Assembly: GCA_022483465.1 (NCBI GenBank)
Contig: JAKVNF010000004.1
Coordinates: 619,713-683,712, forward strand
Length of the DNA stretch: 64,000 nucleotides
Direction of reading: 5' to 3'
From: Lachnospiraceae bacterium
GTDB taxonomy: Bacteria; Bacillota; Clostridia; Lachnospirales; Lachnospiraceae
The notes under the pieces were generated by a model. That model made no database searches, was not told the DNA's origin, and saw only the letters and a program-made list of their open reading frames with translations. This document shows, in pieces, positions 1 through 64,000 of the stretch (position 1 is its first letter; every line of letters starts with the position of its first letter). The translations under genes were made by a program, and so were the position numbers.

Positions 1-164
1 CCGAGGTGCGCACCAGGAGCCCGGGGAGCCTCTATCGCCTGCAGTACACCTTAGAGCTCTCTCCCGATGCCTCGGTACAGGAACTGATCAATGACCTGCG
101 GGTGCGAAACGGAAACCTGGAGATCAGCTGCGGGCGGCCCGTCACCAGGACCGATCTGCTCTGA
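1..164 (+). CDS. C-terminal end of a probable DUF4956-family membrane protein (partial)
   Basis: An open frame enters from the left edge and stops with TGA at 162-164, giving about 53 residues that end in a segment containing VQELINDLRVRNGNLEI. From memory, a terminal 'leucine-arginine-x-arginine-asparagine-glycine-asparagine-leucine' stretch is typical of the C-terminus of DUF4956 proteins. That family often sits beside VTC-type polyphosphate polymerase, CotH-like and Cthe_2159-like genes, and the next gene here is Cthe_2159-like, which supports the call. The membrane part lies outside the window, so the assignment stays tentative. Confidence 0.45.
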   Translation, partial: EVRTRSPGSLYRLQYTLELSPDASVQELINDLRVRNGNLEISCGRPVTRTDLL

Positions 165-196
165 CGCCCCACCTGTAAACAGAAAGGAGACCCAAC

Positions 197-1839
197 ATGA
201 AGCGAAATACCGTTGTCTGTCTGCTGGCCCTGCTCCTGACAGCAGGTTCCTCCCTCTCCGGCTGTGCGGCCGCGGCAGGAGATCCATCTATCGCGGCCGC
301 AGCCGCGGTGTCCGCCGCCTCCGACACGGATTCGGGTGCTGACACGGATTCCGACACCGACGCGGGCGGGGAGGAGAACGGGGATACCGAAACAAAGGCC
401 ACTGCCCTGATCACCACACGCAGCGACCTGGACCTTGCAGACATGTTCACCGAGCGGGATGAGAGCGGAACGTATGACGAGGAGGATGTGACCGCCGTGA
501 TCACCCTGCGTGGGGATGCGGTCTTTATCGACGGGACCGGCGCCGCAGCCGACGGCACCACCGTCACCATCACCGAAGCCGGCGTCTACGTCCTCTCCGG
601 CACCCTGGACGACGGGGAGATCATCGTCGATGCCGGGGACACCGACAAGGTGCAGCTCGTCCTTGACGGCGTCGATATCACCAACGCGGACGGCCCCGCG
701 ATCCTCGTTCGCTCGGCGGACAAGGTCTTTGTCACCCTGACGGAGGGCTCCGAGAACACCCTCTCGGACACCGGGGAGGCCTACGCCGCAAACGAGAGCC
801 TCTCCTCCAACCTCGACGGCGTCATCTTCGCAAGGCGGATCTGGTCCTCAACGGGAGCGGGAGCCTCTCGATCAACGCCTCTTATGCCAACGGCATCGTG
901 GGCAGAGACGACCTGAAAATCACCGGCGGCACCTACACCATCACGGCGGCGGACAAGGGGATCGAGGCCAACGACTCCATCCGCATCGAGAACGCGGACA
1001 TCACCATCGATGCCGGAGACGACGGCATCCACACGGACACCGATGACACGGCGGGGAAGGGCTATGTCTACATCGCCTCCGGCACCCTCACGATCTCCGC
1101 GGGGGATGACGGGATCCATGCCGCCACCGCCCTGGTCATCACCGACGGTTCCCTCACCGTGGTCACCTCCTATGAGGGCCTCGAGGGGGACAGCATCGAC
1201 ATCACCGGCGGAGACATCGACGTCACCGCCTCGGATGATGGACTCAACGCCGCTTTTGGCTCCTCCGAGACCGAGGGCGCTGCCCCGCAGGGCGGCCGCG
1301 GGGGCGGCATGGACAAAGCCGATGCCTCCTGTCTTTGCATCTCTGGCGGCAGCATCCACGTGACGGCGGGCGGGGACGGCATCGACACCAACGGGACGTT
1401 CCTCCTGGAGGGCGGCTTCCGACAGCGGAAACGGTGCCCTGGATGTGGGGAGCCGTGCGACGGTGACCGGCGGCACCATCGCCGCAGCCGGCGGCGCCGG
1501 GATGGCGGTCACCTTCGGGGAGGACTCCACCCAGTACTCGCTCCTCTACTACTTCCCGGAGACCATCTCCGGCGGCACCGAGGTGGTCCTGACCGATGCA
1601 GAGGGCAATGAGGTGCTCTCCTTCACCCCCAGCAAGGACTTCTCCTCCATCGTCCTTTGCACGGAGGATCTGGCGGAAGGGGAGTACACCATCACCGCGG
1701 CTCCTACAGCGACACCGTGACCATCGACAACATCTCCGCCCAGGCGGGGACCATGCGCCAGACGTCCCAGGAGCGGGGCGGGCGCGGAGCAGGTTCTGGA
1801 AAAGCCAGGGAGGATTTCTCCGCCGATGAGAGCGCCTGA
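197..1839 (+). pseudogene. Cthe_2159-like (DUF4353) carbohydrate-binding lipoprotein, three frameshifts
   Basis: The start has a good ribosome site (AGAAAGGAG). It encodes a lipoprotein signal with lipobox LSGC (Cys23), an Asp/Thr-rich linker, then the repeated beta-helix pattern of Cthe_2159-like proteins (motifs such as DGVIFA, GIEANDSI, DDGIHT, GDGIDTNGT). The reading frame breaks three times: near 827 (GCAAGG; one extra A restores KADLVLNGSG), near 1421 (GGCTTCC; one fewer T restores GGSDSGNGALDVGS), and near 1698 (GCGGCT; one extra G restores GSYSDTVTIDN). Each break is a single base in a short run and the protein is otherwise continuous, ending at 1839. Family members bind acidic polysaccharides and act at the cell surface. 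It is either a recent pseudogene or carries assembly errors; the sequence alone cannot decide. Confidence 0.72.
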
Positions 1840-1877
1840 TCCCAGGGCGCCTACGTCTCTCACATCAAACAGCACCA

Positions 1878-1920
1878 AAAACGGGGCAGACCGCCATGTA
1901 CCAGCGTGTCTGCCCCGTTT
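1878..1920 (-). terminator. Intrinsic terminator between convergent genes
   Basis: Arms AAACGGGGCAGA and TCTGCCCCGTTT enclose an 18-base loop. On the minus strand the stem is followed by a run of T, so it should end the mannosidase/AGE/GNAT/YgjV operon. It may also stop transcripts arriving from the left. Confidence 0.75.
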
Positions 1921-1978
1921 GGGTGTGATAAAGAATTCGGTTGTGGAAATGCTGCAGCAGCCTGCCGCAGCCGCCTGC

Positions 1979-2533
1979 TCAGCCCGGATCCCCGCCCTCT
2001 TTTGTCTCCTGCTGCCGCCTCTGGCGGAGCATCTGGGAGAGGGAGACGAGGTTTGTGACCACCGTCATCGCCGCAAAGAAGGCACCGGTGTAGGAGTGGT
2101 AGACCAGGTAGTAGAAGACCCAGGGCACAAAGGTCACCGTCACCAGGATCTTGAACCGGATCGGATCCTTCGTGTCCATGAACAGAATGTAGACCGTGCA
2201 GACGAGGAACGGAAGCCAGGTCACCAGGGTGGCATCCCCGAAGCGGAGCGTTAAGACCAGCTGCACCCCGATCAGCAGGAGCTTCACCGGCCAGTTGATC
2301 CTGTCGTAGTAGCCCAACAGGTTCCGCACCACCGAGAGCACGTTGCTGATGGCCCCGGTGAAGGCGCCCAGCAGGGTCATGGAAAAGGTCTGCATGCCCA
2401 GCTGCAGGGTCTGCCAGAAGAGGATCTTCTTCTTTTCCTTCACGACCCCCGAGTAGATCTGCACCATGGATGCCGCAAAGTCGATGATGTTTGCTGCAAT
2501 GACGGCCCAGGCGGCCTGTTCCCCGATGTTCAC
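1979..2533 (-). CDS. YgjV family inner-membrane protein
   Basis: 184 residues, almost entirely hydrophobic, with about five to six membrane spans. The order of segments (an N-terminal span with AANIIDFAASMVQIYSG, a central YYDRINWPVK loop, then spans ending in a basic tail) matches YgjV/Imp-YgjV proteins, small integral membrane proteins of unknown function. It is the last gene of a minus-strand run and lies 25 bp after the GNAT gene, so it is probably co-transcribed with the mannoside genes. Nothing in the sequence gives a substrate. Confidence 0.65.
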   Translation of the reverse strand: MNIGEQAAWAVIAANIIDFAASMVQIYSGVVKEKKKILFWQTLQLGMQTFSMTLLGAFTGAISNVLSVVRNLLGYYDRINWPVKLLLIGVQLVLTLRFGDATLVTWLPFLVCTVYILFMDTKDPIRFKILVTVTFVPWVFYYLVYHSYTGAFFAAMTVVTNLVSLSQMLRQRRQQETKEGGDPG

Positions 2534-2558
2534 AACCGTTCTCCTCCTCTTCCTTTGG

Positions 2559-3059
2559 TCAGCGGATTTCCCTCCAGAACTGCCAGAACTCCGCCTCGCT
2601 CACTGCCCCGCCGCAGGAGAGGATCTGGTAGTCCTCCCCGCGCCAGGTATAGCGGATGGCGGTCTCCTGATACCCCGCACGCAGGTAGAAGGCCTTCCGC
2701 CGAAGGCGTTGCCTGGCATTGGGCGTTCCCTCTTCCGGTTCCTCGATGTCCACCAGGATGCGCTGCCCGGGCTTCTGCGCCCGGATCAGCCGCAGGATTT
2801 CGGAGCCGTATCCCTTGTCCCGCTCTTTTTCCTCCACCGCCAGGTACGTGATGTGCGAGAGGTCCCGGTTGTTCAGAAGGCAGCAGAAGGCGGCAAACGT
2901 CCCCTCCCGCAAAAAGACAAAGACCTCCGAGGTGCCGGAGGTGTCCCCCGTCATCATCGAAAAGGGAATGCGCTCCTGCGGGGGAAAGGCCCTCTGGTAG
3001 AGGGCTCGCGCCGGCTCCAGCATACCCGGTACTTCCTGTATGGGCCGAATGGTCAGCAT
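2559..3059 (-). CDS. GNAT family N-acetyltransferase
   Basis: 166 residues with the GNAT fold signature: a beta-strand with HITYLAV, then the acetyl-CoA loop in EKERDKGYGSEIL (a variant of R/Q-x-x-G-x-G/A) and a later FYLRAGY motif. The acceptor cannot be predicted. It lies 37 bp downstream of the AGE-type isomerase gene and 25 bp before ygjV on the same strand, suggesting one transcript. A stand-alone housekeeping acetyltransferase is equally possible. Confidence 0.8.
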   Translation of the reverse strand: MLTIRPIQEVPGMLEPARALYQRAFPPQERIPFSMMTGDTSGTSEVFVFLREGTFAAFCCLLNNRDLSHITYLAVEEKERDKGYGSEILRLIRAQKPGQRILVDIEEPEEGTPNARQRLRRKAFYLRAGYQETAIRYTWRGEDYQILSCGGAVSEAEFWQFWREIR

Positions 3060-3096
3060 GTCACTTCACTCCTGTCATAGCCGCAGCGCGGATTTT

Positions 3097-4347
3097 TCAG
3101 CAGAAGGCCCCGTCCCGGACTGCCCTGGCGATGGAGAGGTCCTTCCGATACAGCGGGATCAGCATCGCCTGGGTTGCGTGGTACAGATCCGACTTGCCCG
3201 GCCAGACTGTGGTCAGCAGCTGGTTGTGCTGATCCATCTGATGGAACCAGGAGCCGTGCACGTGGTCCATGACCTTCTCATCCAGGTACTGCAAAAAGGC
3301 GCTGTAATGGTCCGCATACACCTGTTTCCCCGTCACGTAGTAGAGGGTGCTGGAGGTGTTGATCGCCTCCGCCAGGGTCCAGTGCATCCTGTCGTGAACG
3401 ACGGGCTTCCCGTTCCAGTCCGTCGTGTAGACGATGCCCGGCGCGCCGTCCGCGTTCCACCCGTCTGTGACGGCCCGGTTGTAGAGCTGCTCTGCCGCCT
3501 CCACAAGAGGCGCTGCCTTCTCGGAGATCTTCCCGTCCGCTGCGGGATAGGCCGACATGGCATACTGGGTGATGAGTCTTGCCCACTCGATGCCGTGGCC
3601 CGGGGTAGCCCCGTAGGGCTTGAACGGATCATCGGGGCGGTCCCGGTTGCAGTCCAGATCCGGCATCCAGTCACTGCTGTAGTGCTCCGGGATGCGCCAG
3701 TTGTTCTCCTTTGCCCAGACCAGGACCCGGGAGATGATGCGCCCTGCCCGCTCCCGCCAGATCTCGTCTCCGGTCGCATCCGCCGCGGCGAGGAAGGCCT
3801 CCACCGTGTGCATGTTTGCGTTGAGACCGCGGTAGGGATCGCAGACCGTGAACTCCGTGTTCCAGGTGTCAAAGGTCAGGCCGTTCTCCTCGTCCCAGAA
3901 GCGGCGAAGGAAAGTCTCTGTGGCCTCTTCAAAGAGCTCCTTTGCCCCGGGGCGCCCCGCCAGCATGGCGGAACTGGACGCCAGGATCACAAAGGCGTGG
4001 GCATAGCACTGCTTGTCGGGAAGGTAGGTCCCGTCCGCCCGGATGCCGGGATACCAGCCGCCGTTTGCGTCATCGTGGAGTTCCCCTGCAAGGCCCCGCA
4101 GGCCTGCGTCGGCCAGTTCTTCTGCGCCCTCATGTCCCAGGAACGTGCCCAGGCTGTAGACATGCACCATGCGGCTCGTGATCCAGGTCTCCCTGGGGCG
4201 GTCCGTCCAGGGCGTGCCGTCATCCCCCAGGTAGTAGGAACTCCCCCCGGGAGAGGGGAACCGGTGCCCGAAAGCCAGGAGGTTGTCCCTGGCTCCCTGT
4301 AAAAATGCTCTGTTTTCTGCTGTGCCGATCTGATACTTCGGATTCAT
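3097..4347 (-). CDS. AGE-family sugar epimerase/isomerase, probably mannose-directed
   Basis: 416 residues. I start at ATG 4347 because AAGGAGGGGG lies just upstream; the frame stays open to a TTG at 4362. The protein has the (alpha/alpha)6-barrel pattern of N-acylglucosamine 2-epimerase-like enzymes, including NANMHTVEAFLAAADAT, the active-site segment GATPGHGIEWARL, and GSWFHQMDQHN near the C-terminus. Family members interconvert mannose/fructose, mannose/glucose or ManNAc/GlcNAc. It lies 39 bp after a beta-mannosidase gene, so a D-mannose isomerase or 2-epimerase feeding released mannose into glycolysis is the natural reading. Cellobiose 2-epimerase is an alternative that sequence alone does not exclude. 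Confidence 0.85.
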   Translation of the reverse strand: MNPKYQIGTAENRAFLQGARDNLLAFGHRFPSPGGSSYYLGDDGTPWTDRPRETWITSRMVHVYSLGTFLGHEGAEELADAGLRGLAGELHDDANGGWYPGIRADGTYLPDKQCYAHAFVILASSSAMLAGRPGAKELFEEATETFLRRFWDEENGLTFDTWNTEFTVCDPYRGLNANMHTVEAFLAAADATGDEIWRERAGRIISRVLVWAKENNWRIPEHYSSDWMPDLDCNRDRPDDPFKPYGATPGHGIEWARLITQYAMSAYPAADGKISEKAAPLVEAAEQLYNRAVTDGWNADGAPGIVYTTDWNGKPVVHDRMHWTLAEAINTSSTLYYVTGKQVYADHYSAFLQYLDEKVMDHVHGSWFHQMDQHNQLLTTVWPGKSDLYHATQAMLIPLYRKDLSIARAVRDGAFC

Positions 4348-4386
4348 TGCCCCCTCCTTCAAATATAAACCAAATGGTGTTTCCCC

Positions 4387-7131
4387 TTATTCCCCGCAGT
4401 CTGCGGTCTCATACACGCTCCGCACCCGAAGCGGCGCGCCGGCGTAGGTGTTCCCGGGATCCGTGAAGTCCCGCCCCGGCAGGACATGGAAGATGTGCTC
4501 TCCGGCCTCCATGTCGACAAAGTTGTCGTCGAGGCGAAGGATCCCCTCCTTCGTCTCAACTGCCACTGCCCTGGCAAAGGCTTTGGCGCGCACCGTGATC
4601 ACGTCCCCCTCCCGGACAACCGACAGCTCCGGGTCCAGGAAATGGTAGTGCTTGGGCGCGCAGAACAGGCTGGTGCCCTGGCTCACGGTCTTTCCGCCGA
4701 TGACCAGCTCATAGAAGAGGTGAACCGTGAGCGGATCCTCCCCGTTGCAGTCCAGATGCGGCAGCCAGGTGCCGCCAAAGGCAGGAACCGTGATGTCCCA
4801 GCTTCCCTCCCGGACAACCGAGGAGTCCGGGTTCCGCAGGGACCAGCGCACCGTGCAGGCAAGCTCCTTGGCGGTCTCGTTGGCCACGTGCAGGTCCGCT
4901 CCCAGGTCGATGTCGACGGGAAGCGAGTTGGGGAAGGGCTTTTGGTCGATCTCACCGTGCTCCTCACAGGAGAGCAGTACCTTCGCAAACATGCGCTTTT
5001 CCGCGTAGTGCAGGGCCTTCCAGTTCCCGTAGTAGTCGAGGCTCGCCCAGGAGGCCACCGGCCAGATGTCGTTGAGCTGCCAGACCACGGTTCCCATGCA
5101 GGTTCCCCGGAACCGGCGGAAGTGCTCCACCCCGTAGCGGATTGCATCCGCCTGCAGAAGCTGGGAGCAGTAGATCAACTCGTCGAAGTTTTTGGGGTAC
5201 AGGTAAGTCTGGGAGAGATAATTCAGGATCTTTCCGTTGGCCGCGCTGTTTCTCTGGTGCATCTCCATGACGCGGGAGAAGATGTTCCGGTCCTCGGACC
5301 GCGTAAAGCGCCGGATCGTCTGCAGTGCCGGGAAGGACTGGAAGCCGAATTCCGAGAGGAAGCGGTAGTGATGGCTCCGGTAGGCCGTAAAGGGCTCGCT
5401 CCCGTGCCAGACGCCCCAGTAGTGGGTGTCCCCCACGTTCTCCGCGTTGCTGTTTTCAAAGTTCCCGCCGGAGGAAGGGGAGGACGGCCAGTAGAACGCA
5501 TCCGGATCCTCCTCTGCAACCCACTTCGGGATCTCGCACTCAAAGAGGCGGATGTAGTCGTAGTACTGCTTCTTGGTCTTTGGCCAGGCCCAGGTCTCGT
5601 ACTGGGTCTCCAACTCGTTGTTGCCACACCAGAGTGAGAGGCAGGCGTGGGAGCGGAGCCGGCGGATGTTCTGGCGGATCTCCAGGGAGATGTTCTTCTC
5701 AAAGGCTGCATCCAGCTCATAAGCGGCACAGGAGAACATCATATCCTGCCAGACGAGAATTCCCTTTTCATCGCACAGGTCATAGACAAAGTCGTCGCAA
5801 AAGTACCCGCCGCCCCAGATGCGCATGCAGTTGTGGTGGGCCTCCTTTGCAGAGGACAGAAGAAGGTCTGTCCGCTCCCGGGACTGCCTGGTCAGGATGC
5901 TGTCCTCCGGGATGTAGTCCGCGCCCATCGCAAAGATCGCAAGGCCGTTCACCGTGATGGCAAAGTTCCGGGACGGGACCTTCTTTCCCTCCCGGGGGAT
6001 CCTGGCCGTCATGTCACCGCCGTCCGGGTAAAACATGTGCTTTCCGTCGTCGTAGTCCGGCTTCTGCCCCTTCATGTGGGGATCATACTGCTCATCCGGG
6101 ATGGGATCGGTGTTGACCGTCACGGTGCGAAGGCCGATCCTCCGATTCCAGCGGTCCAGGACCTTGTTCGATCCGGCGCGGCGAAGGGTCACCTCCACGC
6201 CGTACAGGGGCTGCTCCCCGTAGCCGTTGGGCCACCAGAGCTGCGGATCCGTTACGGTAATAGAAAGCTTCAGGTGATCCGCGCGAAGGGTGGTGGAGAG
6301 GGCGGTCAGGTTCTCCGAGCGGGTGGTGTTGACTCCGATGCGCACCGGCGCACTCAAAACCTGGGTCTTCTTTCCATCCGGCGCGGTGAGGACAAGGCAT
6401 GCCTCCACGGGATCCTCTCCTGCCTCCGGGAGCCACTCGGCCTCGCAGTCGACAGCAAGGTCCACCTGCTCCACCCGGTTTCCGAGGGCAGTGTGCTCCG
6501 CCACGTGGTGCACCTGCCGGATCTGCACTCCGGCAATCCTGGCGCAGGAGATGCCGATAAGGGACACCGGGCGGAACAGTCCCGCATCGGGAAGTCTCGG
6601 GCCCCAGTCCCAGCCAAACATGCAGGCCGCCTTCCGGATGTGCGGAAAGCCCGGCATCGCATCGGAGGAACCTCCGATGGGATCCGCCGCATAGGCCTCC
6701 CGGATAAACCGGTTGGGCGAGTGCAGAAGGACCCGAAGGTGCAGAGCCCTGCCCGCAGGCGCTGCCTTCACCGCAGCGGTGATGTCAAACTCATAGACCC
6801 GGTTCATGTTTTGGGTGCTGCCAAGCAGCACCCCGTCCAGCGTAATATCTGCGATGGTGTCGATGCCGTCAAAACGAAGGAAGATCCGGTCCTCGTTCCG
6901 AAGAGCCTCCTCCGGCACCACCTCGGTCTCGTAGGCGAAGTCGTTCTCACAGAGCTTCGTGGCATCGAGTTCATTGTCCCGATCAAAGGGATCCGGCATG
7001 AGCCCCTGCTCCAGCAGGGTTGCATACACGGTGGAGGGAACCTTCGCCGGAATCGGCTCCTCCTTGATGTGATAGACATTTTCCCCCAGGACCGTCAGGG
7101 TCCAGCCGCTGCTTAGTTTTTGTATCTGCAT
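4387..7131 (-). CDS. Beta-mannosidase, glycoside hydrolase family 2
   Basis: 914 residues, typical full length for GH2 beta-mannosidases. It has an N-terminal jelly-roll (GWTLTVLGENVYHIKEEPIP, PSTVYATLLEQG), Ig-like sandwich domains, a TIM barrel and C-terminal sandwich domains. The acid/base glutamate is E506 in the WCGNNE motif and the nucleophile is E594 in SEFGFQS. There is no signal peptide, so it should act in the cytoplasm on imported manno-oligosaccharides or N-glycan-type Man-GlcNAc. The start follows GAGGAGAATCAG. It is the first gene of a four-gene minus-strand run with the AGE isomerase, GNAT and YgjV genes. Confidence 0.93.
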   Translation of the reverse strand: MQIQKLSSGWTLTVLGENVYHIKEEPIPAKVPSTVYATLLEQGLMPDPFDRDNELDATKLCENDFAYETEVVPEEALRNEDRIFLRFDGIDTIADITLDGVLLGSTQNMNRVYEFDITAAVKAAPAGRALHLRVLLHSPNRFIREAYAADPIGGSSDAMPGFPHIRKAACMFGWDWGPRLPDAGLFRPVSLIGISCARIAGVQIRQVHHVAEHTALGNRVEQVDLAVDCEAEWLPEAGEDPVEACLVLTAPDGKKTQVLSAPVRIGVNTTRSENLTALSTTLRADHLKLSITVTDPQLWWPNGYGEQPLYGVEVTLRRAGSNKVLDRWNRRIGLRTVTVNTDPIPDEQYDPHMKGQKPDYDDGKHMFYPDGGDMTARIPREGKKVPSRNFAITVNGLAIFAMGADYIPEDSILTRQSRERTDLLLSSAKEAHHNCMRIWGGGYFCDDFVYDLCDEKGILVWQDMMFSCAAYELDAAFEKNISLEIRQNIRRLRSHACLSLWCGNNELETQYETWAWPKTKKQYYDYIRLFECEIPKWVAEEDPDAFYWPSSPSSGGNFENSNAENVGDTHYWGVWHGSEPFTAYRSHHYRFLSEFGFQSFPALQTIRRFTRSEDRNIFSRVMEMHQRNSAANGKILNYLSQTYLYPKNFDELIYCSQLLQADAIRYGVEHFRRFRGTCMGTVVWQLNDIWPVASWASLDYYGNWKALHYAEKRMFAKVLLSCEEHGEIDQKPFPNSLPVDIDLGADLHVANETAKELACTVRWSLRNPDSSVVREGSWDITVPAFGGTWLPHLDCNGEDPLTVHLFYELVIGGKTVSQGTSLFCAPKHYHFLDPELSVVREGDVITVRAKAFARAVAVETKEGILRLDDNFVDMEAGEHIFHVLPGRDFTDPGNTYAGAPLRVRSVYETADCGE

Positions 7132-7243
7132 CTGATTCTCCTCTGCGTGATATGACGTTTGGGAGCTGCTCCCCGAGGGATATCATACCCCGTTACCTGT
7201 GGCCTGACAGCCGGGATTTTTTAAGAATTTCTGCGCTCCGTTC

Positions 7244-7271
7244 TTGCCATTTCCCCATTTCCCGCTACAAT
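7244..7271 (+). promoter_or_regulatory. Probable sigma-A promoter for folT
   Basis: TTGCCA (7244-7249) and TACAAT (7266-7271) are separated by 16 bp. The predicted start lies about 20 bp before the THF aptamer, the layout expected for a riboswitch-controlled leader. Confidence 0.65.
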
Positions 7272-7295
7272 AGGGACAGTTACCACAACAAGACA

Positions 7296-7407
7296 CGAGC
7301 AGAGTAGAATTTTCCGCGTCAAGTGCCGGCTGAACAGGGAGTTGTCAGCCGGACGAAAGATCCCGGCACTGGGATCTGCGGTGGAAGGTTCGCATCCCGC
7401 TGCTGCC
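7296..7407 (+). ncRNA. Tetrahydrofolate (THF) riboswitch
   Basis: The leader contains the conserved THF (folT-type) blocks in order: GAGTAGA near 7303, GCGTCAAGTG at 7316-7325, a hairpin with arms CCGGCTGA and TCAGCCGG, the ACGAAAGATCCC joint, and finally GGTTCGCATCCCGCTGCT. The outer stem pairs GCAG near 7299 with CTGC near 7400. It sits directly before folT, the classic target. Binding of reduced folate normally lowers expression of the folate transporter. No strong terminator is seen between the aptamer and the Shine-Dalgarno at about 7455, so control is more likely at translation initiation. Confidence 0.85.
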
Positions 7408-7468
7408 AAGGCGGAATCGCTCCTCCTGACGCAGTATGTCGAGAACAAGCTGCAAAGGAGGTTTTTTC

Positions 7469-8050
7469 ATGTCTGAAAACAGTGCACGCAGCCATACATC
7501 CGCCTTCTCCGTCCAGGTCCTGGTCTTTCTCGGCCTCATGGGCGCCCTTTCCATCGTCCTCTCCTTCGTGGGGACCATCCGGATCGGGAACTACCTTCGG
7601 GTCGGCTTCTCCGATCTGCCCAACCGGCTGAACGACTTCCTGCTGGGGCCCTTCCTCGGCGCCCTCTTCGGCGGGGTCATGGATATCGTGAAATACCTGC
7701 TGCAGCCCACCGGACCCTTCTTCCCGGGGTATACCCTGAGTGCGGTCTGCGGCTCCCTGATCTTCGGTTCCATCACCCACGGGATGCACGGACACAAGCT
7801 CTCCCTCGGCCGGATCTTTGCCGCAGAACTCCTCATCAAGGTTTTTGTCAACATCGGCATGAATACCGCCTGGAGCTGCATCCTCTACGGCAACACCCTG
7901 ATGGCCATCCTGCCCGCCAGGATCGTTGCCAACCTGATCCAGCTTCCTCTGGACACCGCCGTCATCTACTTTGTCCTGTTCTCCCTCGAGAAGTCCAAGG
8001 TCCTCTCCCGGATGCAACTCTGGCTCCGGCCCGCTGCACACCACGCCTGA
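7469..8050 (+). CDS. folT: Folate ECF transporter S component
   Basis: 193 residues with six predicted membrane spans. ATG 7469 follows AAAGGAGG at the right distance; an in-frame ATG at 7436 lacks such a site. Family features are the N-terminal VLVFLGLMGALSIVLSF span, the RVGFSDLPNRLNDFLLGP segment, and the GGVMDIVKYLLQP loop seen in FolT proteins. It binds folate and works with the shared ECF module (EcfA, EcfA', EcfT), which is not encoded in this window. Its single-gene unit under a THF riboswitch strongly supports the substrate. Confidence 0.9.
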   Translation: MSENSARSHTSAFSVQVLVFLGLMGALSIVLSFVGTIRIGNYLRVGFSDLPNRLNDFLLGPFLGALFGGVMDIVKYLLQPTGPFFPGYTLSAVCGSLIFGSITHGMHGHKLSLGRIFAAELLIKVFVNIGMNTAWSCILYGNTLMAILPARIVANLIQLPLDTAVIYFVLFSLEKSKVLSRMQLWLRPAAHHA

Positions 8051-8147
8051 GGCTGGGTAAAGGCACACTCCCGCGGATCACAAATCCAGGCAATGGCAGA
8101 GGGACCATCAGTGCAGAATAGTCTGTCAACTTGTAAAATAGTAGTAA

Positions 8148-8176
8148 TTGACAACTCCGGCTGATTCAGATAGAAT
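8148..8176 (+). promoter_or_regulatory. Sigma-A promoter for tRNA-Pro
   Basis: A perfect TTGACA (8148-8153) and TAGAAT (8171-8176) are separated by 17 bp. The predicted start is about 38 bp upstream of the tRNA. Confidence 0.75.
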
Positions 8177-8220
8177 TACATATGCTCTGAACGGAAGGGT
8201 TCCGCGAGAGTGAAACAAAT

Positions 8221-8294
8221 CGAGGCGTGGCTCAGTTTGGTAGAGCGCTGCGTTCGGGACGCAGAGGCCGCAAGTTCGAATCTTGTCGCCTCGA
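8221..8294 (+). tRNA. tRNA-Pro (anticodon CGG)
   Basis: A complete cloverleaf: acceptor arm CGAGGCG (8221-8227) pairs with CGCCTCG (8287-8293) followed by discriminator A. The D-arm contains GGCTCAGTTTGGTAGAGC, the anticodon stem CTGCG/CGCAG holds loop TTCGGGA (anticodon CGG), and the T-arm has GTTCGAATC. CCA is not encoded. It decodes CCG, common in this GC-rich genome, and it has its own promoter and terminator. Confidence 0.95.
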
Positions 8295-8302
8295 TGACGG
8301 AA

Positions 8303-8347
8303 GAGGCTCGGAAATGTTGAGAAATCAATATTTCTGAGCCTCCTTTT
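8303..8347 (+). terminator. Intrinsic terminator of the tRNA unit
   Basis: GAGGCTCGGAAAT pairs with ATTTCTGAGCCTC around a 14-base loop, followed by a T tract at 8344-8348. It lies 9 bp after the tRNA. Confidence 0.85.
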
Positions 8348-8697
8348 TGTTGCTGCGGATGACAGCCTTTTGAAGAGGTCTAAAATCTGATATCATGAAC
8401 CGGTCGGCAGGGTGGTGCCGATGAATGTACGTGACGTGGCCGGTTTTCGTTCCGTTCGTGATCATGCTGTGTGCACGAATTCTGTCGTAGTTCTCGTAAG
8501 CGGAAAAGGAAAGCGGCTGCCCTGACCTTGGCAAATTAGGCAGCCGCTTCATTTAGCATTTCATTCGCCGGGGCAGAATCTCTGGACTCCAATGACTATT
8601 TCAGTCACTGGTGTGCCCCGTAAGTTGCGTGTCACGCCAGGGGGAAATCGCAAAAACGCCAACCACGGTCAACTTTTCATTAAAGGAGGAAAGGCAA
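8348..8697 (+). other. 350-bp stretch without a convincing gene; contains a strong hairpin
   Basis: A hairpin with 11-bp perfect arms (AAGCGGCTGCC at 8511-8521, GGCAGCCGCTT at 8539-8549) lies in the middle. A minus-strand frame of 75 codons crosses the region from 8552 to 8325. Its translation has a coding-like stretch (YENYDRIRAHSMITNG, TGHVTYIHRHHPADRF), but its first codons lie in the hairpin and I do not recognise it. It may be the end of a decayed gene. The last 20 bp hold the ribosome site of the next gene. Confidence 0.4.
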
Positions 8698-9174
8698 ATG
8701 ACCAACTCAGAATATGACCAAGCTCTCACTTTTTGGATTCGCAAGGATCAGGGGGAAAAGAAGATGGATCCGGCAGCTCTTTACGCCTGGATTTCCGCCT
8801 TTCTCTCCTCCCACAGGGTTCTCGCTCTTGCGACCGGGGCAAATGATTACGTGCGCTGCACGCCGCTGGAATACACCTGGCATGAGGATGCCCTTTGGAT
8901 CTTCACGGAGGGCGGGCTCAAGTTTAAGGGGCTGAGAGACAATAAAAACATCGCCGCTGCAATCTTCGACGTGGGCACTACCTTTACCGGCAATCTGAGA
9001 TCCCTGCAGCTTGAGGGGACGGCAGAGGTTGTCGCTCCGGATTCCGTAGAATACAGCAGTGCTGCCGCCTTCCGGAAGATTCCGCTCTCCGCAATCAAAA
9101 AGCTTCCGGAACCGCTCTGGCTCCTGAAGATCACGCCGACGGAGATCACCTGCCTAAATTCCGATTGGCGTTAG
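8698..9174 (+). CDS. Pyridoxamine 5'-phosphate oxidase-like flavin protein, C-terminus clipped by a MITE
   Basis: 158 residues starting at ATG 8698 behind AAAGGAGGAAA. The split-barrel FMN-binding fold is indicated by RVLALATGANDYVRCTPLEY, EDALWIFTEGGLKF and NKNIAAAIFDV. Members reduce or bind flavin-linked small molecules; the substrate here is unknown. The last two residues (WR) and the stop codon come from the MITE inserted at 9167. Joining the sequence across the element restores the frame as LNSDFKNDGFGVRQIWQRG followed by a stop near 9529, so the native protein was 13 residues longer. The missing tail is probably peripheral and the gene may still work. Confidence 0.82.
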   Translation: MTNSEYDQALTFWIRKDQGEKKMDPAALYAWISAFLSSHRVLALATGANDYVRCTPLEYTWHEDALWIFTEGGLKFKGLRDNKNIAAAIFDVGTTFTGNLRSLQLEGTAEVVAPDSVEYSSAAAFRKIPLSAIKKLPEPLWLLKITPTEITCLNSDWR

Positions 9175-9474
9175 TTAAGAAACGGGTTGATAAGCGATCG
9201 CCTAGCATGAGACCACTAATACCTCACTTTGAGCTCGAGCTGGGTACACTCCTATCCGTGCTGTGTTGCATCATGTAACAAAGCATCACCTAGATTGCCT
9301 AAACACATACACTCACTTGCCGAGTATGTGACTATAAATAACAAGATAGGCATTATGCGGAGAAGAAAAGAGCTCCAAATGGGGATTCTATATCTTCATC
9401 GGACATTATCGCGTCGAGAGTTCACCATGGAGGTTGTGGTATGGAACCCATCAACCCGGTTCTTTACTAACGCC
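9167..9474 (+). mobile_element. 308-bp MITE, copy 1, related to the IS1595 element of this window
   Basis: The element begins GGCGTTAGTTAAGAA and ends TTCTTTACTAACGCC, imperfect inverted repeats of roughly 25 bp. It is flanked by the 8-bp target duplication TTCCGATT (9159-9166 and 9475-9482). It is base-for-base the same as the copy at 23937-24244, and the copy at 61304-61611 differs at only a handful of positions. No transposase is encoded. The termini match those of the IS1595 element at 24540-25753, and 8-bp duplications fit that family, so it is best seen as a non-autonomous derivative. An open frame starting at 9229 (TTG) runs out through the right end. Confidence 0.92.
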
Positions 9475-9633
9475 TTCCGATTTCAAGAACGACGGATTTG
9501 GCGTCCGGCAGATCTGGCAGCGCGGATAAAACTCCCCACCAAGGTCCTGAGCCTGTTTTTCACCAGATTTGCTTTCTCACCTTCTGAACATAATAATGAT
9601 TAATGGCGCTTATTTCTGTCATGGTGAGGGCAT

Positions 9634-10420
9634 ATGAGAGAAAAATCCGAAATTTGTTAAAACTCTGACCGCTGCAGCCGTCTGCTGCAGCCTGTTTGCC
9701 GGTGTTCTCCCGGTACAGGCAGCCGTAGGGGATGCGGCGTATATTGCCAAGACCAATCAGGCAATCATCACCGCCTACGTGGTCGAGGCTTTCATTTCTG
9801 GTTTTGAGGTGCCCCTTGCCATGCAGGTATCCGGGAAGCTGATCACCAGGGAGGTGGGGCCCTACTATGACGGCGATAACGAGATCACCTATCAGTATGA
9901 TGCGCAGGGGGATATCATTTCCGGGAACTACATTAATGATGATGGCTCAACTTCACCGTATGGAACCATGACGCCCACCTATGATGCAAATGGCAGACTG
10001 AGCAGTGTCAGCGCCAACCTCCTCGTAGGTGGTGACAATTATGCCGTTCTTTATGACAGCGTCATCACCTATGATGATCTGGGACGAATCTCTGCAGTCA
10101 ATCAGACTTGGAAAATTCCCCAGACAGGCCTGGACGAAAAAATGGACTTTGTGTTTCTATACGATGGCAAGAACCGGTTGAAGACTTACAGCCATTCATC
10201 GAGCACCGATATTGGCCAGTCTCAATCCGTAACCAATCTCACCTACAACCGCCACGGTCAGCCGCTGAAAATGACAGCGACCATTCGCGAGTCGGATGCC
10301 GGCGGAAGGGATGTGACCTATACATTGAACGGCAAATGGTCCTACAAGAAGGATCTGACCCTCACGAAATACACCGACCAGACCTCACTCGGTTACGCAA
10401 GGACTATTACATTTCGATAA
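9634..10420 (+). pseudogene. Secreted YD/RHS-repeat-like protein with a frameshift in its signal peptide
   Basis: From 9656 the frame encodes KFVKTLTAAAVCCSLFAGV and LPVQA, an evident signal peptide, followed by about 235 residues with YD-type repeats (ITYQYDAQGDIISG, PTYDANGRLSSVS, ITYDDLGRISAV, FLYDGKNRLKTYS, LTYNRHGQPLKM). The only sensible start, ATG 9634, is one base out of frame; removing one A from the A5 run at 9641-9645 gives MRENPKFVKTL. So this is either a recent pseudogene, a slipped homopolymer or a sequence error. It is much shorter than true RHS toxins and has no recognisable C-terminal toxin, so it looks like a small secreted beta-repeat protein. Confidence 0.65.
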
Positions 10421-10428
10421 AGGCATTT

Positions 10429-10463
10429 ACAGGCAGGGCCCACACGGTGGGGTTCCTGCCTGT
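10429..10463 (+). terminator. Intrinsic terminator between convergent genes
   Basis: ACAGGCAGG (10429-10437) pairs with CCTGCCTGT (10455-10463), followed by TTTTG. It lies between the YD-repeat gene and the convergent helicase gene and can serve both. Confidence 0.75.
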
Positions 10464-10474
10464 TTTGTTCCCAC

Positions 10475-13027
10475 TCACAGCGAATCAGAGCTACCCTCTT
10501 TCCGAACAGCGTATCGTTTCCTGTAGTAATCCATGGTCCGGTAATCCAGGATATCCTTGAACTGCCGGATGAAGAACTCGCTGTGCAGCGCCTCCTGAAG
10601 ACCGTCCTTCAGCGCAAGGGCACATCCCTCCCTGGCGACAAAGAACCCCTTGTTCGCCGGCTGCTGCAGGTAGTAAATGGGCATCTCGTGCGCCTTCTTC
10701 AGGTGCCAGGAATCCGGGAGGTTCCGATACGCCTCATAGGTCGTGGCATTCGGCAGATCCTTCCAGTTGGTACCGGTGTTGAAGAACCGCTTCCACTCCC
10801 GCAGGACCATTTCATCGGTGATCTCCATCACCGGATGTCCCTCATTGTAAAAGGTATACAGAATGGGCATCTTGTATATTTTGCTCATTTGCGTAACGGA
10901 GATCAGATCGAGAAACTCCCCTGCAATCCCGCTGCAGAGCGCCTGTTCTTTTCCTGTGAGCCAGTGTGCTGCGGCCGGTGCCATTGGGGAGAGCGCATCT
11001 TCCCGTCGTTTCCGGTACGCCAGGTAGTTCTTAAAGGGGTTGTTCTTCGGCGTCCGCATGCAGAGCTGACAGACCGCCTCATCCATCTCCGTGAACAGCT
11101 CCATGCGCGACGGGACATGGCCAAGCAGAGCCCGAATCCGGTCAACTTCCTCGTCAATGCGATTCTGAATGCTGAACGTTCTCTCCCGCAGTTTCCGGAA
11201 CAGGTCAATCAGCCCCATATTGAAGTCAACAATGCAGTCATCCGGATATGCCTGTGGATTTCTGGATGTGCCGGCGCCATTGCCGTGGTCAACGCCATCC
11301 CCGGTGAGAAGCAGCGGAATCCGCCCCGCCTTCTCATAGTTGCCGATGAAATCGAGGACAATGAGATAGTCCTTCCCGGGTGCCTTCCGAAGTCCCCGAC
11401 CCAGCTGCTGCAGAAAGACAACCGGTGACTCAGTCGGTCTCAAAAACATGACCAGGTCGATATCCGGAACATCCAGTCCCTCGTTGAACATGTCCACACT
11501 GAAGATTACCCTGAGCTCTCCCGTCCGCAGCTTCTGCAGTGCCTCTTCCCGGTCCATCCCACATGGCCCCGGTTCCCCGCTGACCACCGCGACAGATGGA
11601 ATGCCGCGCGCCTGAAACTCTCTTGCCATATCCTCGGCATGCTTTCTCGAACAGCAGAATCCCAGCGCCCGCTGCGATGCGTACTTGTTGTAGTACTTCG
11701 CAATCAGCTCATACCGGCGCGTGTTTCCGATGTAGGTTTCATTCAGCTCCTTCTCTTCATAGTGCCCGCGCACCAGATGGAGTTTTGAATAATCAGTGGC
11801 ATCATAGACACCGTAGTAATGAAACGGGCACAGATACCCCTTGTTGATGGCATCCCGCAGTGATAGTTCGTAGGGTACGTTGTAGTCGCAGAGCGCATAG
11901 ATATCTCTCCCATCCATACGCTCCGGCGTTGCCGTAAGCCCCAGCATAAACTTCGGCTTGAAATAGGAGATGATCCGGCAATAGCTGTCATTGACCGCAT
12001 GATGAAACTCATCAACGACAAGATAATCGAAAGCATCCGGAGCAAAGTACCGCCCATTGAGATACTCAGACCGGCCGAGTGTCTCTACAGAAGCAAAAGT
12101 CAGCTTTGCCCCTGTCTCCTTGTTTCCACCCTCAAAATACCCGATGGAATCATCCGGGCGGACGTTGTGGAAAGATCTTGCCGCCTGTTCCAGGATTTCA
12201 TGGCGGTGTGCAACAAACAGGACTCTCCCGAATCCTCTGGAATCAAACGCAGCAAGATAGGTCTTGCCGATGCCGGTTGCCGCCTGCACCAATGCCTTCT
12301 CTGCGCCTTCCTTCCTGCTTTGCTCCAGCTGATACAGGGCCTCAATCTGGGCGCCCCTGGGCTCATAGAGCGGAATGGCGCCGGACGGCTTCTCCCCAGG
12401 ATCCTGCTTCCTGTCGTATCGATCCAAGTCCTTAAAAACAGCCGGGCGATGCCAGCCTTCAGAATATCTTCTGAGGGCGGTGTCATCGATGATCTCCACA
12501 TCGTCCCCATAGAAGAGATCCGTAAAGGTCTGCTCGAAACGCCGATAGCTTCTCGGGTCATCCCGGTCTGAGAATCGATAATTCCACTCAATGCCGTTGG
12601 TCAGTGCGCTCTTCGAGAGGTTGGAGGATCCCACATAGATCTCGTTGTAGTTGTCCCGGTGAAAGAGATACGCCTTTGCATGGAAGGAGCGCTTGGCATC
12701 CGTGTAAAACCTAAGATCAATCCGATCCCCAAAGGCACTGCGCAGCAGATACAGTGCGGAGGGCTGGGTGATTCCCAGGTAATTTCCCGTCAGGATCCGA
12801 ATGGGCACCTCCCTGTTCACCGCGCTCTGCAGATCGTTGATCAGCATCTTCACTCCAGATTCCATCAGGAACGAGACGATGATGTCAATGCTCTTTGCAT
12901 TGGCGATGCTCATGCGCAGGGTGTAGAGCAGATACCGGTCAATCTGCCTGCCGCCTGTGAGAACGTGGTTCAGCCCCAGCCCAATATCCAGGGCGTTGTC
13001 CTGTTCTCTGTCTGCCGCATTGCCCAT
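10475..13027 (-). CDS. SF2 helicase with N-terminal PLD-like nuclease domain
   Basis: I favour ATG 13027 (MGNAADREQ, 850 residues) because AAGGGGGGA sits 7 bp upstream; the frame is open to an ATG at 13276. Residues about 20-200 form a phospholipase-D-like domain with the H-x-K motif in FHAKAYLF and the partner GSSNLSKSAL. Then comes a helicase core with Walker A ATGIGKT, DEFH box, LTATPER (motif III), VDMFNEGLDVPDID (motif V) and QQLGRGLRK (motif VI). A roughly 200-residue C-terminal region is unassigned. Such PLD-plus-helicase proteins resemble restriction or defence nuclease-helicases and DNA-repair helicases. It stands alone, without a methylase or specificity subunit, so its role is inferred only from domains. 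Confidence 0.82.
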   Translation of the reverse strand: MGNAADREQDNALDIGLGLNHVLTGGRQIDRYLLYTLRMSIANAKSIDIIVSFLMESGVKMLINDLQSAVNREVPIRILTGNYLGITQPSALYLLRSAFGDRIDLRFYTDAKRSFHAKAYLFHRDNYNEIYVGSSNLSKSALTNGIEWNYRFSDRDDPRSYRRFEQTFTDLFYGDDVEIIDDTALRRYSEGWHRPAVFKDLDRYDRKQDPGEKPSGAIPLYEPRGAQIEALYQLEQSRKEGAEKALVQAATGIGKTYLAAFDSRGFGRVLFVAHRHEILEQAARSFHNVRPDDSIGYFEGGNKETGAKLTFASVETLGRSEYLNGRYFAPDAFDYLVVDEFHHAVNDSYCRIISYFKPKFMLGLTATPERMDGRDIYALCDYNVPYELSLRDAINKGYLCPFHYYGVYDATDYSKLHLVRGHYEEKELNETYIGNTRRYELIAKYYNKYASQRALGFCCSRKHAEDMAREFQARGIPSVAVVSGEPGPCGMDREEALQKLRTGELRVIFSVDMFNEGLDVPDIDLVMFLRPTESPVVFLQQLGRGLRKAPGKDYLIVLDFIGNYEKAGRIPLLLTGDGVDHGNGAGTSRNPQAYPDDCIVDFNMGLIDLFRKLRERTFSIQNRIDEEVDRIRALLGHVPSRMELFTEMDEAVCQLCMRTPKNNPFKNYLAYRKRREDALSPMAPAAAHWLTGKEQALCSGIAGEFLDLISVTQMSKIYKMPILYTFYNEGHPVMEITDEMVLREWKRFFNTGTNWKDLPNATTYEAYRNLPDSWHLKKAHEMPIYYLQQPANKGFFVAREGCALALKDGLQEALHSEFFIRQFKDILDYRTMDYYRKRYAVRKEGSSDSL

Positions 13028-13534
13028 GATCATTCCCCCCTTCCCTGCTGCCTCTGTACCGACATCATTGATATTCCCTGTCGGCTCACACGGTTTGCTT
13101 TCATTATATCCTTCTGATTCACATTTTTCGACCCGGCAGGCGTGGTAATAAACAATGCGGCAATTGCGCTTCCCCCGATAGGCTGCAGGGTCATGGCCGG
13201 CCGCAGGTATGCTCCATCCAGGATCCAATCGGCGGGTATCACCTTCCCAGAAATTCTTCTCATCGGGATCCGGCATCGCAGGTTCCGTCAGCTCTCACCT
13301 GGTCAGGCAGCCGAAAAATAGTCCAAAGGAAAGGGCCGATCCCATCAGAATTTCTGACGGATCCGGCCCTTTGCTGTTTTCTCACTGCATTTCATTTATA
13401 TTCTATTGCATGGGATCTCAGAAGATAAGAATACAGGCAGAAGCACTGCCAATTCGGGATGTCTCCTGCCTGCTTTCCGGATTCTGATAGATTTGTCTAT
13501 GCCTTCGGGGCCCCCGTAATCCCTTTCCCGGCTC
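13028..13534 (-). other. 507-bp intergenic stretch with a terminator-like hairpin
   Basis: The minus frame stays open upstream of the helicase start to 13276, but without a ribosome site, and I treat that part as leader. A hairpin at 13330-13372 has arms AAAGGGCCG-ATCC and GGAT-CCGGCCCTTT and could end transcription in either direction. No other gene was recognised. Confidence 0.45.
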
Positions 13535-15097
13535 TCACTTGAAAAAGCTGACCTGTTTCGCGAGGTCCTTCTCCTTTATGTACCGGAAGGAATGCACCTC
13601 CGCCTGGATCTTTCCGGAGGCAAAGATGCCCAGGGTAACGCCGGTGTTCTGGGAGTCTGTGTGATAGGAAGACAGCAGCTTCCAGGTGGAGGAGATCATC
13701 TCCGCACCATCTGCCGGATTGCCTGAGAGCCCCTGCGCAGCAAGGCGGTCCCGCTCTGCCTCATCCGTACTTCCATCCTCTGTAAGCGGCAGAACAAAGA
13801 GCCGGTATCCGTCCCGGTTTCCCGTCACTGTGAACCGGGCACGGGAGACTGCGGTCTTCCACTTGCGGTTTTCTTGCAGATCGTAGTACCTCCTGTCCGC
13901 ACGCAGCGCATCTCCCGACAGGGAGAGACGGATCTGATGCACCGGGTCTGCATACAGTAGCACCCCGGCATAGCCATTTTCCCTGCTCTCCGGGACGAGG
14001 GAGAGCTCTGCCGTGAAGCGGAAAGCGAAATCACTCTGCCGGATCAGGGCGCAGGCAAAGGGAGTCTCCTCCTCCGGGCCATGCCCGTTTCCTGTGAGGA
14101 TGGTCCTCTCTCCTCTTCTCAGCAGGAAGGTCTTCGGATGCTCCCGCAGGGAGAGCATCCACAACGGAATGGGCTCCTTCGGATTCCAGACATGCTCCGT
14201 GGGAAGGTGCTGCTCTCCCGGAAACTCCGTCTCCCCCACAAGGGGCACAAAGGGCTCCTTTCCACAGAGCCATCCGTCCTTCGTCCAGAAGACCTCGGCA
14301 AGCAGCGTCTCCCGTCCAAGGAGCGGCTTGTTCTCCAGCGGCCTCGTGCCAAGGCAGACAAGGTATGTCCTGCCGGAAGGCGTCTCCACAAGGTCTGCAT
14401 GGCCGATGCACTGGAGCGGCTCCCTCGCATAGTTCACCGCGGAGAGCACCGGCAGGCTGGGCGAGGCCTCATAGGGTCCCCAGATGCTGCGGGAGCGCAT
14501 CATCGTGACCATGTGTCCGTCCTTCGTGCCGCCCTCCGCCAGCAGCAGGCAGTAATATTCTCCCCTCCGGAAGATATGCGGTCCCTCCGCATCCCTGCCG
14601 CCGCAGCCGAAGGTCAGAACCCTCGGTCCCTCCAGGATCTGCCCCGTCGTCTCATCGATCACCGCCTGGGAGATCTGACCAAAGCTTGTGAACTGCACGT
14701 AGGTCTTTCCGTCCTCCCAGTACAGGGAGGGATCGATGCCGTCGATGGGAACAAACACCGGGTCCGACCAGGGCCCTTCCGGGCGCTCCGCCGTCATGAT
14801 GAAGTTGCGAAGGCGCTTTCTCCCGAATGCCGTCGTGATGATATAAAATTTTCCCGCATGGAAGCGGATTGTGACCGCGAAGATCCCGCTCGATGCCGGA
14901 GCATCGCAAAGGCCCAGCACCTCGAAATCCAGAGCGATGTTTCCGATCTGCTCCCAGTTGACAAGGTCCGTGCTCCGAAAGATCGGAATTCCCGGACAGT
15001 ACTCAAAGGTCGAGTTCACAAGATACCAGGCGTCCCCTGCCTGCGTGACAGAGGGGTCCGGATACATGCCGCGGATGATGGGGTTCTCAAAGTTCAT
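13535..15097 (-). CDS. Glycoside hydrolase family 43 (beta-xylosidase/arabinofuranosidase type)
   Basis: 520 residues from ATG 15097, which follows AGGAGGAAGAGCC. The five-bladed propeller catalytic residues are visible: the general base Asp in GMYPDPSV, the pKa-modulating Asp in GIDPSLYWEDG, and the acid Glu in DAEGPHIF. The C-terminal 200 residues form the beta-sandwich seen in larger GH43 xylosidases. There is no signal peptide, so it acts on imported xylo- or arabino-oligosaccharides. It lies downstream of the CapA/CXXC genes on the same strand, but 106 bp away, so it may have its own promoter. Confidence 0.88.
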   Translation of the reverse strand: MNFENPIIRGMYPDPSVTQAGDAWYLVNSTFEYCPGIPIFRSTDLVNWEQIGNIALDFEVLGLCDAPASSGIFAVTIRFHAGKFYIITTAFGRKRLRNFIMTAERPEGPWSDPVFVPIDGIDPSLYWEDGKTYVQFTSFGQISQAVIDETTGQILEGPRVLTFGCGGRDAEGPHIFRRGEYYCLLLAEGGTKDGHMVTMMRSRSIWGPYEASPSLPVLSAVNYAREPLQCIGHADLVETPSGRTYLVCLGTRPLENKPLLGRETLLAEVFWTKDGWLCGKEPFVPLVGETEFPGEQHLPTEHVWNPKEPIPLWMLSLREHPKTFLLRRGERTILTGNGHGPEEETPFACALIRQSDFAFRFTAELSLVPESRENGYAGVLLYADPVHQIRLSLSGDALRADRRYYDLQENRKWKTAVSRARFTVTGNRDGYRLFVLPLTEDGSTDEAERDRLAAQGLSGNPADGAEMISSTWKLLSSYHTDSQNTGVTLGIFASGKIQAEVHSFRYIKEKDLAKQVSFFK

Positions 15098-15203
15098 GGC
15101 TCTTCCTCCTGGATCGTTCTGCACTCAGCATATCCCGGAAGCCGATGCCGGAGAAGGTTCCATCTTTTGCTCTGCCCGACATTTTTTTAGATTGCAGACC
15201 TCG

Positions 15204-15353
15204 TCAGATCCCCATGCACGCAAGGCACAGGTCCACAGCCTTTTTTTCAAGCCCCCGCACCTTTCCGGTCACAACGCCCACAGCGATGACAGCAGCCCCT
15301 GCGGCAAACAGGACCGCCCGCACCGCGGTCCTCTCCCTTGCCTCCTTTTCCAT
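15204..15353 (-). CDS. CD1871A-type CXXC motif micro-protein
   Basis: A 49-residue gene below usual size cut-offs: ATG 15353 with AGGAGGGGAGG upstream, one predicted membrane helix (AVLFAAGAAVIAVGVVTGKV), and the end KKAVDLCLACMGI. The terminal 'alanine-x-x-leucine-C-x-x-C-x-G-I' pattern is what I remember of the CD1871A family, tiny Clostridia proteins of unknown function, possibly redox- or metal-related. It starts 18 bp after the CapA-like gene stops and should be co-transcribed with it. Recognition is from pattern memory only. Confidence 0.7.
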   Translation of the reverse strand: MEKEARERTAVRAVLFAAGAAVIAVGVVTGKVRGLEKKAVDLCLACMGI

Positions 15354-15371
15354 CTGCAGCCGCCTCCCCTC

Positions 15372-16535
15372 CTACATCTGTTCCAGGATGTACTGCTTCA
15401 CACCCTCCAGGGTGCTCTGCTGCCAGGCTTTCTCCTTCTCCTCTTCCGCGATTTCGCAGATGATCTGAAAGTCCAGCGCCTCCCCCGGCACCCGGCCGCT
15501 TCGCTTCTCATTCAGGAAGTTCTCCCGCCACTTCTCCTCGGAGGCGTTTTGGTACTCCTTCGGATTCAGATAGATCTGCTGGCGCTTGGTCGCCGCGACA
15601 AACATCTTTGCGGCCAGGGGCTCCAAAAGGCGGTAGTCCTTTTCCCCGACGTTTTCAAAGATCGCAGGGAGCTCTCCCTTCTCCACGTGCTCGGTCTTCC
15701 GGTTGATCCGGATGCCGAGCGCATCCCAGGAGAGCTTCTCCCCTGTCAGGTGCAGGCGCACCAGGATGCCCTTCTCCGTGTTGAACTGGGCCCTCTGGTA
15801 GTCCGTGTCGAAGATGAAGTTTCCCAGGGAGTAGAAGATCACCTTGTCCCCCACCGTCTCGTAGTTCATGGGCACATGGGGATGGTGGGCCACCACTGCG
15901 TCCGCCCCCATCTTAAGAAACAGGTGGTAGCGGTCCCGGGTGTAGGGGGAGGGGAGAGAGGTAAACTCCTCCCCGCCGTGCACCACCAGGATGCACCAGC
16001 GGCAGGTCTTGTGGATCCGTTCGATGTTGGCCCGGATGGTGTCCAGGTCGTTCCAGAGAAGGCACCCTGCCTTCTCCTCGCCGGCTGGCTTGCAGCCCCG
16101 GCGGTAGCCGCAGGAGAAGATCCCGATGCCACCCGCATCCGGAAGAAAGAGGGGCTCTGCCGCCTGCGCCGCGTTCATCCCGGCGCCGATCGTCTTCGCG
16201 CCCGCCTTCTTTGCCTCCTGGAGGGTTGCTGCAACCCCCGCGTCCCCCGCGTCCATCATGTGGTTGTTGCAGAGGTTCCAGATGTCGGCGTGGCAGGCTT
16301 TCAGAACCCGGACTGCCCCCGGGTTCATCGTGTGCAGAAGTTGCACCGTGCCCTCGGTGGCTGTGTTGGTCTTCTGGTCCACCAGGGGGCCCTCCACGTT
16401 TGCCACCACGTGGTCTGCGCCGTGCAGGTAGGAAAGGACCTCTCCTCCGATCAGCTCCGGGTCCTCCCACTTTCCATCCATGTATCGGTCAAAGCCGATG
16501 TCGCCGGTAAAGGCCAGCGTTGTCTCCTCGTTCAT
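15372..16535 (-). CDS. CapA-family (PGA_cap) metallophosphoesterase-like protein
   Basis: 387 residues. The CapA fold shows in LAFTGDIGFDRYM (first metal site), VVANVEGPLV, NLCNNHMMDAGDAG (NNH box), ILVVHGGEEF, and DAVVAHHPHVPMNYE followed by IFYSLGNFIFD. CapA homologues belong to poly-gamma-glutamate synthesis or are calcineurin-like hydrolases. Here there is no signal peptide or membrane anchor and no capB/capC beside it, so a cytoplasmic hydrolase is more likely than capsule export. It follows the pyrophosphatase gene by 24 bp. The last 100 residues are charged and helical, an extension whose function I cannot tell. Confidence 0.82.
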   Translation of the reverse strand: MNEETTLAFTGDIGFDRYMDGKWEDPELIGGEVLSYLHGADHVVANVEGPLVDQKTNTATEGTVQLLHTMNPGAVRVLKACHADIWNLCNNHMMDAGDAGVAATLQEAKKAGAKTIGAGMNAAQAAEPLFLPDAGGIGIFSCGYRRGCKPAGEEKAGCLLWNDLDTIRANIERIHKTCRWCILVVHGGEEFTSLPSPYTRDRYHLFLKMGADAVVAHHPHVPMNYETVGDKVIFYSLGNFIFDTDYQRAQFNTEKGILVRLHLTGEKLSWDALGIRINRKTEHVEKGELPAIFENVGEKDYRLLEPLAAKMFVAATKRQQIYLNPKEYQNASEEKWRENFLNEKRSGRVPGEALDFQIICEIAEEEKEKAWQQSTLEGVKQYILEQM

Positions 16536-16559
16536 CCGTTCTTTCCTTCCCCGGTACCG

Positions 16560-18206
16560 TCACAGGTACCGCTCAATCACCTCGGTGAGCTTTGGCAGGA
16601 TCTGCTGCTTGCGGGAGAGCACGCCCTCGTGGAAGCCGCGGACCTCCTCGTCCCCGGGAAAGATCTCCATGGCCCAGGGCGCCCGCTCGCCTGCCGCGTA
16701 GATCACCGAGCCGTTCTCCAGGATGCTGGAGAAGGCAAGCACCGCCAGGTCCAGCTGCTTTCTCGCCGCAAACCGCTCCAGCGCCGCCTGGATACTGCCG
16801 GTCTCGTCGTTTGCGTAGGCCTTCGCCGAGGTGACCACCACCTGGGAGATGGAGAGCTTGCAGCCCCGGATGTCGTAGATCTTCATGTCCTGATCCATCA
16901 TCTCCCGGATGCTCTTTCCCTCGGTGGAGGCCGTCACCGCGAACATCTCCCGAGCAAAGGTCTCCTGGTCCAGGTCCGCGATGGCGGCGAGGATGTTGGC
17001 GGTCTCCCGGTCCTTTTTGGTGGTGGTCGGGGAGTGGAAGTTCATCGTGTCCGAGAGCACCGCCCCCAGAAGGAGCCCCGCCAGGTTCTCGGGGATCGGG
17101 ATCTGGTTCTCCCGAAAGATCGTCGCCACGATGGTCGCCGTGGAGCCCACGATCTCATTTCGGAAGGCCACCGGCGAGACGCTGGCAAAGTCCCCGATCC
17201 TGTGGTGGTCGATGACCTCCAGGACCCTGGCCTTTTCGATCGCCCGGACGGACTGGGAGAACTCGTTGTGGTCCACCATGATGATCTGCTTGTTCCGCGC
17301 GTTCATGATGTGGTACCGGGACACGTACCCCACCAGATGCCCCTCCTGGTCCGTCACCGGGTACACGTGGTAACGGGTGCGCAGCATCTTGGCCCCCACG
17401 TCCTCGGCGAGCTCGTTGTCCGTGAAGGTCACGAGCTTGGTCTGCATGATGCAGGAGACCGCCGGGGCAAAGTAGAGGTAGCGGGAGGTGTTCATGGAGC
17501 CGTGGCCTGAGAGGATGATGGGGCAGTGGCACTCCCTAGCCGCCTGCAGCACCGGCTCCCCGACCTGCTCCGTCCAGACGCAGATGAGAAGCCCCGCCCC
17601 GGCGCGGATCACCGCCTCCTGGGCCGCAGGGTCATCCCCGACGATGACGATCCGGTCCCGGATCACGTATCGGGAGAGGTTCTCCCGCCCGGTCATCGCG
17701 ATGATGGAGACCTTGCCGTTTAAGTGGACCTTCGCGTCGTCGTAGACGATGGTCCCGTCGATGGTTCTCGCGTAGTTGGCCACCGGGGTCTTTGCCATGA
17801 TGTCCACGGAAGTCGCCGTGTCGCCCAGGCCGATGACCGCGATGTCGCTCTTGGTCACAAGGCCGATAAGCTTTCCCGCCTCATCGGTGACGCCGCAGTA
17901 GGTCTTCCCGGTCTCCTGCATCTTCTGCATGCCGTCGAAGATCGTCGTGTCCGGGGAGATGCCGGTGGGGGGATCGAGGTGGATCTCCGAGAGCCGGACC
18001 CTGGCATCCTCCAGAAGCTCCGGCTCCTTGAAGTGGAACCGCTCCAACAGGTACCGGGACTCCGCATTCAGCGGTCCCAGCCGGCAGGGCACTGCCCGGT
18101 ATCCCATGGCCCTCTTATAGAAGGCATAGGCGATGGCAGCCGCCACCGAGTCTGTGTCCGGGTGCCGGTGCCCGGTGATATAAATCCGTTCGCTTGGCTC
18201 TGACAT
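16560..18206 (-). CDS. CBS/DRTGG-domain manganese-dependent inorganic pyrophosphatase
   Basis: 548 residues. Order: DHH N-terminus (ITGHRHPDTDS, metal ligands), CBS1, a DRTGG insert, CBS2, the second DHH part (MVDHNEFSQS, VIDHHRIGDF), then a DHHA2 C-terminal domain with the SRKQQ substrate loop. This is the layout of regulated family II pyrophosphatases of Clostridia, which hydrolyse PPi and are tuned by adenine nucleotides or diadenosine polyphosphates bound to the CBS/DRTGG part. It leads a run with capA-like and CXXC genes. Length and motifs are complete. Confidence 0.92.
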   Translation of the reverse strand: MSEPSERIYITGHRHPDTDSVAAAIAYAFYKRAMGYRAVPCRLGPLNAESRYLLERFHFKEPELLEDARVRLSEIHLDPPTGISPDTTIFDGMQKMQETGKTYCGVTDEAGKLIGLVTKSDIAVIGLGDTATSVDIMAKTPVANYARTIDGTIVYDDAKVHLNGKVSIIAMTGRENLSRYVIRDRIVIVGDDPAAQEAVIRAGAGLLICVWTEQVGEPVLQAARECHCPIILSGHGSMNTSRYLYFAPAVSCIMQTKLVTFTDNELAEDVGAKMLRTRYHVYPVTDQEGHLVGYVSRYHIMNARNKQIIMVDHNEFSQSVRAIEKARVLEVIDHHRIGDFASVSPVAFRNEIVGSTATIVATIFRENQIPIPENLAGLLLGAVLSDTMNFHSPTTTKKDRETANILAAIADLDQETFAREMFAVTASTEGKSIREMMDQDMKIYDIRGCKLSISQVVVTSAKAYANDETGSIQAALERFAARKQLDLAVLAFSSILENGSVIYAAGERAPWAMEIFPGDEEVRGFHEGVLSRKQQILPKLTEVIERYL

Positions 18207-18372
18207 ATCAGAATTCTCTTCTCCTTATTCGAAATCCCAATTTTTTTTGATATATTGACAGGGAAACCCTTCCCTTCTGTCCGTCAATCATGATACCCTA
18301 TCTCCCGACCAATCGAAACAGAACAGGGCCTGCAGATCTACAGCGCTGTACCGTAGGGAGCGTGATACATCG

Positions 18373-19998
18373 ATGAATCATCACACATACGAAAAACCGC
18401 TAGAGGAAAAAATCCAGACACTCGTCTCCCGCTCCTACGAGAGCCTCGACGAGGGAGAGGCCCTGGCCCAGCAGGTCCTGCTGCTGGGGCGGGCCGACGA
18501 GGATGAGCGGCTCCAGGGCGTTGCCCTGAGCGCCCTCTGCGAGATCCGGTTCCTTCGGAGCGGCGCCACCAACAGTCTCTTCTCCATGGTATATGAGACG
18601 ATCCGCCGCGAGGAGGCTGCGGAGGACTTCCACGGCCTTGCCGTCTCCTACAACCTGCTCGGCATCCTCAACCGCATGATGCTCTTCTACGTCCGGGCCA
18701 TGGACAACTTCCTGACCAGCCGCAAGTATGTCCTAAAGCTCCCGGGGCGGCACACCTACCTGGGCGCCCTCTATGGCAATATCGCCTCGGTCTACCGGAG
18801 CCTGGGAAACTACGGGGAGGCCCTCTCCTACCTGCAGAAGACCATTCCCTACCTGGAGCAGTCGACCTCTCACCGTGTCCGGAACCTGATGAACACCTGG
18901 GCGGAGCTGGGCCTTCTGTACCTGGACGCGCGGGGCGACGCGGCAAAGGCCGGGGAGTGCCTGCAGAAGCTGACGGATCTCATCGACCACAACACCGAGC
19001 GGATCGACGTCCCCTACCACCTCTACTGGCTCTTATCCGCGAGGCTTGCCCGGATCCAGGGGAACCGGACCGAGGAGGAGCGGGCCGTGCGGCAGGAGCT
19101 CGACCTGCTCTCGCGCCTTGGCATCTATAGCGACAGCCTCGACGGCATCCTGGAGTTCATGGAATACCTGATCCAGAACCGGGAGTTCTCCTGGTTTGCC
19201 CTCTTTCAGCAGGCCTTTGCCCCCTATGCGGACTCCCTGAGCGCCGCCAACTCCCTGCGCTGGCTCGACGCCTGCATCGCCTATGACCGCTCCCGGAACG
19301 ATAGGGCCCGGTGCAACGTGGACATGGCCCAGTACTACGACACGTCCCTGCGGCTCCAGGTGGAGCGGCAGGCCATGGAACTCCAGGCCATCACAAACCT
19401 GAACCGGATTGAAAAGATGCAGGAGGAGAACAGCCGGCTCACCCGGGAGGCGGAGACGGACCACCTGACCGGGCTCCCCAACCGCTACAGCCTAAACCGC
19501 ACCTCGGACCTCTGGTACGAGCAGGCCTACCGGCAGCAGACCTGCCTCGGCGTGGAGATCCTGGACATCGACTTCTTCAAGCAGTACAACGATACCTACG
19601 GGCACCAGGCGGGGGATGCCTGCCTCCGGAAGGTGGCAGGAGCCCTTTCCGCCTTCCGGGACGCCCATCCGGGGCTCTACGCCGCCCGCTACGGCGGGGA
19701 CGAGTTTGTTCTTCTGTACGACAACCTGACGGACGACGAGGTGCTCCGGCTCGCCGGGCTCCTGCGGGAGGCCATCCGGGGTCTTCAGATCCCGATGCCG
19801 ACCGCCCCGGGGAGCATCCTGACCATCTCCCAGGGCATCCGCAACAGCATTCCCACCCAGAAGAACAAGCTCTGGGACTACCTCTACGCCGCCGATAACG
19901 CGCTCTACCAGGTCAAACAGACCCAGAAGGGGGACATCTGCCTCCTCAAGGACGCGAAGATCTCCGACCTCTCTCTCAGAAAGGGACACATCCTGTAA
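18373..19998 (+). CDS. Cytoplasmic diguanylate cyclase with N-terminal helical-repeat sensor
   Basis: 541 residues. Residues 1-330 are TPR-like helical pairs (for example GNYGEALSYLQKTIPYLEQ). A short coiled coil (about 335-365) leads into a GGDEF domain beginning DHLTGLPNRYSLN, with the active site GGDEF at 441-445 in RYGGDEFVLLY. It should make cyclic di-GMP. There is no membrane span, so the repeat region probably senses a protein partner. The stop is 3 bp before a FliB-like gene and the two are very likely co-translated. No flagellar genes are in view. Confidence 0.87.
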   Translation: MNHHTYEKPLEEKIQTLVSRSYESLDEGEALAQQVLLLGRADEDERLQGVALSALCEIRFLRSGATNSLFSMVYETIRREEAAEDFHGLAVSYNLLGILNRMMLFYVRAMDNFLTSRKYVLKLPGRHTYLGALYGNIASVYRSLGNYGEALSYLQKTIPYLEQSTSHRVRNLMNTWAELGLLYLDARGDAAKAGECLQKLTDLIDHNTERIDVPYHLYWLLSARLARIQGNRTEEERAVRQELDLLSRLGIYSDSLDGILEFMEYLIQNREFSWFALFQQAFAPYADSLSAANSLRWLDACIAYDRSRNDRARCNVDMAQYYDTSLRLQVERQAMELQAITNLNRIEKMQEENSRLTREAETDHLTGLPNRYSLNRTSDLWYEQAYRQQTCLGVEILDIDFFKQYNDTYGHQAGDACLRKVAGALSAFRDAHPGLYAARYGGDEFVLLYDNLTDDEVLRLAGLLREAIRGLQIPMPTAPGSILTISQGIRNSIPTQKNKLWDYLYAADNALYQVKQTQKGDICLLKDAKISDLSLRKGHIL

Positions 19999-20001
19999 GC
20001 C

Positions 20002-21144
20002 ATGGCACACATCGAAAAGACATTTTTGGTACCGGGATATTACGAAAAGTTTGCCTGCAAGGCGTCGGACTGCCGCCACACCTGCTGCCAGGGGCTCGAG
20101 ATCCGCATCACCCAGGCGGAGTACTTCCGCCTCGCGGGGATGGACTGCCCGAAGGACCTGAGGGAGAAGCTCGACCTCTCCCTCCACGTGCTGCCCCACC
20201 CGGACGAGTACGCCTACGCCTGTCTCTCCCCAGACTTCTTCGGCCGCTGCCGCATGATGGACGAGAAGGGCCTCTGCGCCTTGCAGTGCGCCTGCGGGTA
20301 TGAGGCCTTGACCAGCGCCTGCAAGTATTTCCCAAGAAGTCCAAGGCTAACCCGCCATCCCTCCTGTGCCACCTCCAACGCCTGTGAGGAGACGCTGGAG
20401 CTTCTCTTTGGGGAGGCCGAAAAAGGGGAGCCCTGGCACGATACTAAAGTGCCCCTTTCCTTTGATCTTGCGGGAAAGGAGCCGGAGGACACCGATCCCA
20501 GGTCGGAGGAGATCTCCCGCTTCCATGCGTATGCCGCTTCCTGCATGGCGGGGTCTTCCCTCCTTCTTCCGGAGAAGTTCTCCCTTCTTCGCGCCATCGC
20601 AGACGGCGCACCGATTCCGGAAGAGGAAAAGGCGCTCTCTATCGCCGCGGCAGAGAACAGCGCCCACCCGCTCCGCGTCAGAAAGGAAGTGCTTTCCGCG
20701 CTCCTTGGAAAGATCGGAGAGGACTACCCGGATCTCACAAAGGCCGCGGAGGGGGCCCAGAGTATCCTCTCCTCCTGCGGCGAATTTCTCACAGAGGGGG
20801 ACCTTGCCCGGGCGCTCGCTGCCCTCTCCGGGGCCTTCCCGGAGGTGCTCCCCTTCCTCTCCCTGGTACTTGCCAACGAGCTCTTCTACAGCGGCTTTCC
20901 CCGCTCCGACGGCCTTGCCCCGAAGGAGGCGGCAAGGGTCCTTCCGGTCTTTGCCCTGGTCCTCGTTCTGACGCTCCAGGGAGGTCTCCCCCAGCTTCAA
21001 ACGAGGGAGGACCTCATCGACCTCACCGCCGCCTTCTTCCGGATGGCAGACCTCACCCCGTTCTGGAGGCGGTGTCACCTTGCGCTCACCGAGGGGCCGG
21101 GGGATCAGAATCCGGATGCCCTCTCCCTCTCCCCCTCCGCCTGA
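20002..21144 (+). CDS. FliB-like lysine-N-methylase family protein
   Basis: 380 residues. The cysteine cluster at the N-terminus is characteristic: FACKASDCRHTCCQGLEI, then RCRMMDEKGLCALQCACG, SACKYFPR and RHPSCATSNACEE. FliB methylates flagellin lysines in enterobacteria and binds an iron-sulphur cluster; Clostridia carry many homologues in strains without obvious flagella, so the target here is unknown. It starts 3 bp after the GGDEF gene. The C-terminal half is helical and poorly conserved. A second family member is at 61921-62892. Confidence 0.8.
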   Translation: MAHIEKTFLVPGYYEKFACKASDCRHTCCQGLEIRITQAEYFRLAGMDCPKDLREKLDLSLHVLPHPDEYAYACLSPDFFGRCRMMDEKGLCALQCACGYEALTSACKYFPRSPRLTRHPSCATSNACEETLELLFGEAEKGEPWHDTKVPLSFDLAGKEPEDTDPRSEEISRFHAYAASCMAGSSLLLPEKFSLLRAIADGAPIPEEEKALSIAAAENSAHPLRVRKEVLSALLGKIGEDYPDLTKAAEGAQSILSSCGEFLTEGDLARALAALSGAFPEVLPFLSLVLANELFYSGFPRSDGLAPKEAARVLPVFALVLVLTLQGGLPQLQTREDLIDLTAAFFRMADLTPFWRRCHLALTEGPGDQNPDALSLSPSA

Positions 21145-21147
21145 TGC

Positions 21148-21492
21148 TCAGACGTCCATCGTCTTTGCCGCTTCCAAAAGCTCTGCGATCTGCGCCTTGG
21201 TGATGCCGTCCACATGAAAGCCCCCGGTGCAGACCACGGTGCAGCCGTGGGCCGCGGCGGCCTTCTCCGCAAAGTACCGGCAGAGCGCCTCGTCCTTGTG
21301 GCCAGTCACGTTGAAAACGGAGCTGGTGCTTGAGACCGCGCCGTCCCCTGTCAGAGAGGGCCGGGGCAGAGCCAGCACGCAGCAGCCGATGTGGGGCTTT
21401 TCCCCGCCCTGCACCGTGATCAAAAGATCCTTCCCGATCCACTCGCTCTCCAGGACCAGTTCCCCGAAGGAGAGCGTTTTTTGTTGTCTCAT
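21148..21492 (-). CDS. LpdD-like prenylated-flavin chaperone
   Basis: 114 residues from ATG 21492, preceded by GGAGGTGGACC. Features shared with LpdD/UbiD-system small subunits are DLLITVQGGEKPHIGCCVLA, PRPSL, SVFNVTGHKDEALCRYFAEK and CTGGFHVDGITKAQI. LpdD proteins help load or keep prenyl-FMN in UbiD-type decarboxylases such as gallate decarboxylase. No ubiD or ubiX gene is in this window, so its partner is elsewhere or it has another use. It converges with the FliB-like gene, with only 3 bp between the stops. Confidence 0.7.
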   Translation of the reverse strand: MRQQKTLSFGELVLESEWIGKDLLITVQGGEKPHIGCCVLALPRPSLTGDGAVSSTSSVFNVTGHKDEALCRYFAEKAAAAHGCTVVCTGGFHVDGITKAQIAELLEAAKTMDV

Positions 21493-21786
21493 GGTCCACC
21501 TCCAAACCGGGCGCAAAACCGGAAGCTCTGCTGCCAGTTTAGAGCTTCCGATTTTCTGATTCTACCAGTTTTTCCCCGCCGCGGCGCCTCCCCATCCGCC
21601 CGACACGCCCGGTGGCTCTGCCGCTGTTTTCCACCAGCCGGTCAATCTTCCCCCATCCTGCTGAATTTTTCCCCGAAAGCACCGGTTTTTCCCGGATTGT
21701 GACGTGTCAATCCGGGATTTGTGGTGTAAAATAGCACATCGTGCTGTGGAGCAAGTTTACACGATTTTTGCGAGGAATTAACACGA

Positions 21787-23625
21787 ATGCACAAGAAGTC
21801 TAAACCAGAAACTGCTAAGTCAGTCACCATCCGCCGCTCCGGCTCCCGGATCCGGAAGGTGCTGACCGTCCTTCTGCTGGCACTGGCGGTGTTCTTCATC
21901 ACCACTGCCCGCTGGGCCTTCACCATGTGGAGCAACCTGAAGCTGGAGGAGATCATCTACGAGCTGTCCACGCCCCTGCAGGGCACCGGCTCCGGAATTG
22001 TCCTCTCCTTCCTGCTGTACTGCATCCTGCCCACTGCGGTGGCGGCGGTGCTGATGATCCTGTTCTTCATCCGGAAGCAGGATCGGGCCATGAAGGTCTC
22101 CAGCTGGGTGATGATCCTCTCCGGCGTCGGCATCGCCTCCGCCTTCTTCACCGCCTGGTTTCGTCTCGACGTCACCTCGTACCTGAAGAACGCCAACACC
22201 GACTCCACCTTCATCGCCGACAACTACGCGGATCCGAGCACCGTCAAGCTCACATTCCCGGAGAAGAAGCGGAACCTGATCTACATCTACCTGGAGTCCA
22301 TGGAGATGACCTACGCCGACGAGGCAAACGGCGGCGGTTTCACCTTCAACTGCATTCCGGAACTGACCAAGCTCGCCGAGGAGAACGAGGACTTCTCCGG
22401 CTCCTCTGACACCCTCAACGGCGGCTATGCCATGAACGGGGCGACCTGGACCATGGGCGGCATCTTCGCCGCGACCTCCGGACTTCCCTTAAAGACCGGC
22501 CTTGGCAACAACGGCATGGTGGGCCAGACCCAGTTCTTCCCCTCCATCACCACCCTCGGGGACATCCTGAAGGACGAGGGCTACAACCAGGTCTTCATGT
22601 GCGGCTCCGATGCCACCTTCGGCGGCCGCAAGCTCTACTTCACCGAGCACGGCGACTACACGATCTACGACTACAACTACGCCAGGGAAAACGGCTGGAT
22701 CCCCAGCAACTACAAGGTCTGGTGGGGATTTGAGGACAAGAAGCTCTTCTCCTTCGCCAAGGAGCAGCTGACCAAGCTCGCCGAGGAGGATGAGCCCTTC
22801 AACTTCACGATGCTGACCGTGGACACCCACTTCCCCAACGGCTATGTCTGCGACCTGTGCCCCACCACCTTCGGCAGCAACCAGTACGCCAACGTCATGG
22901 CCTGCAGCTCCGCCCAGGTGCAGGATTTCATCGACTGGATCAAACAGCAGGACTTCTACGACAACACGACGATCGTGATCTCCGGCGACCACCTGACGAT
23001 GGACGGCGACTTCTGCAACGACGTCTCCTCCGACTACAACCGCCGGGTCTACACCAGCTACATCAACTCCGCCGTCACCCCGGAGGACCCGGACAAGGAG
23101 CGGACCTTCACGACCTTTGACAACTTCCCCACCACCCTCGCCGCCATGGGCGTGACCATCGACGGCAACCGGCTGGGACTTGGCACCAATCTCTTCAGCT
23201 CAGAGCCGACGCTGACCGAGCAGCACTCGGTCTCTGAGGTCAACACGGAGCTCGCTAGAAAGTCCTCCTTCATGGAGGAGAAGTCCGGCGTCAGTGCCCA
23301 CTCCCTGGCGGTGGCGAAGGATCTGGCCAAGGCCAAGCCGAAGACCACCGTGGTCGGCAGTGCCGGCCTGGTCACCTTCACGGTCTCCGGCTTGGACGAC
23401 TACAACGACGAGATCCGCCACCTGTACCTGTCGGTCTACAACGAGGACGGCGAGCGCATCCTGATGCAGGGCTGCACGCCGATGACGGACGGCACCTGGC
23501 AGCTGACACTGGAGCGATACCAGCTGCAGGGCGGAACCAAGTTTCAGACGAGACTCCACGTCGACTCCGACGCGGGCGATGTCTACATCGACAACGGCAC
23601 CGACATCACGATCCCGGGCGAATAG
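21787..23625 (+). CDS. LTA synthase-family sulfatase-fold membrane phosphotransferase
   Basis: 612 residues. Three N-terminal membrane helices (about 24-45, 75-96, 105-125) are followed by an extracellular alkaline-phosphatase-like domain. The nucleophile region is MNGATWTMGGIFAATSGLPL, with metal sites in MLTVDTHFPNG and VISGDHLTMDGDF; IYIYLESMEMTYAD opens the domain. Members move glycerol-phosphate or similar groups onto cell-wall or membrane glycolipids. Fewer helices than classical LtaS (five) suggests a relative acting on another glycan. The last 110 residues form a beta-rich extension. Confidence 0.85.
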   Translation: MHKKSKPETAKSVTIRRSGSRIRKVLTVLLLALAVFFITTARWAFTMWSNLKLEEIIYELSTPLQGTGSGIVLSFLLYCILPTAVAAVLMILFFIRKQDRAMKVSSWVMILSGVGIASAFFTAWFRLDVTSYLKNANTDSTFIADNYADPSTVKLTFPEKKRNLIYIYLESMEMTYADEANGGGFTFNCIPELTKLAEENEDFSGSSDTLNGGYAMNGATWTMGGIFAATSGLPLKTGLGNNGMVGQTQFFPSITTLGDILKDEGYNQVFMCGSDATFGGRKLYFTEHGDYTIYDYNYARENGWIPSNYKVWWGFEDKKLFSFAKEQLTKLAEEDEPFNFTMLTVDTHFPNGYVCDLCPTTFGSNQYANVMACSSAQVQDFIDWIKQQDFYDNTTIVISGDHLTMDGDFCNDVSSDYNRRVYTSYINSAVTPEDPDKERTFTTFDNFPTTLAAMGVTIDGNRLGLGTNLFSSEPTLTEQHSVSEVNTELARKSSFMEEKSGVSAHSLAVAKDLAKAKPKTTVVGSAGLVTFTVSGLDDYNDEIRHLYLSVYNEDGERILMQGCTPMTDGTWQLTLERYQLQGGTKFQTRLHVDSDAGDVYIDNGTDITIPGE

Positions 23626-23936
23626 AGCAAAATTTCCAGATAAATCGCCTCCACCCGTAAAACGGGTGGTTCGGGATGCGGGCTATAAGCCCGCTTTACT
23701 AGCCAGCGCCTAAAGACGCTGGCTTTCGCTTTAAAGGCCCTTGGGAGCTTTCGCTCCCTCGGGCTCCGCTCAAGCCTCTTTTGCTTTTATCACCTGGCCG
23801 CCCCTAAAGGGGCGGTTTTTTACGTCCTTTCTTGTGGATCCTTTCCAGGCTTCGCCCCGAAAGGATCCTCGTACTCCTTCACACTCATCTTATCCTGCAG
23901 GATGTCTGCTCTCTCCTGATCCCGGATATACTTCTT

Positions 23937-24244
23937 GGCGTTAGTTAAGAAACGGGTTGATAAGCGATCGCCTAGCATGAGACCACTAATACCTCACTTT
24001 GAGCTCGAGCTGGGTACACTCCTATCCGTGCTGTGTTGCATCATGTAACAAAGCATCACCTAGATTGCCTAAACACATACACTCACTTGCCGAGTATGTG
24101 ACTATAAATAACAAGATAGGCATTATGCGGAGAAGAAAAGAGCTCCAAATGGGGATTCTATATCTTCATCGGACATTATCGCGTCGAGAGTTCACCATGG
24201 AGGTTGTGGTATGGAACCCATCAACCCGGTTCTTTACTAACGCC
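23937..24244 (+). mobile_element. 308-bp MITE, copy 2
   Basis: It has the same ends (GGCGTTAG...CTAACGCC) and the same length as copy 1, with no base difference that I could find. Target duplication is TACTTCTT (23929-23936 and 24245-24252). It interrupts the C-terminal part of the IS200 tnpA. Identity with copy 1 implies recent movement. Confidence 0.92.
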
Positions 24245-24539
24245 TACTTCTTTACCGTCGCATCGTTTAATCCCACCGTGCTGACATAATACCCCTCAGA
24301 CCAAAAGTGCCGGTTCCCAAACTTGTATTTCAGATTTGCGTGCCGGTCAAACATCATGAGCGAACTTTTCCCCTTCAAGTAACCCATAAACGAGGCTACG
24401 CTGATCTTTGGCGGAATGCTTACCAGCATATGCACATGATCTGGCATGAGATGCCCCTCTATGATTTCCACTCCTTTGTATGCGCATAGATCATGCAGTA
24501 TCTCCGCAAGGTCCTTCCTGTATTGATTGTAAATTATTT

Positions 24540-25753
24540 GGCGTTAGTAAGAAAACGGGTTGATAAGCTCCAAAGCATTTTAGCAGAAGTATAAAATATG
24601 CCGTTTTGTACATTCTGCTGTACAACGGCCTTCTCTAACTTGAACTACAATAGTCTTGCCAGGAGGGCAAGACTATGAGCTGCATTGAGCGCATACTGAC
24701 CGAAGCCAGAGATCTTTCCAGGGACGACCTGATTCTTCTTGTTAACAAGCTCATGGAGGGCTTCTCCCATGAGAGTGCAACCTCTTCTCCGAAGAAGATG
24801 ATTGCTCCCCGTTTGGATTGTCCGATCTGCCATTCCAATGCTCATGTTGTTAGGAATGGACACAAACATGGAAAACAGGCATACATCTGCAGGCAATGTG
24901 GAACGTCATTTGTTACAACGAGCAACACTTTGCTCTCAGGCTCACACTTTGGTACTGAGATCTGGACCAAGGTTCTGGAAGAGACGCTCAGGGGGACCTC
25001 TCTGGATAAGACGGTCAAGTCACTTGCCAGCCATGGATGCAAGATCAGCCATAGCAGTCTGTTCTTCATGCGGCATAAGATCATGCTTGCTCTCGAGGAC
25101 ATGCAGGTGGAGCAGCCAGCCACGGTGGAAGATGTCGTGGAAGCGGATGAAACCTACGTTCCGGAGTCCAAAAAAGGTACGAAATTTGGCCCTGATGCCA
25201 GTCGAAAGCCCCGCAAGCGTGGCACTCCCGCATCCAAACGCGGCCTTTCAGACGAGCAGATCTGTATCTGCACCGCAGTACAGCGCAAGACTGGCGATCT
25301 GATCGTGAAATCCGAGAACCGGGCAAGGCCTTCCAGTGCGGATGTTGTTGATATCTATACTGGTCATGTCCAGAAGGGAACACTTTTCCTGACGGACGGC
25401 ATGAATGTGTATCCAAGACTGGGCAAGATCCTGGGAATCACGGTCATGAATGTGAAGAAGGAGTCGGCAAGTTTCTTCAATCTGAACACTGTGAACAACC
25501 TTCACTCCTTTATCAAGCACCGCTATATCGAATATCGCGGCGTGGCTACCAAGTATTTGAACCGTTACAACCTCGTATTCCGGGCAGCGTACAGGCAGAG
25601 GACCACGATTGGGGAACTTGCGGACGCTCTCTTTGCATCCAGGAATCCCAAGAAGGTACACCATTATGGAGATGTTAAGGAGCTCAATCTGCTTGCAATT
25701 TGATGACTACAAGATGCACTTATTGCTTATCAACCCGTTTTCTTACTAACGCC
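24540..25753 (+). mobile_element. Complete IS1595-family insertion sequence
   Basis: 1214 bp, starting GGCGTTAGTAAGAAAACGGG and ending CCCGTTTTCTTACTAACGCC, nearly perfect inverted repeats of about 27 bp. It is flanked by the 8-bp duplication AATTATTT (24532-24539, 25754-25761). It carries one transposase and sits inside the IS200 tnpA. Confidence 0.93.
24675..25703 (+). CDS. IS1595-family DDE transposase
   Basis: 342 residues behind AGGAGGGCAAGACT. The N-terminal zinc ribbon is LDCPICHSNAHVV with YICRQCGTSF; the ISXO2-type catalytic domain starts DVVEADETYVPESKKG (first Asp), has LFLTDGMNVYPRL (second Asp), and the last acidic or Asn site lies in the NLNTVNNLHSFIKHRY segment, typical of the IS1595 DDN/DDE variants. 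It is intact and should act on its own ends and probably on the MITE ends. Confidence 0.9.
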   Translation: MSCIERILTEARDLSRDDLILLVNKLMEGFSHESATSSPKKMIAPRLDCPICHSNAHVVRNGHKHGKQAYICRQCGTSFVTTSNTLLSGSHFGTEIWTKVLEETLRGTSLDKTVKSLASHGCKISHSSLFFMRHKIMLALEDMQVEQPATVEDVVEADETYVPESKKGTKFGPDASRKPRKRGTPASKRGLSDEQICICTAVQRKTGDLIVKSENRARPSSADVVDIYTGHVQKGTLFLTDGMNVYPRLGKILGITVMNVKKESASFFNLNTVNNLHSFIKHRYIEYRGVATKYLNRYNLVFRAAYRQRTTIGELADALFASRNPKKVHHYGDVKELNLLAI

Positions 25754-25942
25754 AATTATTTTTCGCCTATACTTCGGAGTGAAGACGATATGGTATTTGC
25801 ACAACCATTTTGTGTGTGCTGCACTATTAGCCTTCGGCATCTAAATCACCTTTCCTTTCATCAATGGTGGCTTGAGCACCTCTATTGTAAGGAAAGGTGA
25901 TTTATTTGTATAACCTCTTACTCTCACCCGCACAGCGGGTGG

Positions 25943-26364
25943 TTTACTGCTTCGCAAGGATTCGCTTACTTCGTAAGCGAATCACAAGCTCAGCCGACTA
26001 AAGTCGAATACAAAGCAAATCAGCACCCCACCGAAGTGGGGTGCTGATTTTTTGAACCAAATCGCGCGAGCGCGATGCTCCATCAAAGTTATCCCTAAAG
26101 CTCACAGCTTTCTCTGTTGGGGATACCATGACAAACTTCAGCATAGACAAAAGAGGAAGAAATGATCTTGTCATCTCTTCCTCTTTTCTGTATTCTACAA
26201 AAAAAATAACCCACAGATGACCTTGATTGGCGTCGAGCGTTCATCCATGGGGCTCTCATAAGCAAGGTGAGTTTATCAAGTCCCTTGCAAATCTGCAAGC
26301 CCCATCTTTGTCGGCCGGCCAATCATGAGTTTCATCCCCATACCATCATTGCCGGAACGATTTC
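25943..26364 (+). other. Intergenic 420 bp with several strong hairpins, no gene
   Basis: Hairpins seen: 26018-26050 (AATCAGCACCCCA/TGGGGTGCTGATT followed by TTTTT), 26087-26128 (TATCCC with GGGGATA), and 26149-26188 (AAAAGAGGAAGA/TCTTCCTCTTTT). They lie between the IS200 end and the integrase and may belong to the ends of either element. No ribosome site with a plausible frame was found apart from that of the integrase. Confidence 0.5.
26018..26054 (+). terminator. Intrinsic terminator-like hairpin
   Basis: AATCAGCACCCCA and TGGGGTGCTGATT form a 13-bp perfect stem with loop CCGAAG, followed by five T residues. It could insulate the IS200 and integrase regions. Confidence 0.7.
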
Positions 26365-27285
26365 ATGAGATACCTTGATTCCCCGAAATTCAAAACCGAA
26401 CTGTCCAGGCTGGAAGTATTTCTGTCCCTGATCGACTACCGCGAGTCTACCATTCAGGGCTATCTGCAGACCGTCTTCGAGTGCTGTGAATGGCTTGAGA
26501 GAACCTATCATGTTTCCCTCGATGATGCTGATCTTGAACAGCTTCAGAGTTTTCTCGTTTATCTCCATAAGCCCATAAGCAAAGGCGGGAGAGAGCTCAA
26601 GCCCAGATCTGTCAACGTCTACAACGTCAGCATCCGGCGTTATCGTGCTTCCGTTGCGCATGCTCCCATCCCTCTGGAAAACCTTCCGCTGATGAAGGTG
26701 GATCATACCCTCCCGAAGGTACCGACGCGTCAGGAAGTGCAGAAGCTGATTATGGGGACGAAAGATCCGAGAAACCGCCTGATTCTCGCCCTCGGCTTTG
26801 GCTGTGCGCTCCGTCTGAATGAAGTCCTGTCTCTGCGCTTCGGTGATATCTCCATCAAAAGAATGCAGATCACAATTCGTGCGGAAGTCAGCAAGAACCG
26901 AAATGAAGGGAAGGTCGAACTTCCAAAAGATCTCGCGCGGATGCTCTACTTCTACTTCAAAAGATTCCGTCGGGATGCCGGAGAGGGGGACTACCTTTTT
27001 CCCGGCAGAGATGCCGCACATCATCTGTCTGACGGAGCAGTGCAGCGCTTCTTTCAGAAGCGCCTGAAAGAACTCGGATGGGAAAACCGCGGATATCATT
27101 TCCATTCCCTCCGACACGCCCATGCGCTTTTCTACTATCAGGGCGGCGCTGATCTCTTTCAGGTACAGGTCAGACTTCGGCACCGCTCCATTGCTTCCAC
27201 GATGATCTACGTACAGCTGGATGGTCAGCTTCAGGAGAGAAAAAACGTTGCAAACCCCTTCGACGGAAACGGCTTCGCGCTCTGA
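26365..27285 (+). CDS. Tyrosine recombinase/integrase paired with an IS91-type transposase
   Basis: 306 residues. It has an N-terminal SAM-like DNA-binding domain (TIQGYLQTVFECCEWLERTY) and a catalytic domain with the Arg in GCALRLNEVLSLR, the H-x-x-R in HFHSLRHAHALFYY, the second His in RLRHRSIASTM and the nucleophile Tyr in IYVQLDG. Its end is 13 bp before the transposase start, so the two form one unit. Integrase-IS91 pairs of this sort are known; the recombinase may resolve or help the rolling-circle element. The start codon has only a weak ribosome site. Confidence 0.87.
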   Translation: MRYLDSPKFKTELSRLEVFLSLIDYRESTIQGYLQTVFECCEWLERTYHVSLDDADLEQLQSFLVYLHKPISKGGRELKPRSVNVYNVSIRRYRASVAHAPIPLENLPLMKVDHTLPKVPTRQEVQKLIMGTKDPRNRLILALGFGCALRLNEVLSLRFGDISIKRMQITIRAEVSKNRNEGKVELPKDLARMLYFYFKRFRRDAGEGDYLFPGRDAAHHLSDGAVQRFFQKRLKELGWENRGYHFHSLRHAHALFYYQGGADLFQVQVRLRHRSIASTMIYVQLDGQLQERKNVANPFDGNGFAL

Positions 27286-27298
27286 AAAAACAAAAAAG

Positions 27299-28705
27299 AT
27301 GGTACCCTCGAGCCGGCCAGGCAGAACCTTCCGCCTTCCTGACAGTCAGACTGCGATCAGAGTCCGCAGATGCATTACCGGCTTCAGACAGGAAAAAGAG
27401 CCTTCAAGATATCGAATCCGCCAGATCTTCCGGAGATTTCTCCCAGACTATCTGGCAAAGCACGGAAAGGAAATGCCGCCCGAAAAGGTGAAGATTCTCC
27501 GTCTCATGGCACAATGCGGCACGGGAGATCTGGGTTATATTGTCTCCATCTGCCCTGACTGCGGAGAAATTTCGTTTACACCGAGATCCTGCGGCAACTC
27601 GAACTGCCCCTGCTGTGGCTTTTTTCGCCGTGAAAAGTGGATCGCTGAGCGCAGGTCCGAAGTCATTCACGGGATGTCCTACCATCATCTTGTGTTCACG
27701 GTTCCCCACGATCTGAATGAGTTGATCTACAACAATCAGAAGGCTCTGCTGGATCTTCTGTTTCATTCCGCGCAGGATGCCCTTCTGGAGCTCTGCCTTG
27801 AAAGGCACAACATTAAGCCCGGAATCATCATGGTGCTCCACACTTTTGGGAGCAGTATGACGCTCCACTACCACCTGCACGTGCTGATCTCCGCAGGCGG
27901 ACTGACACCGGATGACGCCTCCTTTAAGAAGATCAGGGGCTTCTTCCTCCCTGTCCAGAAGATATCCGGACGATACCGGAAGCACTTCATGAGAGGACTC
28001 AAGCGGCTCTACAGAAAGGGAAAACTTTCCTTCAATGGCTCTGCCGCACCCTATGAGAGTGAGGAGTCATTCCAGAACTTGTGCGACGAGTGCTACAAGT
28101 GCCTCTGGAATGTCAACCTCAAGAGGTATGGCTCTTACTCTGAAGAAGACAGGGAGCGGGATCCGTCACTTCCGGATGTGGAGGATGTCATAGGTTATTT
28201 CGGGCGGTACGCCGATAGAACGGCAATCACTTCCTCCCGGATCAGGGACGTCTCGGACAGCGGTATCACGTTTGAGTACAAGGACTATCATACCGATGGT
28301 TCGTACGACAAGAAGGACATGGTACTCACGCCGGAAGAATTCATCCGACGGTTTTCACTTCACATCCTTCCAAAGGGAGTACGCAAGATCCGGATGGCAG
28401 GGTATCTTGCCGGGAATGTCCGTAAAAAGAAGCTTGCAAGGATCCACGAAATTCTGGGTGACGAATATGTACCGAGTCTGATTCGCGGAATGAAAAGCTG
28501 CGAGGTCATGAAGGCCCTTTTCGATAAGGATCCGGCCCGCTGCTCCAACTGTGGGGCACAGATGCATGCCTTTCTCTTCAGCATGGATAAGACAGCGATC
28601 TATCTCAGAGCAATGGGGAAGGTTGAAGGAAGCAGCTATATCGAAATACCCCGGTATTGCCGGGGACCGGATGGAATGTTGGATGTCTCCCATCCGCGCT
28701 TTTAA
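27299..28705 (+). CDS. IS91-family HUH (rolling-circle) transposase
   Basis: 468 residues from ATG 27299, just after the integrase stop. It has an N-terminal zinc-binding domain (CPDCGEISFTPRSCG, CPCCGFFRREKW), the two-histidine HUH motif in LHYHLHVLISAGG, and the catalytic-tyrosine region GYFGRYADRTAITSSRI, the IS91 pattern of a Tyr followed by R-Y-x-x-R-x-A-I. A second zinc motif lies in CSNCGAQMHAF. It nicks and moves single strands without inverted repeats, so the ends of this element could not be placed. Confidence 0.88.
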   Translation: MVPSSRPGRTFRLPDSQTAIRVRRCITGFRQEKEPSRYRIRQIFRRFLPDYLAKHGKEMPPEKVKILRLMAQCGTGDLGYIVSICPDCGEISFTPRSCGNSNCPCCGFFRREKWIAERRSEVIHGMSYHHLVFTVPHDLNELIYNNQKALLDLLFHSAQDALLELCLERHNIKPGIIMVLHTFGSSMTLHYHLHVLISAGGLTPDDASFKKIRGFFLPVQKISGRYRKHFMRGLKRLYRKGKLSFNGSAAPYESEESFQNLCDECYKCLWNVNLKRYGSYSEEDRERDPSLPDVEDVIGYFGRYADRTAITSSRIRDVSDSGITFEYKDYHTDGSYDKKDMVLTPEEFIRRFSLHILPKGVRKIRMAGYLAGNVRKKKLARIHEILGDEYVPSLIRGMKSCEVMKALFDKDPARCSNCGAQMHAFLFSMDKTAIYLRAMGKVEGSSYIEIPRYCRGPDGMLDVSHPRF

Positions 28706-28989
28706 TAAAGATTCTTTTCAGGTCATCTGCCCGGATGGCCTATTTCTCATGTCACAACGTCTGTAAATCCCACCCGGTCAACGGTTCAGAAGAAGAAAGA
28801 TGGGTTTCTGAGCCAGGGTATTCAAGCCAAGTCGGATGCTAAAAATTCCTAACTATTCCCATAGTCTACGCTGAGAGCGATTCGGTTCAAAACAAAGGAT
28901 AGTTGCCGGCCCCCTACGGGAACCGGCAACTATCCTTCACAATTTGTGTGGTATGGTATTCTGTTGCCTTCCCGGCCCCTGGTACTTCC
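28706..28989 (+). other. Intergenic region holding the 3' end of the IS91-type unit and the galK terminator
   Basis: No gene is seen. The right end of the IS91-type element should lie here but no sequence decides where. The long hairpin at 28895-28937 belongs to galK. Confidence 0.5.
28895..28937 (-). terminator. Intrinsic terminator of galK
   Basis: 15-bp perfect stem AAGGATAGTTGCCGG/CCGGCAACTATCCTT with a 13-base loop. On the minus strand it continues TGTTTTGAAC, a moderate T tract, 52 bp after the galK stop. Confidence 0.8.
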
Positions 28990-30240
28990 TTACTTGACGG
29001 TGATGGCGCCCTTCTGCCGGATGCCCATCACATGGATGTTCCCTTCGCCCAGGTACTTGCCGAGGTACGAGACGAACTCCGCCGTGTCCTGCTTTGCGGT
29101 GATGCAGGCGATGACGCCGGCAAAGCCGCCGCCGTGCAGGCGGCAGACGCCCCGGCCCTTCTTCTTCATGAAGAGCTCCGAGAGGGCAAGGGCATAGGGG
29201 ATGGACTGCTCCTTCGGGTCTGCTGCCACATAGGCGTTCTGGAGCCACTTCCAGGAGCTGTTTCCGGACTCCCGGATGATGCCCAGGATCTCGTCCTTTC
29301 TCCCCTCGCGAAGGGCTGCCACCGCATCCTCCACGCGGCGGCACTCCTCGTAGTAGTGCAGGGCGCGCAGGATGGCGCGGTCATTGCCGATCTTTGCTCT
29401 GATCTGCGGGAGCTTTGCAAGCAGCGCCTCCTCGGTGCTGTCGCAGAGGTTCTCCCCGCCGAGCTCCTTCGCCACCAGGCGCATCTCCTCCGGGATGGAG
29501 GAGTACTCCGCGGACAGGTCCGCATGGCCCTTGCCGGTGTTCACGATGACAAGGTCGCAGCCGAGCTGGTCAAAGCCAAAGTCGACCTTCTCGTACTTCA
29601 CCTCGCCGCCGCCAAAGTCCAGGTAGATCGTGCCGCCGACGGCGCAGGCCATCTGGTCCATCAGGCCGGATGCCTTGTCCCAGAATTTGTTCTCCGCGTA
29701 CTGGCCGATCCGGGCGTAGTGAGCATAGTCGATCTTCCCACCGTTGAAGAACTCGTTCAGGATGGCGCAGACCAGCATCTCAAAGGACGCCGAGGAGGAG
29801 ACCCCTGCGGAGCTGATGACCTGGGTGGAGACATAGGCGCGGAAACCGCCGATCTGGTAGCCGAACTCGTCCCGGGCTGCCTTCAGCATGCCTCCCACCA
29901 GGGAAAGACTTCCCTTGCACTTCGGGACCGCCTCCAGGTGGTTCGTGTCCACCACGATGGGATCCGGGTAGCCCTCGCTGATGATGGTGACCACGCCGTC
30001 ATCCGTCGCTGCCGCCGCGGCGATCGTATCCATCGTGATGCTGGCGGCCAGGATCTTGCCGCCGTTGTGGTCGGTGTGGTTGCCGATGATCTCGGTCCGC
30101 CCCGGCGCGGAGAAGTAGGTCAGCTCCGCCGCCCCGAAGTGCTCGCCAAACGAGCGCTCCAGGTTCTCATACCGCGCCTTTGCCTCGTCCGCCTGGTCCT
30201 TGTAGATTTCCTTCAATACCGCCACGCTAGGTACTGCCAT
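28990..30240 (-). CDS. galK: Galactokinase
   Basis: 416 residues, GHMP kinase fold. It has the galactokinase signature APGRTEIIGNHTDHNGG, the phosphate loop VISSAGVSSSASFE, DFGFDQLGCDLVIVNTGKGH, and the C-terminal RLHGGGFAGVIACI motif. It phosphorylates galactose to galactose-1-phosphate in the Leloir pathway. galT and galE are not next to it; the GH42 beta-galactosidase locus 22 kb away could supply galactose. The start ATG 30240 follows GAAGGAGGGAACGAG. Confidence 0.93.
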   Translation of the reverse strand: MAVPSVAVLKEIYKDQADEAKARYENLERSFGEHFGAAELTYFSAPGRTEIIGNHTDHNGGKILAASITMDTIAAAAATDDGVVTIISEGYPDPIVVDTNHLEAVPKCKGSLSLVGGMLKAARDEFGYQIGGFRAYVSTQVISSAGVSSSASFEMLVCAILNEFFNGGKIDYAHYARIGQYAENKFWDKASGLMDQMACAVGGTIYLDFGGGEVKYEKVDFGFDQLGCDLVIVNTGKGHADLSAEYSSIPEEMRLVAKELGGENLCDSTEEALLAKLPQIRAKIGNDRAILRALHYYEECRRVEDAVAALREGRKDEILGIIRESGNSSWKWLQNAYVAADPKEQSIPYALALSELFMKKKGRGVCRLHGGGFAGVIACITAKQDTAEFVSYLGKYLGEGNIHVMGIRQKGAITVK

Positions 30241-30372
30241 CTCGTTCCCTCCTTCGGATGTTCACTGCGGCCAAAGCCGCCCCTTTTCATACTACCATCA
30301 TGCCGGTTTCTCCTCCCCTTCGCAATGCCTTTTGGTTTCAGAAACCGGTACTTTTGTTGCAGTCCGCTGCCG

Positions 30373-31953
30373 TCAGGAAAGGACAAAGAGCGCGGCGCTC
30401 GCCGGCGGAACAAGGCACTTTCCTGAAGCATTCCCTGCAAAGTCCTGCTGCCCCTTCATGCCGCCCGCGGCATAGAGCAGGGTGTGCGAAGCGGGAAGGG
30501 CGGTCTCCATCACCGCCTCCTGCCCGGAGGGGTTTAAGACGACGAGAATCCGCTCGCTCCCAGCCTTTCTCTCATAGACAAGAGGATAGCTGTGGTCCTG
30601 CAGCTCCAGGAGTTGAAAATCCGCCTCGTTTCCGAGGGCCGGATGCTCCTTTCGAAGGGCGATCAGCGCATGCACCGCATTCCACACGGAGTTCGGATCG
30701 CTTTGCTCGGTCTCCACGTTCACGGTGTCCACCGTCGGGCCCTGGGCGATGTAGAGATCCTCCTTCGGCGCCGAGGAAAAGCCCGCGTTGGTCGTGTGGT
30801 CCCAGGCCATGGGGGAGCGGGAACCGGTCCGCTCGTATCCGCCCTCCACCGAGGCAAGGCCCTCCACGTAGCGCTCGCCGATCTCGTCGCCGTAGTACAG
30901 AAACGGCACGCCCGGCATCGAGTACAGAAAGGCGAAGGCGATCTTGAGCTCCTCGTCATCGAGCTTCGGGGCAAGGCGGATCATGTCGTGGTTGCCGGAG
31001 GGGATGCAGATCAGGCCCTTCCCCCCGGTCAGCTCCCGGTTGTGCAGGTAGATGTCAAAGAAGGTCCTGCAGTCCCCCTTCCCCTCCCGGGAGAAGTAGG
31101 GATGCTCCACCCGGAACAGATCCAGGTAGTGAGAGGGCCCAAAGTGGAGCAGAAAGTCCATGTGGAAGCCGGCAAGGAGCGACCGGTCCGGCTGTCCCCA
31201 CTCGGAGACCAGGACCGCCTCCGGGTACTCCTGATCCAGGAAGGCGCGGAAGTCCTGCCAGAGCCGGATGGTCTCCTGCTGCCCCGGGTCGGACTTGACG
31301 AGAGACCCCGCCATGTCCACCCGGAAACCGTCCACGCCAAGGCCCAGCCAGAAGCGCATGACGTCCTTGATGGCCGCGCGGGTCGCCATGGGCCCGGGGG
31401 CGTCCACGGGCTGCTGCCAGGGCTTTTCCGGGTCGGGCCCCGCAAAGCCGTAGTTCAGCGCCGGCTGAGCGTTGAAGAAGTTGGCGGCGCAGGCGCCGTT
31501 TCGCTCGGTCCCGCCCCGGATGACGCCCATGATCTGGCTAACGCCCTCAAAGCTGTCCCAGACGGAGTTCGTCCAGACATACCGATCCGTGTACTCGTTT
31601 TTTTCCGCCCTGGCGGACTCCACAAACCAGCGGCAGGTGTCGGAGGTGTGTCCCGGCACCAGGTCCAGCAGAAGGTGCATGCCCCGGCGGTGGAGCTCGC
31701 TGGCCAGGTTCTTTAAGTCCTCATTGGTCCCGTACCAGGGCGCAATCCGGAAGTAGTCCCGCACGTCGTATCCCGCGTCCACGAAGGGGGAGTCAAAGCA
31801 GGGATTCAGCCAGATGGCGTTGCAGCCAAGATCCTGGATGTAGTCCAAACGGGAGAGGATGCCGGGGAGATCCCCGATGCCGTCCCCGTTGGAGTCGCAG
31901 AAACTCTGGGGATAAATTTCGTAAAAGATCGCATCATTCAGCCACTTGCTCAC
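30373..31953 (-). CDS. GH13 alpha-glucosidase/alpha-amylase-family enzyme
   Basis: 526 residues. I choose GTG 31953 because AAGGAGGA ends right before an upstream ATG, leaving no spacing for it, while the GTG is 7 bp away. GH13 motifs are all present: DLVPGHTSD (region I), DGFRVDMAG (nucleophile Asp), LVSEWGQPD (acid Glu) and IPSGNHDM (third acid). The N-terminus WLNDAIFYEIYPQSFCDSNG fits oligo-alpha-glucosidase or trehalose-type enzymes. It has no signal peptide, so it acts on cytoplasmic maltodextrin-like sugars. It lies upstream of galK on the same strand with 132 bp between. Confidence 0.88.
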   Translation of the reverse strand: MSKWLNDAIFYEIYPQSFCDSNGDGIGDLPGILSRLDYIQDLGCNAIWLNPCFDSPFVDAGYDVRDYFRIAPWYGTNEDLKNLASELHRRGMHLLLDLVPGHTSDTCRWFVESARAEKNEYTDRYVWTNSVWDSFEGVSQIMGVIRGGTERNGACAANFFNAQPALNYGFAGPDPEKPWQQPVDAPGPMATRAAIKDVMRFWLGLGVDGFRVDMAGSLVKSDPGQQETIRLWQDFRAFLDQEYPEAVLVSEWGQPDRSLLAGFHMDFLLHFGPSHYLDLFRVEHPYFSREGKGDCRTFFDIYLHNRELTGGKGLICIPSGNHDMIRLAPKLDDEELKIAFAFLYSMPGVPFLYYGDEIGERYVEGLASVEGGYERTGSRSPMAWDHTTNAGFSSAPKEDLYIAQGPTVDTVNVETEQSDPNSVWNAVHALIALRKEHPALGNEADFQLLELQDHSYPLVYERKAGSERILVVLNPSGQEAVMETALPASHTLLYAAGGMKGQQDFAGNASGKCLVPPASAALFVLS

Positions 31954-32022
31954 AGCCATTCCTCCTTGACGAAATGAAGTCACAAGCGCATTGTACGGGT
32001 TTTCCGGCCGGTTCGTCCACCC

Positions 32023-32634
32023 TCAGATTCCAAAGAAACCGCGCACAAAGATCTCCACACCGATGGCGATCAGGATGATGCCGCCGAAGATCCCCGCCTT
32101 GTCGGCGAGCTTCTCCCCGAACTTCCTGCCAAAGAGCAGGCCCACCATGCAGATCCCGAAGGTCACCACCGCGATCAGAAGGGAACATACGAAGGCCTCC
32201 GGCGCGTTGTAGTCGGCGATCGTAAAGCCCACGGAGAGGGCGTCGATCGAGGTGGCAACGCCCTGGACAAGGAGGGTCCCCGTGGAGATCCTTGTGCCCG
32301 CATCCGCCTTCTCCTCCTCCTCGAGCTCCTCGGAGGATTTCTTGCGGATGCCCTCTAAGAGCATCTTGCCGCCGATGCAGAGCAGAAGGAACAGGGCGAT
32401 CCAGGGAATGAACTTCTGAAAGGCCGAGAACAGGCCGGAGATCGTGTGGACGCAGAACCAGCCGATCATGGGCATCGCCCACTGGAACAGGCCGTAGCAG
32501 CCCGCAATGGCGCTCATCCGGCGCTTCGTCATCCCGTGCTCCGAGAGCCCGTTCGCGATCGACACCGAGAAGGCGTCCATGGCAAGACCCACGCCCAGCA
32601 GAATGCTGTTCAGAAAAAACCAGGTATTCATCAT
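32023..32634 (-). CDS. mntP: Manganese efflux pump MntP
   Basis: 203 residues with six membrane helices. Two copies of the MntP motif with conserved Asp residues are visible: GVGLAMDAFSVSIANGL and GVATSIDALSVGFTIAD. The cytoplasmic loop is rich in Glu/Lys (SSEELEEEEKADAG). It exports Mn2+ when the metal is in excess, and the manganese riboswitch 100 bp upstream confirms this. Start: two adjacent ATGs (32634, 32631), with GAGGTACGG as the ribosome site. Confidence 0.92.
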   Translation of the reverse strand: MMNTWFFLNSILLGVGLAMDAFSVSIANGLSEHGMTKRRMSAIAGCYGLFQWAMPMIGWFCVHTISGLFSAFQKFIPWIALFLLLCIGGKMLLEGIRKKSSEELEEEEKADAGTRISTGTLLVQGVATSIDALSVGFTIADYNAPEAFVCSLLIAVVTFGICMVGLLFGRKFGEKLADKAGIFGGIILIAIGVEIFVRGFFGI

Positions 32635-32650
32635 CCGTACCTCAGGACAG

Positions 32651-32684
32651 AAAAAACAGACACGTCCGTTTCCGGCCATGTCTG
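32651..32684 (-). terminator. Riboswitch-controlled intrinsic terminator before mntP
   Basis: On the minus strand CAGACATG-GCCG, loop, CGGACGTGTCTG followed by six T. It lies between the Mn aptamer and the mntP ribosome site, so it is the likely expression platform: Mn2+ binding should prevent its formation and let mntP be transcribed. Confidence 0.8.
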
Positions 32685-32742
32685 CGTATCGTCTGTCCCT
32701 GCGCACCCATGTATCGCCGCAAACGGAATCCACCAGTTGCGT

Positions 32743-32832
32743 ATACATGAGTCTCGCAATTTGAAGTCAGCCAGGTGAGAACACCAGCATGTTGACTGAC
32801 TGCACGGAGTGCTTGCTACTCCCTCATCGCGG
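32743..32832 (-). ncRNA. yybP-ykoY manganese riboswitch
   Basis: Minus-strand order: GATGAGGGAGTAGC, a short hairpin, CAGTCAGTCAACA, a helix with CTGGTG and CACCTGG, GGCTGACTT, and TTGCGAGACTCATG. Helix P1 is formed by ATGAG and CTCAT. The GGAGTAGC and GCGAGACT loops are the conserved Mn-binding parts of this riboswitch class. It is directly upstream of mntP, its standard target. Confidence 0.82.
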
Positions 32833-32857
32833 CCCATTGAATCACAGCCCGCAATCG

Positions 32858-33532
32858 TTAGTCAACGCTAACATTTTCCTCCCGGGCGTAGCGGCAGATA
32901 TCCCGCAGGCAGCAGTTGCCGCACTGGGGGCTCCGCGCGGTGCAGACCGCCCGGCCGTGGTCCACCAGGCGGTGGCAGAGCTGATTCCCCTCCTTGGGCG
33001 GCACGATCTTCCAGAGGGCCGCCTCCACCTTGGCGGGCTCCTTGATGCCGTCCACCAGGCCGATCCGGTTGGAGAGCCGGATGCAGTGGGTGTCGGTGAC
33101 GATGGCCGGCTTGCCGAAGATGTCACCAAGGACGAGGTTTGCGCTCTTTCTCCCGACCCCGGGGAGCTTTAGGAGCTCCTCCATGGTGTCCGGCACCTCG
33201 TCGTGGTACACCTCGTGCAGCATCTGCATGCAGGCCTTGATGTCCCGGGCCTTGCTCCGCCCAAGGCCGCAGGGCCGCACGATTTTCTCGATCTCATCCA
33301 CGTTTGCCTCTGCCAGCGCCTCCACGGTGGGGAACTTCGCGTACAGGGCAGGGGTCGTCTGGTCCACCCGCTTGTCCGTACACTGGGCCGCAAGCCGAAG
33401 CGACACCAGAAGCTGCCAGGCGTGGGCAAAGTCCAGCGTGCAGTGGGTGTCCGGGTAGGCCTGTTTCAGGCGCCGGATCACCTCCTCTGCCAGCTCCTTT
33501 TTTTCCGCCAGCGCGTCCTTTTTCTCTTCCAT
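32858..33532 (-). CDS. nth: Endonuclease III (DNA glycosylase/AP lyase)
   Basis: 224 residues, the usual size. It has the helix-hairpin-helix with catalytic Lys in LPGVGRKSANLVLG, the catalytic Asp in AIVTDTHCIRLSNR, and the 4Fe-4S cluster ligands in VCTARSPQCGNCCLRDIC (C-x6-C-x2-C-x5-C). It removes oxidised pyrimidines and cuts abasic sites. The preceding helix includes LAAQCTDKRVDQ, a typical Nth signature. It is upstream of the Mn riboswitch and mntP on the same strand. Confidence 0.94.
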   Translation of the reverse strand: MEEKKDALAEKKELAEEVIRRLKQAYPDTHCTLDFAHAWQLLVSLRLAAQCTDKRVDQTTPALYAKFPTVEALAEANVDEIEKIVRPCGLGRSKARDIKACMQMLHEVYHDEVPDTMEELLKLPGVGRKSANLVLGDIFGKPAIVTDTHCIRLSNRIGLVDGIKEPAKVEAALWKIVPPKEGNQLCHRLVDHGRAVCTARSPQCGNCCLRDICRYAREENVSVD

Positions 33533-33626
33533 GCTAACTCTCCTTTCCTGCCCCTTGATTGCTTTCAGCCCGGCGCCGTATCATGACAGCGGACCCGACT
33601 GTTTCCCGCATGAGAAGGAGCGCCCT

Positions 33627-34739
33627 ATGACTGAACATCCAAATCTGAATCCGAACTCCTCCTCGATCCTCCAGGACCTGATCCAAAAGGGGCGGGAGCA
33701 CAACGATGAGCTCTCCGCGGAGGAGATCTCCCTCGCCTTCCCGGGCCGGGTACTCTCCCGGGAGGACCTGGACCAGATCCAGTTCATCCTGCAGGCAAAT
33801 CAGATCCACGTGCGGGGAAATCTCGTCCCCGCCGTGCAAAACTCCGACGGAAGCACCGAGAAGGAACTCCCCCTTGCAGCTGCAAAGCCCGCCTCCGCGG
33901 GCACAAATGAGCAGGACCTCTCCCTGGAGGAACTCCTTGCAAAGCTCGATGGCTTCATCGGCCTCGACGCCGTCAAGACCGAGATCCGCACCACCGTCAA
34001 CATGATCCGGATCGCGAAGGAGCGCAAGGAGCACGGCCTGGTCTCCACCCCCACCACCCTGCACATGGTGTTCTCCGGCAATCCCGGCACCGGCAAGACG
34101 ACGATCGCCCGGCTGGTCGGCCGGATCTACAAAAAGCTCGGCGTCCTCTCCACCGGCCAGTTCATCGAGGCGGACCGCAGCACCCTGGTGGGCCGCTACG
34201 TCGGGGAGACCGAGTCCAAGACCCGGGAGGTCATCGACACGGCCATGGGCGGCATGCTCTTTATCGACGAGGCCTACTCCCTGGCCAGGGACACCTCGGG
34301 GAAGGACTTCGGCATCGCCGCCATCGATGTGCTGATCAAGGCCATGGAGGACCACCGGGATGACTTTGCGGTCATCGTCGCCGGGTACCCGGACCTGATG
34401 GAGCAGTTCCTTGCGGCAAACCCGGGACTGCGCTCGCGCTTTTCCACTGTGATCCACTTCCCGGACTACACCCCGAAGGAGCTGACCTCCATCTTCCTGC
34501 AGATGTGCCAGAAGGAGGAGTACACCGTGGACACCACCGCCAGGATCTGCGCCGAGGCCTTCTTCCGGGACCGGTACGCAAACCGGCGGGAGAACTTCGC
34601 CAACGCCCGGGATGTGCGCAACTACTTCGAGAAGGCAAAGCGAAACCAGGCCAACCGCCTGATCCGGGACGGGATCATCACCACCCGCTCCCTGGAGGGG
34701 CTGATGCTCGAGGATGTCCAGGACATCACCTTAGACTGA
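33627..34739 (+). CDS. CbbX/SpoVK-type AAA+ ATPase
   Basis: 370 residues from ATG 33627 behind GAGAAGGAGCG. The first 100 residues are variable and acidic. The AAA core then follows: LDGFIGLDAVKTEI, Walker A GNPGTGKTT (about 151), pore-loop region DRSTLVGRYVGETESKT, Walker B GGMLFIDEAYSLA, sensor 1 FAVIVAGYPD, Arg finger GLRSRFSTVIHFPDY, and a C-terminal lid. Relatives remodel protein complexes (CbbX activates Rubisco; SpoVK acts in sporulation). No Rubisco or sporulation gene is nearby. It converges with the Lon-like ATPase gene. Confidence 0.87.
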   Translation: MTEHPNLNPNSSSILQDLIQKGREHNDELSAEEISLAFPGRVLSREDLDQIQFILQANQIHVRGNLVPAVQNSDGSTEKELPLAAAKPASAGTNEQDLSLEELLAKLDGFIGLDAVKTEIRTTVNMIRIAKERKEHGLVSTPTTLHMVFSGNPGTGKTTIARLVGRIYKKLGVLSTGQFIEADRSTLVGRYVGETESKTREVIDTAMGGMLFIDEAYSLARDTSGKDFGIAAIDVLIKAMEDHRDDFAVIVAGYPDLMEQFLAANPGLRSRFSTVIHFPDYTPKELTSIFLQMCQKEEYTVDTTARICAEAFFRDRYANRRENFANARDVRNYFEKAKRNQANRLIRDGIITTRSLEGLMLEDVQDITLD

Positions 34740-34770
34740 ATCCGGGCGCAGATTTTCCGAAGCGATATGC

Positions 34771-34805
34771 AAAGGAGGGGAGACCCGCGGTCTCCCCTCC
34801 TTTTT
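34771..34805 (+). terminator. Intrinsic terminator between convergent AAA+ genes
   Basis: AAAGGAGGGGAGAC and GTCTCCCCTCC with loop CCGCG, then TTTTT. It is 31 bp after the CbbX-like stop and 16 bp before the end of the convergent gene. Confidence 0.87.
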
Positions 34806-34821
34806 GCGTGTGCAAAAAATG

Positions 34822-36333
34822 TTACGAGAGAACCTCCTGGGCCGCAGCGGCGTCATAGGTCACGCTCCGGACCCCGGTGGACTCGATCTGGTACAGGGCG
34901 TGGGCCGCCAGGTGCTCCGCTGCCTGCTCGAGATCCCGGACGCCGGGCTCGCTGGCAAAGCGCGCCACCACGGCGGCAGCCGCCTCCTCGGTGACGATGC
35001 ACTCGTCCTGGGAGAGGCCCATGCGGCGCAGCACCCTGGGCAGGGCGTAGCGCAGAAAGATCGTCTTCTTCTCCTCCGGCGTGTAGTCCGGGATGTCGAT
35101 CACCGCAAACCGGGTAAGGAGCGGGCTGCTGATCCGGGACTTGTCGTTTGCTGTTGCGATGGGATAGACGCCGGCCGTCGGGATCGTGCACTCCATGTAG
35201 TTGTCGGTAAAGCCCAGGTTGTCGAGGAGCGTTAAAAGCGCGTCCGCCGGGTTTCCGCTGGTCGTCTTGGCATCCGCCTTGTCGAGCTCGTTGATGATCA
35301 CCACCAGGTTGGACTCGCCGGCCTGGGAGAAAGCCTCCATGATGCTGCCGGGCTTCGCGTTGGCGTAGACCCGGGAGCTTCCCGTGAGCTGCTCCGCGTC
35401 GTGAATCGCGCTCATATCCAGGGAGGTCCAGGGAAGGCCCAGGATCCTTGCGATCGCATAGGAGATCTGGCTCTTTCCGGTTCCCGCGGGGCCCACCAGC
35501 AAAATCCCGTAGGCCGGGAGCTTGTGGGTGCGGTTGATCTGGATGATGGTCTCGATGATACGCTGCTTGACCTTCTCCATGCCGTAGAGCTCCTCATCCA
35601 GGATTCTTCTCGCCTCCACCGGATCGATTGAACCGAAGTAGGAGTCCTTCCAGCGGATGTTCAGCATGATGGAGAGGGCGTGCTGGGCGTGGCGCCGCTC
35701 CTCGGGGCTGACCTCCGAGGACCTGGCGACCGCAAGATTCCGTCTTGCCCACTTGCGGATGTTGGCAGGGAGGGTGCTCTTTGCGCACTCGAGGAAGTCG
35801 GTCATGCTCTGGAGGCTCGTGAGCTTCATCTCGTCCGAGTCCTCCCCGTTCTCCTCGTCCGGGTTCTCCTCCTCCTGGGGCTTGGTCTCCAGGAGCCGGG
35901 AGATCACGTACTGGAGAAAGCCGTCCGCCGCCGAGAGCTTGGTCACCCCGTCCGAGGAGACCTCGCGGATCTTGTAGACGCAGTAGCCCCGCTCCGTGTC
36001 CTTTCCGGAGAGCCGCACCATGATCCCGTTGCTGCCGAGCCATCCGAGAAGGCCCTGGAACCGGGAGTCGATCTCCAGCACGTCCGCCTGGCACTTCTCC
36101 CCGTCCCGCATGAAGACAAACGAGGAGCGGACCTCGGGCTTTTCAAACAGGCCGCTGGTGTGGTGGATCAGCTTGCCCGCTGCGTTGTCGAGCACCATAA
36201 ACGGGTGTTCCTCATCCGCCTGAGCACTGTCCGAGGCAAAGGGCGTGAAGGTGCACACCGCCTTTGCCTTCTTCGTGGCATCCACCGCAGTCTCGTGCTC
36301 TGCTTCTCCAAAATCAAAGACCAGATTTGACAT
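34822..36333 (-). CDS. Lon-like AAA+ ATPase without protease domain
   Basis: 503 residues from ATG 36333 (AAGGAGGAACAGC upstream). The N-terminal 230 residues are unusual and acidic (PQEEENPDEENGEDSDE). The AAA module has ARRILDEELYGMEKVKQRI, Walker A GPAGTGKSQ (about 281-288), LTGSSRVYANAKPGSI, Walker B LVVIINELDKAD, sensor 1 IATANDKS and Arg finger SPLLTRFAVIDIPDY. This resembles the Lon ATPase core, but there is no catalytic Ser-Lys protease domain after it. It starts inside the end of the HAD gene (20-bp overlap), so the two are translationally coupled. A remodelling or chaperone role is inferred. Confidence 0.8.
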   Translation of the reverse strand: MSNLVFDFGEAEHETAVDATKKAKAVCTFTPFASDSAQADEEHPFMVLDNAAGKLIHHTSGLFEKPEVRSSFVFMRDGEKCQADVLEIDSRFQGLLGWLGSNGIMVRLSGKDTERGYCVYKIREVSSDGVTKLSAADGFLQYVISRLLETKPQEEENPDEENGEDSDEMKLTSLQSMTDFLECAKSTLPANIRKWARRNLAVARSSEVSPEERRHAQHALSIMLNIRWKDSYFGSIDPVEARRILDEELYGMEKVKQRIIETIIQINRTHKLPAYGILLVGPAGTGKSQISYAIARILGLPWTSLDMSAIHDAEQLTGSSRVYANAKPGSIMEAFSQAGESNLVVIINELDKADAKTTSGNPADALLTLLDNLGFTDNYMECTIPTAGVYPIATANDKSRISSPLLTRFAVIDIPDYTPEEKKTIFLRYALPRVLRRMGLSQDECIVTEEAAAAVVARFASEPGVRDLEQAAEHLAAHALYQIESTGVRSVTYDAAAAQEVLS

Positions 36334-36976
36334 GCTGTTCCTCCTTGTTGTCCTGCTGCCATTTCTCAAGAAAGGCGGGAAGCTCTGCCAGGGAGGGCAG
36401 AATCGCCGCCGCCGTATTTTTCATCTCCGCATCCGGGGGAACCGCATCCGGGATCATCACGGTCACCATGCCGGCGGCCGCCCCCGCCCGGACGCCGTTG
36501 TAGGAGTCCTCCACGACAAGGCACTGCGACGGGGCTGCCCCCACCGCCTTTGCCGCCATGAGAAAGACATCCGGAAACGGCTTTCCCCGCTCCAGGGCGT
36601 TGCCGCTGACCACCTCGGCAAAATAGGACGAGAGTCCGGTGCGCGCAAGGTTTGTCTTTGCCCGCTCCAGGGGCGAGGAGGTGGCAAGAACGCAGGTGTA
36701 GCCCGCCTTCGTGAGGGCAGAGAGCGCCTCCCTGGCGCCGGGCTTTAGGTCGATCCTCTTTGCAAAGGCCGCCTCGCAGAGCGCGTTCTTTTTCTGAATC
36801 AGGTCGTCGGCGTCATACCCCAGCTCCTTGAGATACCGGTAGTTGACGACGCTGCTTCTTCCCACCATCTGCTGGAGCTCCTCCTCCTTCAGGCCCACCT
36901 GCCGCCAGGCGGCGCTGTAGACCTTCTGGGTGTCCGTGATGGTGCCGTCCATGTCGAAGAGGATGGTGTCGATCAT
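36314..36976 (-). CDS. HAD-superfamily phosphatase, beta-phosphoglucomutase-like
   Basis: 220 residues. HAD motifs: [11 protein letters not shown] (motif I nucleophile Asp), [11 protein letters not shown] (motif II), GKPFPDVFL (motif III Lys) and [13 protein letters not shown] (motif IV). The cap is helical and small, as in beta-phosphoglucomutase and 2-deoxyglucose-6-P phosphatase relatives. The substrate is unknown. Its ATG overlaps the stop of the DUF815 gene (ATGA) and its end overlaps the Lon-like gene, so it is the middle gene of a tight operon. Confidence 0.87.
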
Positions 36977-38286
36977 GACGCCCCTCCGACGCTTCCCGCC
37001 AGGTAGTCGACGAACTGCTGGGCGCAGCGCCCGGAGAAGCCGCCGTGGTTCATCTCCCAGACGTTGGCCTGGCGCCGCAGCTCCTCCTCGGAGATCCTGA
37101 TCTCGGGGTAGCGCTTGGTCAGCTCCTCCACGATCTTGAAGTACTCCTGCGGTGAGGGACGGAAGTACCCGATGGAGACGCCAAAGCGCGCCGACAGGGA
37201 GAGCTTCTCCTGCACCGTGTCGTTGTGGTGGATATCCGCGCTGTCCGCATCCTGCTTGTCGCCCCAAGTCTCCCGGATCAGGTGGCGGCGGTTGGAGGTG
37301 GCATAGATCAGCACGTTCTCCGGCCGCGGCTCCAGGCCGCCCTCGATGACCGCCTTCAGGTACTTGTAGTCGGTCTCGAACTCCTCAAAGGAGAGGTCGT
37401 CCATGTAGATGATGAAGCGGTAGTTGCGGTTCTTGATCTCGTTGATGATGCGGGAGAGGTCCTTGAACTGGTGCTTGTAGACCTCGATCATCCGCAGGCC
37501 GTCGGCGTAGTACTGGTTCAGGATGGCCTTGATGCTGGTGGACTTGCCGGTGCCCGCGTCGCCGTAGAGCAGCACGTTGTTGGCGCGCCGCCCGTGCAGG
37601 AAGGCCTCGGTGTTGTCCGTAAGCTTTTTCTTCTGGGCCTCGTATCCCACGAGGTCCGAGAGCACCATGTCCCCGGTGTTGGTGATGGGAACGAGGAGCT
37701 CTCCCTCCGGGTCGTCGCTGACACGAAAGGCCTTGTTCAGGCCGAACTTCCCGACGCCGTAGCGGCGGTAGAAGTCGGTGATGACGGCGTAAAGCTCCTC
37801 CGGGCCCTTGGCCTTCTCGATGGCGGCAGAGAGCTCCTGGACCTTCTCCGAGACGCTCTTGTTGTAGATCTGCTCCTTCTTGACGACCGCCGAGTAGTTC
37901 TCGAGCACCGAGAAGCAGTGGATCCCCAGCTCCTCCTCGATGTAGGAGAAGTCGTAGTCAAAGAGCTGCCGGAAGATCGCAAAGTCGTTCCTGGCAAACT
38001 CGTTCACCGACCCCTCGTTGGCGCCGACCTTCTCGGAGACCAGCGTGAAGGGGGTCTCGGTCATGGCCAGCAGGTAGGCGAGGTAGTTGTGCCAGAGGTT
38101 GTGATTGAAGCCATAGGTGGTGGCCAGATCCAGGAGGCGGTTCACCTGGTCCAGGATCTCGGAGGTCAGCTCCTCCTTGCGGTAGTCCCCGCCGTGAAAG
38201 CGGCGAAAGATGTCGCTGAGCCGGTACAGGATGCTGTTCTTTCCGATGGCGCGGTAGATGATCAGTTTTGAGGTCAGTTCATACAT
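36973..38286 (-). CDS. DUF815-family AAA+ ATPase
   Basis: 437 residues. The N-terminal 210 residues are helical; the ATPase part has [20 protein letters not shown], Walker [12 protein letters not shown] (about 242-249), Walker [16 protein letters not shown], and [16 protein letters not shown] (sensor 1), followed by [15 protein letters not shown]. This is the DUF815 pattern, ATPases of unknown function found in many Firmicutes and Proteobacteria. It is the first gene of the DUF815-HAD-Lon-like operon, and the convergent CbbX-type gene makes three different AAA+ proteins in 5 kb. Confidence 0.88.
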
Positions 38287-38346
38287 GGCGGTTTCTTCCT
38301 TCCACAAAAGGGGTCGCGGCACTGCGTTGCCCTGCATTCCCCTATT

Positions 38347-38547
38347 TTAGAAACAGAGCACAAAGCGCGTCAAGTGACAGGATGCACCTGCCGGAGGAAA
38401 AGAAAGTGCCGGGTTTTCGGGGCAGCAAAACGCCCCGCGGAACGATCTCCGCGGGGCGTTTTGTGTGCCGGAAGATGCAGACCCGGCGGTGCCGGCAAGC
38501 GCCAGTGCCGCTGCCGCCTTTAAGCTCCTGAAGATCCCTCCCATCAT
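38347..38547 (-). CDS. Doubtful small ORF containing a terminator
   Basis: An ATGATG at 38547/38544 with a strong GGGGAGGAG ribosome site opens a 66-codon frame beginning MMGGIFRSLKAAAALALAG, like a short membrane or signal segment. A perfect terminator hairpin (38427-38462) lies in its middle, so most transcripts would end inside it. It may be a truncated gene, or a short peptide whose real end was lost. No homologue is recognised. Confidence 0.3.
   Translation of the reverse strand: MMGGIFRSLKAAAALALAGTAGSASSGTQNAPRRSFRGAFCCPENPALSFPPAGASCHLTRFVLCF
38427..38462 (-). terminator. Intrinsic terminator downstream of the ABC exporter genes
   Basis: AAAACGCCCCGCGGA and TCCGCGGGGCGTTTT form a 15-bp stem with a 6-base loop, flanked by A/T runs on both sides. 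It works in both directions and lies 230 bp after the exporter genes. Confidence 0.85.
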
Positions 38548-38692
38548 GACGCTTCTCCTCCCCGAAACGGATTTCGGCCGCCGCAGGAGCTGACAGAATT
38601 CCGCTTTGATCGCAGTTTTATTCTATGACAAGTCTGATCTGCGTATCAATCTGGTTGAAAGCGTCGAAAGATGCTGTCTTTTGTATGGTTTC

Positions 38693-40462
38693 TCACTCCG
38701 CCCGGGCGAACTGGGAGTTGTAGAGCTTGGTGTAGAACCCGTTCGCCGCCATCAGCGTCTCGTGATTGCCCTGCTCGATGATCTTGCCGTCCCGCATCAC
38801 CAGGATCACGTCGGCGTTGCGGATCGTGGAGAGCCGGTGGGCCACCACAAAGCTGGTCCTGCCCTGCATCATCCGGTCAAAGGCGTTCTGAATCAGGATC
38901 TCGGTGCGGGTATCGATGCTGGAGGTCGCCTCATCCAAAATCAGCATGGGCGGCAGCACCAGCATGACTCTTGTGATGCACAGGAGCTGCTTTTGTCCCG
39001 CACTCAGGGAGTCGTCGGTGACCTGGGTATCCAGGCCCTCCGGCATGCGGCGGATGAACTCCCAGCTGTGGGCTGCCTTTGCGGCCTCGATGATCTCCTC
39101 TTCCGAGGCATCCGGCCGACCAAAGGCGATGTTCTCCCGGATCGTGCCGGCGTGGAGCCAGGTGTCCTGCAGCACCATACCGAAGTTCTTGCGAAGGGAG
39201 GTCCTGGAGCAGTCATAGATGCTGGTGCCGTCGATCCGAATGTCCCCGCTGTCCGCGTCGTAGAAGCGCATCAGCAGGTTGATCAGGGTCGTCTTGCCGC
39301 AGCCCGTGGGGCCGACGATGGCAATCCGGGTGCCGGGCTCTGCGTGGAGCTGGAAGTGCTCAATCAGGTGCTGCTCCTTCGTGTAGGAGAAGAACACATC
39401 CTGAATGTCCACCTGTCCGCTGGCCTTCGGGAGTTCCCTGTCGGGATCTGCCGACTGAGGTGCCTCCTCGATCAGGGCAAAGATACGGCTTGCGCAGGCC
39501 AGGGCGTTCTGGAGCTCCGTCACCACGCTGCTGATGTCATTGAAGGGCTTGGTGTACTGGTTGCAGTAGGTTAAAAGCGCCGAGAGACCGCCGACGGTCA
39601 GACCCCCCGCGAGAATCCGGAAGGCACCCACCAGCACCACCACCGCGTAGATCAGGCTGTTCACAAACCGGGTGGAAGGGTTGGTCAGGCTCGAGTAGAA
39701 CACCGCCTTCTCGGAGGCGTCCTTGAGCTTCTCGTTGATGACGGAAAACTGTTTGGAGGCGCGGGGGCCGTAGCCGAAGACCCGGACCACCTTTTCATTG
39801 CCCACCATCTCCTCGATGAGGGCGGTCTGCTCGCCGCGCGCTTTCGTCTGCTTCTGGAACATCGCGTAGCTGTGGGTTGCGATGAACTTGGCCACGAAGA
39901 AGGAGATCGGGGTCAGCAGGATGACCAGCACCGTGATCAGCACGTCCTTGCTGAACATGAAGAACAAAGTCGCGGCGATCGTCACGATGCCGGAGAAGAG
40001 CTGGGTAAAGCCAAGGAGCAGGCCATCCGAGAGCTGGTCCGTGTCTGTGATGATGCGGCTGACGATGTCGCCGGTGCTGTGAGCGTCCAGGTACTTTAAG
40101 GGGAGCACCTGGATCTGCCGGATCGCCTTGCCGCGGATGTCCTGCACCACCCGGTAGGTCATCCGGTTGTTGATGAGGTTCATCAGGAACGTGCAGGCGG
40201 ATGTCAGCACGATCAGCACCAGGATCCGGGACAGGTAGTAGGTGACGGTGGCAAAGTCCACCTGGCCCTTCCCCAGGATCCCGTCGATGGCGTTGCCGAA
40301 GAGGATCGCGGCGTACAGCGGAAGCACCGCCGAGATCGCGGCCAGGACCACGGAGAGCAGCAGAAGGATCCGGTACCGCCCGATGTACTGCATCACCTTG
40401 CGGAAGGTCTTTCCGCTTCCGGCCCGGTCACCCTGCATCTCAATTTCATCTTTTGCGCTCAT
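38693..40462 (-). CDS. Heterodimeric ABC exporter subunit with consensus Walker B
   Basis: 589 residues: six N-terminal membrane helices, then an ATPase domain with Walker A GPTGCGKTT, Walker B LILDEATSSID and H-loop VVAHRLST. The signature motif is LSAGQKQ instead of LSGGQ. It overlaps the partner gene by 4 bp (ATGA). In heterodimeric exporters such as TM287/288, one ATP site is degenerate; here that site would combine this odd signature with the partner's altered Walker B. Likely substrates are drugs or lipids. A LysR-type regulator is divergent upstream of the pair. Confidence 0.9.
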   Translation of the reverse strand: MSAKDEIEMQGDRAGSGKTFRKVMQYIGRYRILLLLSVVLAAISAVLPLYAAILFGNAIDGILGKGQVDFATVTYYLSRILVLIVLTSACTFLMNLINNRMTYRVVQDIRGKAIRQIQVLPLKYLDAHSTGDIVSRIITDTDQLSDGLLLGFTQLFSGIVTIAATLFFMFSKDVLITVLVILLTPISFFVAKFIATHSYAMFQKQTKARGEQTALIEEMVGNEKVVRVFGYGPRASKQFSVINEKLKDASEKAVFYSSLTNPSTRFVNSLIYAVVVLVGAFRILAGGLTVGGLSALLTYCNQYTKPFNDISSVVTELQNALACASRIFALIEEAPQSADPDRELPKASGQVDIQDVFFSYTKEQHLIEHFQLHAEPGTRIAIVGPTGCGKTTLINLLMRFYDADSGDIRIDGTSIYDCSRTSLRKNFGMVLQDTWLHAGTIRENIAFGRPDASEEEIIEAAKAAHSWEFIRRMPEGLDTQVTDDSLSAGQKQLLCITRVMLVLPPMLILDEATSSIDTRTEILIQNAFDRMMQGRTSFVVAHRLSTIRNADVILVMRDGKIIEQGNHETLMAANGFYTKLYNSQFARAE

Positions 40463-42222
40463 GCCAGCACCTCCTTTCCTGCTGCCATCTCCTTCGGCCG
40501 CTTCTCCGGGAACTGGGAGTAGAAGATCTCCTGGTACAGCGGGCAGTCCTGAAGGAGCTGCGCGTGGGTTCCCATGCCGGCGATCTTGCCGTCATCGAGG
40601 ACCAGGATCTTATCTGCGTTCATCAGGCTCGCGGTGCGCTGGGAGACCAGAAACACCGTCATGCTGCCCGCAAGGCCGCGGATGGCCTTTCGAAGGGCGG
40701 CGTCGGTTGCAAAGTCCAGGGCGCTCGCGGAGTCGTCCATGATCAGGATCTTCGGCTTCTTCACCAGGGCCCTTGCAATCGTGAGTCTCTGGCGCTGGCC
40801 GCCGGAGAGGTTCCGGCCGTTCTGCTCGAGCTGGAAGTCCAGCTCCCCCTCCTTGCCCTTGACGACTTCCTCGGCCTGGGCGGTGCGGATCGCATCCCAG
40901 AGCGCCGAATCCTCGGCGTTCTCATCACCCCACCGGAGGTTGTCCCGGATGGAGCCCTGGAAGAGGACCGCCTTCTGGGGCACCACGCCCACGAGGTTCA
41001 CCAGGTCCTCCATGGAGTAGTCCCGGATGTCCCGCCCAAAGAGGGTGATCTTTCCCTCCTGGGGGTCATAGCAGCGGGCGATCAGGTTGACCAGGCTCGA
41101 CTTGCCGGCGCCGGTGCCGCCGATGATGCCGATCGTCTCTCCCTGCTTTGCGGCAAAGGTGACGTGGTCCACGCTGGGCTCCCGGGCACCCTCATAGGAG
41201 AAGGAGACATCCTGGAAGGCAACCGCCGTCGCGGGATCCCCTGCGGCCTCTCCCTTTGTGCTCTCCGGGAAGCTCTGCCCCGGCTCCACCTCGAAGATGT
41301 GGGAGATGCGCTCTGCGCAGGCGATGGACTTGTCGATCGTGATGATCAGGCTTGCCAGCTTGATCAGCTCCACGATCATCTGGGCCATGTAGTTGTAGAG
41401 GGCGACCACATCGCCCTGCTGGATGTCGCCGAGGTTGACGCGCACCGCGCCCACCCGGATCAGGATGATCGTGGCCAGGTTGATAAGAAGATAGGTGGCG
41501 GGGTTCATCAGGGCGGAGATCCGTCCCACGAACTCATTCATCCTTGTGAGGGCCTCGTTCTTGGCGTCGAAGTCCTTCACCTCTTCCTGCTCCTTGCAGA
41601 AGGCCCGGATCACGCGCACGCCGGTCAGGTTCTCACGGGTTGCCCCGAGGACCTTGTCCAGGGCCGCCTGGACCTTGCGGTAGAGGGGAATGGACACCAG
41701 CATGATCGCAAAGACCACCACCGAGAGCACCGGGATCGCGACCACGAAGACGAGCGCCGCCTTCACATCGATCGTAAAGGCCATGATCATCGAACCGAAG
41801 ACGATGAAGGGGCTGCGCAGCAGAAGCCGCAGCGCCAGGTTCAGTCCGTTCTGCACCTGCTGCACGTCGCTGGTCATGCGGGTGATCAGCGTGTTGGTGC
41901 CGAGCTTGTCCAGCTCCTTGTAGGAGAGCTTCTGGATGTGATCAAAGAGGGCCTGGCGCAGCTTTGTCGCAAAGCCCACGCTCGCCCTGGCCGCAAAGTA
42001 CTGGGCTGTGACGCTGCAGACGATGCCGACCACCGCCAGCAGGATCAAAAGGCCAAACTGGCGGAACAACAGTCCCCGGTTCCCGGAGGGTATGCCCTCG
42101 TCGATGACCCGCGCCACCACCAGCGGCACAAACAGGTCAAACAGCGCCTCCAGGAGCTTGAAGGCCGGTGCCAGGATGCTCTCCTTCTTGTAATCCGCAA
42201 GAAACACTCTGAGTTTCTTCAT
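40459..42222 (-). CDS. Heterodimeric ABC exporter subunit with degenerate Walker B
   Basis: 587 residues from ATG 42222 (GGAGGAGATCAG upstream). Six membrane helices, then Walker A GGTGAGKSS, signature LSGGQRQRLTIARAL, Walker B LIMDDSASALDF (Asp in place of the catalytic Glu) and FLVSQRTASL (Gln in place of the H-loop His). Both changes are the hallmark of the non-hydrolysing half of heterodimeric ABC exporters. The ribosome site of the next gene is inside its 3' end. First gene of the two-gene operon. Confidence 0.9.
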   Translation of the reverse strand: MKKLRVFLADYKKESILAPAFKLLEALFDLFVPLVVARVIDEGIPSGNRGLLFRQFGLLILLAVVGIVCSVTAQYFAARASVGFATKLRQALFDHIQKLSYKELDKLGTNTLITRMTSDVQQVQNGLNLALRLLLRSPFIVFGSMIMAFTIDVKAALVFVVAIPVLSVVVFAIMLVSIPLYRKVQAALDKVLGATRENLTGVRVIRAFCKEQEEVKDFDAKNEALTRMNEFVGRISALMNPATYLLINLATIILIRVGAVRVNLGDIQQGDVVALYNYMAQMIVELIKLASLIITIDKSIACAERISHIFEVEPGQSFPESTKGEAAGDPATAVAFQDVSFSYEGAREPSVDHVTFAAKQGETIGIIGGTGAGKSSLVNLIARCYDPQEGKITLFGRDIRDYSMEDLVNLVGVVPQKAVLFQGSIRDNLRWGDENAEDSALWDAIRTAQAEEVVKGKEGELDFQLEQNGRNLSGGQRQRLTIARALVKKPKILIMDDSASALDFATDAALRKAIRGLAGSMTVFLVSQRTASLMNADKILVLDDGKIAGMGTHAQLLQDCPLYQEIFYSQFPEKRPKEMAAGKEVLA

Positions 42223-42291
42223 ACGATTCTGATCTCCTCCGCACCCGGGCGGTTCTGCCCGGTTTCCGAGTGTCATCATACCATTCCAGGT

Positions 42292-42308
42292 GATATATTG
42301 AATATATC
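42292..42308. promoter_or_regulatory. Palindromic operator candidate between ABC exporter and LysR gene
   Basis: GATATAT-TGA-ATATATC is a perfect 7-bp inverted repeat, AT-rich, and contains the T-N11-A spacing of LysR-type sites. It lies 70 bp before the exporter start and 46 bp before the regulator start, so it could control both. Confidence 0.5.
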
Positions 42309-42353
42309 TGTGTAGTATGCACCCATATAGATTTCATATATCGAGGAGGTTCT

Positions 42354-43220
42354 ATGGAACTGCGCCAGCTCGAGTGCTTTTCGGCGGTGGTGGAGGAGGG
42401 CTCCATCAGCGCCGCAGCCAGAAAACTTCACATGTCCCAGCCCCCGCTCTCCCTGCGGATGCACCAGCTCGAGGAGGAGTGCGGGGTGACCCTCTTTGTC
42501 CGCGGAGCAAGGCAGATCACGCTGACCGAGGCGGGCACCCTCCTCTACCGCTATGCCAAGGAGATCCTGGAGCTCTCCCTGGCCGCCGGGGCGGACCTGG
42601 AGAACCTGCGCAGGGGCCGGCGGGGGACCCTGCGCCTGGGCCTCATCTCCTCCTGCGGCTGCCGGGAGCTCTACGACGGGATCAAGCGGTTCCACGCCCT
42701 GCACCCGGACATCGCCTTCGTGGTCCGGGAGGGGAACACCTTTGCCCTGCAGGAGGACATCCGGGAGAACAGGATCGAGCTTGCGGTGATTCGGACCCCC
42801 TACCAGAATGCCTCCCTGGAGCACATCTCCCTGCGCACTGACCCCATGGCGGCGGCAGGCGCCCTGCCAAACGTCCCGGGAACCGGTCCCCTGCCCCTTG
42901 CCTCCCTCTCCGGCTGCCCCCTCATCCTCTACCGCCGGTGGGAGGCGCTGCAGCGGGAGGCCCTGGAGGGCGCCGGCGTCACCCCGAACGTGGTCTGCAT
43001 CTGCGAGGATGCCAGAACCGCCCTGCAGTGGGCCGTCATGGGCCTCGGCACCGCCCTCGTCCCCGCCTCCATTCTCTCCCTGTTCCCGGACCTGCCATCC
43101 AGGGAGCTGGACGCCCCGACACTCTCGAGCAGCATCCACCTGGTCCGCCGGCGGGGCGCCTCCCTCTCCGAGAGTGCGGCTCTCTTCTACCGGTCTTTCC
43201 ATGAAGTGAAAAATCCTTAA
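42354..43220 (+). CDS. LysR-family transcriptional regulator
   Basis: 288 residues. The N-terminal winged helix-turn-helix is textbook (MELRQLECFSAVVEEGSISA, then MSQPPLSLRMHQLEEECG), followed by a short linker and an effector domain (RRGTLRLGLISSCGC, VMGLGTALVPASIL). Cys residues in the first strand of the effector domain (SSCGCRE) are unusual and could be part of sensing. It is divergent from the ABC exporter, so it probably controls it. ATG 42354 follows GAGGAGGTTCT. Confidence 0.9.
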   Translation: MELRQLECFSAVVEEGSISAAARKLHMSQPPLSLRMHQLEEECGVTLFVRGARQITLTEAGTLLYRYAKEILELSLAAGADLENLRRGRRGTLRLGLISSCGCRELYDGIKRFHALHPDIAFVVREGNTFALQEDIRENRIELAVIRTPYQNASLEHISLRTDPMAAAGALPNVPGTGPLPLASLSGCPLILYRRWEALQREALEGAGVTPNVVCICEDARTALQWAVMGLGTALVPASILSLFPDLPSRELDAPTLSSSIHLVRRRGASLSESAALFYRSFHEVKNP

Positions 43221-43300
43221 ATTTTACTGAATTATCTCTCCGGGATTTGCACCAACGGGGCCGGCATGCGATGATGTGTACCAGAAAAGGGAGACGTGAA

Positions 43301-44545
43301 ATGAAATTCGACAAAAACCGGCTCAATCAGCCCTGGGCGGCCTACACCTTCGCAGCCTGCTGCGCCGTCCTGTTATACCTGTTTCTTTCCCACATCAACC
43401 TGCTGGGAATCGGTCTGGCAAAGCTCTACAGCTTCATCCGCCCGGTCTTCATCGGCCTGGTGATCGCCTACATCCTGAACCCGCTGGCCATGGTGATCCG
43501 GCGGGGCCTTGCCGCACTCAAAAAGCCCCTGCCCCTCCCGAAGGAGCAGGATGCGGAGGCGCTTGCCGCCTATCGCCTCAGGGAGAAGCGGCGCGACAGG
43601 AACCTCTGGAACGTCACGGTCGCCATCACCATCGTCCTCGTGGTGTTCTTCTTCATCGTCCTCTTGGTCGCCCTGATCCCCCAGATCGTGCGCAGCATCG
43701 GCACCCTGATCTCCAACCTGGGCGTCTACATGGACACGGCCAACAAGCTCCTGGAAAACCTGAACAAGGCGGCGTCCAGCGCCAACCTCGACATCGGCGG
43801 GATCACGAACTTCGTGCAGGGCGGCCTGAACCAGCTCGTCGATGCCCTCACCCAGAACTCCGGCATCGTCGACACGGTGACCGGCATCGGCAGCGGCATC
43901 TTCAACGGCGTCATCAGCTTCATCATCTCGATCTACTTCCTGCTGGACAAGAGCCGGCTCCTGGCGGGCTGCCGGAAGCTGGCAAGGCTTCTGATCTCCG
44001 AGAAGCGCTACCCTGCGGTGTCCTCCTTCTGGAAGCGGTGCAACCACATCATGGTGCGCTACATCGCCAGCGACATCCTGGACGGCCTCTTTGTGGGCTG
44101 CGCCAACGCGGTGTTCATGATCATCGCCCGCATGCCCTACATTCCCCTGATCTCCGTGGTGGTGGGCATCACCAACCTGGCCCCCACCTTCGGCCCGATC
44201 GTGGGCGCCGTGATCGGCGCCTTCATCCTGGTGCTGGCCAACCCCTGGCAGGCCCTGTGGTTTCTGATCTTCACCCTGATCCTGCAGACCTGCGACGGGT
44301 ACGTGGTCAAGCCCAAGCTCTTCGGCGACACCCTGGGTGTCCCCTCCATCTGGATTCTGATCTCCATCATCGTCTTCGGCAGAATGTGGGGCGTGGTCGG
44401 CATCCTGCTGGCGATCCCGATCGCCGCGATCACCGACTTCATCTGGCACGACTACCTGATGCGAAAGCTCGAGGAGCGGCGGCAAAAGCGCACCGCCAAG
44501 GCCGAAGCCGCCAGGGCAAAGCAGGCCGACGCGAAACAAAACTGA
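43301..44545 (+). CDS. AI-2E/PerM-family permease
   Basis: 414 residues from ATG 43301 behind AAAAGGGAGACG. About eight membrane helices with an extracellular stretch at about 140-210; the family motif region includes LISVVVGITNLAPTFGPIVG and the end VVGILLAIPIAAITDF. Members include AI-2 exporters and Na+/H+ antiporter-like proteins; the substrate cannot be told. A basic, Ala/Lys-rich tail follows. Its transcription terminator is broken by the IS3 element downstream. Confidence 0.87.
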   Translation: MKFDKNRLNQPWAAYTFAACCAVLLYLFLSHINLLGIGLAKLYSFIRPVFIGLVIAYILNPLAMVIRRGLAALKKPLPLPKEQDAEALAAYRLREKRRDRNLWNVTVAITIVLVVFFFIVLLVALIPQIVRSIGTLISNLGVYMDTANKLLENLNKAASSANLDIGGITNFVQGGLNQLVDALTQNSGIVDTVTGIGSGIFNGVISFIISIYFLLDKSRLLAGCRKLARLLISEKRYPAVSSFWKRCNHIMVRYIASDILDGLFVGCANAVFMIIARMPYIPLISVVVGITNLAPTFGPIVGAVIGAFILVLANPWQALWFLIFTLILQTCDGYVVKPKLFGDTLGVPSIWILISIIVFGRMWGVVGILLAIPIAAITDFIWHDYLMRKLEERRQKRTAKAEAARAKQADAKQN

Positions 44546-44677
44546 ACGATCGGAACACAGGCACCGAAAAACCCTCCGGGATCATTGGTTGGTCCGGTCC
44601 CCGTCAAGTGGATACTGAAAAATAATAATGCAACCGTCAGTTGGATCTATCACCAGGTAGATCTGACTGGCGATTTT

Positions 44678-45613
44678 TTACGCTGCCTCATAGTATTTCT
44701 TGTGGTATGAGATTGGTGTGAGAAGATGCAGCCTGCGCTGCGTACGCTCCGTGTTGTAGTAATAGATGTAATTTCTGATCATGGACTCCAGCGAACTGCG
44801 ATCTGTAAATCTTCTGCCGTAGTGACTTTCGCGCTTGAGCATTCCCCAGAATCCTTCCATCGGCCCGTTGTCAATGCAGTGGCCTACCCTGGACATACTC
44901 TGCGTCATCTTATGCTCAACAAGTCTCTGATGAAACTCTCTGCTTGTATATTGAAATCCTCTGTCACTATGAAACAGTGGGTGAGCATCAGGCTCTGCTG
45001 CGACGGCCTCATCAAACGTCTTCATCACCAGGGGCTTGTCATTATGATCGCTGATCTCATAGGCCACGATCCTGCGGTCATACAGGTCCAAAATCGCGCT
45101 CAGATAGAGCTTGTGGACCTCTATACCAGTGTAGTACTTAAACTCGGATACGTCCGTCAGCCACTTCTGATTGGGACGCTCTGCCGTAAAGTCACGATGC
45201 AGGACATTCTCAGCGACATACATGGGATCTCCCGAACTTCTGGTGCATCCCTTCGGTCTCCACTTGATCGTCGACTGTATGTGTTTCTTCCTGCAGATCC
45301 GATGTGCCCTCTTGTCATTGATGTGGATGTGATCTTCCGTTTCCAGATCGTCCCGAAGACGGCGATATCCTTTCTCCGGATGTTCCTCATGGTGCTTCTT
45401 CATAAGCGCTGCAATGCGTTCATTCTCGGCCTCACGGGCTGATTTGGAATGTTTCCTCCATTTGTAATACGCAGAAGGGGCCACATGAACATATCTGCAG
45501 AGCCTGCGTACCGGATAATGCTTTGTTTTCGCAAGCTCGCTGATCGCACAGTATTTGATTAGGTTGTGAACTAAAGAGAGCGATCTTTCATCTTCAGTTC
45601 CCTTAGTTTTTTT
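44678..45613 (-). CDS. IS3-family transposase OrfB, made by -1 frameshifting
   Basis: The catalytic DDE domain has WLTDVSEFKYYTG (first Asp), LFHSDRGFQYTSREF (second Asp) and DNGPMEGFWGMLKRE (Glu). The frame has no good start of its own; it extends up to a run of seven A (45613-45607 on the minus strand) inside the end of orfA. A -1 slip there gives a fusion that continues VHNLIKYCAISELAKTKHYP into the catalytic part. This is the usual IS3 arrangement. Confidence 0.87.
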   Translation of the reverse strand, partial: KKTKGTEDERSLSLVHNLIKYCAISELAKTKHYPVRRLCRYVHVAPSAYYKWRKHSKSAREAENERIAALMKKHHEEHPEKGYRRLRDDLETEDHIHINDKRAHRICRKKHIQSTIKWRPKGCTRSSGDPMYVAENVLHRDFTAERPNQKWLTDVSEFKYYTGIEVHKLYLSAILDLYDRRIVAYEISDHNDKPLVMKTFDEAVAAEPDAHPLFHSDRGFQYTSREFHQRLVEHKMTQSMSRVGHCIDNGPMEGFWGMLKRESHYGRRFTDRSSLESMIRNYIYYYNTERTQRRLHLLTPISYHKKYYEAA

Positions 45614-46263
45614 AGGAGATCATTCTCCATCCGCAGGTCTCTATTCTGACGCTCCAGCTGGGCGATCCTGTCCCGGAGTTCTTCCTCCGGAGTCCTGCTC
45701 GGCTCAGTCCCGGCACGGTGGCCGCGCCTATCCTCAAGCCCGCTTTTGCCCATGGCGTCGTATTTTATGACCCAGTTTCGAACCTGCTGGTAGGAGCATT
45801 CATACCGGATAGCAGCTTCACCGTAATTTCTGTCGTGATCAAGACAGTACTGAACGATCTCTATTCTCTCCTCAAGAGTTGTCTGTCTCGCTTTCTTCAT
45901 GTAGCTTCCGCCTCCACTTCCACGAGAACTGATTGTCCCTTGAGTATTATACGTCTTGATCCAATCGCGCAGCCGAGTCCAATCCCTTAAACCATATTTA
46001 CTGGCGATCTCTGCCATAGAGCCTTTTCCATCAAGGTAGTCCTCAACCGCTATGAGCTTGGTCTCCTTGGAGTAATACTTATTGTGCTTTTGATCCAGGA
46101 GCCCGGTGGGACCTTCTGATTTGTAGATGGCGATCCAGGCTGAAAGTGATTTATCATCTACTCCTACCTTTTTGGCTTCAGCCGATATGCTTGACCTGCC
46201 TGAGATCACCTCCTCTACAGCTTTTACCTTTATAACCGGATCTATCTTTCCCTTTCTGGACAT
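45571..46263 (-). CDS. IS3-family OrfA, double helix-turn-helix protein
   Basis: 230 residues from ATG 46263 (GGAGGGGGACATTTC upstream). Two related helix-turn-helix units are visible (GRSSISAEAKKVGVDDKSLS and YGEAAIRYECSYQQVRNWV), then a leucine-zipper-like end (EEELRDRIAQLERQNRDLRM) used for dimerisation. The slippery heptamer A-AAA-AAA lies 14 codons before its stop. It binds the element ends. Confidence 0.87.
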   Translation of the reverse strand: MSRKGKIDPVIKVKAVEEVISGRSSISAEAKKVGVDDKSLSAWIAIYKSEGPTGLLDQKHNKYYSKETKLIAVEDYLDGKGSMAEIASKYGLRDWTRLRDWIKTYNTQGTISSRGSGGGSYMKKARQTTLEERIEIVQYCLDHDRNYGEAAIRYECSYQQVRNWVIKYDAMGKSGLEDRRGHRAGTEPSRTPEEELRDRIAQLERQNRDLRMENDLLKKLRELKMKDRSL

Positions 46264-46375
46264 GAAATGTCCCCCTCCGTAGGACACTTATATTTCAGTG
46301 TCCTACAGAGGGGGATCATATCATCGCGATCCCGGAGGGTTTGTTATGTTTTGGATTTCGATTTTGTATTGCTGC

Positions 46376-47332
46376 TCACCAGGTCACCGCCACGTCCAGC
46401 ATGTTCGGATAGGAGTAGGCGAAGGTCCCGGTGTCGCACACGATGGCGGTGCCGAGGGTGGTCTCCACAAAGGAGCCGTAGGGATGGACGCTGTAGCAGG
46501 CAGCCACCATGACGTAGTTGCCGAACATCTTGACGCCGTCGTCCCGGACCCAGTAGTCGCCCTCATAGCCGGCGCTCTTTAAGTTCGCGACGACCTGGGA
46601 CATGTTCATGTTGTAGTAGACTTCCTTGCCGCCGGAGGGGCCGTAGACGGCACCCACGTAGCTGTTGAGCACCTGGCCGGTCCAGGTCTGGTTCCTGGTG
46701 GACTCGTTGGGATCGGCGGCGGGCTCTGCTGCTGCCGCGGTGTCGGTGTCCGAAGAAGCGGTGTCGGCCGCTGCCTCTGTGGTATCGGTCGTGGCTTCCG
46801 TGGTGTCGGCCGCTGCCTCTGTAGTGTCCGCTTCTGCCGCCGTGGTGTCCGCTGCTGCCGTGTCCTCTGTGGCCACATCCGCGGACTCGACCGGTGCCGG
46901 AGTCTCCTCCTCCGCAGTCTCATCGGCCTCGTCGGCCGCATCATCTGCCTCGTCAGTCTCTTCGGTCTCCGCCTCGGCGGTGTCCGCTGCGGTATCGTCG
47001 GTCTCGCCCTGCGCAGCATCCGTCGTCTGCGCAATGGCCGCTGCTGCGGTCACCGCATCCGCCTCGGGGGTGAAGACGGCGGTGCCGAGCCCGTCCTGCG
47101 AATCCAGGGTGAGGGTCAGGCTCCCGGTCAGCGCATCGGTACTGCGGCTCGTCACCAGCTTTGCCACCCCGTCCAGGGTGAGAACGCCACCGGTCTGGCT
47201 TCCGTCACCCGCGCGTCCGGTCTCGGTGCTGTCGGCGGTGGTGGCGGCCTGTGTCTGAAATTGGAAGAGCATTGCTGCTGCCATGGAGAGCGCCAGGAGA
47301 TTTCGTCCCAGCTCCTTGTAATCTGCTTTCAA
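46376..47332 (-). CDS. Secreted protein with acidic Ala/Thr linker and 3D-type barrel domain
   Basis: 318 residues starting at TTG 47332: AAAGGAG lies 6 bp before it, a good promoter lies upstream, and no ATG fits. A signal peptide ends near QTQA (about 29). Residues 100-215 are a long Ala/Thr/Glu/Asp tract with repeats such as DTTEAA. The C-terminus (YYNMNMSQVVANLKS, YWVRDDGVKMFGNYVMVA, GTAIVCDTGTFA, LDVAVTW) is the 3D-like double-psi barrel found at the end of many clostridial cell-wall proteins, related to lytic transglycosylase folds, with the Asp residues in DTG and LDVA. Wall binding or cleavage is inferred. Confidence 0.72.
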   Translation of the reverse strand: MKADYKELGRNLLALSMAAAMLFQFQTQAATTADSTETGRAGDGSQTGGVLTLDGVAKLVTSRSTDALTGSLTLTLDSQDGLGTAVFTPEADAVTAAAAIAQTTDAAQGETDDTAADTAEAETEETDEADDAADEADETAEEETPAPVESADVATEDTAAADTTAAEADTTEAAADTTEATTDTTEAAADTASSDTDTAAAAEPAADPNESTRNQTWTGQVLNSYVGAVYGPSGGKEVYYNMNMSQVVANLKSAGYEGDYWVRDDGVKMFGNYVMVAACYSVHPYGSFVETTLGTAIVCDTGTFAYSYPNMLDVAVTW

Positions 47333-47372
47333 TTTTGACTCCTTTGCGTGTCATAATTGGACGTCGCTGGGA

Positions 47373-47401
47373 ATGTTACAAAATTATTTCAGATTTGTCA
47401 A
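47373..47401 (-). promoter_or_regulatory. Sigma-A promoter of the 3D-domain protein gene
   Basis: On the minus strand TTGACA (47401-47396) and TAACAT (47378-47373) with 17 bp spacing, 40 bp upstream of the TTG start. Confidence 0.75.
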
Positions 47402-47455
47402 TGGCTTGTAACTTTTCCGCATCAAATCAATAACTTTTTTCACAAACTGTGTAAC

Positions 47456-47492
47456 AAAAAAGGACGGCCTCAACTAGATGTTGTGGTCGTCC
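47456..47492 (-). terminator. Intrinsic terminator of the DAHP synthase gene
   Basis: On the minus strand GGACGACCACAAC and GTTGAGGCCGTCC with loop ATCTA, followed by six T. It is 50 bp after the stop of the aroF-type gene. Confidence 0.85.
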
Positions 47493-47542
47493 CAATTTCT
47501 AAAAATTGTATAAAGTGTCCGATTTTCGGACTTTCCAACCCC

Positions 47543-48577
47543 TCAGAGGGCGTCTGCGATGTCGTAGATCAGCCGCTCGGACTTCTCCCAGCCCAGGCAC
47601 GGGTCTGTGATGGACTTGCCGTACACACCCTCTCCGATCTTCTGGTTTCCGTCCACCAGATAGCTCTCGATCATCAGGCCCTTGACGAGCTTTGCCAGAT
47701 CCGGCGCCACATGCATGCTGTGGAGCACGTCCTTGGCGATGCGGATCTGCTCCATGTACTGCTTGCCGGAGTTGCTGTGGTTGCAGTCCACGATGACCGC
47801 CGGGTTGGCGAGGCCGAGCTTTTTGTACTGCTCGCTGACGAAGACCAGGTCCTCGTAGTGGTAGTTCGGGTGGTTCCTGCCGTAGTTGTCCACGTAGCCC
47901 CGCAGGATCGCGTGGGCCATCGGGTTCCCGGTGGTGTGCACCTCCCAGCCGCGGTACAGGAAGGTCTGCTCGCTCTGGGCGGCGGTGATGGAGTTCATCA
48001 TGACGGAGATGTCCCCGGAGGTCGGATTCTTCATCCCCGCGGGGATGCCGATGCCAGAGGCCACCATGCGGTGCTGCTGGTCCTCCACGGACCGCGCGCC
48101 GATCGCGACATAGGCCAGAAGGTCCGAGAGATACCGGTGGTTCTCGGGGTAGAGCATCTCCTCGGCGCAGGTAAAGCCGGTCTCCCGCACCACCCGGGAG
48201 TGCATCTCGCGGATCGCGATGATGCCGGCCAGCATGTCCTCCCCCTTCTCCGGATCCGGCTGGTGGAGCATGCCCTTGTAGCCCACACCCTTGGTGCGGG
48301 GCTTGTTCGTGTACACCCGGGGGATGATGAAGATCTTGTCCTTCACCTTCTCCTGGACCTTGGCCAGGCGGGTCATGTACTCGAGCACCGCATCCTCCCG
48401 GTCCGCGGAACAGGGACCGATGATCAGCAGAAACCGGTCATCCTTCCCGGTAAAGATGGCCTCGATCTCCCTGTCACGCGCCTCCTTGATGTCCCGGATT
48501 TCCTGTGAAAGGGGGAACTGCTGCTTGAGCTCCTGGGGGATCGGCAGTTTCCTTCTGAATTCCATTTGCATTTCCAT
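47543..48577 (-). CDS. 3-deoxy-7-phosphoheptulonate (DAHP) synthase, AroF/G/H type
   Basis: 344 residues from ATG 48577 (GAGGTGGCATCAG upstream). Type I-alpha DAHP synthase motifs: LLIIGPCSADREDAVLEY, RVYTNKPRTKGVGYKG, GARSVEDQQHRMVASG, VGFKNPTSG-equivalent PAGMKNPTSGD, and IVDCNHSNSGKQY. It condenses PEP with erythrose-4-P, the first step of the shikimate pathway. An aromatic amino acid probably inhibits it, as in the family. It is a single-gene unit with its own terminator and no recognisable T-box in the leader. Confidence 0.94.
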   Translation of the reverse strand: MEMQMEFRRKLPIPQELKQQFPLSQEIRDIKEARDREIEAIFTGKDDRFLLIIGPCSADREDAVLEYMTRLAKVQEKVKDKIFIIPRVYTNKPRTKGVGYKGMLHQPDPEKGEDMLAGIIAIREMHSRVVRETGFTCAEEMLYPENHRYLSDLLAYVAIGARSVEDQQHRMVASGIGIPAGMKNPTSGDISVMMNSITAAQSEQTFLYRGWEVHTTGNPMAHAILRGYVDNYGRNHPNYHYEDLVFVSEQYKKLGLANPAVIVDCNHSNSGKQYMEQIRIAKDVLHSMHVAPDLAKLVKGLMIESYLVDGNQKIGEGVYGKSITDPCLGWEKSERLIYDIADAL

Positions 48578-48741
48578 ACTGATGCCACCTCTGTCTTCAC
48601 TTTCGTACTTCACCGTGCTACCATTACTGCTGATTATAAGCTCGCGGCGCTCTTTTGCAATATTCCCGCAGAAGAACGCCCGCACACAAGGCTCCCATAC
48701 AAGGGATCTTCTGTCAACGAAAAACCGCAGGAGGCCACTCC

Positions 48742-49296
48742 ATGAGTTCGATCACCACCGTATCCGGAAAACACGTGGATCCGCTACGCCCCGCCCCAGA
48801 GGACCTGGACCTTGCGGACATCGCCCACGCCCTCTCGCTCCTCTGCCGCGGAAACGGCCACGTCTCCCATCTCTACACCGTGGGACAGCACAGCATCGCC
48901 TGCTGCCGGGAGGCAGCAGCAAGGGGTGCCTCCCCTGTGGTCCAGGCCGCATGCCTTCTCCACGACGCGGCAGAGGCCTATCTCTGCGACCTGCCCCGTC
49001 CCCTCAAGGCAGAGCTCCCCGCCTATCAGAAGGCGGAAGACCATCTCCTTCGCATGATTTTCCGGCGGTTTCTTGGCCGGGATCTGACGGAGGAGGAGCG
49101 CGCGGAGGTCACCGCGGTTGACGACGACATGCTCTCCTATGAGTTCCGGTATCTCTTTCCGGAGCCCCTGGGGGAGAACTGGAAGCACATCCAGTCCGCC
49201 CCGGATCTCTCCGTGCAGGACCCGAGCGTCACGGAGGAGGCGTTCCTTGCCCTTTGCCGCGCGCTCCTTTCCGAGACAGGAGGGCCCCTTGCATGA
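48742..49296 (+). CDS. HD-domain phosphohydrolase (YfbR-like)
   Basis: 184 residues from ATG 48742 behind CAGGAGGCC. The HD metal site is seen in HLYTVGQHSIACC and CLLHDAAEAYLCDLPRPLK (His-Asp), with the last Asp in VDDDMLSYEF. The LHDAAEAY/DLPRPLK pair is typical of YfbR-type 5'-deoxynucleotidases and phage-like HD proteins. A role in nucleotide clean-up is plausible. Its stop overlaps the next start (ATGA). Confidence 0.82.
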   Translation: MSSITTVSGKHVDPLRPAPEDLDLADIAHALSLLCRGNGHVSHLYTVGQHSIACCREAAARGASPVVQAACLLHDAAEAYLCDLPRPLKAELPAYQKAEDHLLRMIFRRFLGRDLTEEERAEVTAVDDDMLSYEFRYLFPEPLGENWKHIQSAPDLSVQDPSVTEEAFLALCRALLSETGGPLA

Positions 49297-50435
49297 AGCC
49301 CCAGAATTACGTCCGGATCCGCTCCCACAGGGCGCGATATCTGGTCCCGGTCCTTCTCCTTCTGATTTCCCTTGCGCTGAACCTGGCCGCCTGGAAGAGC
49401 ACGGCCTTTTCTGACTGGTTCACGGACCGCATCTTTCCGGTCTACGCATCCCTCTTCGGCCATCTGACCTCCCCCGCCCCCTTCAGCATCGGGGAGCGGA
49501 TCCTGATTGTCGGCGTTTCGTGGCTTGCGGCCCTTCTTCTTGCCACCATACTCCTTTTGTTTCTTCGAAAGCGCTCTGGCTGCCGCCGCTTTGCAAAGGG
49601 CTTTTGGACCGCCACCCTGTGGGTGGTGTCCCTGGTTCTTCTCGTGCAGACCTTCGGGTGCCTCATCCAGTACCACTGCACGCCCCTGGAAAATGCCCTG
49701 CCGGGCTATGGAAAGACCTACACCCTGGAGGACCTTGCCGATCTTCGGGACTACGTGGTCAAAACCTGCAACACCATGGCGCAGGAGATGCCCCGGGACG
49801 CTGACGGGAAGGTCACCTATGCGGGGGGCGAGGCCGCGATGCAGAAGGAGGCGGGAAAGAGCGTACAGGCCCTTTCCGCTACCTATCCCCGCCTTGGCGG
49901 ATATCAGGTGACCCCCAAGCCCCTCACCTTCTCCGCCTTTGTGAGCCAGCAGTATATGCAGGGCTACTACTTCCCCTTCTCCATGGAGGCCAACTACAAC
50001 GAGCTCATGGAGATCATGAACAAGCCTTTCACCATGTGCCACGAGCTCTCCCACACCCACGGCTACATCTACGAGGATGACGCGAACTTCCTCGCCTTCC
50101 TCGCCTGCACGGAGTCCGACGACCCCGTCTTCCAGTACAGCGGCTGGCTCGGGATCCTCAACTACGTGGACAACGCCTTCTACGAAAATGCCGGAAAGAC
50201 GGTCTACCGGCAGCACGTCTCGATCTCCGACACCGTCTCCTCGGACAACCAGTTCCTGTCGGACGAGACCTGGGAGCTGGTGGAGGGGGAGTCGGCGCTG
50301 GACACCGGCACCGTGAAGCAGGCCGCCGACACCTACGTGGACACGACCCTCAAGGCAAACGGTGTGTCCTCCGGAAAGATCAGCTACACCCACGTGGTGG
50401 CGCTCCTTCTCGAGTACTTCGACGGGAACTTCTGA
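49293..50435 (+). CDS. DUF3810-family membrane zinc metallopeptidase-like protein
   Basis: 380 residues: three N-terminal membrane helices (about 18-38, 66-90, 105-127), then a soluble domain with the zinc-binding motif in TMCHELSHTHGYIYEDDANF (H-E-x-x-H plus downstream acidic residue). This matches DUF3810 proteins, thought to be membrane-bound peptidases of unknown substrate. It overlaps the HD-domain gene by 4 bp. It lacks a signal peptide but the N-terminal helices would anchor it. Confidence 0.82.
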   Translation: MKPQNYVRIRSHRARYLVPVLLLLISLALNLAAWKSTAFSDWFTDRIFPVYASLFGHLTSPAPFSIGERILIVGVSWLAALLLATILLLFLRKRSGCRRFAKGFWTATLWVVSLVLLVQTFGCLIQYHCTPLENALPGYGKTYTLEDLADLRDYVVKTCNTMAQEMPRDADGKVTYAGGEAAMQKEAGKSVQALSATYPRLGGYQVTPKPLTFSAFVSQQYMQGYYFPFSMEANYNELMEIMNKPFTMCHELSHTHGYIYEDDANFLAFLACTESDDPVFQYSGWLGILNYVDNAFYENAGKTVYRQHVSISDTVSSDNQFLSDETWELVEGESALDTGTVKQAADTYVDTTLKANGVSSGKISYTHVVALLLEYFDGNF

Positions 50436-50507
50436 GCACAGCCGCCCGGGGATCTGGTATCATGGACAGGAAAAACGCGCCGCCAAGCGGCAGAAAGAAG
50501 GAAAGAC

Positions 50508-51110
50508 ATGGACATTGTGTGCCTGGATATGGAAGGAGTTCTCGTACCGGAGATCTGGATCGCCTTTTCAAAGGCGTCCGGCATCCCGGAGCTCTCCCGC
50601 ACCACCCGCGATGAACCCGACTACAACAAGCTGATGAACTGGCGGCTCGGGATCCTGAAGGAGCACGGCCTCGGCCTGAAGCAGATTCAGGACACGATCG
50701 CGACCATCGATCCACTGCCGGGCGCCCGGGAATTTCTCGACAAGCTCCGGGAGGAAACGCAGGTCATCATCATCAGCGACACCTTCACCCAGTTTGCGAT
50801 GCCGCTCATGAAAAAGCTGGGCTACCCCACCCTGTTCTGCAACACCCTGGAGGTGGCGCAGGATGGGACGATCACCGGCTTTCAGATGCGCATCGAGCAG
50901 TCCAAGCTCTCGACGGTGAAGGCTCTGCAGTCCATCGGCTTCCAGACCATCGCCAGCGGCGACTCCTACAATGACCTGGGCATGATCCGGGCGAGCAAGG
51001 CGGGCTTTCTGTTCAAGACCACGGACCAGATCCGCAGGGAAAATCCGGACATCCCGGCCTACGAGACCTTTGACGAGCTGCTGCACGCCATCGAGGGCGC
51101 GCTGGACTGA
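50508..51110 (+). CDS. thrH: ThrH-type phosphoserine phosphatase/homoserine phosphotransferase
   Basis: 200 residues. HAD-type motifs: CLDMEGVLVPEIWIA (nucleophile Asp with the Glu variation of ThrH), IIISDTFTQFAMPLM and IASGDSYNDLGMIRA. The DMEGVLVPE start and the FTQFAMPLMKKLGYPTLFCN segment are specific to ThrH. It dephosphorylates phosphoserine and can pass phosphate to homoserine. The stop overlaps the next start by one base (TGATG). Confidence 0.88.
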   Translation: MDIVCLDMEGVLVPEIWIAFSKASGIPELSRTTRDEPDYNKLMNWRLGILKEHGLGLKQIQDTIATIDPLPGAREFLDKLREETQVIIISDTFTQFAMPLMKKLGYPTLFCNTLEVAQDGTITGFQMRIEQSKLSTVKALQSIGFQTIASGDSYNDLGMIRASKAGFLFKTTDQIRRENPDIPAYETFDELLHAIEGALD

Positions 51111-52150
51111 TGGATCTGACCCTGTCCCTCGCCCCGATGGAGGGGATCACCGGCTATGTCTTCCGAAATGCCCACCACAAGTTCTTCGGGGGAAGCTCCC
51201 AGGTCCGGTACTACACCCCCTTTGTCGTGTGCACCTACACGAAACGGATCAAGACCCGGGAGAAGCAGGACGTTCTGCCGGAGCACAACGAGGGGATTCC
51301 CCTCGTGCCGCAGCTTCTCTCCAACAAGGCGGAGGAGTTTCTCTACACGGCCCGCTCCATGGCGGAGTTCGGCTACCGGGAGGTGAACTTAAACCTCGGC
51401 TGCCCCGTCGCCACCGTCACCGCAAAGAAGAAGGGCTCCGGCTTTCTCACGGTTCCCGATGAGCTGGACCGGTTCCTCTGTGCCATCTACGAGGGGGCGG
51501 AAAAGATCCCAGTGACCCGGGAGGACGGCTCCACCGGGTCCCTTGCGATCTCCATCAAGACAAGGCTCGGGTTTTCTGATGTCGCGGAGGCGCCAAAGCT
51601 CTTTGCGATCTATGAGCAGTACCCGGTGAAGGACCTCATCATCCACGCAAGGACCCGGGCCGAGCAGTACGCAGGGCAGCCGGAGCTTGGCGTCTTCTTT
51701 GAGATCCTGTCAAGCTCCCGCCTTCCCATCACCTACAACGGGAACGTGTTCACAAAAGAGGATGCGGACGGCATCCTGGCGCGTTCCCAGGGGAAGCTCT
51801 CCGGCATCATGATCGGCCGGGGCCTTGTGGAGGATCCCGCCCTCTGCCGCGAGATCCGCGGCGGCCCGCCCGCCACGAAGGAGGAGCTCGCCTCCTTCCA
51901 CCGCGCCCTGTACGAGGGGTATCTTGCGCAGTACGCGGGCTTTCACGGGCAGAGCAGCGGGGACCTCGTCGTCATCAACCGGATGAAGGAGGTCTGGTCC
52001 CACCTGGGCCTTCTGTTTGCGGACAACGGGCACTACTTAAAGGCCATCCACAAGGCCGCCACCCGCCCCGCCTACGAGGCGGCGGTCCGGTGCCTGTTTG
52101 ACAACTGCGCCCTGGTGCCCCGAACCCCCGGCATCTTGGAAGCGAAATAG
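51110..52150 (+). CDS. tRNA-dihydrouridine synthase family protein
   Basis: 346 residues, FMN-dependent TIM barrel. It begins LSLAPMEGITGYVFR; the catalytic Cys lies in NLNLGCPVATVTAKKKGSGF, and later come LIIHARTRAEQYAG and ITYNGNVFTKEDA plus IGRGLVEDP. It reduces uridines in tRNA D-loops. The GCPVATV variant differs from DusB (GCPAKKV), so it is one of the divergent Firmicutes Dus-like proteins. Last gene of the HD-DUF3810-thrH-dus operon. Confidence 0.87.
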   Translation: MDLTLSLAPMEGITGYVFRNAHHKFFGGSSQVRYYTPFVVCTYTKRIKTREKQDVLPEHNEGIPLVPQLLSNKAEEFLYTARSMAEFGYREVNLNLGCPVATVTAKKKGSGFLTVPDELDRFLCAIYEGAEKIPVTREDGSTGSLAISIKTRLGFSDVAEAPKLFAIYEQYPVKDLIIHARTRAEQYAGQPELGVFFEILSSSRLPITYNGNVFTKEDADGILARSQGKLSGIMIGRGLVEDPALCREIRGGPPATKEELASFHRALYEGYLAQYAGFHGQSSGDLVVINRMKEVWSHLGLLFADNGHYLKAIHKAATRPAYEAAVRCLFDNCALVPRTPGILEAK

Positions 52151-52229
52151 ACCGATTCTCTGATTCAAGCCTATGCAAATTCTTTTCAAAAGAATATCTT
52201 TTACGTCCCTTTAAAAAACTTCGATACGC

Positions 52230-52275
52230 AAAAGATAGCTGCTGATCCCACGATCGGGATTGGCAGCTATCTTTT
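52230..52275. terminator. Bidirectional intrinsic terminator
   Basis: AAAAGATAGCTGC and GCAGCTATCTTTT surround a 20-base middle that folds further (ATCCC/GGGAT). It ends both the dus operon and the convergent GH42 operon. Confidence 0.85.
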
Positions 52276-52295
52276 CAATTCCACCAGTATATTGC

Positions 52296-54347
52296 TTACT
52301 GCTCTTCGATCTTGAAAACTCTGGTACCATATCCTTCCAGAGTGAGCTCCCCTGAAACCATCTCTCCCCTATACAGATCGTTCATCTGTTTATGGAGGGT
52401 CAATTTCTGCTCCTCCTTCGAATAGTTCAGTACGAATAGATAGCTCTCACTGCCATTTGATCGAACTGCGATCTCACAGTCCCTCGGCAGCGAAATCAGA
52501 TTCCCATATGGATTCGCAACCTGAAGCTTTTCCAGGAAGATCTGCGCTGTATTCTCAGAGAATGCACTTCCCAGATAGTACACCTTGCCCTTGCCAACTG
52601 AATTCTCGATCAGTGCTGGAGATCCCTGGTAGTAACTATCCTCGTAGCGTGCCAGCACCTTCGCACTCCCAAGAGGTGCAAGTTCCTCATTGAACAGTAC
52701 GGTTTCCATCTCCGTACCGTCCCAACCAGCGTGGGTGATGCCCTCATCCTTTGCGACAAAGGTAAATTCCGTCACCTCTGCTCCCGCCAATTCCCTGAAC
52801 ACTCCAGGCAGATTTTCCTGCGTGCACTGACCGGTCATCGTCTTCAGCCCTGCACGGCAGCCAAGTACAAGAATACCTCCCTGCGCGACATACTCCTGCA
52901 GGATCTTTACCTGCTGCCCATTCGCGATCATGGCATGAGGATAAAACAGCACCTTGTATTTGGTCAGATCCTCTGCACCAGTATTCTCACGAAGATATAC
53001 GTAATCTATTGGCGTATGTGTGAATTGGGCCGCGCGATAGATAGCAGCTGCAGACTGCTTCTCAATCTCTGCGTGCCAGATATCCAACTCCGCATCCCAC
53101 TTGTTATCGTACGATTCCAGGATACCAACATTAGCCTCATACGCATTGCCCGCAACGGATCCAATCTTCTGAAACAGGCTGTGAATCTTTCGGATTTCCG
53201 CTATTCGGCGATTCTCCCGGCTGGAATAATCCAAAATTCCATGCCAGTAAATCTCCGTTCCCATCGTCGCCGTTCTCCAGCGAAAGTATCCGATGTAATC
53301 CGCCCCATGGGCAATGCTCTGCATGGTCCAGAGGGTAATCTGACCGGGTCTTGGAGTTGGAGACACCATGCGTACATTCCAGCCATTGGCACCAGACTGC
53401 TGCTCCATAATTCCATAGATTCCGTGAATAGAACGGACCTCATCCAGCATCATGGACCAGTTCCGATCCTTCAGATCCCCCGCCGGAAGATTGGTATCCA
53501 GTTCATAAGCCATGTTCGGATAGGAGTCATAGGTGATGAAATCCAGACTTTCCTGTGTCATGCGATGGCTGTCAATATCCTGAAAAATACCATTGGTTGT
53601 TATAAAATCACCAGGTTTCCGATATCTGGCGATGATATCACTCTGCATTTTGGCCCAGCGGCAGGCACTATCCGACACAAAGCGCTTGTAGTCCAGCACT
53701 TCGTGCGGGTTGGTATTGTTTGATAATGTCACCCGCGGAACATACACCTCGCTCCAAGCGGTATAAGTCTGGTTCCAGAACACCGTGCCCCAGGCTTTAT
53801 TCAGATTTTCAATCGTTCCGTATTTATCTTTCAAAAATCTGCGGAATGCCAGCGTGTCACTTTCCGAGTAAAATTCATTGCACTCACAGTTGATCTCGTT
53901 ATCGATCTGCCATCCAACAATAGCGGGGTTGGGTCCATAATGGGATGCCAGCTTTTCGACCAGCTCCTTGGTGAAATTCTGATATACAACGGAATTATAG
54001 TTATAATGCCGCCTGGCACCGTGCCGGTACAGCGTTCCATCCATCTTTGCGTTAAGAACCTCTGGATATTTGTCTGTCATCCAGGCAGGCGGCGTTGCGG
54101 TAGGTGTACCAAAGATCACTTTCATGCTGCAGGCATTACAGTGAGCAAGGAAGTCATCGAAGAAGGAAAAGGTAAATTCCCCCTCTCTTGGCTCAAACTT
54201 GTTCCAGGCAAACTCCGCAATACGGATGACCTCGATACCGGTCTCCTGCATCCGCTTCAGATCTTCATCCCACATGGAGGGATCCCAGTGCTCCGGATAG
54301 TAATCGGTACCCATAACAATGCGTTTTCCATCAAGAAGATAACTCAT
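52296..54347 (-). CDS. Beta-galactosidase, glycoside hydrolase family 42
   Basis: 683 residues, complete for GH42. The acid/base is E151 in GWQIDNEINCEC and the nucleophile is E315 in GIMEQQSGANG. Other typical parts are GTDYYPEHWDPSMWDEDLKR at the start, FGTPTATPPAWM, and the trimerisation domain (ILVLGCRAG). No signal peptide, so it splits imported beta-galactosides. Last gene of a LacI/SBP/permease/permease/GH42 set that is more AT-rich than its surroundings. Confidence 0.94.
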   Translation of the reverse strand: MSYLLDGKRIVMGTDYYPEHWDPSMWDEDLKRMQETGIEVIRIAEFAWNKFEPREGEFTFSFFDDFLAHCNACSMKVIFGTPTATPPAWMTDKYPEVLNAKMDGTLYRHGARRHYNYNSVVYQNFTKELVEKLASHYGPNPAIVGWQIDNEINCECNEFYSESDTLAFRRFLKDKYGTIENLNKAWGTVFWNQTYTAWSEVYVPRVTLSNNTNPHEVLDYKRFVSDSACRWAKMQSDIIARYRKPGDFITTNGIFQDIDSHRMTQESLDFITYDSYPNMAYELDTNLPAGDLKDRNWSMMLDEVRSIHGIYGIMEQQSGANGWNVRMVSPTPRPGQITLWTMQSIAHGADYIGYFRWRTATMGTEIYWHGILDYSSRENRRIAEIRKIHSLFQKIGSVAGNAYEANVGILESYDNKWDAELDIWHAEIEKQSAAAIYRAAQFTHTPIDYVYLRENTGAEDLTKYKVLFYPHAMIANGQQVKILQEYVAQGGILVLGCRAGLKTMTGQCTQENLPGVFRELAGAEVTEFTFVAKDEGITHAGWDGTEMETVLFNEELAPLGSAKVLARYEDSYYQGSPALIENSVGKGKVYYLGSAFSENTAQIFLEKLQVANPYGNLISLPRDCEIAVRSNGSESYLFVLNYSKEEQKLTLHKQMNDLYRGEMVSGELTLEGYGTRVFKIEEQ

Positions 54348-54375
54348 GGTTAAATTCCTTTCTCGTTGTTTTTTG

Positions 54376-55257
54376 TCACTCCTTCACTGCTCCAGCGGTC
54401 AGTCCGGACATGAAATACTTGGACGCTGACAGGAAGGCAATCAGAATGGGCAACACCGCACAGGTACTTGCCAGCATCATTGCGCCATAATCCGTGCCAC
54501 GATCACTGACCATAGAGCGCAGCATCAGAGGAAGTGTCTGCACGTTAGGGCTCTTCAGGATCATCATCGGCTGCATAAAGTCGTTCCACACATTGACAAA
54601 CTGCATAATTCCAAGGGACGCATATGCGGGAAGCAGAATCGGTGCAATCACACGGAAGAAGATGGTCCACTCTGAGCAGCCGTCCAACCGTGCTGCTTCA
54701 ATCAGCGTTGTGGGCACATTATTCTTGCAGTACTGTCGGAACCAATAGATACCAAATGCGTTGGCACAGTTAGGGATGATCAAAGCCCTGAACGTGTTCA
54801 CCCAGCTAAATTTGCTCATCATGATGTACCAGGGAATGATGCCTGCTGTGGAGGGAATCATCATCGTTGCCAGAAGGATGGCAAATAAAGGCTCTCTTCC
54901 TGGAAAGTTATAGACGGAGAAGGCGTAGCCGCCGATAGAGCAAAAGAACAAGACCAGTGCTACATTGCCGAACGTCACGATACAGCTGTTTCGGAAAGAG
55001 CGGAGAAAGTTGACGGACTCATTCATGCTCTTGAAGTTCTGAATCAGTTTATCCCCGAAGGTGACATAAGGTGGGAAGGAGAAAATCTCCGCAGTTGAAT
55101 GCGTTGACATGATGAACATCATGTAGAACGGCAGCAGCATAATCACCGCAATGACGATCAGTACTGCATACAGAGAAATCGTCTTCCCCTTTGGAACAAA
55201 CCTGGCGATGAGAACCAGGATAGCTGCGATCAGTAAAAAGAACAGTAACAGTCTCAT
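54376..55257 (-). CDS. Carbohydrate ABC transporter permease (MalG-like)
   Basis: 293 residues, six membrane helices. The EAA loop lies in IEAARLDGCSEWTIFFRVIAP and the C-terminus shows FMSGLTAGAVKE, typical of MalG/LacG-type permeases. It pairs with the MalF-like protein encoded 5 bp upstream. No ATPase gene is in the locus; such systems use a shared MsmX-type ATPase. Confidence 0.9.
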   Translation of the reverse strand: MRLLLFFLLIAAILVLIARFVPKGKTISLYAVLIVIAVIMLLPFYMMFIMSTHSTAEIFSFPPYVTFGDKLIQNFKSMNESVNFLRSFRNSCIVTFGNVALVLFFCSIGGYAFSVYNFPGREPLFAILLATMMIPSTAGIIPWYIMMSKFSWVNTFRALIIPNCANAFGIYWFRQYCKNNVPTTLIEAARLDGCSEWTIFFRVIAPILLPAYASLGIMQFVNVWNDFMQPMMILKSPNVQTLPLMLRSMVSDRGTDYGAMMLASTCAVLPILIAFLSASKYFMSGLTAGAVKE

Positions 55258-55262
55258 ATCGA

Positions 55263-56243
55263 TCAGGCCCTCCTTTGCTGCTTTGCCTGCTTCCGCTGCT
55301 CGCGGCGCTGTCTCTTCTCTGCTTCGCTCTGAATGTAGTCCGGATCCGACTTATCCTGCGATGCCTTATTGATTGCCGTAGAGATCGCTACAATCATCAG
55401 CGTAATAATGTACGCCACCGAGGAAGCATAGCCATAAAGATTGCCGCCCTGTGGAGCTTTGTTCAGCAGGTAGATCATGAGGGTAAGACCACCGTTGTTG
55501 ATGCCGCCCTGCCAGTTTTGGTTGGTCAGCATGAACGGCTCCGTGAACAGGTTGAACATACCAATGGTGGACTGAACCATCGTAAAGATGATGATCGGTT
55601 TCAGCAGCGGTATGCAGATTCGAAACATGACCTGCGGCTGGGTTGCGCCATCAATCTCTGCCGCCTCATAGATGTCGTTACTGATACCCTGCATGCCTGC
55701 CAGATAAATGACCATATTCCAGCCAACCCATTTCCAGGCAAACATCACAATAACTGCCGCCTTAATGAGGGAACCGTCCCCACCGAGCCAATTGATCTTG
55801 TCTCCGCCAAGCAGTGTTTCAAACCAGTTGATAACGCCGTAGTTATTGCCGAACATCTGCTGGAACACGATGGAGATTGCAACCGAAGAAGTGACCATCG
55901 GCATAAAGTAGATCGTCTTGAAAATATTTTCCCCATGAACCAGTTTGGAATTCAGAATGAAGGCCAGAGCCAGACCTCCAAGCAGAATCGGAATGTGGGC
56001 GATGATGCCGATCACCAGGGTATTCTTCAGTGCTGTCCAGAACAGAGGATCCTTAAACACATTGATGTAATTGGTAAGGCCCACGAAGTGCATCGCGGAG
56101 AGTCCATCCCATCGGAAAAAGCTCAGAAAAAAGCCGTACACAATGGGAAACAGGCCAAATATTGCGAACAGAATGTAAAACGGTGCGATGTAGACATAGG
56201 CAACCTTATATTTTTTCCACGTTTCCTTAAAGCTCATATTCAA
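55263..56243 (-). CDS. Carbohydrate ABC transporter permease (MalF-like)
   Basis: 326 residues, six membrane helices with the EAA loop in IYEAAEIDGATQPQVMFRI and a basic C-terminal tail (EAEKRQRREQRKQAKQQ) that is longer than usual. Typical N-terminus: YIAPFYILFAIFGLFPIVYG. It follows the binding-protein gene, from which it is separated by a hairpin at 56275-56308. Confidence 0.9.
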   Translation of the reverse strand: MNMSFKETWKKYKVAYVYIAPFYILFAIFGLFPIVYGFFLSFFRWDGLSAMHFVGLTNYINVFKDPLFWTALKNTLVIGIIAHIPILLGGLALAFILNSKLVHGENIFKTIYFMPMVTSSVAISIVFQQMFGNNYGVINWFETLLGGDKINWLGGDGSLIKAAVIVMFAWKWVGWNMVIYLAGMQGISNDIYEAAEIDGATQPQVMFRICIPLLKPIIIFTMVQSTIGMFNLFTEPFMLTNQNWQGGINNGGLTLMIYLLNKAPQGGNLYGYASSVAYIITLMIVAISTAINKASQDKSDPDYIQSEAEKRQRREQRKQAKQQRRA

Positions 56244-56274
56244 CTCCTATCGGCACCCTATAATCTTGAAGAAA

Positions 56275-56308
56275 CAGGCTGGACTTTACCTGTCCAAAGT
56301 CCAGCCTG
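56275..56308 (-). terminator. Hairpin between binding protein and permease genes
   Basis: CAGGCTGGACTTT and AAAGTCCAGCCTG form a 13-bp perfect stem with an 8-base loop; the minus strand continues TTTCTTC. As a leaky terminator or mRNA stabiliser it would keep binding protein more abundant than the permeases. Confidence 0.7.
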
Positions 56309-56331
56309 CTTATCCTTATATTTACCTTCTT

Positions 56332-57744
56332 TTACTGATTCCAGACACCTGCGTCCTTCAACGTCTGGATCTGCTGCTCTTTCAATTCTGTCGTAGCTGC
56401 ATCAATGTTCTTGGCAAGCAAATCCTTGATACCCTGTGCATCGAGACCATCCTGAAGGCCCTGGTTAACAGAAGTATAGATCTGACCTTCTGCAGTCACA
56501 TCCATCTGTGTTGTGTAGACAGGCTCCAGATCCTTGGCGATGGAGACCCAGAGCTGCTTCGTCTTCTGACCGCCAAAGTAAGCATCCTCCTCATCATAGA
56601 TCGGATCGTCATAAGCAGGCGTGTAGGCCGGGAAGTAATCCACTGCCTGGAACATGGTGTTTTGTCCTTCCTTGGTTGCCAGCATGTAGGAGATGAAGGC
56701 CCATGCTGCATCCTTGTTCTTGCTCTGATCCGGGATTGCAAGGAAGGAACCGCCCCAGTTTTTGGATCCAATACCGGCGTACAGATGAGCAACACCCCAG
56801 TGTCCAGATCCATCAGGATCGATGTCCGTCTTCAGAAATCCGCCGAACCAAGCACCGGAAGCAACTGTTGCAATGGTTCCCTGCTGATAAGCGGCATAAG
56901 CTTCCGTGGACCACATATCAACATTCATGTCCAGACCTTCCTGGCGCATCTTAATGACAGCATTCAGACAGTCTGTATCCCCGTCACGATCCAGTTTCAG
57001 ATTCAAATTCTCGTCATAGTAATCGCGATTTTGGAACAGCAGCTGGTAGAAATACGAGACATCCGGCACAAACCAGGCACCGGTCTTATCCTTGATCGTC
57101 TCTGCTGTGGAGACTACGCCGTCCCAGGTACTGAGCATCTGATCTACAGAATCAGGATCTGAGGCAAGTCCCGCCTTTTCAAAGATATCCCTCCGGTAGA
57201 AGACCGTCGCTGGTCCGATATCCCAGGGAATCAGTCTCATGGCACTCTTATCATCCGAGATTGCCTGATTCCACTTAAATGATACAAAATCGTCAGCATA
57301 GTTTTGTGCACCGTATTGATTCAGATCTGTGAGCGCACTGGAATCGCGATACTGTGCCACATAGGCTCCCTCTACCATTGCCACATCCGGAGCGCCGGAA
57401 CCCGCTGCCAGCGAGGTTTGCAGATTCTGATGATATGTTGTCGTATCCGTAAACTGGAACTCTACGTTGATATTCGGATACTCTTCATGAAAGCCATCCA
57501 GGGCTGCTTTGAACGCATCATCGCCGGAAGGCCAACCGCCAACCACGATGTCTGCGGAGATGTTCTTGTCGATTGCTGCTGCGCCTGTGGATCCTGATGC
57601 AGAAGAAGATGTTGTCGTGGAATCTGCACCAGCCGTAGTGGAAGAAGAAGTAGAGCTTGAACTTCCACCGCATCCTGCCAGCATAGATGCTGCCATCGCA
57701 GTCACCGCTGCAATCGTTACCGCCTTGTTCACCTGTTTTTTCAT
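56332..57744 (-). CDS. Extracellular sugar-binding lipoprotein (ABC transporter)
   Basis: 470 residues. A lipoprotein signal with lipobox LAGC (Cys25) is followed by a Ser/Thr-rich linker and a family 1 solute-binding fold (ISADIVVGGWPSGDDAFKAA, PDVAMVEGAYVAQYRDS, KDAAWAFISYMLATKEGQNT). With the two permeases and the GH42 enzyme it should capture a galactoside or galacto-oligosaccharide. It lies directly after the lacI-type gene on the same strand. Confidence 0.9.
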   Translation of the reverse strand: MKKQVNKAVTIAAVTAMAASMLAGCGGSSSSTSSSTTAGADSTTTSSSASGSTGAAAIDKNISADIVVGGWPSGDDAFKAALDGFHEEYPNINVEFQFTDTTTYHQNLQTSLAAGSGAPDVAMVEGAYVAQYRDSSALTDLNQYGAQNYADDFVSFKWNQAISDDKSAMRLIPWDIGPATVFYRRDIFEKAGLASDPDSVDQMLSTWDGVVSTAETIKDKTGAWFVPDVSYFYQLLFQNRDYYDENLNLKLDRDGDTDCLNAVIKMRQEGLDMNVDMWSTEAYAAYQQGTIATVASGAWFGGFLKTDIDPDGSGHWGVAHLYAGIGSKNWGGSFLAIPDQSKNKDAAWAFISYMLATKEGQNTMFQAVDYFPAYTPAYDDPIYDEEDAYFGGQKTKQLWVSIAKDLEPVYTTQMDVTAEGQIYTSVNQGLQDGLDAQGIKDLLAKNIDAATTELKEQQIQTLKDAGVWNQ

Positions 57745-57802
57745 AATCCCTCCTTGAAATATGAAATATCCCCTGATCAGCCAGATAATTTCAGCTGATC
57801 TG

Positions 57803-58861
57803 TTACACAGCTTTGACAGATTCTCCTTCCCGAATATGAACGGGTTGCCGAGTAAAATACGATATCTTTTCTCCGTTGATGTATCGGATCAATAGTGTTG
57901 CAAGGTCGCTTCCAAACTTCTTGTTGTCCGGCGCAATGCTCGTGATGATTGGTGAAAAACTGCGGCCGTGAAAGCTCGCGTCAAAACTCATGACAGAGAG
58001 GTCCTCCGGAATACGATAGCCACGTTTTTCCAGTCGCTGGATCAGTCCGGCTGCAAACTCGTCGTTAAAGCAGAGGATTGCTGTAGCATCGAGCTTTCGC
58101 CCCAAAAAAATATCCGCTGCAAGTCCTCCCTTGTCATAAAAAGTTTCTTCGTGACTAAGTCTTGACCGTTCATCCAACCAATAAGTACTGCTGTATTTCT
58201 GCTCGGTGAGGCTGCTGATGTCCAGGTAGTAGTTCTCCAAAGTATCACGAAATACATAACGCATGTTTCTTTTCCAACTATTGGATCGACCATTGTTGTC
58301 ACTATACGGATAAGGGGAAGCATAAGCAATTTTTCGATGTCCCTTTTTTCTGAGATAAGCAATAGCTTTATCCATGCTCTCACTCACATCCCATTCGATC
58401 ACCGGAACAGCCTTTGGAGGATCAACCGGTTCACCAAAGCTGGCGGTAACCGCAGGCATGTAATAATTTTTGCCATATTCCTTTGCATATCGACTTGCCA
58501 GTGCCTCATTTTGAAATATGATCCCGTCCACCATGGTGTTCCGGATATCATCAAACTCCAGATTGCCATTGATCAGGACCATGTAGCCATAGTCCTTTGC
58601 TCCTTCGAGCATTCCCGTATAAAGATCTATATTGAACGCATTGTGAAGATCTTTGCAGTAGAAAAGGATCTGTTTTGTCCTTGCCTGCTGCAGTGACATC
58701 GCCACAGGATGTGGTACATAATGAAGATCATTTGCAATCTCTAATATTCTTTTCTTCTTTTCTTCTGCTACATAGCCGCTATTATTGAGTGTCCGAGAAA
58801 CCACAGAGACAGAAACCCCTGCCAATTTTGCAATGTCCTTTCTCGTGACTTTTTGTTCCAC
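57803..58861 (-). CDS. LacI-family transcriptional regulator of the GH42 locus
   Basis: 352 residues starting from GTG 58861, chosen because GGAGGGATCA sits right before it; an ATG four codons upstream lacks spacing for a ribosome site. The LacI helix-turn-helix is VTRKDIAKLAGVSVSVVSRT with hinge helix NNSGYVAEEKKKRIL, followed by a periplasmic-binding-like sugar domain (ILCFNDEFAAGLIQRLEKRG). It probably represses the SBP/permease/GH42 genes until a galactoside appears. It is the first gene of the run. Confidence 0.9.
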   Translation of the reverse strand: MEQKVTRKDIAKLAGVSVSVVSRTLNNSGYVAEEKKKRILEIANDLHYVPHPVAMSLQQARTKQILFYCKDLHNAFNIDLYTGMLEGAKDYGYMVLINGNLEFDDIRNTMVDGIIFQNEALASRYAKEYGKNYYMPAVTASFGEPVDPPKAVPVIEWDVSESMDKAIAYLRKKGHRKIAYASPYPYSDNNGRSNSWKRNMRYVFRDTLENYYLDISSLTEQKYSSTYWLDERSRLSHEETFYDKGGLAADIFLGRKLDATAILCFNDEFAAGLIQRLEKRGYRIPEDLSVMSFDASFHGRSFSPIITSIAPDNKKFGSDLATLLIRYINGEKISYFTRQPVHIREGESVKAV

Positions 58862-58956
58862 TGATCCCTCCATAACGGCATCTTTTTCAAGAGCAGGCTG
58901 ATAATATATACATATTGCACAATTAATATCGGCTTTTATCTCTGTTTTGTGGTCTA

Positions 58957-59068
58957 ATTATACTTACCCATAATAATGAAACACAATGGTGTAATATGTG
59001 GTCTCGCGTCCACATGAATCTAATTGTGCACTTTTACGTAGATCTGTTGTGTGCCTTCAGCTGGCGTT
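58957..59068 (+). repeat. 112-bp direct repeat, left copy (target duplication of the IS1634-type element)
   Basis: The stretch from ATTATACTTACCC to CAGCTGGCGTT recurs exactly at 61618-61729 on the other side of the element. It was part of the leader upstream of the lacI-type gene. Confidence 0.85.
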
Positions 59069-59212
59069 CCGGGTCTTAAACAGTTGGGCACATTTTTGGG
59101 AGGCTTCGGCCTCTCTTTTTTGTTGTGGTTGAGCCATTCTTGGCTGTCAAATTTCTGCGATTATTATGTTGTATGTGTTGTATGTCTAGGGCGCATGTGT
59201 TATACTTCGTTT

Positions 59213-61183
59213 ATGAAACTATACTTTGACAAGAGACTGAAAGATCCTACCTACTATATTCAAAAAGGTTACCGGAATGGTTCTAAAGTAACCTGTAAAA
59301 ATGTAAAGATTATTGGAAAGCATTCAGAATTACTAAAAATCACAGATGATCCATTATCCTATGCAAAAGAGCAAGTCCGTCTAATGAATGAAAAGGAGAA
59401 GAGCGGTCTGCAAAGCATAGACCTTCATCTTGATTTCAATGAATTGATTCAAAACAACGCAGAAAAATCGATTGCACCTTTATACACGAGAAATGTCGGC
59501 TATTTTTATCTTCAGCATATATATCGCCAGCTAAGCATCAATGAATTCTTCAAAAATGCTTGCAGCGGCAATAAGATCACATTTGATATCGACCGTGTTA
59601 ACAGATTCCTTGTTTATGACCGTATATTGAGGCCTGGATCCAAGCTCCATACATGGCAAAATAAGGACTGGTATTACGAGGAGCCAGATTTCGAGTATCA
59701 GCATATTATGCGGACCATGGATATCCTTGAGGACAATTACGCCGAATACATCAGTTGGCTTTTTAAGTACAGTAACAACATCGTTAAGAGAGATACATCT
59801 CGTTGCTATTACGACTGTACAAATTATTACTGCGAGACTGAAACAAATGATGATAATTATGTTGATGAAGTGACCGGAGAGGAAATAAAAGGACTGCGCG
59901 AGTACGGAAAGTCGAAAGAAAACCGTCCCAACCCGATTGTAGAAATGGGATTATTTATGGATAATCAAGGCATACCAATGTCAATGTGCATTCATCCAGG
60001 AAATACAAATGAACAGGTTACCGCTATTCCTTTGGAAAAAGAACTGATCAAAATGTTCAGAGATGCTGATCATGATAATAACGGTTCTTTCATATATGTT
60101 GCAGATGGTGGACTTGGGTCGACATGGATTAGACAGTTCAATTCCATGGGCGGAAGGTGCTTTATTGTCACTCAGTCAATTAAGAAAATGTCAGAAGTTA
60201 TGCAGAATTCTGTATTCAATGATTGCGATTATTGGATTCCAACATCCGATAACGATGGTAAGAAGGATAAAGATGGAAGGACAATTGTTCAAAGTGATCC
60301 CATATCAATAGAATTTCTAAAAACATTTGATAAGAATGATAAAGATAATCTTAGATATTATAATTCGATGGCGTATAAAGTAATTGACGCTGATAATCTT
60401 ATTGATCTTGGGCTCACAGAAACAAAGATATGCAAGAACAGAAAAGCAAGGAGTGTAAAAGTTAAAGGTACTCTTAAGCAGAAAATAATAATCAGATTCT
60501 CACGAAAATATATGGAATACCAAAGGTATATCCGGAATCGTCAGGTAGAACGTGCCAAGAATCTCATCAGAAAATGTGATCCGGATGAACTGAAGAAAAG
60601 CCAGAATGACGCAAAGCGATTCATAAAGAAAACAACTACCGCAAAAGATGGTGGGGAAGTGCAGGTGTCATACTCTATTGATACAGACCGCATCGCGGAG
60701 GAAGAAAAGTATGATGGGTTTTATGCTCTCGCCACAAATTTGCAAATAGATATGATAAGTGCACCGGATAATCCGCTAAAATCGAAGCCTGATCTTACAG
60801 ATGTACTTGAAATAGTCTCTATCAGCGAAACACGCAACAAAATTGAAGAATGCTTTAGGATCATGAAAACAAATTTTGAAGCTCGACCGATTTATCATAG
60901 AAAGCACGAGCATATAATTTCACATTTTATGATATGTTACACCGCGCTTCTCATCTATAGGCTTCTTGAGATCAAAGTTAATCAAAGCCGCTATCATTGC
61001 ACGACGCAGGATATTATAGAGACATTAAACCATATGATCGTCGGAAATGTAGAGGATCAATATTACATTTCATTATACGGAGGCTGTACCACGCTGACAG
61101 CGTTGGAGGAAACGTTCAATGGTGGGCTAAATCACAAGCGATATTATCCGAAAACATTAAATAAACTGTCGAGAAGTTTTTAA
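59213..61183 (+). CDS. IS1634-family DDE transposase
   Basis: 656 residues from ATG 59213 (an in-frame TTG at 59051 would add a poorly supported N-terminus). It has the domain order of IS1634 transposases: an N-terminal helical part with SNNIVKRDTSRCYYDCTNYY, a DDE core with PIVEMGLFMDNQGIPMSM, FIYVADGGLGSTWIRQF (second Asp) and the late Glu in SISETRNKIEECFRIMKTNF. Codon use is distinctly AT-rich compared with the host genes. It is intact. Confidence 0.88.
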   Translation: MKLYFDKRLKDPTYYIQKGYRNGSKVTCKNVKIIGKHSELLKITDDPLSYAKEQVRLMNEKEKSGLQSIDLHLDFNELIQNNAEKSIAPLYTRNVGYFYLQHIYRQLSINEFFKNACSGNKITFDIDRVNRFLVYDRILRPGSKLHTWQNKDWYYEEPDFEYQHIMRTMDILEDNYAEYISWLFKYSNNIVKRDTSRCYYDCTNYYCETETNDDNYVDEVTGEEIKGLREYGKSKENRPNPIVEMGLFMDNQGIPMSMCIHPGNTNEQVTAIPLEKELIKMFRDADHDNNGSFIYVADGGLGSTWIRQFNSMGGRCFIVTQSIKKMSEVMQNSVFNDCDYWIPTSDNDGKKDKDGRTIVQSDPISIEFLKTFDKNDKDNLRYYNSMAYKVIDADNLIDLGLTETKICKNRKARSVKVKGTLKQKIIIRFSRKYMEYQRYIRNRQVERAKNLIRKCDPDELKKSQNDAKRFIKKTTTAKDGGEVQVSYSIDTDRIAEEEKYDGFYALATNLQIDMISAPDNPLKSKPDLTDVLEIVSISETRNKIEECFRIMKTNFEARPIYHRKHEHIISHFMICYTALLIYRLLEIKVNQSRYHCTTQDIIETLNHMIVGNVEDQYYISLYGGCTTLTALEETFNGGLNHKRYYPKTLNKLSRSF

Positions 61184-61232
61184 ATTGCGAAAATTCAAAA
61201 GCCCTCCACATACAACATTTTGAAGGACAGAT

Positions 61233-61276
61233 AAGGAGGCAGAAAGCGTTGATTTTCCAACGTTTTCTGCCTCCTT
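61233..61276. terminator. Hairpin downstream of the IS1634-type transposase
   Basis: AAGGAGGCAGAAA and TTTCTGCCTCCTT around an 18-base inner part that also folds (GCGTTG/CAACG). It is inside the element, near its right end. Confidence 0.7.
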
Positions 61277-61303
61277 GGCATTTTAAAGTGTTTAAAACCG
61301 GAT

Positions 61304-61611
61304 GGCGTTAGTAAAGAACCGGGTTGACGGGTTCCATACCACAACCTCCATGGTGAACTCTCGACGCGATAATGTCTGATGAAGATATAGAATCCCCATT
61401 TGGAGCTCTTTTCTTCTCTGCATAATGCCTATCTTGTTATTTATAGTCACATGCTCGGCAAGTGGGTGTATGCTTTTAGGCAATCTAGGTGATGCTTTGT
61501 TACATGATGCAACACAGCACGGATAGGAGTGTACCCAGCTCGAGCTCAAAGTGAGGGATTAGTGGTCTCATGCTAGGCGATCGCTTATCAACCCGTTTCT
61601 TAACTAACGCC
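61304..61611 (-). mobile_element. 308-bp MITE, copy 3 (reverse orientation)
   Basis: Same ends and length as the other copies, with about eight base changes. The target duplication AACCGGAT (61296-61303, 61612-61619) straddles the junction between the IS1634-type right end (CCGG) and the 112-bp repeat (AT...). So it arrived after the IS1634-type element. Confidence 0.92.
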
Positions 61612-61617
61612 AACCGG

Positions 61618-61729
61618 ATTATACTTACCCATAATAATGAAACACAATGGTGTAATATGTGGTCTCGCGTCCACATGAATCTAATTGTGCACTTTTACGT
61701 AGATCTGTTGTGTGCCTTCAGCTGGCGTT
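61618..61729 (+). repeat. 112-bp direct repeat, right copy
   Basis: Exact repeat of 58957-59068. The sequence to the right (CGTGATCGTAG...) is the original continuation of the region. Confidence 0.85.
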
Positions 61730-61920
61730 CGTGATCGTAGACTTTGGTGTGATCCGTGCAAAGAAAGTCCTCCGGGCAGGTCTTCATGAGAGCACCTACC
61801 CAGAGGTCAACGATCCTTCTTAATGTTCAGTCCCTGAATTGCCCTCTCGCCGAGGAAATCGGGAATTGTGCGGATACGCTGATCCGGCGCGGAATCCAGG
61901 AGGATGCCGCACCGGATTTT
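61695..61920 (-). pseudogene. Unrecognised decayed reading frames
   Basis: After the FliB-like stop, the same minus frame runs on for about 42 codons (ending RTIPDFLGERAIQGLNIKKD) to a stop near 61818. A frame shifted by one base continues VDLWVGALMKTCPEDFLC and YDHERQLKAHNRST to a stop at 61695. Together they look like the tail of one gene broken by a frameshift. I cannot name the family. Confidence 0.35.
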
Positions 61921-62892
61921 TCAGTGTTTGAACAGCGCCACGTTCTGATCCGAGTGCTCTACCTGTCTCGAGAAGAGATGGGCCGTCCAGACCATGTCCT
62001 CCACCGTAAAGTGCCCCTTTTCATGAAACGCCGCAAGGCACATGAGGCGAAGCTGCACAAGGCACCGGCAGGTGAGCCGGATCTGCGGCGCAAAGTCGAG
62101 CTCCTCATTTTCCGCAAAGTACGCGTCGATCCAGTAGCGAAAGACAAAGTAAGCGGCAAGCTTGAAAAACCAGTCCTGCTCCTTTGGCACCGCGCGGACA
62201 AAGGCTTCGTTCCAGTCCGCGTAGTGCGCCGCGGCTGCGAGGATTCCTGCCTTCTGGGCCTCCCAGCGCGTGTTCATCTCCTCCTGCTTGTTGCAAAGGT
62301 CTGCGACCTCCTGGGGTGCTGCGGGAAAGAAGATCCCGGCGGCTTTGAGGGCCTCCTCCAGGTCCTCTCCCGCGGCGCCCCGGAGCGATTCGAGAACCCG
62401 GTTTCGCTCTGCCAGGACCGCCTGCAGGCGATCTGTCTCCTCCTTCGTCAGCGGATCCTGCTCCTCCGAATCCGGAAGCTCCACCCGAAGAATCCGCGGG
62501 ATGCCCGGCGTCTCGAAAAAGAGCCTTCCCGCCTCGGGGCAGGAGAGGGAGAGATCCCGCTGCTCGTAGTTTCCGCAGCAGCCAAAGTACCTTGGGTACT
62601 CGTCACAGGCCTGACAGAGGATGTCCGGCCCGAGCTTTTTGATGAGGCCGCAGAGGCCGTCCGACCCGTCATAGAAGGGGCAGAATCCCTCCTTTGTCAG
62701 TGGGAAGAACCGGTACCCGTCCTCCTCCCGGATGAGGCCACGGATCTTCTCGCCCAGAGGCCCCGGCACCACCTGATAACGGTAGTAGGTCTCATCGTCG
62801 AGATCCAGCTCCCAGTCCCGGCAGCAGGTGTCGGGACAGTTCCCCGCGACACACTGAAATTTGCTATAATACGGCGGAAATTCCAAAATCAT
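61921..62892 (-). CDS. FliB-like lysine-N-methylase family protein (second copy)
   Basis: 323 residues from ATG 62892 (CAGGAG upstream). It has the FliB-type cysteine set: FQCVAGNCPDTCCRDWEL, GFCPFYDGSDGLCGLI, LCQACDEYPRYFGCCG and LSCPEAGRLFF. It is clearly paralogous to, but diverged from, the protein at 20002-21144 (different spacing between cysteine pairs, 57 residues shorter). The target protein is unknown. Divergent from rlmH with only 29 bp between the starts. Confidence 0.82.
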   Translation of the reverse strand: MILEFPPYYSKFQCVAGNCPDTCCRDWELDLDDETYYRYQVVPGPLGEKIRGLIREEDGYRFFPLTKEGFCPFYDGSDGLCGLIKKLGPDILCQACDEYPRYFGCCGNYEQRDLSLSCPEAGRLFFETPGIPRILRVELPDSEEQDPLTKEETDRLQAVLAERNRVLESLRGAAGEDLEEALKAAGIFFPAAPQEVADLCNKQEEMNTRWEAQKAGILAAAAHYADWNEAFVRAVPKEQDWFFKLAAYFVFRYWIDAYFAENEELDFAPQIRLTCRCLVQLRLMCLAAFHEKGHFTVEDMVWTAHLFSRQVEHSDQNVALFKH

Positions 62893-62921
62893 GACAGACT
62901 CCTGAACACTGAGGTAACCAA

Positions 62922-63401
62922 ATGCGGCAGATCACCATACTTGCCATCGGAAAAATGAAGGATAAGGCGCTGGAATCGCTCCAGCAGGAATACTGCAAGC
63001 GCCTGCAGGCCTTCTGCGAGGTCCGGATCCTGGAGGTGAAGGACGAGGCCAACGAGCACACCGACCGCCCGGGGGAGGCCGGACACGCCAAGGACCTGGA
63101 GGCCGGCCGGGCCCTGGAAAAGATCCGCCCCGGGGACTTTGTGATCCTTTTGGACCTGCACGGCACCGAGTGGACCAGCGAAGAGTTCTCCGAGCGCCTC
63201 GGCACCTGGGCCGATGGCAGCAAAAACCTGGTCTTTGTGATCGCAGGGTCCCTGGGGCCGGGACAGGCCCTGTTGCAGCGCGCCGATGTGCGCTGGAAGC
63301 TCTCGGATCTGACCTTCACCCACCTGATGACCCGGGTTCTTCTCTTGGAGCAGATCTACCGGGGCTTCATGATCCGGGCCGGCCGCAGCTATCACAAGTA
63401 G
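62922..63401 (+). CDS. rlmH: 23S rRNA pseudouridine-1915 N3-methyltransferase
   Basis: 159 residues, exact family length. SPOUT methyltransferase with the SAM knot in NLVFVIAGSLGPGQALLQRA and the C-terminal LEQIYRGFMIRAGRSYHK. The usual FVIGGSxG is here VIAGSLG and the usual GEPYHK is GRSYHK. It acts on helix 69 of 23S rRNA in the assembled ribosome. In staphylococci the 3' end of rlmH is a chromosomal integration site; here the next gene starts 16 bp later and nothing is inserted. Confidence 0.93.
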   Translation: MRQITILAIGKMKDKALESLQQEYCKRLQAFCEVRILEVKDEANEHTDRPGEAGHAKDLEAGRALEKIRPGDFVILLDLHGTEWTSEEFSERLGTWADGSKNLVFVIAGSLGPGQALLQRADVRWKLSDLTFTHLMTRVLLLEQIYRGFMIRAGRSYHK

Positions 63402-63417
63402 ACGAAAGGAGGGCTAC

Positions 63418-64000
63418 ATGGCAACTGAACTTCTCACCTCCCGCGACATGGCGAGGCTGTACTGCGATGCCTGCAGCGGCTGCGGCGACTGCTGCTGCAG
63501 GATGGGCGACACGATCCACTTGGATCCCTATGACTGCAATGCCCTGACCAAAAACCTGCACCGGGACTTCGCATCCCTTCTTCAGGACACCATCGGCCTG
63601 CACGAGGAGCAGGGCCTCGTGCTGCCCCATTTGAAGATGACGGACGCGGGCCAGTGTCCGTTTTTGGACAGCGCAAGGCGCTGCAGCATCCACGAATTCC
63701 GCCCGGGACTCTGCCGGCTCTTTCCCCTGGGGCGAAACTACGACCCCACAACCCTCTCCTTCTCCTACTTTGTGGTCCCGGACGGCTGCGACATGCCCGG
63801 CAAGGCAAAGATTCGGATCTCGAAGTGGCTCGGGGTGCCGGACCTTCCCCGGTACGAGAAGTTTGTCGCCGACTGGCACTTCTATGTCCGAGACGTGCAG
63901 GCGGTGCTCGCCCGCACGCAGGATCCGGCAAGCCGCAGCGCCCTGACGAAATTTGTGCTCCAGGTCTTTTTCGTCACGCCCTACGACCCGTCCCGGGACT
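63418..64000 (+). CDS. YkgJ-family cysteine cluster protein (partial, runs off the right edge)
   Basis: At least 194 residues from ATG 63418 (AAAGGAGGGC upstream); no stop before the edge. Zinc/iron-chelating YkgJ features: CDACSGCGDCCCRMGDTIHL, then QCPFLDSARRCSIHEFRPGL and CRLFPLG. This family is related to the cysteine part of FliB, and a FliB-like gene lies 530 bp away on the other strand. Function unknown. Same strand and spacing suggest co-transcription with rlmH. Confidence 0.85.
   Translation, partial: MATELLTSRDMARLYCDACSGCGDCCCRMGDTIHLDPYDCNALTKNLHRDFASLLQDTIGLHEEQGLVLPHLKMTDAGQCPFLDSARRCSIHEFRPGLCRLFPLGRNYDPTTLSFSYFVVPDGCDMPGKAKIRISKWLGVPDLPRYEKFVADWHFYVRDVQAVLARTQDPASRSALTKFVLQVFFVTPYDPSRD

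What the first reader, a model, noticed from the sequence alone, without database searches (positions are those of the whole stretch)
9167..9474. A 308-bp MITE family very probably mobilised by an IS1595 transposase
Three elements (9167-9474, 23937-24244, 61304-61611) are all 308 bp, share termini GGCGTTAG...CTAACGCC and extended inverted repeats, and each has its own 8-bp duplication (TTCCGATT, TACTTCTT, AACCGGAT). The autonomous IS1595 element at 24540-25753 has nearly the same terminal repeats and an 8-bp duplication (AATTATTT). Two MITE copies look identical, implying recent movement. This MITE may be undescribed.
Basis: partly seen in the sequence, partly recalled or inferred. Interest (0 to 1): 0.75.

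Follow-up and report, generated by a model that had tools for sequence, protein, structure and literature searches.

The report
High-copy MITE moved by IS1595 transposases
A 308-base, gene-less mobile DNA element has recently multiplied to more than a hundred copies in one bacterial genome, most likely by borrowing the transposase of related IS1595-family insertion sequences; it seems undescribed but is a known kind of genetic parasite.

Summary
Observation exact: three 308-bp elements and a 1,214-bp IS ("IS-alpha"), each with the stated 8-bp duplication. Genome-wide there are at least 115 MITE copies (69 A, 46 B) and 46 IS copies, about 2.15% of 4.30 Mb. MITE and IS share one integration signature: 8-bp, less often 9-bp, duplications of the form WW-N4/5-WW (98 of 100 MITEs, 39 of 41 ISs with a duplication; background 4.3%). 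Two insertion sites have empty counterparts in the genome. A 340-bp unit with a MITE left end and an IS right end has its own duplication, suggesting that one transposase handles both.

Amendment: a second IS1595 sibling, IS-gamma (72% identical, two identical intact copies), has a left tip that matches both MITE ends better (23 of 24, versus 21 of 24). The ends probably came from a gamma-like element; IS-alpha is the likelier present mobiliser. The core matches neither IS.

IS1595-linked MITEs are known (Haloquadratum; PMC3852290), so this is a new member of a known kind. The MITE was found in no other genome or collection searched.

The parts
9167..9474 (+). MITE copy 1 (subfamily A, 308 bp, non-coding)
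   Evidence: identical to 40 listed copies elsewhere in the genome; this sequence makes up 58 of 107 recovered placements
9159..9166 (.). left 8-bp target duplication TTCCGATT of MITE 1 (right copy 9475-9482)
23937..24244 (+). MITE copy 2 (subfamily A); abuts an IS200/IS605-type tnpA remnant (frame 24244-24471, - strand) that ends at the MITE edge
   Evidence: NF033573 91 bits against 55, Y1_Tnp 83.5 bits against 23
23929..23936 (.). left 8-bp duplication TACTTCTT of MITE 2 (right copy 24245-24252)
61304..61611 (-). MITE copy 3 (subfamily B, 8 differences from A)
61296..61303 (.). left 8-bp duplication AACCGGAT of MITE 3 (right copy 61612-61619)
24540..25753 (+). autonomous IS1595-family element 'IS-alpha' (1,214 bp, 29-bp perfect TIRs; 46 copies in the genome)
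24675..25703 (+). IS1595 transposase gene, 342 aa, zinc-binding N-terminal domain plus DDE_Tnp_IS1595 domain; candidate catalytic D158, D241, H277, K281
24532..24539 (.). left 8-bp duplication AATTATTT of the IS (right copy 25754-25761)

Best explanation
The 308-bp element is a non-autonomous MITE. Its two roughly 25-30-bp ends are recognised by an IS1595-family transposase made elsewhere in the same genome, which inserts it at WW-N4/5-WW sites and duplicates 8 bp (90 of 100) or 9 bp (10 of 100). Shown: anatomy, copy number, duplications, shared target rule, empty counterparts, shared tips. Inferred: movement in trans; that the present supplier is mainly IS-alpha (about 0.7); and that the ends descend from an IS-gamma-like relative whose interior was replaced by unrelated DNA (a 'type II' MITE in the terms of PMC6382973). 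The burst looks very recent: 58 of 107 recovered placements are letter-identical, though gene conversion could add to that. The confidence below is for the core claim (a MITE moved by an IS1595-family transposase of this genome), not for alpha over gamma.
For: Copy number: 69 A + 46 B; 121 left-tip matches at 3 mismatches or fewer, a pattern that by my count also admits IS-gamma left tips. Duplications: 90 with 8 bp, 10 with 9 bp and 3 none among 103 full-length 308-bp placements; IS-alpha 35 with 8 bp, 6 with 9 bp, 4 none, among 45 placements; share of 9-bp not different, p=0.56. Target rule: 98/100 MITEs, 39/41 ISs, background 4.3% of window positions; also 11 of 11 duplications readable around related ISs (6 of these from one Dorea genome). 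Empty counterparts: intact IS-alpha has ATTGCTTA once, the MITE-hit copy has it on both sides of the MITEs; intact MITE has AATAACAA once, the nested one twice. Units that appear to have moved: 340-bp MITE-left/IS-alpha-right with TATAAAAA on both sides; 624-bp MITE-in-MITE at two loci with duplications TTTCGAAAA and TTCAAAAA. Two MITE copies carry the IS-alpha-type left tip, one with a 9-bp duplication.
Against: IS-alpha tips match the MITE ends less well (21/24) than the IS-gamma left tip (23/24), so alpha may not be the main mobiliser. The 340-bp unit could instead arise by a jump of a MITE-carrying IS-alpha followed by deletion through the shared GGCGTTAGT at the two left tips; the two hybrid-tip MITEs show that tips can recombine or convert. 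In that unit the MITE beside the IS right end is of type B', whereas in the surviving array it is B'', so the array as it stands is not the exact source. No movement was observed directly, and no sister strain was at hand to score empty orthologous sites.
Confidence: 0.93

Rival explanations
1. IS-gamma, not IS-alpha, supplies the transposase; IS-alpha's spread is coincidental. (A variant within the core claim, so its odds are not to be added to it.)
For: Gamma left tip matches MITE left 23/24 and MITE right 23/24, against 21/24 for alpha. Two identical copies with an intact 336-aa ORF, one flanked by the duplication TTCTCGAA.
Against: Gamma's right tip matches less well: 19 and 21 of 24 in the intact copies, 21 and 23 in a longer copy. 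Only two identical intact copies, two longer copies with shortened frames and five further partial matches, against 46 alpha copies. The 340-bp MITE/alpha unit and the alpha-type left tip on two MITEs link the MITE to alpha ends.
Confidence: 0.22
2. The MITE is an internal deletion derivative of an IS1595 element (type I MITE).
For: Terminal 25-30 bp match IS-gamma-like ends, 29/30 for the left end of the Fusobacterium naviforme element.
Against: blastn with 7-base words finds no match of the core to IS-alpha or IS-gamma beyond chance-level stretches (best internal E about 1).
Confidence: 0.12
3. Copies spread mainly by homologous duplication of larger segments rather than transposition.
For: Tandem arrays exist, and the 4-copy array alternates B' B'' B' B'', as if a dimer had been duplicated. 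IS copies with exchanged flanks point to recombination.
Against: 100 of 103 full-length placements have their own duplication, with 85 distinct sequences among 91 8-mers.
Confidence: 0.02

Closest known systems
IS1595-linked MITE of Haloquadratum walsbyi (paired with ISHwa6; table row in PMC3852290, passages seen)
   Same: Shares ends with an IS1595-family IS, long inverted repeats (25), 8-bp duplications
   Different: 165 bp and 7 copies there, in an archaeon; here 308 bp and at least 115 copies, some 9-bp duplications, tandem and nested forms and a mixed IS/MITE unit
IS1595 insertion-sequence family (description in PMC8101967, passages seen)
   Same: IS-alpha and IS-gamma: single transposase with N-terminal zinc-binding domain and DDE_Tnp_IS1595 domain, 8-bp duplications; the ends start with GG
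   Different: The MITE carries no transposase. The IS-alpha clade shows D-D-H-K at the candidate catalytic positions; that this resembles the ISSod11 subgroup is recalled, not tested
MITEAba12 of Acinetobacter (PMC6382973, passages seen)
   Same: Short, non-coding, proposed to be moved in trans by a co-resident IS
   Different: 113-bp consensus, proposed parent ISAba12 with 16-bp TIRs and 9-bp duplications, at most 22 copies in one strain there
IS-gamma-like element of Fusobacterium naviforme ATCC 25832 (L203)
   Same: Left tip 29/30 identical to the MITE left end
   Different: 1,217-bp IS whose longest frame is 230 aa; no MITE found in that genome

Membership tests
MITE (miniature inverted-repeat transposable element) | Short, no transposase gene, terminal inverted repeats | tested here: met
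   308 bp; the two ends pair with each other over about 25 bp; the only frame of 90 aa or more in copy 1 starts inside it and runs out into the flank
MITE (miniature inverted-repeat transposable element) | Multiple dispersed copies with target duplications | tested here: met
   115 or more copies; 100 of 103 full-length placements with 8- or 9-bp duplications
MITE (miniature inverted-repeat transposable element) | Moves in trans using a co-resident transposase | tested here: inconclusive
IS1595 family (for IS-alpha and IS-gamma) | Transposase with DDE_Tnp_IS1595 domain above curated cut-off | tested here: met
   NF033547 113.6 and 110.6 bits against 75; PF12762 44.9 and 46.4 against 27
IS1595 family (for IS-alpha and IS-gamma) | N-terminal zinc-binding domain | tested here: met
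   NF050000 42.5 and 38 bits against 28
IS1595 family (for IS-alpha and IS-gamma) | Usually 8-bp target duplications | tested here: met
   IS-alpha: 35 with 8 bp, 6 with 9 bp, 4 none of 45 placements. IS-gamma: 8 bp (TTCTCGAA) at one of the two identical copies, none at the other; the two longer copies have TTTTGAAAA (9 bp) on both sides
IS1595 subgroup (ISSod11-like or other) | Subgroup assignment by comparison with ISfinder entries | not testable with these tools
   ISfinder not available; D-D-H-K positions seen, subgroup name recalled

The most novel reading that the evidence does not exclude
One MITE family exploits two sibling IS1595 transposases: its ends come from a gamma-type element while the alpha-type element now amplifies it. 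End mixing (MITE-left/IS-right units, MITEs with an alpha-type tip) and dimer-driven tandem arrays keep generating new mobile units, so the genome is a live record of an IS/MITE contest in the IS1595 family.
Probability: 0.35. Interest if true: 0.5.

Novelty: new member of a known kind. Interest (0 to 1): 0.36.

Why it matters
It gives a large, clean natural data set for IS1595 transposition: 141 insertions with duplications (100 MITE, 41 IS) define the target rule WW-N4/5-WW and an 8/9-bp alternation. The same rule held in 11 of 11 readable duplications of relatives (AT-rich hosts, six from one genome, no background computed there). Mixed-end units suggest which ends one transposase can pair. 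It also shows a MITE out-copying its helper (115 to 46) in a fresh burst with only mild avoidance of genes (47 of 96 MITE sites spanned by frames of 200 codons or more, against 59.6% of matched control sites, p=0.037; for the IS 20 of 35 against 64.1%, p=0.38). It does not change the general picture of bacterial MITEs.

Tried and rejected
Internal RNA or regulatory role: the single strand folds better than shuffles (z -4.7 as DNA and as + RNA, -3.8 as - RNA), which the paired ends may largely explain; no Rfam family in copy 1 (one sub-threshold hit just outside it) and no promoter- or terminator-like site in 9160-9480. Rejected as unsupported.

Target preference for terminators: 6 of 96 MITE sites lie near a terminator-like hairpin against 1.9% of controls (p=0.009); IS 2 of 35 against 2.1% (p=0.17). 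Small numbers and a home-made scan; not pressed.

Orientation bias relative to host frames: MITE 23 same, 24 opposite; IS 12 and 8. None seen.

Gene avoidance at other thresholds: MITE 54 of 96 against 65.8% (150 codons, p=0.053), 32 of 96 against 44.4% (300 codons, p=0.031); an earlier run with 94 sites gave the same picture. Mechanical frames stand in for genes.

Clustering: MITEs are spread over the four contigs as expected by length (p=0.31); within contigs 11 of 12 tests are compatible with uniform, type B on C2 is not (p=0.001). Not pursued.

Presence elsewhere: no match in the 61 other genomes of the genus that are held. Of 397 family genomes (own included), only the own genome and one 24-bp hit that I take as chance. 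Exact pieces absent from genome contigs and viral contigs; no match in plasmids or phages; these tools warn that the own or very near records may be left out. No MITE in the genomes holding L201, L203, L225 or L043; the matches in two of the four are IS ends. The genus genomes are drafts of 30 to 660 contigs, which tend to lose such repeats, so absence there is weak evidence. No transposase relative confirmed in viral contigs; no IS-alpha match in plasmids.

Relatives dropped before the 11-of-11 count: elements whose ends were seen but that had no readable duplication (for example L203, L205, L208, L215, L216, L217, L220), and loci in which no pair of ends was recognised.

Literature: searches. 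Passages only were seen of PMC3852290, PMC11578231, PMC9208149, PMC9022542, PMC8101967, PMC3119063, PMC6382973, PMC5771137 and PMC4853749. No passage seen describes this element. PMC11578231, PMC5771137 and PMC4853749 concern other MITEs, PMC9208149 IS-gene neighbourhoods. One search translated IS-gamma in a wrong frame; replace it.

Full report
What was claimed and what is there. The three 308-bp elements, their ends, their 8-bp duplications and the 1,214-bp IS (here IS-alpha) are exactly as described. Copies 1 and 2 are identical; copy 3 is inverted and differs at 8 positions. The IS encodes a 342-aa transposase that passes the NCBIfam IS1595 cut-off and Pfam DDE_Tnp_IS1595. In an alignment of 16 sequences, D158, D241, H277 and K281 are kept in those that align well there; several others are decayed or partial and do not align.

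Scale. The window lies in a 4,300,133-base genome in four contigs. Two internal 30-mers that separate types A and B match 69 and 46 times, so at least 115 MITE copies exist. The left tip with up to 3 mismatches matches 121 times; by my count that pattern also admits IS-gamma left tips. The IS is present 46 times by a transposase-gene 30-mer (45 exact, 1 with a mismatch). Together they make about 92.6 kb, 2.15% of the genome. From the DNA held I recovered 107 distinct MITE placements: 58 identical type A, 22 identical type B, 16 of a type B' and 3 of B'', two A copies with an alpha-type left tip, single variants, one older copy (L129, 15-18 differences) and nested or mixed units.

Integration signature. 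Of 103 full-length 308-bp placements, 90 have 8-bp and 10 have 9-bp flanking duplications; 3 have none: the MITE inside the 340-bp unit (L131), the hybrid-tip copy L127, and L098, whose flanks differ by one base. For the IS, 35 have 8 bp, 6 have 9 bp and 4 none among 45 placements; the 46th copy lacks its left part. The first two and last two bases of the duplication are all A or T in 98 of 100 MITEs and 39 of 41 ISs; this pattern occurs at 4.3% of window positions. Related ISs obey it in 11 of 11 readable duplications, six of them from Dorea sp. 5-2. MITE and IS therefore share both target rule and duplication length. Two sites have single-copy empty counterparts in the same genome: the MITE array inside an IS-alpha (ATTGCTTA) and the MITE inside a MITE (AATAACAA).

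Units that mix or nest. At C3:522817-523156 (L131) a 340-bp unit runs from a MITE left end to an IS-alpha right end and has TATAAAAA on both sides. A like arrangement survives at C1:1014618-1017095 (L142), where MITEs sit 24 bp inside the right end of an IS-alpha; there the MITE next to the IS end is B'', in L131 it is B', so L142 as it stands is not the exact source. The simplest reading is that one transposase paired a MITE end with an IS-alpha end. An alternative in two steps (a MITE-carrying IS-alpha jumps, then loses its body by recombination between the two left tips, which share GGCGTTAGT) cannot be excluded. Two MITEs carry the alpha-type left tip (L111 with a 9-bp duplication, L127 without), which shows that tips are exchanged. 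A 624-bp MITE-in-MITE unit is found at two loci with different duplications, so it probably moved as one piece. Two tandem arrays have the duplication as spacer: 4 copies at L142, 2 at L107. The 4-copy array alternates B', B'', B', B'', which points to duplication of a dimer rather than four separate insertions.

Which transposase. Next to one IS-alpha copy I found a second IS1595 element, IS-gamma: 1,187 bp, 72% identical, 336-aa intact ORF, two identical copies, two 1,204-bp copies with shortened frames and five further partial matches. In the first 24 bases its left tip matches MITE left 23 and MITE right 23; IS-alpha matches 21 and 21. Gamma's right tip does less well (19 and 21; 21 and 23 in a 1,204-bp copy). 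An 83%-identical relative in Fusobacterium naviforme ATCC 25832 matches 29 of 30 at the MITE left end. The MITE ends thus look gamma-derived. The core matches neither IS. I favour present mobilisation mainly by IS-alpha because of its abundance, its identical copies (16 and 18 in two sublineages), its stop-free frames (34 of 34 scored) and the mixed-end units; gamma is a live rival.

Age and host effect. Identity among 58 type-A placements suggests a very recent burst, with the caveat that gene conversion can also homogenise copies. Copies are spread over contigs as expected by length. Frames of 200 codons or more span 47 of 96 empty MITE sites against 59.6% of matched control sites, p=0.037; for the IS, 20 of 35 against 64.1%, p=0.38: at most mild avoidance of genes. 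In the window, copy 2 abuts an IS200-type tnpA remnant, and copy 1 lies at the 3' end of a pyridoxamine-oxidase-like frame that now ends inside the MITE tip.

Distribution. The MITE was found in no other genome or collection searched. IS-alpha is present with one base change in 1,214 in a bioreactor MAG, Eubacterium sp. UW_Xyl_LCO2, listed under g__Eubacterium_H in PMC9022542 (passage seen). Its flanks have 44% and 48% G+C, and their only similarity to the own-genome DNA held (0.64 Mb) lies in the right flank, which holds an IS110-type element, at 87-91%. This suggests recent horizontal transfer, though mis-binning of that contig is not excluded. In the genus, only 2 of the other 61 genomes have a transposase relative at E 1e-30 or better, at 45-47% identity.

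Known kind. PMC3852290 lists a 165-bp, 7-copy MITE paired with the IS1595-family ISHwa6 (passage seen). PMC3119063 states that Haloquadratum MITEs are unrelated to their helper outside the terminal repeats (passage seen). PMC8101967 describes 8- or 9-bp duplications and GG ends for the related eukaryotic Merlin elements, and 8-bp duplications and a zinc finger for most IS1595 groups (passages seen). The present element fits this kind. Its distinction is copy number, freshness and the mixed, nested and tandem forms.

Noticed in passing
L155 (C1:635110) and L177 (C3:424363): Two IS-alpha copies appear to have exchanged flanks (ATCCGGAA and TTCTGAT halves), pointing to rearrangement by recombination between IS copies.
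   Followed up: partly
L201, contig JAJGAH010000092.1: IS-alpha with 1 difference in 1,214 bases in a Eubacterium_H bioreactor MAG; possible recent horizontal transfer.
   Followed up: partly
L189, C1:1349356-1352595: An IS-alpha copy interrupted by a roughly 2-kb insert with what looks like a 6-bp duplication; the whole unit keeps its own 8-bp duplication.
   Followed up: no
IS-alpha copies, element positions 801-1087: The two abundant IS-alpha sublineages differ by 17 bases, all within 801-1087, as if a patch had been exchanged.
   Followed up: no
window 59051-61183: A 710-aa IS1634-family transposase frame lies next to MITE copy 3 (NF033559, 320 bits).
   Followed up: no
L190, C4:476847: A diverged IS-alpha relative (88% over 506 bases) broken off by other sequence.
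   Followed up: no
L192, L194 and L195, right flanks of IS-gamma: Three IS-gamma copies share the flank TTTTGAAAA..., so they seem to sit in a larger repeat.
   Followed up: no
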